DNA from: an uncultured Eubacteriales bacterium
Lineage (GTDB): Bacteria > Bacillota > Clostridia > Oscillospirales > Oscillospiraceae
DNA: 34,364 bases
Reading direction: 5' to 3'
Assembly: GCA_900319635.1 (NCBI GenBank)
Contig: ONPF01000025.1
Location: 1 to 34,364 of the forward strand
In this document: positions 1-34,364 of the stretch, piece by piece
Layout of the letters: each line of letters opens with the position of its first letter
Position numbering within the stretch: the first letter of the stretch is position 1
Position numbers and translations under genes: made by a program
Notes under the pieces: generated by a model
Told to the model about the DNA's origin: nothing
Database searches by the model: none
What the model saw: the letters and a program-made list of their open reading frames with translations, nothing else

Positions 1-184
1 CGACGGACACGCTAATCGTTCAATCGTTATTATACTAAGGCTGTATTTTGCTCACAACGTCCAACTGGATGTATTCGGCAAAAAAAGATGGGCACATGCA
101 GTTTACATAATCTGAACCCACTTTGCACCCACCCCCGCTTGGAGGTAAGAAACGCCGAATTGTATGATTACTGGTGTCCTAACG

Positions 185-224
185 CACATAGAAAAGCCCG
201 CCTTTTGGCGGGCTTTTCTATGTG
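185..224. terminator. Perfect 18-bp hairpin, probable bidirectional terminator
   Basis: Arms 185-202 and 207-224 are perfectly complementary around a TTTT loop, with a GC-rich core (GCCCGCC/GGCGGGC) flanked by AAAAG/CTTTT. This is the usual form of an intrinsic terminator that works in both directions. No gene is recognisable upstream (1-184), so it probably ends a transcript that begins outside the window. Nothing else is recognised in 1-184. Confidence 0.7.
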
Positions 225-255
225 GTGGAGAAAAAGGGGGGGAGTTGAATCATGT

Positions 256-300
256 ACGCACATGCCGGCGGCATGTGCATGAGCCAGTGCGAACACTGGT
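256..300. repeat. Two adjacent small hairpins, possible decayed repeat copy
   Basis: GCACATGCC-GGC-GGCATGTGC (258-278) is followed by CCAGTG-CGAA-CACTGG (284-299) and then TGAATTCC. The second hairpin and its tail resemble the ACCAGTG...CACTGGTGTGGGAATCC half of the palindromic element at 20007-20111. It may be a degenerate half-copy of the same family. The similarity is short, so this is tentative. Confidence 0.3.
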
Positions 301-424
301 GAATTCCTTGATTTTTTCGCACGGTGCCGGGCAGATAAAGGAGAAAACCCTTCCTGCGAAAAAATGCAAGCAACTCCCTTTCTATATTTTTTGGTGAAGC
401 ATAGTGATATGCCTTAACTGACGA

Positions 425-453
425 TTGAAGAGCAGTTGGAAGTAGTCTATAAT
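425..453 (+). promoter_or_regulatory. Sigma-A promoter for the M50-like gene
   Basis: TTGAAG (425-430), a 17-bp spacer and TATAAT (448-453) lie about 26 bp before the chosen start codon at 480. The -10 box is perfect and the -35 box matches 4 of 6. Transcription would start near 460, giving a leader of about 20 nt. Confidence 0.65.
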
Positions 454-479
454 GATTTACAAGAATGGGGGCGATGTTT

Positions 480-989
480 ATGCCGGATACTCTTGCGTAC
501 CCGCTGGAAATACTCATTTTTCTTTTGTTGTTCTGGCTTTTGTCCTTCTTCTCTGCGCTGCTGCATGAGCTTGGCCATGCTGCCGGCTATAAGATCGCTA
601 CGGGAGATTCTCATTGGCAGATTCGGATCGGGAGCGGCAAAAGGCATATTCATACAAGGAAATTTACGGTGAAGCTCTTCGTGATCGACGGTTTTTTCTG
701 CCCGCTTGACGACAAGATGGATACCCCGGCGAAACGAATCACCATGCTTGTGGGCGGCCCCCTGGCGTCTCTGATTTTGCTCGCGGCGCTTCTTGCTTTC
801 TGGTTTAGCGGGATCGAGATTCAGACCTCAATAATCTCGGTAGAGCCTGTAGTCAGTCTGGCTGTGTATATCAACACTTTTATTCTGGCCTCCTCCTTGA
901 TCCCCATGCACTATCTTCTAGGCGAAATAAAAGGAATGGAAACAGATGGCCTGCAGATCGTGAACAATATAAAAAAGCTGAAGAAGTAA
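480..989 (+). CDS. Small M50-like membrane metallopeptidase
   Basis: Protein of 169 aa with the zinc-protease motif HELGH (residues 29-33) inside an N-terminal hydrophobic segment. A second hydrophobic segment holds GGPLAS (92-97). A late MxTDGLQ motif (about 151-157) may supply the third metal ligand. This order (HExxH in a helix, GGP in a second helix, a D-containing motif near the C terminus) is that of site-2 proteases (M50), but the protein is much shorter and has no PDZ or CBS domain. It is probably an integral membrane protein; the substrate is unknown. The start at 480 is chosen because GGGGG (467-471) sits 8 nt upstream; in-frame ATGs at 465 and 474 are alternatives. It stands alone behind its own promoter. 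It could also be a catalytically inactive relative. Confidence 0.75.
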   Translation: MPDTLAYPLEILIFLLLFWLLSFFSALLHELGHAAGYKIATGDSHWQIRIGSGKRHIHTRKFTVKLFVIDGFFCPLDDKMDTPAKRITMLVGGPLASLILLAALLAFWFSGIEIQTSIISVEPVVSLAVYINTFILASSLIPMHYLLGEIKGMETDGLQIVNNIKKLKK

Positions 990-1567
990 AAATCTGCCTT
1001 TCGGACAAGCGAGAAGGGATCCCGAAAGGGGAGACGGATGAAAAATCTTTCACGCAATGATGCTCCGCCGAAGTAATTCGGTGGAGCATCGTGCCGCTAA
1101 AAATGTAGGATAGTGTTTTATACCAGAAAGAGATGCTGCTTTCCGGGAAGAAGCCGGCGGCGGAATAGAAATCTTTCCTCCAGCCAAACGAATCCACATA
1201 GCATCTCTCAATGCCGCGTGTTTGGCAGCGCTGCAGGACGCCATGCATCATGGCGGTTCCCAATCCCTTGTGCCGGTATCTTTCCCTGGTGCTGACCGGT
1301 TCGATCAGAGCTGTCTTTGTCGCCTTATCAACGTAAACAAAGCAATAGGAGCAGACATTGTTCTTCTCAGGAGAGTTTTGCTCCACCACCAGGCATTCAA
1401 AGCTATCGGGATAGAGCGACGATTTTTTGCGCTCACGATAGGGGTTCATGCTGGCTCTGTAATCCTGAGACTCAAACTCAGGGTGAAACCCCATCCGAAG
1501 CGCGCTCCATCTGATAAGCTTCAAGACGACCCAGATCCCTGTCAAGCTGAAATTTTGTGATTTGCAT
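880..1567 (-). pseudogene. GNAT-family N-acetyltransferase, frameshifted
   Basis: A start ATG at 1567 with an upstream GAGG-like site opens a frame reading MQITKFQLDRDLGRLEAYQM. That frame stops near 1478. The adjoining frame continues with a GNAT core: LVVEQ, then RYRHKGLGTAMM (the R-x-x-G-x-G/A acetyl-CoA loop), then a C-terminal DFYSAAGFFPE segment. Removing one G from the GGGG run near 1490-1493 restores one continuous frame (..SDGFHPEFES..). Family similarity ends near 1100 at FWYKTL, yet the frame stays open to 880 and runs antisense over the end of the M50-like gene, which suggests loss of the original stop. This is either a real decayed gene or a homopolymer sequencing error plus an extended C terminus. 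The substrate is unknown. Confidence 0.6.
997..1029. other. Hairpin after the M50-like gene
   Basis: CCTTTCGG (997-1004) and CCGAAAGG (1022-1029) are inverted repeats just after the stop codon at 989. No T-run follows on either strand, so terminator function is uncertain. A second inverted repeat, GATGCTCCGCCGAA / TTCGGTGGAGCATC (1059-1072 and 1077-1090, one wobble), follows it. Confidence 0.4.
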
Positions 1568-1689
1568 AATAGCCTCATTTCTGCCTGCTAAAACTGTTCG
1601 TTCAGCAGCTTCCGACCGGCTGCCGTCAACCACCCAATCGACATCCCGGCCTGAGATGATGATACCACGACATGCGGCGCGATACAACA

Positions 1690-1727
1690 GAAAACCTCTC
1701 TTGTCTCAGAAGACAAAAGAGGTTTTC
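1690..1727 (-). terminator. Terminator of the tRNA operon
   Basis: Arms 1690-1706 and 1711-1727 pair over 17 bp with one mismatch around a CAGA loop. Read on the minus strand, the 3' arm ends in TTTTC-TGTT. It lies 3 bp beyond the 3' end of tRNA-Cys, the last tRNA of the minus-strand cluster. Confidence 0.8.
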
Positions 1728-1730
1728 AGA

Positions 1731-1805
1731 TGGAGGCGCCACCCAGATTTGAACTGGGGAATCGAGGATTTGCAGTCCTCTGCCTTACCACTTGGCTATG
1801 GCGCC
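1731..1805 (-). tRNA. tRNA-Cys (GCA)
   Basis: On the minus strand the acceptor stem GGCGCCA/TGGCGCC closes the molecule, and the anticodon stem GAGGA/TCCTC encloses the loop CTGCAAA with anticodon GCA. The T arm holds GTTCAAATC and the genome encodes the 3' CCA. Length is 75 nt. It is the last of four tRNAs transcribed from the promoter at 2129-2157. Confidence 0.95.
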
Positions 1806-1811
1806 ATATAA

Positions 1812-1838
1812 CATATGCGGGCGAGAGGCCCGCATATG
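1812..1838. other. Hairpin in the tRNA-Gly/tRNA-Cys spacer
   Basis: CATATGCGGGC (1812-1822) and GCCCGCATATG (1828-1838) form a perfect 11-bp stem with a GAGAG loop between two tRNA genes. No T-run follows, so a terminator is unlikely; an RNA-processing element in the polycistronic tRNA precursor is a possible role. The outer ATGCGGGC resembles the acceptor strand of the neighbouring tRNA-Gly (GCGGGCA). Confidence 0.55.
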
Positions 1839-1845
1839 CATTTTC

Positions 1846-1921
1846 TGGAGCGGGCAACGAGGCTCGAACTCGCTACCTCCACCTTGGCAAGGTGGCGCTC
1901 TACCGGATGAGCTATGCCCGC
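1846..1921 (-). tRNA. tRNA-Gly (GCC)
   Basis: Acceptor stem GCGGGCA/TGCCCGC; anticodon stem CCACC/GGTGG around TTGCCAA with anticodon GCC; T arm with GTTCGAGCC; CCA encoded. Length is 76 nt. It lies between tRNA-Phe upstream and tRNA-Cys downstream on the minus strand. Confidence 0.95.
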
Positions 1922-1926
1922 ATACG

Positions 1927-1943
1927 CCCCGCTAAAAGCGGGG
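1927..1943. other. Hairpin in the tRNA-Phe/tRNA-Gly spacer
   Basis: CCCCGC (1927-1932) and GCGGGG (1938-1943) pair around TAAAA directly after the CCA end of tRNA-Phe (minus strand). It is the second spacer hairpin of this tRNA operon. No T-run is present on the minus strand. Confidence 0.5.
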
Positions 1944-2019
<76 letters not shown>

Positions 2020-2034
2020 ATATACAAGTGTTTT

Positions 2035-2111
2035 TGGTGGGAACAACTGGACTCGAACCAGTGACCCCCTGCTTGTAAGGCAGGTGCTCTAACCAGCTGA
2101 GCTATGCTCCC
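2035..2111 (-). tRNA. tRNA-Val (TAC)
   Basis: Acceptor stem GGGAGCA/TGTTCCC; anticodon stem CCTGC/GCAGG around CTTACAA with anticodon TAC; T arm with GGTTCGAGTCC; CCA encoded. Length is 77 nt. It is the first tRNA after the promoter, with a leader of about 10 nt. Confidence 0.95.
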
Positions 2112-2128
2112 GCGCTGACAGCTTGTAT

Positions 2129-2157
2129 ATACTACTAAATCTTTTGCGGTTTGTCAA
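2129..2157 (-). promoter_or_regulatory. Sigma-A promoter of the tRNA operon
   Basis: On the minus strand a perfect TTGACA (2152-2157) and TAGTAT (2129-2134) are separated by 17 bp. The predicted start is near 2122, about 10 nt before tRNA-Val. Near-consensus boxes fit a stable-RNA operon. Confidence 0.85.
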
Positions 2158-2179
2158 GCGTTAATTTCGATTTTTTGGA

Positions 2180-3055
2180 TTATTTTTCTTTTTGCCGCAG
2201 CGCAAGCAGCTCCTCGGGGGAGAAGGCGTAGTCTGTGCCGCAGAATTCACAGCTCACGCGGATGGTCTCGCCGGAGTCGATCATCTCATTGAGATCGCTC
2301 TCCTCGAGCGTGGCCAGCGCCTCCTCCACCCGATCACGGCTGCAGGGACAGCGGTAGCCTACCGGAGCCTCCGCCACGATATGGTACTCCATGCCCTTGA
2401 GCACCTGGGCAAATACGGCGTCGGTGCCGTCCTCGTCCAGAACGGTGGTGAGCTGATCCATGAGGAAAATGTTCTCCTCCAGTTGGTCGATGAGCTTTTC
2501 ATCGGCGCCGGGCATGAGCTGCACCAGAAAACCGCCGGCGGCCTTGATGCTGCGATCGGTATCAACCAGAACGCCCAGGGCGCAGGCGGAGGGCACCTGC
2601 TCGCTGGAAAGCAGATAGGCAGTCAGATCCTCGGCAATCTCGCCGCTGACAAGGGCGGTGGAGCCGATATAGGGCTCCTTGAGTCCGATGTCCCGGCTGA
2701 CGGTCAGGGTACCGTCGCGCCCTATGGCGCCGCCCACATTCAGCTTTCCGTCAGCGCGGAGGGGAAGATGGACGCCGGGATTCTCCACATAGCCGCGCAC
2801 ATAGCCCTCGCAGTCCGACACGGCTACAACGCTCCCGATGGGGCCGCCGCCATTGATGCGAATGGTGAGGCTGGCATTTTCCTCCTTCATGCTCTCGCCC
2901 AGCAGGGACGCGGCACAGAGCGTGCGTCCCAGAGCGGCGGAAGCGGTGGGGGAGCAGCCATGGATCTCCCGGGCGCGCTCCACGGTATCCCGCGCGGTGA
3001 TCACGGCCATTTTGATAGAGCCCTCGGCCGCCGTGGCTCGAATGATTTTATCCAT
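2180..3055 (-). CDS. hslO: Hsp33 redox-regulated chaperone
   Basis: Protein of 291 aa, the usual Hsp33 length. Hsp33 is a cytosolic holdase activated when oxidants disulfide-bond its zinc-binding cysteines and it dimerises. The C-terminal zinc switch is visible as CPC (C236, C238) and CEFC (C269, C272), the CxC...CxxC pattern of the family. The N-terminal domain carries the conserved ALGRTLCAASLLG and INGGGPIG segments. The ATG follows the methyltransferase stop by 3 bp, and GAGGAG within the end of that gene is the ribosome site, so the two are translationally coupled. It is the third gene of a yerC-like/methyltransferase/hslO operon. Confidence 0.97.
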   Translation of the reverse strand: MDKIIRATAAEGSIKMAVITARDTVERAREIHGCSPTASAALGRTLCAASLLGESMKEENASLTIRINGGGPIGSVVAVSDCEGYVRGYVENPGVHLPLRADGKLNVGGAIGRDGTLTVSRDIGLKEPYIGSTALVSGEIAEDLTAYLLSSEQVPSACALGVLVDTDRSIKAAGGFLVQLMPGADEKLIDQLEENIFLMDQLTTVLDEDGTDAVFAQVLKGMEYHIVAEAPVGYRCPCSRDRVEEALATLEESDLNEMIDSGETIRVSCEFCGTDYAFSPEELLALRQKEK

Positions 3056-3058
3056 ACT

Positions 3059-3787
3059 TTATTCTCCTCGTATTGCGCTGATGAACAGGCGCCCCTGATC
3101 GTTTTGGGGACAGTCGCCATGCAGCACGACGTTACAAAATCCGGCGTTTTCCATGATCGTGCGCAGCTGCTCCGGATCGTGGGCATACTCGATATGCTCT
3201 TCGCCGCTGCGCTGCCAGAGGCGGCCGCGGCGCTCGAACAGATCCATGCCGTATACGATGGCGTTCTGCGCCTCTTGGAAATCCGCACGCCAGACACAGA
3301 ACACGTCGTCCTTCTCGTCCAGAAAAATTTGACCGTCCAAATCGCGGAACCATTTTGGCAAACGGACGTCAAATAAGACGAGGCCGCCGGGACGCACAAA
3401 GAGATGCAGCCGCCGAAAGACCTCCGGCAGCAGCTCCGGTGCCAGATAGTTCATCCCGTCCAGAGAGCAGATCGCCGCATCCACCGTGCCGTAGAGATCC
3501 AGCTCTTCCGCCCGCTGGTGCAGAAAGAGCGGAGGCGTGGGAAGGGAAGCGCACTTGTCCTGCGCCTGCATCAGCATATCCACAGAGGCGTCGACCCCGA
3601 TCATTTCATAGCCGCGCCGTGTCAGTTCTGCGGTGAGTGTCCCCGTCCCGCAGCAGAAATCCAAAAGAAGACGGAATTCGCCGCCGACGTGGGCGAATTC
3701 CGTCTCGTAAAAATCTGCAAAGGATTGATAGGGAACGTCGCCGGTCAACTGGTCATACCAGGCGGCAAGGGAAGAATAGCTGCTCAC
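3059..3787 (-). CDS. Class I SAM-dependent methyltransferase
   Basis: Protein of 242 aa with motif I LLLDFCCGTGTLT (residues 40-52), an acidic motif II residue in MIGVDAS (D66), and a motif IV-like DAAICSLDGMNYL. These form the Rossmann-type SAM-binding fold of small-molecule or RNA methyltransferases; the substrate cannot be read from sequence. The frame opens with GTG (3787), overlapping the stop of the upstream yerC-like gene by 4 bp (GTGA), so the two are coupled. Such a methyltransferase next to hslO may form a conserved pair in this group, but that is an inference. Confidence 0.9.
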   Translation of the reverse strand: MSSYSSLAAWYDQLTGDVPYQSFADFYETEFAHVGGEFRLLLDFCCGTGTLTAELTRRGYEMIGVDASVDMLMQAQDKCASLPTPPLFLHQRAEELDLYGTVDAAICSLDGMNYLAPELLPEVFRRLHLFVRPGGLVLFDVRLPKWFRDLDGQIFLDEKDDVFCVWRADFQEAQNAIVYGMDLFERRGRLWQRSGEEHIEYAHDPEQLRTIMENAGFCNVVLHGDCPQNDQGRLFISAIRGE

Positions 3788-4080
3788 GTGTCCTGCTCTC
3801 CCACGCGCTGGAAAACGATCTCATATCCACCCTTGCCGTACTGCAGGGAGCGATTGACTCTGCTGATCGTAGCGCTGGACGCACCGGTTTCGGCAAGAAT
3901 GTCGTTATAGATCATCCCTTTGTGGAGGCAGGATGCCACCTGATAGCGCTGCTCCATTGCCATCAGTTCGGAGATCGAGCACAGATCTTCAAAGAACTGC
4001 TTGCATTCCTCCACGTCTTTCAGAGAGAGGATGGCCTCATACAGCTTGTCGTTTCTCGGCTTTTTCAGGAGTTTATTCAT
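3784..4080 (-). CDS. YerC/YecD-type TrpR-family DNA-binding protein
   Basis: Protein of 98 aa. The central segment LYEAILSLKDVEECKQFFED and the later helix-turn-helix-like DILAETGASSATISRVNRSL match the TrpR-superfamily YerC group, small putative transcription regulators of Firmicutes. The start at 4080 is set by GGAGG 5 nt upstream; an in-frame ATG at 4092 contains that site and is rejected. First gene of a three-gene operon. Its target is unknown; autoregulation at the promoter at 4126-4154 is possible. Confidence 0.9.
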   Translation of the reverse strand: MNKLLKKPRNDKLYEAILSLKDVEECKQFFEDLCSISELMAMEQRYQVASCLHKGMIYNDILAETGASSATISRVNRSLQYGKGGYEIVFQRVGEQDT

Positions 4081-4125
4081 GTCAACCTCCAAATCATATA
4101 GTGCAGAAAGAACGATTCCTGTCTT

Positions 4126-4154
4126 ATGTTACCGCAAAACTGAGAAATTGTAAA
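4126..4154 (-). promoter_or_regulatory. Sigma-A promoter of the yerC-like operon
   Basis: Minus-strand TTTACA (4149-4154), a 17-bp spacer and TAACAT (4126-4131), about 45 bp before the yerC-like start. It lies back to back with the nfeD promoter at 4224-4252. Confidence 0.6.
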
Positions 4155-4223
4155 GGCTTTATTGGGAAAAATCGGTAATACTTATTTATTTTAATTTTCT
4201 GATGTGGGTATTTTGAAAAGGTC

Positions 4224-4252
4224 TTGCGAAGAAAAGAAACAGCGTTTATAAT
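4224..4252 (+). promoter_or_regulatory. Sigma-A promoter of nfeD-slipin
   Basis: TTGCGA (4224-4229), a 17-bp spacer and a perfect TATAAT (4247-4252), 22 bp before the nfeD start codon. Confidence 0.7.
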
Positions 4253-4274
4253 AGTACAAGAAAGGAGTGATATT

Positions 4275-4724
4275 ATGGGAGGCTTTGAGCTGAACATGAC
4301 TTTTGTGTGGCTGATTGCCATGGTTGCCCTTCTCGTAATAGAGGCAATCGTTCCCGGGCTTGTTTCGATATGGTTTGCTGCAGGCGCGCTGCTTGCGCTG
4401 CTGCTGTCTCTGATCGGGGTGGATCTATGGCTGCAGTTCACCTGCTTCCTGGTGGTGTCTCTTGTGCTTCTTGCGCTGACACGCCCCCTTGCAAAGAAGT
4501 ATGTGAACGCCCACACCACACCCACAAACGCGGATCGGCTCATCGGGGCGGACTGCGTTGTAACGGAGGAGATCGACAATCTGCGCGGTACCGGTGCCGT
4601 CTCGGTTGACGGGAAGGTCTGGTCGGCGCGGATGGAAACGCCGGACGGCAAGGCTCCAAAAGGTGCAGTTGTGAAGGCACTGCGCATTGAAGGCGTTCGC
4701 CTGATCGTAACAGAAAAGAAATAA
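4275..4724 (+). CDS. NfeD-like membrane protein
   Basis: Protein of 149 aa with two to three N-terminal hydrophobic segments (about residues 8-75) and a C-terminal soluble domain (about 90-149: LIGADCVVTEEI...GAVSVDGKVW...GVRLIV) that fits the NfeD OB-fold. Short NfeD proteins pair with SPFH/stomatin proteins in membranes and may act in microdomain organisation or envelope stress. The start at 4275 has AAAGGAG 7 nt upstream. The slipin gene follows after 22 bp with its own GGAGG, a typical nfeD-slipin operon. Confidence 0.9.
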   Translation: MGGFELNMTFVWLIAMVALLVIEAIVPGLVSIWFAAGALLALLLSLIGVDLWLQFTCFLVVSLVLLALTRPLAKKYVNAHTTPTNADRLIGADCVVTEEIDNLRGTGAVSVDGKVWSARMETPDGKAPKGAVVKALRIEGVRLIVTEKK

Positions 4725-4746
4725 ATAATTAAGGGAGGATCAAAAA

Positions 4747-5649
4747 ATGGAAGGCAATATCGGCCTGATTGCCGGCATTCTTGCCGCGTTAGTCATCGTA
4801 GTTATCTTTATCCGCAACATCCGCATCGTGCAGCAGGCGAGGGCTTATGTCATTGAGCGCTTGGGCGCGTACAAGACCACCTGGAATGTGGGTCTGCACT
4901 TCAAGGTGCCCTTCATCGAGAAGGTTGCCAAGGTTGTGTCCCTGAAGGAGCAGGTGGCGGACTTCCCGCCTCAGCCGGTTATCACCAAGGATAACGTCAC
5001 CATGCAGATCGACACCGTGGTCTACTTCCAGATCACTGACCCCAAGCTCTACACCTACGGCATTGAGCAGCCCATGGTGGCCATCGAGAATCTGGCCGCC
5101 ACCACTCTGCGTAACATCATCGGCGACCTGGAGCTGGACCAGTGCCTGACCAGCCGCGACATCATCAACACCAAGATGCGCTCCATCCTGGACGAGGCCA
5201 CCGACCCCTGGGGCATCAAGGTCAACCGCGTGGAGCTGAAGAACATCCTGCCGCCCAGAGAGATCCAGAACGCCATGGAGAAGCAGATGAAGGCCGAGCG
5301 CGAACGCCGCGAAGCCATCCTCCGCGCCGAAGGCGAAAAGCGCGCCGCCATTCTGGAGGCCGAAGGCGAGAAGGAATCCGCTATCCTGCGGGCCGACGCC
5401 AAGAAGCAGCAGCAGATCCTGGAGGCCGAAGGCGAGGCGGAGGCCATCCTGAAGGTGCAGCAGGCTACCGCCGAAGGTATCCGTCTCATCAACGAGGCTT
5501 CGCCCACCGACGCGGTGCTGCGCATTAAGGCGCTGGAGGCCTTTACCGCCGCGTCTCAGGGTCAGGCCACCAAGATCATCATCCCCAGCGAGATCCAGGG
5601 CCTGGCGGGTCTGGCCACCGGCATCATCGAGGCCAGCAAGGACAAGTAA
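4747..5649 (+). CDS. Slipin/stomatin-like SPFH (Band 7) protein
   Basis: Protein of 300 aa: one N-terminal membrane segment (residues 5-23), an SPFH domain (about 25-180, with RAYVIERLGAYKTTW and VITKDNVTMQIDTVVYFQIT), then an Ala/Glu-rich coiled coil containing repeated AEGE units (about 185-240), and a short C-terminal region. SPFH proteins form oligomeric membrane scaffolds. The sequence resembles the QmcA/paraslipin group rather than FtsH-partner HflC. Partner is the NfeD-like protein encoded 22 bp upstream. A strong terminator follows. Confidence 0.95.
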   Translation: MEGNIGLIAGILAALVIVVIFIRNIRIVQQARAYVIERLGAYKTTWNVGLHFKVPFIEKVAKVVSLKEQVADFPPQPVITKDNVTMQIDTVVYFQITDPKLYTYGIEQPMVAIENLAATTLRNIIGDLELDQCLTSRDIINTKMRSILDEATDPWGIKVNRVELKNILPPREIQNAMEKQMKAERERREAILRAEGEKRAAILEAEGEKESAILRADAKKQQQILEAEGEAEAILKVQQATAEGIRLINEASPTDAVLRIKALEAFTAASQGQATKIIIPSEIQGLAGLATGIIEASKDK

Positions 5650-5668
5650 AGATCGAAATGTCATTTGG

Positions 5669-5697
5669 GAGGGTACAGACGTACCCTCTCATTTTTT
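5669..5697 (+). terminator. Terminator of nfeD-slipin
   Basis: GAGGGTAC (5669-5676), loop AGAC, GTACCCTC (5681-5688), then TCATTTTTT. Perfect 8-bp stem with a T-run 20 bp past the slipin stop. Confidence 0.9.
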
Positions 5698-5707
5698 ATC
5701 TTTTTTC

Positions 5708-5735
5708 TTTTCAATACAAAGTTTTGTGTTATAAT
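5708..5735 (+). promoter_or_regulatory. Probable sigma-A promoter of the hexokinase gene
   Basis: A perfect TATAAT (5730-5735) is preceded at 16 bp by TTTTCA (5708-5713, 4 of 6). The transcript would start near 5742, about 35 nt before the ATG at 5777. Confidence 0.55.
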
Positions 5736-5776
5736 GAAAATCTAAAGTCGAATTCAAAGCGAGGAGAGAAGCGGAA

Positions 5777-7039
5777 ATGAACAGTGAAAAAGCCCTTGTT
5801 TTTCTAAAGCGTCACGGAATGAGTCCAGAGACGATTGAGCCCGCCCGGGATGCGGGTAAAATGGCTGCGGAGATGGAGCTGGGGCTCGCCGGCAAGGGAG
5901 GGTCTCTGCCGATGATCCCTACCTATCTCAGCGACGGGGGAGAGATCCCGGTGGGCGAGCCGGTCGCGGTGATCGACGCCGGGGGCACCAATTTCCGCTG
6001 CGGCCTGGTGACCTTCGCGGAGCAGGGCTGCCGGGTGGAGGAGCTGCGTAAGTGGAAAATGCCGGGAATCGGCGCCCCCGCCACCTGGGAGGAGTTCATG
6101 GACTTTGCGGCAGACGCCATTCTGCCGCTGATGGATCGGACAGATAAGATCGGCTTCTGCTTTTCCTATACGGCGGATATTACCCCGGAAATGGACGGCC
6201 GGGTCGTTCGTATCGATAAAGAGGTCGTCATCAACGGCTGTGAAGGGCAGCTGGTGGGAGCTTCTCTGCTGCGGGCGCTGGGGCGCCGGGGCGTCACCGG
6301 GAAAAAGATCGTGATCCTGAACGACACCGTGGCGGTGCTGCTGGGCGGTCTGGCGGCTATGGGAGCCCAGACAGGCTGCATGGCAGGCCAGGTGAGCGGG
6401 ACCGGCACCAACACCTGCTGCTCGCTGCCCGAACGCCGCATCGGCAAGCTGGGCAGCAGCGGAGAGCGGCGCATGATCGTGAATCTGGAGTCCGGCATGT
6501 ACGACGGCATCCCCCGGGGCGATTTTGACCGGGAACTGGACGCGGAAAGCCATAATCCGGGACAGAAGCTCTTTGAGAAGATGACGGCAGGGGTCTACTT
6601 GGGGGAGCTTTGCCATCGGATTCTTCAGGCCGCGGCACGGGAGGGCTGCCTGAACCAGGAGAGTGCGGAAAAAGTCTCCGCCCTGGGCTGGATCGACTCT
6701 GCCGTGATCGACGCCTGGGCCATGGGAGAGAGACTGGACGAAATCGCTGTGGGGCAAGAGGACGCCGCCTTCGTGCAGACGATCTGTACAGCTATGTTTG
6801 AACGATCTGCCCGCTGCATGTGCACGAACCTGGCGGCGATCCTGCTGCTGAGCGGAGAGAACTGTCTCCGGGTCTGCGCGGAGGGCTCCCTGGTGCAGAA
6901 GGGGCGGGTCTACAGGCCGACGCTGGAGGCGCTGATCCAAGGGGAGATCCGGGAGAAGCTGGGCTTCGACGTGAGCTATACCATCGGGAACGAATCCACG
7001 CTCTCCGGCTCCGCCGCCGCAGCGCTGCTGAATCTTTGA
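5777..7039 (+). CDS. Eukaryote-type hexokinase (glucose kinase)
   Basis: Protein of 420 aa with the order of motifs of eukaryotic hexokinases rather than bacterial ROK or Glk glucokinases: phosphate-1 loop DAGGTNFRCG (67-76), sugar-binding GFCFSY (126-131), LNDTV with the likely catalytic base D183 (181-185), SGTGTNTC (207-214), NLESG (236-240), and PGQKLFEKMTAGVYLGE (261-277), which aligns with the PGQ..FEKM..G.YLGE signature of yeast hexokinase. It should transfer phosphate from ATP to hexoses in the cytosol. GAGGAGAG precedes the ATG. The length is slightly below one eukaryotic hexokinase half (about 450-485 aa). The sugar preferred and any regulation are not visible. Confidence 0.9.
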   Translation: MNSEKALVFLKRHGMSPETIEPARDAGKMAAEMELGLAGKGGSLPMIPTYLSDGGEIPVGEPVAVIDAGGTNFRCGLVTFAEQGCRVEELRKWKMPGIGAPATWEEFMDFAADAILPLMDRTDKIGFCFSYTADITPEMDGRVVRIDKEVVINGCEGQLVGASLLRALGRRGVTGKKIVILNDTVAVLLGGLAAMGAQTGCMAGQVSGTGTNTCCSLPERRIGKLGSSGERRMIVNLESGMYDGIPRGDFDRELDAESHNPGQKLFEKMTAGVYLGELCHRILQAAAREGCLNQESAEKVSALGWIDSAVIDAWAMGERLDEIAVGQEDAAFVQTICTAMFERSARCMCTNLAAILLLSGENCLRVCAEGSLVQKGRVYRPTLEALIQGEIREKLGFDVSYTIGNESTLSGSAAAALLNL

Positions 7040-7089
7040 GATCTTAGCTGACTAGATGAAAAAATACATTATTGAGAGGAGTAATTGAG

Positions 7090-7533
7090 ATGTTTGACCA
7101 TCCGGGGAAAAAAGTTCAGACTCTGGCATCCGTTCTCAGCGTATTGCTGGGCGGCGCATCGCTCGTGATAGGAGTGCTGCTGGCAGGAACGGATGTTCTA
7201 ATAAGCGTGGGGGTTATCCTGGGCGGCGTCCTCGTCGCCTATGTTACTGGCCTGCTGCTGTATTCATTGGGCAGCCTGGTCGATAATTCCCAAGAGATCC
7301 GAGATTCTTTGTTTAGACTTGAAAATGGAGATTTTGAACCGGAGGAGCCTGCTACCCCTGCGGTGCGCCCGGAGAAGCCGGAGAGGGAAGGACGCCGATT
7401 TTCTTCCGATGAGGGGGAAAAAACCTGGCAGTGCGACTGCGGCGCAATAAACCCCAACAGGATCAAAACTTGTTCCTGCGGAAGAAGCCTGTATGAAGTT
7501 GTAGCAAACCGACTGGGACAGCAGGAAGAATAA
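7090..7533 (+). CDS. Small two-TM protein with C-terminal zinc ribbon
   Basis: Protein of 147 aa. Two hydrophobic segments (about residues 10-30 and 35-60) are followed by a charged linker and a C-terminal WQCDCGAINPNRIKTCSCG (CxCG...CxCG), a compact zinc-ribbon-like fold. The ribbon sits on the cytoplasmic side if both segments cross. AGAGGAG 8 nt upstream supports the ATG at 7090; a TTG at 7072 would be an alternative. It follows the hexokinase by 50 bp without a terminator and may be cotranscribed. No function can be assigned. Confidence 0.75.
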   Translation: MFDHPGKKVQTLASVLSVLLGGASLVIGVLLAGTDVLISVGVILGGVLVAYVTGLLLYSLGSLVDNSQEIRDSLFRLENGDFEPEEPATPAVRPEKPEREGRRFSSDEGEKTWQCDCGAINPNRIKTCSCGRSLYEVVANRLGQQEE

Positions 7534-7538
7534 AGCAT

Positions 7539-7568
7539 AAAAGGCGAGCATGAAAGCGCTCGCCTTTT
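7539..7568. terminator. Bidirectional terminator between convergent genes
   Basis: AAAAGGCGAGC (7539-7549) and GCTCGCCTTTT (7558-7568) form an 11-bp stem. It serves the plus-strand zinc-ribbon gene and, from the other side, the minus-strand spoVAE whose stop is at 7572. Confidence 0.85.
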
Positions 7569-7571
7569 GCG

Positions 7572-7940
7572 TTAATTCTTGTCTTTCGGCTTTCCGACCA
7601 GGGCGATGAGGAAGCCAAAGAGCAGCGCGGCGCAGAGCCCGCCTGCCGCTGCGGTGAAGCCGCCGGTAAAAATCCCCAGCAGCCCCTGTTCTTCCACGGC
7701 TTCCTTGACGCCCTTCGCCAGATTCCACCCAAAGCCGGTGAGAGGAACCGTGGCTCCGGCGCCAGCCCAGTCTGCCAGGGGCTGATAGAGTCCGACAGCG
7801 CCGAGCAGAACACCTGCCACAACATAACAGGACAGAATGCGGGCGGGGGTGAGGCGAGTATAGTCGATGAGCAGCTGGCCGAGTACGCACAGAGCGCCGC
7901 CCACCAGAAAGGCTTTTCCGTATTCCCAAAGCAGCTCCAT
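7572..7940 (-). CDS. spoVAE: Stage V sporulation protein AE
   Basis: Protein of 122 aa, hydrophobic throughout with about four membrane segments. It shows the SpoVAE-typical FLVGGALCVLGQLLIDYT near the N terminus and the GFLIALVGKPK end. SpoVA proteins form the channel for calcium-dipicolinate in the inner membrane of the forespore during sporulation and germination. It starts 2 bp after the spoVAD stop, so the genes are coupled. Confidence 0.95.
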   Translation of the reverse strand: MELLWEYGKAFLVGGALCVLGQLLIDYTRLTPARILSCYVVAGVLLGAVGLYQPLADWAGAGATVPLTGFGWNLAKGVKEAVEEQGLLGIFTGGFTAAAGGLCAALLFGFLIALVGKPKDKN

Positions 7941-7942
7941 TT

Positions 7943-8953
7943 TTACGCCTCCCGTTCCAGCACCAGGGCATGGCAGATGCCCGGGATGCTCTCGCCCTGC
8001 TGGGAGCTGGTAGGGGACATGAGCGCCCCGGTGGCCGCAAAGAGCACCCGCCGCCAGACACCATCCTCCATGGCCTTCAGAATGTGCCCGCTCAGGACGG
8101 AAGCGCTGCAGCCGCAGCCTGAGCCTCCGGCGTTCACATTCTGGGTGTTGAGATCATAGATCAGCACGCCGCAGTCCATATAGCAGGGGCCGAGTTCTAC
8201 CCCGTCCGCCTTGAAGAGCGCGGCGAGAATGTCGTGTCCCAGGGCGCCCAAATCGCCGGTGATGATGGCGTCATAATCCGCCGGGCTTCGCCCGGTGTCC
8301 CGGAAGTGCGCGCGGATGGTATCGAAGGCCGCAGGCGCCATGGCGCTTCCCATGTTGTTAGGGTCCTTGATGCCCGCATCTACGATCTTTCCGTGGGTCA
8401 CATGGGTGACGCGGATGGAACCCTGCCCGCCCAGGATCACGGCGCCTGCGCCGGTCACCGTCCACTGGGAGCTGGGGGTGCGCTGACCGCCGTATTCCAG
8501 GGGGAAGCGGTACTGCCGCTCTGCGGTGCAGAAATGGGAGCCGGTGAGGGCGCATGCCTGATCGGCGTAGCCCCCGTCCACCAGCAGCGCTGCCAGACTC
8601 AAGCCCTCCGCCATGGTGGAGCAGGCGCCGTAGAGCCCCAGGTAGGGGACGCTGCAGTCCCGCATAGCGAAGGCGGAGCTGACGCATTGATTCAGCAGAT
8701 CCCCTGCCAGGACGTAGTCAAGCTCTGAGGGTGGGAGCTTTGCCTTGTCGCAGGCCAGCTCAAAGCACTGCTTGAGCATGTGGCTCTCCGCCTTTTCCCA
8801 GCTCTTTTCTCCGAAATAGCTGTCCTCTCCGATATAGTCGAAGCGCTCTCGCAGCGGCCCTTCGCCCTCTTTTTTGCCGGCCACCGCCGCGTATCCCAGC
8901 ACCGCCGGCGCGGAGGGAAGGTACAGGGTCTGTTTTCCCACTCGTTTTGTCAT
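7943..8953 (-). CDS. spoVAD: Stage V sporulation protein AD
   Basis: Protein of 336 aa with a thiolase-like fold. Visible family segments are GLYGACSTMAEGL (about 107-119), TGAGAVILG, PNNMGSAMAPAAFDT, YDAIITGDLGALGHDI and the C-terminal GALMSPTSSQQGESIPGI. SpoVAD binds calcium-dipicolinate and is a soluble part of the SpoVA channel. AGAGGA 5 nt upstream supports the ATG at 8953. Normally spoVAC precedes spoVAD; here the upstream gene is potD, so spoVAC is not in the cluster. Confidence 0.96.
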   Translation of the reverse strand: MTKRVGKQTLYLPSAPAVLGYAAVAGKKEGEGPLRERFDYIGEDSYFGEKSWEKAESHMLKQCFELACDKAKLPPSELDYVLAGDLLNQCVSSAFAMRDCSVPYLGLYGACSTMAEGLSLAALLVDGGYADQACALTGSHFCTAERQYRFPLEYGGQRTPSSQWTVTGAGAVILGGQGSIRVTHVTHGKIVDAGIKDPNNMGSAMAPAAFDTIRAHFRDTGRSPADYDAIITGDLGALGHDILAALFKADGVELGPCYMDCGVLIYDLNTQNVNAGGSGCGCSASVLSGHILKAMEDGVWRRVLFAATGALMSPTSSQQGESIPGICHALVLEREA

Positions 8954-8982
8954 AGCAATCCTCTTTTACGTTAGGATGGCTT

Positions 8983-9011
8983 TAGTTTGCCCTGCTCCGC
9001 GCTTTTTACGC
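8983..9011 (-). promoter_or_regulatory. Candidate sigma-G promoter of spoVAD
   Basis: Minus-strand GCGTA (9007-9011), a 17-bp spacer and CAAACTA (8983-8989). Against the forespore sigma-G consensus (GHATR, 17-18 bp, CATNHTA) this is 4 of 5 and 6 of 7. SpoVA genes are known sigma-G targets. It starts immediately after the potD terminator. Short motif, so tentative. Confidence 0.4.
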
Positions 9012-9045
9012 ATAAAAAACCGCTGCGATCGTTCGCAGCGGTTTT
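9011..9045 (-). terminator. Terminator of the pot operon
   Basis: AAAACCGCTGCGA (9016-9028), loop TCGT, TCGCAGCGGTTTT (9033-9045): a perfect 13-bp stem. On the minus strand it is followed by further T residues (9014-9015). It separates potD from spoVAD. Confidence 0.9.
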
Positions 9046-9059
9046 CGGTATAGGAAAAA

Positions 9060-10238
9060 TCAGCTTCTCAGCGTGCGCCAGAGATCAGAGATATAATCGA
9101 GTGTGTCCTGATCCAGATTGCGGAAGGCGTACGCATTGTACAGCTCGCTGAAGTTCTCAATGCCGGGGTAGAGGATCTCCATGGCCTCTTCGCCCATATC
9201 CTCCCGATACCCTTCGTTCTCATAGACAAGGGAATTCGGAGAGGCATAGTAGATAAACTCGGCGTTGGCAATAGCGACTTCCTCGGAGAGCATGAAGTTG
9301 ATAAACTCCTCAGCCAGACGCTGATTCTGGCAGCCCTTGGGGATGCACATGGCGTCCACAAAGTAGTTGGTGCGCTCGGGGTAATAGAAGCGCAGATCCA
9401 CATCATCGGCCTGGGCGTCCAGCATGGTGAAATAGTCGCCGGCGTAGTAGGCGGCAATGGAGGCCTCGCCGATCTCCATCATGTTGTAGACCTCGTCCAT
9501 GACGTAGTTCTGAACCAACGGCTCCTGCTTCTGCAGCTCCTGCAGCGCCAGATCCCAGCTGGCACGGTCGGTAGTGTTCACGTCCAGACCCAGCTTGTAC
9601 TGGGCGGTGCCGAAGGCGTCGCGGGAGTTGTTGAACTGCAGGATCTTGCCGCTGTACTTTTCATTCCACAGCAGATCCCAGTCGCCCACATCCTCCGGAT
9701 CCACCACGTTGGCGTCATAGATGATGCCGACCACGCCATAGGTGTAGGGGACGGTGTACAGGTTGTCGGGGTCGTAGTACAGGCCGCGGAAGCTCTCGTT
9801 GATATACTGGTAGTTGGGGATGTTTTCGTAGTTCAGAGGCAGGAGCATATCATCGCTGATCATCTTGGCGATCATGTAGTCGGAGGGGATGATCACATCG
9901 TAGCTGACAGCGTCGCTGGAGAGCTTGCTGTACATGTCCTCGTTGCTGGCGAAGGTGCTGTAGTTGACCTTGACTTTGCGCCCATAGGTTGCCTCGAACC
10001 ATTCCTCAAAGGCGGCGACGGTATCAAGACTGCCTTCAAAGCCGTCCGAGATATACTCGCCCCAGTTGTACACGTTCAGCGTCAGCGTGCCGGTGCCCAG
10101 GAAAGGATTCTCCTCATCCGGTACGGCATTGACAGCGGGCTTGTTCTCCTGCTCCTCCGCGGAGCCGCAGCCGGCCAGCGCCGCGCAGACACTCAGAAGC
10201 ATGCATACGGAGAGAAGAACGGAAAGAAACTTTTTCAT
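9060..10238 (-). CDS. potD: Spermidine/putrescine ABC transporter, substrate-binding lipoprotein
   Basis: Protein of 392 aa. A lipoprotein signal (MKKFLSVLLS...LAGC) places the lipidated cysteine at C24. The mature part begins LTLNVYNWGEYISDG, the typical start of PotD/PotF-type periplasmic-binding-fold proteins, followed by YDVIIPSDYMIAKM and the conserved TYGVVGIIYD. It binds the polyamine outside the membrane and delivers it to PotBC. GGAGG precedes the ATG; it starts 12 bp after the potC stop. The ligand (spermidine, putrescine or a related amine) is inferred from operon type only. Confidence 0.95.
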   Translation of the reverse strand: MKKFLSVLLSVCMLLSVCAALAGCGSAEEQENKPAVNAVPDEENPFLGTGTLTLNVYNWGEYISDGFEGSLDTVAAFEEWFEATYGRKVKVNYSTFASNEDMYSKLSSDAVSYDVIIPSDYMIAKMISDDMLLPLNYENIPNYQYINESFRGLYYDPDNLYTVPYTYGVVGIIYDANVVDPEDVGDWDLLWNEKYSGKILQFNNSRDAFGTAQYKLGLDVNTTDRASWDLALQELQKQEPLVQNYVMDEVYNMMEIGEASIAAYYAGDYFTMLDAQADDVDLRFYYPERTNYFVDAMCIPKGCQNQRLAEEFINFMLSEEVAIANAEFIYYASPNSLVYENEGYREDMGEEAMEILYPGIENFSELYNAYAFRNLDQDTLDYISDLWRTLRS

Positions 10239-10250
10239 GATGAAACCTCC

Positions 10251-11087
10251 CTATATTGCTTGTTTTTTTGCTTTTTTCTTTTTCTTGGCTTCCTTCAGGC
10301 TTTTGCTGGTCTCGCTGTCAAAGAGATTGGAGAGCATCAGCAGCGCCAGAATGACAAAGAAGATGACCGTAGCCAGCGCATACACGGTGGGCTTCACGTC
10401 CCGCTTCGTCATGTTGAAGATGAAAATGGGCAGCGTCTGGAAATCTTCGCCCATGGTAAAGTAGCTGATGACAAAATCGTCCAGCGAAAGGGTGAAGGCC
10501 ATGATCATGCCGGTGAGGATGCCGGGCATCAGCTCGGGCAGCTCCACCTTGAAAAAGGCCCGCAGAGGCGTGCAGCCCAGATCCATGGCGGCCTCCGGCA
10601 GAGATTTGTCCATCTGCTGCAGCTTGGGCAGGACCTGCAGGATCACATAGGGCAGGCAGAAGGTGATGTGGGCGATCAGCATCGTCCAGAAGCTGAGCTT
10701 GTTGGCCAGACCGAAGAGACGGCCCACAAAGACGAACATCAGCATCAGGGAAATACCGGTGATGATGTCGGGGTTGATCATGGGGATGTTCGTCACGGTA
10801 TCCAGAGCCACGCGCAGATATTTTTTCCGGAGCCGGAAGATGCCGACGGCGGCGGCGGTACCCATGATCGTGGAGACGATCGCCGCGCTGAAGGCCAGAA
10901 TCAGCGTGTTGCGCAGAGATTCCAGCAGGCGGGCGTTATCGGCCAGCGCCTCATACCAGCGGAAGGAAAAGCCGGACATGACCGCGGTGCTTTGCTGACC
11001 GTTGAAGGAAAAGACGATCATGATGGCGATGGGCGCGAAGAGGAACAGGAGGATCAGACCCGTATAGATTTTGGAGAGAACTTTCAT
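10251..11087 (-). CDS. potC: Polyamine ABC transporter permease PotC
   Basis: Protein of 278 aa with about six membrane segments. The EAA loop EAAMDLGCTPLRAFFKVELP (about residues 176-195), which contacts the ATPase, and the LSLDDFVISYF segment are typical of PotC/PotI permeases. The tail is very lysine-rich (SLKEAKKKKKAKKQ). GGAGGG upstream of the ATG; 12 bp after potB. Pairs with PotB in the inner membrane. Confidence 0.95.
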   Translation of the reverse strand: MKVLSKIYTGLILLFLFAPIAIMIVFSFNGQQSTAVMSGFSFRWYEALADNARLLESLRNTLILAFSAAIVSTIMGTAAAVGIFRLRKKYLRVALDTVTNIPMINPDIITGISLMLMFVFVGRLFGLANKLSFWTMLIAHITFCLPYVILQVLPKLQQMDKSLPEAAMDLGCTPLRAFFKVELPELMPGILTGMIMAFTLSLDDFVISYFTMGEDFQTLPIFIFNMTKRDVKPTVYALATVIFFVILALLMLSNLFDSETSKSLKEAKKKKKAKKQAI

Positions 11088-11099
11088 ACCCTGCCCTCC

Positions 11100-11965
11100 T
11101 TACGCTACGGCCCGTTTGTTGGCTCTATGCTGCAGGATAGCCATGAAGATCAGCAATAGAACCATCATCACAAAGGCAATGGCGGCTGCTCGGTTCAGAT
11201 TCCTGTTGTAATAGATCAGATCCTCGATCTCGTCGCCGATCAGACGGTTGCTCTTGCCGCCCAGCTTTTGAGAGATATAGAAGGTGCTGACGGAGGGGAT
11301 AAGCACCATGTTGATCCCGGAGATGACGCCCGGGAGACTCAAGGGCCAGATGACACGCCGCAGCACGCCAAAGCCGTTGCAGCCCAGGTCCCTGGCGGCT
11401 TCCAGAAGCTTGGGGTCCATCTTGGCCATCACGGAATAGATCGGCAGGATCATATAGGGCAGATAGTCATAGACCATGCCGATAATGACGGCGGCTTCGG
11501 TGTTGATGAGGTGGATGGGGCCGAGACTGAGTTTTCCCAGGTAGGTGTTGAGGATGCCCTTGTCCAGCATGATCATGCGCCAGGTATAGGTGCGGAGCAG
11601 AAAGTTCATCCACATGGGGATCATGATGACGGTGATCAGAATGCTCTGCATCCGGGGAGAGGCATGGGCGATCCGGTAGGCGAGGGGATAGCCCAGCAGC
11701 AGGCAGATCACCGTGGAAATGGCAGAGAGCTTGAAGGATCGGAAAAAAATCGTCACATAAAACGGGAGAGAGGCATTCTCGTCCGTTTTGTAGGTGAAGA
11801 TATAACGCATGTTCTCGGTGGTAAAGTGCAGCTCTTCATCGGTGAAAGCATAGAAGGCGATGAAAAAGAGAGGCACTACAATGAACAGCACAGCCCAGAA
11901 GGAATATGGCGCGAGAGCAAGCCTCTGGACAAGACTGCCCCGGCGAAGAGCGGCATTCCTGTTCT

Positions 11966-11969
<4 letters not shown>
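11100..11969 (-). CDS. potB: Polyamine ABC transporter permease PotB
   Basis: Protein of 289 aa with about six membrane segments and an EAA loop, [20 protein letters not shown] (about 193-212). The N-terminal [20 protein letters not shown] and the [13 protein letters not shown] segment are typical of PotB/PotH. The ATG overlaps the potA stop by 4 bp (ATGA), giving translational coupling. Confidence 0.95.
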
Positions 11970-13144
<1,175 letters not shown>

Positions 13145-13160
13145 GCCTGTTCCTCCCCGC

Positions 13161-13195
13161 AAAGAAAAAAGACGCATGCTTTTAGCATACGTCTT
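13161..13195 (-). terminator. Intrinsic terminator abutting the potA ribosome site
   Basis: On the minus strand AAGACGTATGC (13195-13185), loop TAAAA, GCATGCGTCTT (13179-13169), then TTTTCTTT. It is an 11-bp stem with one G-U pair and a long U-run. The potA ribosome site (13152-13156) lies about 5 bp past the U-run, leaving no room for a promoter downstream. It therefore fits a regulated leader terminator, or the end of the upstream RNA. Confidence 0.85.
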
Positions 13196-13313
13196 ATGAT
13201 ACGACCTATTACCGGCGCAGCCTGCAGGGAGCGCCCGGGTCACAATGGGTTTGAGAGTCTATATAGCAAAACACTTTTACTACTCTTATTGACCATTTCA
13301 CAAGTTGTATGCT
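13184..13313 (-). promoter_or_regulatory. Possible antiterminator and three-way junction in the pot leader
   Basis: The RNA segment AGCAUACAACUU (13313-13302) can pair with AAGACGUAUGCU, the 5' arm of the terminator (13195-13184): 7 plus 3 bp around a 2-nt internal loop. The same segment can instead be used by local stems: UAUAAGUUG/CAACUUGUG (13348-13340 with 13307-13299, 9 bp including two G-U), GGUU/AACC (13340-13327) and GCUUU/AAAGC (13323-13311). The two folds exclude each other. No folding energies were computed. Confidence 0.5.
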
Positions 13314-13364
13314 TTGGTAAAGCACCGGTTTATAGTAACCAACTTATAAAATTTGCGCTTTGAA

Positions 13365-13535
13365 CGCAATCAATAAGGCAACAGAAGTTGCCGCCGCACC
13401 TGCGGAATTCGGTTGACGGGATCCAAACCTTGTTCGAACCTCGTCAGCCGTCGGCATCCGACCCGGCTGTCCGTGTGGCCTTGGCCCCGAAGGGCGGTCG
13501 CTATCTTGCTTCGGATAGACCCTATCCAATTGAGA
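13365..13535 (-). ncRNA. Structured leader or small RNA of unknown class
   Basis: About 170 nt transcribed from the promoter at 13542-13570. Helices visible by eye (RNA sense): a closing stem AUAGGG/CCUUAU; GGUC-UAUC...GAUA-GC-GACC; GCCC-UUCG-GGGC; CAGCCG-GG-UCGG-AUG-CCGA-CGGCUG; a long hairpin ACG-A-GG-UUCGAAC-AAG-GUUUGGA-U-CCCGU; CCGCA-GG-UGCGG; GGCAAC-UUCU-GUUGCC. No SRP, 6S, tmRNA, RNase P, T-box or common riboswitch signature was recognised. It may be the 5' domain of the potABCD leader or an independent RNA. Confidence 0.55.
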
Positions 13536-13541
13536 CGACTT

Positions 13542-13570
13542 ATTCTAACAAGTTTCCCCAGTGATGTCAA
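13542..13570 (-). promoter_or_regulatory. Strong sigma-A promoter of the pot leader RNA
   Basis: Minus-strand TTGACA (13565-13570), a 17-bp spacer and TAGAAT (13542-13547). The predicted start near 13535 lies 390 nt before the potA start codon. A second, weaker candidate (TTGATT-17-TTTATA, around 13345-13373) lies inside the leader. Confidence 0.85.
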
Positions 13571-13617
13571 GGAAAAACTGTGTCTAAAAATAGTATAAGG
13601 TAAGCAGTTCGTTCTGG

Positions 13618-14361
13618 TCAGTTTTCATAGCGCACATCCCAGAGTGTGAGCCCTTTGGCGGGCGCGGTTGCGCCGGCTCTGGCACGATCCCGAGAGGCGA
13701 GAATCTCTCCCATTTCCTCCGGTTGACGCTGACCAAGACCCACTTCCAGCAGCGTGCCGGTCAGGATCCGCACCATGTTGTAGAGAAAGCCGTCACCCGT
13801 GAAGGATAGACGAATCTCCGCTCCTATTTGTTCCAGACTGATGTCGCGCAGATGGCGCAGGGTGGATTTTTTGCTGTTTTTCACGGAGCAGAAGGCGGCA
13901 AAATCATGTTCTCCGCAGAGAAGCGCAGCGGCCTTCTCCATGGCGGGCAGATCCAGGGACTCCGGAACGGGGAGAACATAGCGCCGCTCAAACACATTTG
14001 GCGCCTCGCTGTTCCAAATCCGATAAACGTAGGTTTTCTCCACGCAGCTCAGCCGGGCGTGGAAGCGGGGCGGCGCCGGCTCCAGAGACACTGCGCCGAT
14101 GTCCTCCGGCAGAAAAGAGCGAAGCCTGCGCAAAAGGTCATCCGGTTCAAGCAAAGTATTCGCCCGGAAGGAGCACACCTGTCTGCGGGCGTGGACGCCC
14201 GCATCGGTGCGCCCGCTGGCGGCCAGCTCCACCGGCTGCTCCAGAAGGCGGGAGAGAACGGTCTCCAGCTTCTCCTGAATGGTGCCTCCGGTGTTGCCCT
14301 GCCGCTGCCAGCCCTTGTAGCGTGTACCGTCGTAACAGAGTGTCAGTTTGAAATTCTGCAT
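13618..14361 (-). CDS. truA: tRNA pseudouridine synthase A
   Basis: Protein of 247 aa. TruA makes pseudouridine at positions 38-40 of the tRNA anticodon arm. The opening MQNFKLTLCYDGTRYKGWQ, the catalytic loop SGRTDAGVHA with D53, and the late FTGDGFLYNMVRILTGTL are intact. The start at 14361 is chosen for the strong GGCGGTGA site 5 nt upstream. An in-frame ATG at 14412 overlaps the stop of the upstream gene and would add 17 residues unlike TruA. It is the distal gene of a two-gene unit with the LRR protein. Confidence 0.95.
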   Translation of the reverse strand: MQNFKLTLCYDGTRYKGWQRQGNTGGTIQEKLETVLSRLLEQPVELAASGRTDAGVHARRQVCSFRANTLLEPDDLLRRLRSFLPEDIGAVSLEPAPPRFHARLSCVEKTYVYRIWNSEAPNVFERRYVLPVPESLDLPAMEKAAALLCGEHDFAAFCSVKNSKKSTLRHLRDISLEQIGAEIRLSFTGDGFLYNMVRILTGTLLEVGLGQRQPEEMGEILASRDRARAGATAPAKGLTLWDVRYEN

Positions 14362-14408
14362 GTCTCTCACCGCCGTTTCTGCTTTCGCTAAGCTCAAAGC
14401 TTCGGGCA

Positions 14409-16100
14409 TCATTTTATGATCTCCGGGACGATGTTGTGATCCCGCAGCGCCAGGTATCCGGGGCCGAAGGGGCTGCTCTTGCGGTTACAGTAGCCTTTAC
14501 TGTCGTAGAGGAAGACCTCCCGCATCCGCGCATAGTAAGGGAAGTAGTTGTTCGCGCCCTGCGTCCCCTCGTTGTAGCGCCAGGGATAGCCGTAGCAGAA
14601 TTCGTCTCCCCAGCCGCAGAGACAGTCGGGGTGCGCCTGCTCAAAGTGCTCACGCTGATCCTTTGGCAGCATCGTGTCCATAGCCATCAGACGCTCCAGC
14701 GGAACTGTGTCCAGCGGAGAGAGGTCGGTGACGCTTGTGATGGAAATGTTCAGATACTTCAGATTTTGCAGCCCGGACAGAGGGCTCAGATCCGTCACCT
14801 GGGGGCAATAGGCCATTTCCAGCCAGGTGAGATTCGGGCAATTGGCAAAGCCGCTCAGATCATGGATGTTCGAGCCGGAGAGGATGACACACTCCAGCCG
14901 GGGCATGTAAGCAATAAAGCTGAGGTCGGACAGGGGACTGTTGTGCCCGAAATCCAGATAGACAACATCGGTACAATACCGGAGCGGGCCGGTGTTGCGA
15001 TCGTTGACAACGTAGCCGATGCGAAGGATCTCCTCGTCCGTCAGCATATTGGCCTTGTCGAGGAAAACGCGCCAGACGACCTTGGTGTTGGGATAATCGT
15101 CCCGGATAGAGGCCATGATCTCATTGCTGATCCCGAATCTGTCCTCGTCCAGCTTGAAGTAGCTGCAATTGGGGAGAATGTCCAGCGCGGCACGGATCTC
15201 CTCCTCATCCTCATCCCGCAGAACAGGGACGTTGCACTCGACACGCTCATCCAGGGTGCTGACACGGGTACCGAAGAGGGAGAATTCATAGTGAACGGCA
15301 GCCTGGGGCAGCGCATCCATCAGCATGCGGACATCCGCTTTGTCGGCGGAACTCTCGCCGACTGCGTCCATCAGCTCTACCTCCCGAAGCTCCGGCAGGA
15401 GCGGCAGCACCTGGGCAGCCCGGGAGAGCTCTTCCCGGTTCAGTGCGGAGAGATCGACGGAAACGGTATCCTGAGGATAGCTTTGCCCGCAGAGCTCCAC
15501 GTGATAGAGAAGCTGCGCTTTGGGCGCGGCGGCAGCAAGCGCCTCCAGCTCTTCGGAAGTCAACTGCAGCTCCCCTAACTGGATGCTGCGAAGCTGTTCC
15601 AGAACTGGAAGACGGGAGCACAGCTCAGGAAGCTGTTCGCCGGTAAGTCCCGGGAGAGAGATCGACTCCGCGTCCTCTTCTGCGATTTGGCCGGCAATCA
15701 GAACGCTATAGCGAACTTCGCCTTCGGTTGCCTCGCGGAGCGCCTGAATCTGAGTTAGCTCCAGATCTGTCTCCGGCAGATACAGCGTCTCAAGGCTTGT
15801 GAGCATGGGCAGGGCGGATAGAAGCGCGTCATAGTCGAAGCTCCCCGCAGAGAGCGTCAGCTCCCGCGTGTCGGAGGAAACGCTGATCTCGCCGAGAGAA
15901 AATTCTGTCAGAGCCTCCGCGTTGTCGGAATCGGACAGGAATGAGGAAGCCGGACTGCCTTCCTCCCGGCCGGATACGAGGGCGGCGTCGGGAGAGAATG
16001 CCGTCCGGGAGTCATATCCGTCCGAGGCGGCCATGCCGAGAACAAGGAGAACAATCAGCAGGGCGAGACAGAGAGCCTTACGCGTGTAGGAATGGTTCAT
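14409..16100 (-). CDS. Membrane-anchored or secreted leucine-rich-repeat protein
   Basis: Protein of 563 aa with an N-terminal hydrophobic segment (about residues 8-26, signal or anchor). The first half holds about four degenerate units of 70-85 residues, each with a LP-L--L--L-L strand, a run of helix and an A-P-A---Y-V-L-G element. The second half (about 370-490) has canonical short LRRs (FANCPNLTWLEMAYCPQVTD, LSPLSGLQNLKYLNISITSV). The C-terminal 80 residues are rich in Y, W, G and C (CGWGDEFCYGYPWRYN). It is probably an extracytoplasmic binding or recognition protein; the ligand is unknown. It has its own promoter and overlaps nothing essential; truA follows immediately. Confidence 0.8.
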   Translation of the reverse strand: MNHSYTRKALCLALLIVLLVLGMAASDGYDSRTAFSPDAALVSGREEGSPASSFLSDSDNAEALTEFSLGEISVSSDTRELTLSAGSFDYDALLSALPMLTSLETLYLPETDLELTQIQALREATEGEVRYSVLIAGQIAEEDAESISLPGLTGEQLPELCSRLPVLEQLRSIQLGELQLTSEELEALAAAAPKAQLLYHVELCGQSYPQDTVSVDLSALNREELSRAAQVLPLLPELREVELMDAVGESSADKADVRMLMDALPQAAVHYEFSLFGTRVSTLDERVECNVPVLRDEDEEEIRAALDILPNCSYFKLDEDRFGISNEIMASIRDDYPNTKVVWRVFLDKANMLTDEEILRIGYVVNDRNTGPLRYCTDVVYLDFGHNSPLSDLSFIAYMPRLECVILSGSNIHDLSGFANCPNLTWLEMAYCPQVTDLSPLSGLQNLKYLNISITSVTDLSPLDTVPLERLMAMDTMLPKDQREHFEQAHPDCLCGWGDEFCYGYPWRYNEGTQGANNYFPYYARMREVFLYDSKGYCNRKSSPFGPGYLALRDHNIVPEIIK

Positions 16101-16139
16101 AAGGATCCCCCTTCAAGAATGCGATGTGTTGATAGGAAA

Positions 16140-16168
16140 ATCATACCATACAGGCATTCAAAATGCAA
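16140..16168 (-). promoter_or_regulatory. Sigma-A promoter of the LRR-truA unit
   Basis: Minus-strand TTGCAT (16163-16168), a 17-bp spacer and TATGAT (16140-16145), giving a leader of about 35 nt before the ATG at 16100, which is preceded by GGGGGAT. Confidence 0.75.
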
Positions 16169-16223
16169 GGACGGAGGGGGATGCGGTTTTAGCCTTTGGG
16201 GCAATCTGCGGAGCTCGTCCTAC

Positions 16224-16252
16224 TTGAGAAATCGGGAAAAATGTGATAGAAT
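16224..16252 (+). promoter_or_regulatory. Sigma-A promoter upstream of the two-component operon
   Basis: TTGAGA (16224-16229), a 17-bp spacer with an extended TGA, and TAGAAT (16247-16252). Transcription from here would give a leader of about 155 nt before the response regulator. The leader holds GCGCGGATGCGC-type short inverted repeats (about 16277-16289) and AAAAGCGCGTTTTTT (16319-16333), a weak terminator-like stretch. Nothing coding is seen in 16101-16416. Confidence 0.6.
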
Positions 16253-16367
16253 CCTGTAACGCAAAAGAGGAAGAGCGCGGATGCGCGGCCGTCTTTGCAG
16301 CTCCTTAACCCAGACAGCAAAAGCGCGTTTTTTACATATTATTCACTTTCTGCTGTTAAAACTGAGC

Positions 16368-16373
16368 TATAAT
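16368..16373 (+). promoter_or_regulatory. Possible second -10 box before the response regulator
   Basis: A perfect TATAAT about 44 bp before the start codon, but no acceptable -35 box at 16-18 bp. If it is used, it would probably need an activator; a two-component regulator acting on its own gene would fit. Weak evidence. Confidence 0.3.
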
Positions 16374-16416
16374 CACAGGATGATAAACGGATGCATCATG
16401 ACAGGGGGACTGAAGA

Positions 16417-17112
16417 ATGAGCAAGCGGGCTTTGATCGTGGAAGATGACGCCAATATCGCGGAGCTGCTGCGCCTGTATCTGGGCAGAGACGGCTTCGAG
16501 GTCATGATCGTCTCGGACGGCGCCAAGGCGGAGGACGGCTTTGATCTCTTTACGCCGGATCTGGTGCTGCTGGACATTATGCTGCCCGGGAAGGACGGCT
16601 GGCAGATCTGCCGGGAGATCCGCAAGAAATCTGCGGTACCCATTATCATGCTCACAGCCAAGGGCGAGACGGCGGACAAGGTCAGCGGCCTGGAGATGGG
16701 CGCGGACGACTATGTGACCAAGCCCTTTGAGGTCAAGGAGCTGCTGGCGCGTATCCACGCCGTGATGCGGCGCACCGAAGGAGAGGGACAGATCGAGAAA
16801 AAGCTGAGCTTCGACAAGCTGGTGATCAATCTGGACTCCTATGAGCTGATCGTCGACGGGAAAAAAGTGGACACGCCTCCAAAAGAGATGGAGCTTCTCT
16901 ACCACCTGGCGGCCTCGCCCAATCGGGTCTTTACCCGCAACCAGCTGCTGGACGAGGTCTGGGGCTTTGACTATTTCGGGGACTCCCGCACCGTAGACGT
17001 GCATATCAAACGCCTGCGCGAAAAGCTGGAGGGCGTCTCCGACAAGTGGAGTTTGAAGACCGTCTGGGGTGTGGGCTACAAGTTTGAACTGGCGACGGAC
17101 GAGCAGGGATGA
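16417..17112 (+). CDS. OmpR/PhoB-family response regulator
   Basis: Protein of 231 aa. Receiver domain (1-120) with the acidic pocket VEDD, phospho-acceptor D53 in LVLLDIMLPG, the T80 switch residue and K102 in DDYVTKPF. The C-terminal winged-helix DNA-binding domain (about 130-228) shows LTPKE-like TPPKEMELLYHL, the recognition helix RTVDVHIKRLREKL and the wing VWGVGYKF. It should bind DNA when phosphorylated by the kinase encoded next, whose ATG overlaps this stop by 4 bp. The signal is unknown. Confidence 0.95.
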   Translation: MSKRALIVEDDANIAELLRLYLGRDGFEVMIVSDGAKAEDGFDLFTPDLVLLDIMLPGKDGWQICREIRKKSAVPIIMLTAKGETADKVSGLEMGADDYVTKPFEVKELLARIHAVMRRTEGEGQIEKKLSFDKLVINLDSYELIVDGKKVDTPPKEMELLYHLAASPNRVFTRNQLLDEVWGFDYFGDSRTVDVHIKRLREKLEGVSDKWSLKTVWGVGYKFELATDEQG

Positions 17113-18530
17113 AAAGCATTTATCTTCGCAGCTTCGTGGCCATCGCAGCGCTGGTCGCAGTCTGTTTTCTGATCGTTGCCCTGTCCTTTGTGGGAATCGG
17201 CCGGCAGTATGTGATCGAAGAGTACAGAAAAACCATGGAGCGCAGTGCTGAGGAGATCGCCCATACGGCCGCGGCGGTTTTCAACAGTGAATCTCTGGAC
17301 AGCTGGATCTTGCGCATGAACGTCTCCTCGGTGGCGAACGCTTCGGGGAACCTGATCTTTGTGACAGATGAGAGCGGCAAGGTGCTTTGCTGCTCGGACA
17401 AAGATCCGGTCTGCGAGCATATCGGCCTTGTGATTCCCGGAAATATTCTGGAGCTGACGGAAAAGGGCCAGCTCGGCATGCGAAGCGATTTAGGCGGTGT
17501 TTTCAAAAACCAGCGCTATGTACAGGCCAGCCTCATCCTCTCCCCCAAGGGAGAGACCGTGGGCTACGTGTTCGTTTCCAATCCCAGCGGGAACATGCTG
17601 GGCGCCTGGTCGACCTTCCTGACCATTGCCGCGGTGATCGCGGTGGTGGTGTTCTGCGTGGCCCTTGGGGTGACCATGATCTATACGCGGCACATGGCGC
17701 GGCCTCTGGATGAAATGGCCGCCGCCTCCCGGAAATTTGCCCGGGGAGACTTCTCCGTTCGCGTGAAACAGACGGAGGATCCCACCGACGAGATGGGCGC
17801 ACTGATCGAATCCTTCAACAAAATGGCGGATTCCCTGGAGCAGGCGGAAAAACGCAGAAGCGAGTTCATCGCCAACATTTCTCACGAGCTGCGTACGCCC
17901 ATGACTACCATCTCTGGTTTTGCCGACGGCATTCTGGACGGTACCATCCCCGCGGATCAGCAGGAGAAGTATCTCCGTTCCATCCGGGACGAGACAAGGC
18001 GTCTTTCCCGCCTTGTGCGCGAGATGCTGAGCGTTTCCCAGGCCAGGGCGAAGGCGGCAAATCCGGCAACCCGCAGCAATTTTGACCTGACGGAGCTGAT
18101 GCTGCAGACGCTTCTGAGCTTTGAGAGCCGGGCGACAAAGAAGAATCTGGACGTGGATCCCCAGCTGCCGGACGATCATCTGATGGTGCACGCCGACAAG
18201 GACGCCATTACCCAGGTGATCTACAATCTGCTGGACAACGCGGTGAAGTTTTCCGAAAAGGGGAGCTGTCTCGTGGTGCGGCTCTACAAGGACAACGGCA
18301 AAGCCTACGTCTCTGTCAAGGATAAAGGGGAGACGATCCCACCCGAGGATCTGCCCTTCATCTTTGACCGCTTCCACAAGTCCGACCGCTCCCGCAGCCT
18401 GGACAAGGACGGCGTGGGACTTGGCCTGTATCTGGTGAAAACCATCATAAACAGCCACGACGAGGACATTGCGGTAAAAAGCGAGAACGGCGAGACAGAA
18501 TTTGTGTTTACGCTGCCGCTTTCGACATAA
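17109..18530 (+). CDS. Membrane sensor histidine kinase
   Basis: Protein of 473 aa. Membrane segments at about residues 8-30 and 170-192 enclose an extracytoplasmic sensor domain of about 135 residues. A HAMP domain follows (about 193-245, ARPLDEMAAASRKFARGDF), then the dimerisation helix with phospho-acceptor H259 in FIANISHELRTPM and an HATPase domain with N box QVIYNLLDNAVKFS, a G1-like VKDKGETI (the usual D-x-G-x-G is changed to DKGET), F box FIFDRFHKSD and G2 GVGLGLYLVK. It is coupled to the response regulator by a 4-bp overlap. Confidence 0.95.
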   Translation: MKSIYLRSFVAIAALVAVCFLIVALSFVGIGRQYVIEEYRKTMERSAEEIAHTAAAVFNSESLDSWILRMNVSSVANASGNLIFVTDESGKVLCCSDKDPVCEHIGLVIPGNILELTEKGQLGMRSDLGGVFKNQRYVQASLILSPKGETVGYVFVSNPSGNMLGAWSTFLTIAAVIAVVVFCVALGVTMIYTRHMARPLDEMAAASRKFARGDFSVRVKQTEDPTDEMGALIESFNKMADSLEQAEKRRSEFIANISHELRTPMTTISGFADGILDGTIPADQQEKYLRSIRDETRRLSRLVREMLSVSQARAKAANPATRSNFDLTELMLQTLLSFESRATKKNLDVDPQLPDDHLMVHADKDAITQVIYNLLDNAVKFSEKGSCLVVRLYKDNGKAYVSVKDKGETIPPEDLPFIFDRFHKSDRSRSLDKDGVGLGLYLVKTIINSHDEDIAVKSENGETEFVFTLPLST

Positions 18531-18569
18531 GATAACAAAAGAAATCCGAAACGGATCAGGGGTGTAGTT

Positions 18570-19967
18570 ATGAGCAACAACAATTGGTACGCGACAGAGG
18601 ACTGGTATGCGCCGCTGAAGCGGGAAGAGCCTGCGAAGGTGGTTCAGCCCGTGGCGGCGGAGGAACCGGAACTGCCGAAGAAAAAGTCAAAAAAGGGGTT
18701 TTGGGCGGCGGCGATCGCGTTTCTGCTGACCTTTGCCATCGTCATCGGCCTGTGCATGCCGGCCATTCTGAAGACTCGGGAGAATCCCCCCTCCGAAGCG
18801 CCGAAGAGCAGCACATCGCCGGAACGTCCTTCCCAGGAGCGCCCCTCCGGAGAGCGGGACGCCGACAAGCCCGAGGCGACACAGAGACCCTCTGACGGCC
18901 TGGAAGACGGGGAGATGCCGGAAGACTGGGATGAGTTTTTTGCAAACTATTACCAGGACGTGGACACCGCGTCAGCAGAGGTGAACATTGCACGCGGGGA
19001 GCTGCCGGACTCCTTCAAGCTCCAGATCAAGCCCGCTGCCGGCAAGGAGCTGAGCCTGCAGGAGCTCTATGAAAAGTGCTCGCCCTCCATCGTGGCCATC
19101 TCCGGCTATATCGACGGGCAGAGCGGCTACAACTGGGGCACCGGCGTGATCCTTTCCGCCGACGGGCTGATCCTCACCAACACCCATGTGATCGACACGT
19201 GCGACCGGGCGACCGTCACCCTCTACGACGACCGGGAGTTTGAGGCCCGCCTCATCGGCTACGACACCATCAGCGACATTGCTGTGCTGAAAATCGAGGC
19301 AACGGGGCTCACCCCGGCAGAGTTTGGCGAGAGCGCATCCCTCCGGGTGGGTGACCGGGTGGCCGCCATCGGCAATCCCTTGGGCGACAATTTCCGCAGT
19401 ACCCTCACGGATGGCATCATCTCCGCCATCTCCCGGGACATCAGCTATAAGGGACGCACCATGACCCTGCTGCAGACCAACACCGCGCTGAACGAGGGCA
19501 ACTCCGGCGGCGCTCTGTTCAATATGTACGGCCAGGTGGTGGGCATCACCAACATGAAGATGATGTCCTCTTTCTCCAGCATCGAGGGCATTGGCTTCGC
19601 CATCCCCACCAGTACCGTGGAGACTGTGGTCAACAGCATGGTGCGCTATGGCGAGGTGCGGGGCCGTCCCTCCATCGGCGTTACCGTGGGCGGCATCCCG
19701 CCTGAGGCCATGGCCCAGTATAAGCTGCCCAGCGGCCTGTATATCACCGACGTCCTGGAGAGCTCCGACGCCTGGAAGCAGGGCGTTCGCCCCGGCGACA
19801 TCCTCACCGAGGTGAACCACATTCCCGTCTCCACCACCACGGAGGTCAACGATATCAAGAACCAGTACGGCGTGGGCGACAGCCTGCACTTCACCATCTG
19901 GCGCAACGGCGAGATCCTGGAGTTTGACGTGCTGCTGATGGACACCAACGATCTCTACGGCGGCTGA
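18570..19967 (+). CDS. HtrA/DegP-type membrane-anchored serine protease
   Basis: Protein of 465 aa. A cytoplasmic N terminus is followed by one membrane segment (about 44-66), a Pro/Glu/Ser-rich linker (70-120), a trypsin-like domain with the triad H206 (LTNTHVID), D236 (TISDIAVLKI) and S312 (NEGNSGGALFN), and one PDZ domain (about 360-460). HtrA proteases degrade or refold damaged proteins outside the membrane. It lies 39 bp after the histidine kinase in the same direction, so the two-component system may control or sense envelope stress together with it. The start follows GGGGTG. Confidence 0.95.
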   Translation: MSNNNWYATEDWYAPLKREEPAKVVQPVAAEEPELPKKKSKKGFWAAAIAFLLTFAIVIGLCMPAILKTRENPPSEAPKSSTSPERPSQERPSGERDADKPEATQRPSDGLEDGEMPEDWDEFFANYYQDVDTASAEVNIARGELPDSFKLQIKPAAGKELSLQELYEKCSPSIVAISGYIDGQSGYNWGTGVILSADGLILTNTHVIDTCDRATVTLYDDREFEARLIGYDTISDIAVLKIEATGLTPAEFGESASLRVGDRVAAIGNPLGDNFRSTLTDGIISAISRDISYKGRTMTLLQTNTALNEGNSGGALFNMYGQVVGITNMKMMSSFSSIEGIGFAIPTSTVETVVNSMVRYGEVRGRPSIGVTVGGIPPEAMAQYKLPSGLYITDVLESSDAWKQGVRPGDILTEVNHIPVSTTTEVNDIKNQYGVGDSLHFTIWRNGEILEFDVLLMDTNDLYGG

Positions 19968-19977
19968 GCCGGAAAAG

Positions 19978-20138
19978 AAAAAGCGCGCTGCAAAATGCGT
20001 AAACCTGTCATTCCGAACCAGTGACCGATGTCACTGGTGTGGGAATCCGTAATTCTTTTGAGGGAATAACGGATTGCCACGACCAGTTTGCGAACTGGTC
20101 TCGCAATGACGAGCGCATTTTGCAGCGCGCCTTTTTTT
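19978..20138. terminator. Terminator stem whose loop carries a repeat element
   Basis: GCGCGCTGCAAAATGCG (19983-19999) and CGCATTTTGCAGCGCGC (20114-20130) are perfectly complementary over 17 bp, flanked by A-run and T-run (20132-20138). The arms are the halves of a strong bidirectional terminator between the convergent htrA-like and glycosyltransferase genes. The 114-bp interval between them is the palindromic element described separately, so it appears to have inserted into the loop. Confidence 0.75.
20006..20111. repeat. Palindromic REP/MITE-like intergenic element
   Basis: Imperfect palindrome of about 105 bp. The ends GTCATTCCGA and TCGCAATGAC pair 9 of 10. Inside are the hairpin ACCAGTGAC-CGAT-GTCACTGGT, a central stem GTGGGAATCCGT/ACGGATTGCCAC (11 of 12) and the hairpin ACCAGTT-TGCG-AACTGGT, so the whole folds into a cross. 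The TGTCATT...GTGG-AATCC layout resembles high-copy non-coding palindromes seen in many bacterial genomes. No reading frame is present. Target-site duplication is not evident. Confidence 0.7.
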
Positions 20139-20148
20139 GTCTTTGTTT

Positions 20149-21399
20149 TTACGCCCTGCGCCGGGAGCGCGGTTTCAGGCTGATCAGATATCCGAACACG
20201 GCCAGCACCAGCGCTGCAAGCAGCGCGTAGGAGCCGTAATACATATAAAGAAGGTAGTGGGCGCCCTTGGGGGAGAGGTAGCGGCTCAGATAGGCGAAGT
20301 AGCCCAGGAAGGAGGCAAACTCCACCAGCGGCGCTGTGAGAAACACCGAGGGAATGGCAAAGGCCAGGATCAGGGACAGCACGTCCGCCGCATAGAAATA
20401 GCGGTCGTGCATATAGGGCAGCAGGAAGGGGATCCCGATGGCGAAGAGCAGGGAAAGAACAAGAATGGAGCGCTCCGAGAGGCGCTTGCGCTGAACCCAG
20501 GACAGGGCCAGCAGCGAGACCGTGTAGACTCCGGCGGCGGCGATGCCCATGGTTGCGGCGTGCCTGGCCTGCTCTGTACCGTCCTGGATGCGCCAGAAGA
20601 GGGCGAAGACGGAGGGGGAATTGGCGGAGAGATAGGCGTTGATGGTGTCCGTTTGCTTGAAATGGAAGAGCAGCATTTCCAGGAAGGGCTGCCCCATCAG
20701 CACAGCCGGCAGGATCGCCAGCAGATAGACCAACGGAAAGATCAGGAAGTGCTGCCACCGGTATTTGCCGGTGAACCAGAGCACCGCGCAGATGGGCAGC
20801 ACAAAGACTGCCTGTAGCTTAAAGGCGAAGGCAAGCGCCATCATCGCCATGGAGAGGATGGGACGATCGTCCAGCGCCAGCCAGAGCCCCAGCACCAGCA
20901 GAGAGACATAGATCCCGTCGCACTGTCCCCAAAGGGCGCCGTTGAGAAACACCGTCGGCCAGAGGAGCAGGGTGAAGAATAAAGCCAGCCGCAGCCCCTT
21001 GTTCTGGGTGATGCGACCCAGCAGCTTCATGGAGCCCCAGGCCAGGAGCAGATCGAAGATCACGCTCAAAAGCTTGATGAGATAGAGATCCTTGCCCGGC
21101 AGATAGGAAAACAGCGCCAGAAGATACAGGTAGGGGACATGGTAGTTGCAATAGGGCGGCAGCGTTCCGAAGGCGCGAAAGCCGCCGTTGTCCCGATAAT
21201 ATTGAAACCAGGTGGAGAGGAACCAGCGGTAATCGTCCGTCTCCACATCAAAGACCCTGGCCCGCAGCGCAAGGGTCAGCGCCACCAGAATGGCACAGAG
21301 GGCGGCGGCCCAGGGCTTGCGGATCAGCCCTTCGCCATACAGGAGCCACAGGGCGATAACGCCCAGGAGAATAAAGGCAAACAGCACCAGCGCATCCAT
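20149..21399 (-). CDS. GT-C type membrane glycosyltransferase (Gpi18-like mannosyltransferase)
   Basis: Protein of 416 aa with about ten membrane segments. An early extracytoplasmic loop has [11 protein letters not shown], whose acidic residues fit the catalytic DD/DxD position of GT-C enzymes. Other family-like segments are [28 protein letters not shown] and [13 protein letters not shown]. Such enzymes move a sugar from a lipid carrier to an acceptor outside the membrane. The acceptor is unknown. The ATG follows GAGG at 7 nt; that site touches the U-run of a terminator-like hairpin (21411-21439). Confidence 0.85.
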
Positions 21400-21410
21400 A
21401 ATTTGACCTC

Positions 21411-21439
21411 AAAAACAAAGCGGGAGACAAAGCTCCCGC
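21411..21439 (-). terminator. Terminator-like hairpin directly before the glycosyltransferase
   Basis: On the minus strand GCGGGAG-CTTTGT-CTCCCGC (21439-21420) is followed by TTTGTTTTT and then the GAGG ribosome site (21410-21407) of the glycosyltransferase. It may terminate antisense transcription from the rpoB promoter region, or act as an attenuator for the glycosyltransferase. No convincing minus-strand promoter was found beside it. Confidence 0.65.
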
Positions 21440-21466
21440 AAAAATTCACATTTTACAAATTTGTTC

Positions 21467-21496
21467 TTGACAAGGGCAGGACAACAATGGTAAAAT
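21467..21496 (+). promoter_or_regulatory. Sigma-A promoter of rpoBC
   Basis: A perfect TTGACA (21467-21472), an 18-bp spacer ending in an extended TGG, and TAAAAT (21491-21496). The leader is about 145 nt and contains a hairpin GGGC-G-GTTG...CAAC-AT-GCCC (21586-21611) 34 bp before the start codon. Confidence 0.8.
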
Positions 21497-21645
21497 ATCT
21501 TGCTCTATGTGCAGGGGAGCGGGCACATTGCCCCAGCTTCCATCTGTGTGTAGTATACCAGCATCAAGCATGTAAATCAATGCCAGGGCGGTTGAATTTG
21601 ACAACATGCCCGGGCGTTCGCAAAAACGATAAGGAGAGTGCACCA

Positions 21646-29019
<7,374 letters not shown>

Positions 29020-29033
29020 GCCAAAGCAATAGA

Positions 29034-29071
29034 AAAACCAGCAGGAGAGCTCCGGATCTCCTGCTGGTTTT
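29034..29071. terminator. Bidirectional terminator after rpoC
   Basis: AAAACCAGCAGGAGA (29034-29048) and TCTCCTGCTGGTTTT (29057-29071) form a perfect 15-bp stem between the convergent rpoC and NifX-like genes. Confidence 0.92.
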
Positions 29072-29074
29072 GCT

Positions 29075-29410
29075 TTACAGCGTGGTCAATTCATTATTCA
29101 GATAAGCCTTGATCGCCGCGTCGATGCCGCCGTTGTAGGTGTAGAGCTCAAGCCCCAGCGCTTTCAGTCTGGCCATGGCCTTGGGGCCGTAATTGCGGCA
29201 TATCACCGCGTCCAGCACCGAATGGGCAAAGGCGTCGATGCGCTCTTCAAAATCCTTGGGATAGAGGCTCATGAGCTGCTTCTTTTTGACCTTACCGCCC
29301 TCCAGACAATAGATCCACCAGGCATCGGCTTTCTCGAAATTCATCAGCTCCGCCGCCCCTCCGTAGGCCACGGCCACGAAGGTGAGCCCGTCTTGCTTTA
29401 TGAGTTTCAT
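29075..29410 (-). CDS. NifX/NifB-domain (dinitrogenase cofactor-type) protein
   Basis: Protein of 111 aa. The C-terminal half, VICRNYGPKAMARLKALGLE followed by LYTYNGGIDAAIKAYLNNEL, matches the NifX/NifB C-terminal fold (metal-cluster carrier type) also found in many anaerobes without nitrogenase. The start at 29410 has AAGGTGG 8 nt upstream; an upstream extension to 29608 crosses the promoter and is rejected. It stands alone, opposite to and between rpoC and rpsL, where Firmicutes often carry an L7Ae-type gene instead. The role is unknown; iron-sulfur or molybdenum cofactor handling is a family-based guess. Confidence 0.8.
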   Translation of the reverse strand: MKLIKQDGLTFVAVAYGGAAELMNFEKADAWWIYCLEGGKVKKKQLMSLYPKDFEERIDAFAHSVLDAVICRNYGPKAMARLKALGLELYTYNGGIDAAIKAYLNNELTTL

Positions 29411-29433
29411 ATCTCTAACCACCTTTCGGGTTA

Positions 29434-29462
29434 AGAATAGCACAGAACGGGCAAAATGGCAA
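29434..29462 (-). promoter_or_regulatory. Sigma-A promoter of the NifX-like gene
   Basis: Minus-strand TTGCCA (29457-29462), a 17-bp spacer with an extended TGC, and TATTCT (29434-29439), about 25 bp before the ATG. The stretch 29463-29660 holds no recognisable gene. Confidence 0.65.
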
Positions 29463-29663
29463 TCCCGGGTTTTCTGACTGGGAGGGGACGGGGGAGGGAA
29501 AAGTGAAAAGAGTGAACGGGGTGACGGATCCTCAAGACGAACCCTTCTGTAACCGGCTTCCGTTTGCATTGACCTGGCGGTGACAGTGGATAGCTGTACT
29601 ATCTTCATTCCTCAATATCTTGCGTTATAGAAAGAATTTTCAAAAATTTTTCTACAAAAATTC

Positions 29664-29692
29664 TTGACTTAATTTGGGTATTATGCTAATAT
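29664..29692 (+). promoter_or_regulatory. Strong sigma-A promoter of the str operon
   Basis: TTGACT (29664-29669), a 17-bp spacer with extended TGC, and TAATAT (29687-29692). The 30 bp upstream are almost pure A/T runs (29634-29662), like an UP element. The predicted start is near 29699, giving a leader of about 113 nt before rpsL. Confidence 0.85.
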
Positions 29693-29729
29693 TCAGTAGT
29701 TCGTGGCAATCAGCGCCCAAAGTGCGCCC

Positions 29730-29777
29730 AGTTGCCCGAAGCAACTGAAAAAAGCCTGGATTTGTCCGGACTTTTTC
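29730..29777 (+). promoter_or_regulatory. Two leader hairpins before rpsL, the second terminator-like
   Basis: AGTTGC-CCGAA-GCAACT (29730-29746) is perfect. It is followed by AAAAAG-C-CTGGA-TTTG-TCCGG-A-CTTTTT (29749-29776), a 6 plus 5 bp stem with one mismatch and one G-U pair that ends in five T. It sits 35 bp before the rpsL start codon and could attenuate the operon or bind a ribosomal protein. Confidence 0.5.
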
Positions 29778-29811
29778 AGAAAAATGTATCATGGAAGAAA
29801 GGAGGAACACA

Positions 29812-30237
29812 ATGCCCACTTTTAACCAGCTCGTCAGAAAAGGCAGAGAAAAGGTCACCTACAAGTCCACTTCTCCCGCAATGCAGAAGGGCCTGAACAC
29901 CCTGAAGAACAAGGAGACCAACCTGAGCTCCCCCCAGAAGAGAGGCGTCTGCACCGCAGTTCGTACCTCTACTCCGAAGAAGCCTAACTCCGCTCTGCGT
30001 AAGATCGCGCGTGTGCGTCTGACCAATGGTTACGAGGTCACTGCCTACATTCCCGGTATCGGCCACAACCTGCAGGAGCACTCCGTCGTCATGATTCGCG
30101 GCGGTCGTGTCAAGGACCTGCCTGGTGTTCGTTACCACATCATCCGCGGCACTCTGGATGCCCAGGGCGTCAACGGTCGTATGCAGGCTCGCTCCAAGTA
30201 CGGCGCCAAGAGACCCAAAGCTGCGAAGAAGAAGTAA
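29812..30237 (+). CDS. rpsL: 30S ribosomal protein S12
   Basis: Protein of 141 aa. S12 lies at the decoding centre of the small subunit. It opens [15 protein letters not shown] and holds the conserved [19 protein letters not shown], with lysine at the K43 streptomycin position in the TPKKPN motif, and [17 protein letters not shown]. The start at 29812 has GGAGG 6 nt upstream; an ATG at 29791 contains that site and is rejected. First gene of rpsL-rpsG-fusA-tuf. Confidence 0.98.
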
Positions 30238-30241
30238 TTTC

Positions 30242-30267
30242 CGACGGCAGCAAATTCTGCCCTGTCG
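30242..30267 (+). other. Hairpin in the rpsL-rpsG spacer
   Basis: CGAC-GGCAG-CAAATT-CTGCC-CT-GTCG forms a 9-bp stem with a 2-nt bulge 5 bp after rpsL. The 127-bp spacer is long for this operon. In E. coli the S12-S7 spacer binds S7 to control the operon; whether that applies here is not known. Confidence 0.4.
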
Positions 30268-30364
30268 TTTATCTATATACTTGGATAGACCTCGGGGCGC
30301 AACGGACGTTTATGATACGTTCGAGTACCGATGATTCCATTTTATAATGAAGGAGGGAAGCAAC

Positions 30365-30835
30365 GTGCCCAGAAGAGGTAATGTTCCCAAAAGAGAAATC
30401 TTGCCGGATCCTATGTATAACAGCGTTCTGGTGACCAAGCTCATCAACGGCGTTATGCTCGACGGCAAAAAGGGTGTTGCTCAGAAGGTCGTCTACGACG
30501 CTTTTGAGATCATCAAGGAGAAGACCGGCAAGGAGCCCCTTGATGCATTCACCGAAGCCATGAACAATATCATGCCCGCTCTGGAGGTCAAGGCTCGCCG
30601 TGTCGGTGGTGCAACCTATCAGGTTCCTATCGAAGTTCGCCCTGCCCGCCGCCAGACCCTGGCTCTGCGCTGGCTGGTTGACTACAGCCGCAAGCGCAGC
30701 GAAAAGACCATGAAAGAGCGCCTGGCCGGCGAGATCATGGATGCATGCAATAACCTCGGTAACTCCGTCAAGAAGCGCGAGGATATGCACAAGAACGCCG
30801 AGGCCAACAAGGCCTTCGCGCACTTCCGCTGGTAA
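30365..30835 (+). CDS. rpsG: 30S ribosomal protein S7
   Basis: Protein of 156 aa, the normal bacterial length. S7 nucleates the 3' head domain of 16S rRNA. It reads [40 protein letters not shown] and ends [11 protein letters not shown]. The start is GTG at 30365 with AGGAGGG 7 nt upstream; the ATG at 30347 would run through that ribosome site. fusA follows after 21 bp. Confidence 0.97.
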
Positions 30836-30856
30836 GGCAAACAGGAGTAAATCCCA

Positions 30857-32950
30857 ATGCCCAGAAAATATTCACTCGAAAGAACCAGAAATATCGGCAT
30901 CATGGCCCACATTGACGCGGGCAAGACCACGACCACGGAACGGATCCTGTTCTACACCGGCGTCAATTACAAGCTCGGCGAGACCCATGAGGGTACCGCC
31001 ACCATGGACTGGATGGAGCAGGAGCAGGAGAGAGGTATTACCATCACCTCCGCCGCCACCACCTGTTTTTGGCGCGACACCCGCATCAACATCATCGACA
31101 CCCCGGGTCATGTGGACTTTACCGTGGAGGTGGAACGCTCCCTGCGTGTGCTGGACGGCTGTGTGACCGTGCTGTGCGCCAAGGGCGGCGTGGAACCCCA
31201 GTCTGAAACAGTCTGGAGACAGGCGGACCACTATCATGTGCCCCGGATGATCTATGTGAATAAGATGGACATCATGGGCGCGGACTTCTATCATGTGCTG
31301 GATATGGTGCATGACAGACTCAAGTGCAACGCCGTTCCCATTCAGCTCCCCATCGGCAGCGAAGAGGACTTTGTGGGGATCATCGATCTGGTGGATATGA
31401 ATGCGCGCATCTATCACGATGATCTTGGCAAGGACATGACCACGGAGGAAATCCCCGCGGATATGATGGATCTTGCCCAGGAATACCGCGATAAGCTCCT
31501 GGAAGCTGTTTCCGATTACGACGACGAGATCATGGAATTGTATCTCGACGGCGAGGATGTCCCCTCTGATAAAATCAAGGCGGCCATCCGGAAGGCCACC
31601 GTCGCGGTGAACATGGTTCCCGTGACCTGCGGCACTTCCTATAAAAACAAAGGCGTGCAAAAGCTGCTGGACGCAATCGTGGACTACATGCCCTCCCCGC
31701 TGGACGTGCCTCCGGTGGAAGGCAAGCATCCCAAGACCGAAGCGGTGGAGCACCGCGCGGCGGACGATGACGCGCCTTTCTCGGCCCTGGCCTTCAAGAT
31801 CATGACCGACCCCTATGTGGGCAAGCTCGGCTTCTTCCGGGTCTACTCCGGCAATCTGGAGACCGGTAAAACCGTGTTGAACTCCACCAAGGGGCACAGG
31901 GAGCGGCTGGGCCGCATCCTGCAGATGCACGCAAATCACAGAGAGGATATCGAGCACGTGTACTCCGGCGATATTGCCGCGGCGGTTGGACTCAAGAACA
32001 CCACTACCGGTGACACGCTCTGTGATGAAAAGCACCCCATCATCCTGGAATCCATGGAATTTCCCGAGCCGGTCATCCGCGTGGCCATCGAGCCCAAGAC
32101 CAAGGCCGGTCAGGAGAAAATGGCCATCGCGCTGCAGAAGCTGGCGGATGAGGATCCCACCTTCAAGACCTATACGGACGAGGAGACGGGACAGACCATT
32201 ATCGCCGGCATGGGTGAGCTCCATTTGGAGATCATCGTGGACAGGCTCCTGCGGGAGTTCAAGGTGGAGGCCAACGTAGGCAAGCCGCAGGTTTCCTATA
32301 AGGAGACCGTGAAGAAGGCGGCCACGGTGGACACCCGCTATGTCCGGCAGACCGGCGGCAAGGGTCAGTTCGCCCATGTGAAGCTGATGATCGAGCCCAA
32401 CGAGCCCGGCAAGGGCTATGAGTTCGTGAACAAGGTCACCGGCGGCGCGATCCCCAAGGAATTCATCCCCTGCGTGGATCAGGGCATCCAGGGAGCCATG
32501 CTCTCCGGCGTCCTGGCAGGGTACCAGGTAGTGGACGTGAAGGCGACGCTGCTGGACGGGTCCTTCCACGAGGTGGACTCTTCCGAGCTGGCCTTCAAGA
32601 TCTGCGGCAGCATGGCATTCAAGGAGGCCTGCCAGAAGGCGGAGCCCACCCTGCTGGAGCCGATCATGAAGGTGGTCGTCACCGCACCGGAGGAGTATAT
32701 GGGCGACGTGATGGGCGATCTCAACGCCCGCCGCGGTCAGATCCAGGGCTCCGACATTCGAAACGGCGCAGCCGTCATCGAGAGCCTTGTTCCGCTCTCC
32801 ACCATGTTCGGCTATGCCACCGACCTGCGCAGCAAGACCCAGGGCCGCGCCACCTATGTGATGGAGCCCAGCCACTTCGTCGAGCTGCCCCGGAATTTGC
32901 AGGAATCCCTTGTGAACAGCCGCATGGGTTTCTCAAATTTTAAATGGTAA
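30857..32950 (+). CDS. fusA: Elongation factor G
   Basis: Protein of 697 aa, complete. EF-G drives translocation with GTP hydrolysis. G1 AHIDAGKTT (17-25), G3 DTPGH (81-85) and G4 NKMD (135-138) are intact, with domain II-V segments [14 protein letters not shown] and the C-terminal RGRA-like [24 protein letters not shown] precedes the ATG. tuf follows after 47 bp. Confidence 0.98.
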
Positions 32951-33634
32951 GTTTCCGCAAAAAAATCAGTTTCTAAAATTATTAGGAGGATATTACAATG
33001 GCAAAACAGATGTACAATCGCGCTAAGCCCCATGTCAACATCGGCACCATCGGCCACATCGACCATGGCAAGACCACTCTGACCGCCGCCATCACCAAGT
33101 ACCTGTCCCTCCAGGGCAAGGCTGAGTACACCGATTACTCCTCTATCGACAAGGCTCCCGAGGAGCGCGAGCGTGGTATCACCATCAACACCGCTCACGT
33201 CGAGTACGAGACCGAGAAGCGTCACTACGCTCACGTCGACTGCCCGGGCCACGCCGACTATATCAAGAACATGATTACCGGCGCTGCTCAGATGGACGGC
33301 GCTATCCTGGTCATCGCTGCTTCCGACGGCCCCATGGCTCAGACCCGCGAGCACCTGCTGCTGGCCCGTCAGGTTAACGTTCCTTCCGTTCTGGTCTTCC
33401 TGAACAAGTGCGACCAGGTCGACGATGAGGAGCTGCTGGAGCTGGTCGAGATGGAAGTTCGCGAACTGCTGGACTTCTACGGCTTCCCTGGCGACGACAC
33501 CCCCATCATCCGCGGTTCCGCTCTTAACGCTCTGGTTTGCGAGTCCAACGATCCCAACGCCCCCGAGTACGCCTGCATCAAGGAGCTCATGGACGCTGTC
33601 GACACCTGGATCCCCACTCCCGAGCGCAAGTCCC

Positions 33635-34165
<531 letters not shown>

Positions 34166-34180
34166 TCTAAACAGCAAATA

Positions 34181-34215
34181 AAAAAGTCATGGCATTTCGG
34201 TGCCATGACTTTTTT
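34181..34215 (+). terminator. Terminator of the str operon
   Basis: AAAAAGTCATGGCA (34181-34194), loop TTTCGG, TGCCATGACTTTTTT (34201-34215). Perfect 14-bp stem with a T-run, 15 bp past the tuf stop. Beyond it (34216-34364) only a short hairpin TTGCCGC-TGC-GCGGCAA (about 34319-34335) is seen and no gene. Confidence 0.95.
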
Positions 34216-34364
34216 GCGTTCCAGGGACGGCCTGAAATTTCTTTATGAAAGCTCATACTAATACATGATAGAAAGCTTTAGAAAGATTTCCGAGGCAGAA
34301 CGGCCCAGGCCGCCCTCTCTTGCCGCTGCGCGGCAATTCACCTTGTTGTGACAGGCGAGGCGCT

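Follow-up and report, generated by a model that had tools for sequence, protein, structure and literature searches.

A conserved attenuator leader before potABCD in an uncultured Oscillospiraceae bacterium, probably part of a polyamine-responsive riboswitch class

What controls the potABCD operon of an uncultured Oscillospiraceae bacterium, in which an intrinsic terminator stands directly before the first gene? The window analysed here spans positions 1 to 34,364 of contig ONPF01000025.1, and a first-pass annotation of its letters had proposed that a leader terminator and a mutually exclusive antiterminator govern the operon, in the layout of an OFF riboswitch or a protein-controlled attenuator. 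The operon and its genes are:

9060..13144, reverse strand: potABCD, the predicted regulated operon, from profile-model matches of the four proteins
13144-11966, reverse strand: potA, with PotA above the curated cut-offs NF043075 and TIGR01187
11969-11100, reverse strand: potB, best model a polyamine transporter, score under its cut-off
11087-10251, reverse strand: potC, best model a polyamine transporter, score under its cut-off
10238-9060, reverse strand: potD, best model a polyamine transporter, score under its cut-off

The potA ribosome site lies at 13158-13151 and the potA start codon at 13144. No AdoMet decarboxylase was seen in the window's genome (91.68% complete), a single Orn/Lys/Arg decarboxylase scored over the cut-off (C35) with a second match below it, and the Rfam family RF02440, described below, occurs before potA only; uptake may therefore be the main source of spermidine in this bacterium. 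Elsewhere in the window, four consecutive tRNA genes occupy 1734-2111 on the reverse strand, and a protein of 563 aa that matches a leucine-rich-repeat model (PF12799, 47.5 bits) is encoded at 16100-14409, upstream of truA.

Three signals frame the region between promoter and potA:

13542..13570, reverse strand: predicted promoter TTGACA-17-TAGAAT, 11/12 consensus matches
13302..13313, reverse strand: antiterminator strand AGCAUACAACUU, common to the P8 and P6 3' strands
13161..13195, reverse strand: intrinsic terminator plus U-tract, AAGACGTATGCT-AAA-AGCATGCGTCTT followed by a T-tract, 12 bp stem

The terminator was found where the first-pass annotation had placed it, although the gap to the potA ribosome site is 2 nt and not the approximately 5 bp given there. 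The promoter that this reading places upstream of the terminator is likewise predicted, with transcription starting at about 13535, which makes the potA leader ~390 nt long; its TTGAC -35 box was aligned in 23 of the 24 leaders compared, the sequence of the 24th ending before the box. We recovered the same 7 + 3 bp pairing between the antiterminator strand (13313-13302) and the terminator 5' arm (13195-13184), as well as the proposed three-way junction that uses the antiterminator bases. The stretch 13420-13144 (277 nt) folds with z = -3.98, none of 200 shuffles being equally stable, and the unconstrained minimum-energy folds include all three stems of the junction. When both states were folded, the energies favoured junction plus terminator even without ligand (-142.4 versus -131.8 for the alternative in the full leader, and -128.2 versus -124.3 in the nascent leader), so that a default ON state would need kinetics or an error of the energy model.

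The element had been thought to be confined to 13144-13348. This proved too narrow, as the conserved RNA begins near 13535 and ends at about 13254, with ~250 nt of conserved structure, and its 5' part matches a catalogued family. Its parts in the window are:

13511..13529, reverse strand: 5' hairpin with loop GGGUCUA (13522-13516), complementary to UAGACUC (13261-13255)
13451..13500, reverse strand: core matching RF02440, SpF59_sRNA (ldcC RNA), 63.2 bits, gathering 37.2, E 2.9e-9
13410..13450, reverse strand: extra hairpin of ~41 nt between core and P3, similar only in L003 among 24 aligned leaders
13377..13392, reverse strand: hairpin P3, GGCAAC/GUUGCC, both-side changes at 6/6 pairs (82 sequences)
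13249..13376, reverse strand: 3' domain P4-P9, which includes the three-way junction, 125.6 bits (E 1.7e-23) with covariance model R1, which covers this domain only and was trained on 43 sequences, the window's own included
13296..13352, reverse strand: three-way junction of P6 (13352-13341/13306-13296), P7 (13340-13327) and P8 (13325-13309)

The match to RF02440 is full length (13500-13451), passing the gathering cut-off and covering model positions 1-54. In Rfam the family is a 54-nt Streptococcus sRNA gene, whereas here it forms the 5' part of an attenuator leader of ~390 nt; judging by its second Rfam name, 'ldcC RNA', a link to ldcC had probably been drawn before. The first-pass annotation knew of no riboswitch class of this form. 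None was found in our search either, although part of the RNA was already catalogued: in the window only RF02440 and tRNAs pass gathering, which rejects a T-box or another Rfam riboswitch, and the weak matches to trpB and ncr1241 stay far below cut-off. A SAM-I-type spermidine riboswitch was rejected because a SAM-I match is absent from 13100-13640 at E up to 1.

P4 (UUAUUGA/UCAAUAA) is a closing stem. The 5' hairpin loop may reach over to the RNA's 3' end and base-pair there, and we propose a long-range pseudoknot or a second switch from this complementarity; since the 3' bases are also part of P9, both are possible. Over 107 loci, 5' loops (GAGUC-like) paired with their own 3' ends (GACUC-like) at a mean of -9.03, against -8.13 for swapped ends, and none of 10000 class-stratified permutations fitted as well.

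Conservation of the helices was assessed on alignment A2, comprising 82 representatives of the 109 loci that hold all anchors, while 38 of 147 loci were excluded because flanks were short, insertions intervened or anchors were absent. RNAalifold gave a poor, partial structure on the first joint alignment, and helices were therefore defined on a single sequence (L048) and then counted on A2. Across 59 pairs, 93.1% of pair cells were paired, compared with 87.5% after shuffling and 44-47% when partners were slid by one column, while both-side changes were seen at 29 pairs (16.2 +/- 2.1 shuffled) and double-change cells numbered 320 (102 +/- 16 shuffled). This covariation is carried by the inner core hairpin, P3, P5, P7, P8 and P9. 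Within the junction, where the earlier proposal had called for covariation in relatives, both-side changes occur at 2/4 pairs of P7 and 5/5 of the poorly aligned P8; P6 is nearly invariant (1/11 pairs), and with none in P4 the covariation says little on P4 and P6. Because P8 fragments aligned poorly in A2 (62.7 and 77.8% paired), the P8 place was also checked sequence by sequence, and a hairpin was present there in 125 of 130 leaders against 77 +/- 6 after shuffling. The outermost pair of the RF02440 core is CG, UA or GC across relatives, and the invariance of the core stems partly from selection, as the loci were searched by core pattern.

If the leader is an attenuator, antiterminator and terminator should fit each other within each leader. 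Of 147 leaders, 130 have a terminator-like hairpin, a count that retains a few doubtful hairpins from the finder (for example, L010, L014 and L029), and some of the others have short downstream DNA. For 120 distinct segment/arm pairs in four gene classes, pairing of a leader's segment with its own terminator arm averaged -13.48 kcal/mol, compared with -11.70 +/- 0.19 after permutation within class, and 0/20000 class-stratified permutations were as good; any leader of a class could stand in for any other in these permutations, which retain kinship within the class. The own arm has a median rank of 31/120, so coupling is an average effect. By class, permutations as good (of 20000) numbered 7 for decarboxylase leaders and 0 for both potA and speD leaders. 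The carboxynorspermidine-synthase-like leaders alone gave no coupling signal (14264/20000, n=15), a group that barely varies and so lends no support, and leaders of the same genus alone gave a weaker one (41/20000, n=22). Other leader segments pair worse with the arm, the best neighbour at -9.6 and the rest at -4.0 to -9.0. Individual leaders illustrate the fit: AGCACAC in L014 complements terminator GUGUGCU (read by eye, the automatic finder having picked another hairpin), and CCGGUAU in L015 complements AUACCGG. The mutual exclusion of junction and antiterminator proposed at the outset is thus backed by shared bases, covarying helices and permutation tests, and from sequence comparison a cis-acting attenuator role of the leader is well supported.

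A terminator in a leader could also be governed by a translating ribosome, and speF leaders of this leader-peptide type are known for polyamine genes elsewhere (cited in PMC10319736). An open reading frame of at least 6 codons with a ribosome site occurs in 9/130 of the present leaders, against 36-49/130 in ten simple shuffles; with such frames rarer than in shuffles we rejected leader-peptide attenuation, which we regard as highly improbable.

In the window's genus, RF02440 was found in 33 of 37 genomes, and in 39 of 60 relatives overall, the window's own genome counted. Among the best 30 of these loci, which were found by covariance model and whose genes were judged from reading of the proteins, 26 stand before potA, one before potB (L012), two before AdoMet decarboxylase (L009, L026) and one before Orn/Lys/Arg decarboxylase (L024). 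All 30 share GGCCANRCGGACAGCCGGGUC, as covariance-model finds. When named genomes were scanned for the core pattern alone, irrespective of the genes nearby, at least 117 loci emerged; going by their names, most of the matches listed belong to Bacillota (Clostridia, Bacillus, Paenibacillus, Acidaminococcus), and one is a Spirochaetes bin (L085). After exclusion of 8 loci with <480 nt of downstream DNA and 3 without an open reading frame, 106 were classified, the downstream gene being the longest reading frame starting within 1 kb, assigned by Pfam and clustering and then by reading the DNA; frames between RNA and chosen gene were examined in 12 loci in which that gene is >400 nt away. The first pass gave Orn/Lys/Arg decarboxylase (34), PotA-like (31), AdoMet decarboxylase (25), saccharopine-dehydrogenase-like (15) and one unresolved. 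From the DNA, an AdoMet decarboxylase precedes the decarboxylase in L078, L085, L098, L113 and L125 and is the true gene of L142, and the corrected classes are Orn/Lys/Arg decarboxylase (29), potA (31), AdoMet decarboxylase (31) and carboxynorspermidine-synthase-like (15). In 106/106 classifiable loci among the matches listed, the principal same-strand gene in the first 1 kb after the RNA is thus a polyamine gene. Naming of eight downstream proteins with NCBIfam placed both AdoMet decarboxylases above cut-off and matched both saccharopine-dehydrogenase-like proteins to carboxynorspermidine synthase below cut-off; three of four decarboxylases matched LdcC far below cut-off and the fourth, a fragment, had no match. 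In L020, leader and potA are separated by a gene of the P-II family (PF00543, 92 bits), with a similar reading frame at that place in L103, and perhaps nitrogen signalling is linked with polyamine uptake there.

The association recurred in a sample of 398 genomes of the phylum, in which strict filters were applied to both searches. R1 was found in 24 genomes and RF02440 in 18, all within the 24, leaving 6 R1-positive genomes without an RF02440 match. Besides the window's potA, the other 23/23 R1 finds precede AdoMet decarboxylase (10), saccharopine-dehydrogenase-like (7) or Orn/Lys/Arg decarboxylase (6) genes by Pfam.

The 5' hairpin, RF02440 core, P3, P4, P5, the P6-P8 junction and P9 are present in all four gene classes, while parts are missing in single copies (for example, L028, L044, L065, L125 and L132). 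L044 and L028 keep the core and terminator with most of the 3' domain gone, and are possible degenerate or minimal leaders. In L187 and L189, AdoMet decarboxylase leaders of one genus, the promoter is followed only by the strand from P6 3' to P9 and the terminator, the core, P3, P5, P7 and the 5' half of the junction being absent; the full RNA is therefore not always needed, and this short form may hint at a minimal sensor. The core varies among more distant finds (L159, L161-L163), and the diverged cores of L161 and L162 suggest an extra short stem, GGC/GCC (AGC/GCU in L161), that is absent from the Rfam structure. A palindromic repeat-like insert sits in the P7 loop of L007, L013, L101 (a duplicate of L013) and L136, and past the terminator in L021. 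It reads GGAACGGATGC or its complement, close to a CCTCATGC or CCCCATGC end, and a motif search in one orientation was positive for L021 and L136.

Going by name, copies of this RNA have been catalogued as small RNAs. In pneumococcus, F59/srn235 is listed as an sRNA positioned between SP0915 and SP0916 (PMC3395615) and M7 is listed as the sRNA srn235/F59/Spd_sr49 (PMC12323649). A separate entry is a 79-nt RNA of B. subtilis, given as 'unknown or speD leader' (PMC3574147). Among the matches listed from the open-licence literature, the present RNA appears in sRNA entries only, and none names it a polyamine riboswitch. On the strength of the Rfam name and these pneumococcal entries, the terminated leader (SpF59/F59/srn235) might act on other mRNAs, and a terminated leader would resemble an sRNA. 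The same-strand position of the RNA upstream of polyamine genes in every classifiable locus and the coupling of terminator and antiterminator argue against this, as does the location of pneumococcal F59 next to SP_0916 (PMC3395615), an arginine decarboxylase (PMC7531197). We rejected a pure trans-acting sRNA as the best explanation on gene association and coupled terminator, and hold it to have very little chance of being correct; the terminated leader may have an additional role in trans.

The two options of the first-pass annotation, OFF riboswitch and protein-controlled attenuator, both still stand, and gene content and RNA size favour the riboswitch. A polyamine-sensing RNA-binding protein that stabilises junction or antiterminator would give the same terminator/antiterminator anatomy; yet conserved structure extending over ~250 nt is more than one would expect of a simple protein site, and the RNA occurs sporadically in distant families across the phylum (RF02440 in 18/398 genomes), making such a protein unlikely in our view. 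A little less probable still is that the RNA senses a different pathway metabolite (agmatine, arginine, decarboxylated SAM or SAM) or works as an ON switch. Such a reading would suit the presence of AdoMet decarboxylase and Orn/Lys/Arg-type decarboxylases among the targets, but the same RNA also precedes the PotABCD importer and the carboxynorspermidine-synthase-like gene, which leaves polyamine feedback as the common denominator; an ON switch sits poorly with an antiterminator that is hidden by the junction, which fits OFF.

We therefore consider that the leader probably attenuates transcription as one member of a large conserved class of polyamine-gene RNAs and acts as a polyamine-bound OFF riboswitch. 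Polyamines are abundant and bind RNA, and because the genes downstream make or import polyamines, polyamine feedback would be the natural signal. RNA polymerase would start near 13535 and make the sensor, first the RF02440 core and then the junction domain. With the junction domain folded, the P8 and P6 3' strands would hide the antiterminator, the terminator would form and potA would be off; with it unfolded, the antiterminator would pair with the terminator 5' arm and transcription would continue. Direct binding of a polyamine, spermidine being the first choice, would stabilise the folded state. The RNA thus probably shuts the downstream genes off when polyamines are plentiful, and we infer the ligand, its direct binding and the OFF direction. 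Judged from the genes and taxa in which it occurs, the class most likely regulates how polyamines are made and taken up, chiefly in Bacillota.

Numerous attempts at finding polyamine switches, mostly unpublished, are mentioned in the introduction of Salvail et al. 2023 (PMC10853860), who describe a rare spermidine riboswitch, a variant of SAM-I with 13 examples. Like that variant, the present RNA would be a transcriptional OFF switch before polyamine genes of Gram-positive bacteria, ldcC included; unlike it, the window lacks a SAM-I match at E up to 1, whereas the variant has the four-stem SAM-I architecture. A terminator/antiterminator before potABCD has also been proposed for the ABC-leader of Haemophilus and Pasteurella (Naville and Gautheret 2010, PMC2965389), which is named for two gammaproteobacterial species and was compared by description only. 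In Borrelia (PMC10319736), added spermidine lowered potA/B mRNA, and at 10 mM in stationary phase short potB 5' fragments increased; there the premature 3' end falls within the reading frame of potB, and the passages that report it describe no leader RNA of the present kind. The potE and odc1 motifs (PMC8632094), again compared by description only, are candidate regulatory RNAs with polyamine-linked genes downstream; the former, termed a weak candidate, comes from Veillonella and environmental samples only, and the latter is a uORF element of alphaproteobacteria.

On balance, we lean towards a polyamine riboswitch class separate from the SAM-I variant, with two domains and a 5'-3' pseudoknot, that would act by feedback termination of speD, ldcC/speA-type, carboxynorspermidine-synthase-like and potABCD genes across Bacillota and that has been masked by its sRNA label. 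More than 100 leaders are available for ligand testing. Should the pneumococcal copy prove to be built alike, the nature of the 'sRNA' SpF59/F59/srn235 would be explained as well. If the reading is true, the RNA would be a second polyamine switch, commoner than the SAM-I variant, placed ahead of synthesis genes as well as import genes in many genomes.
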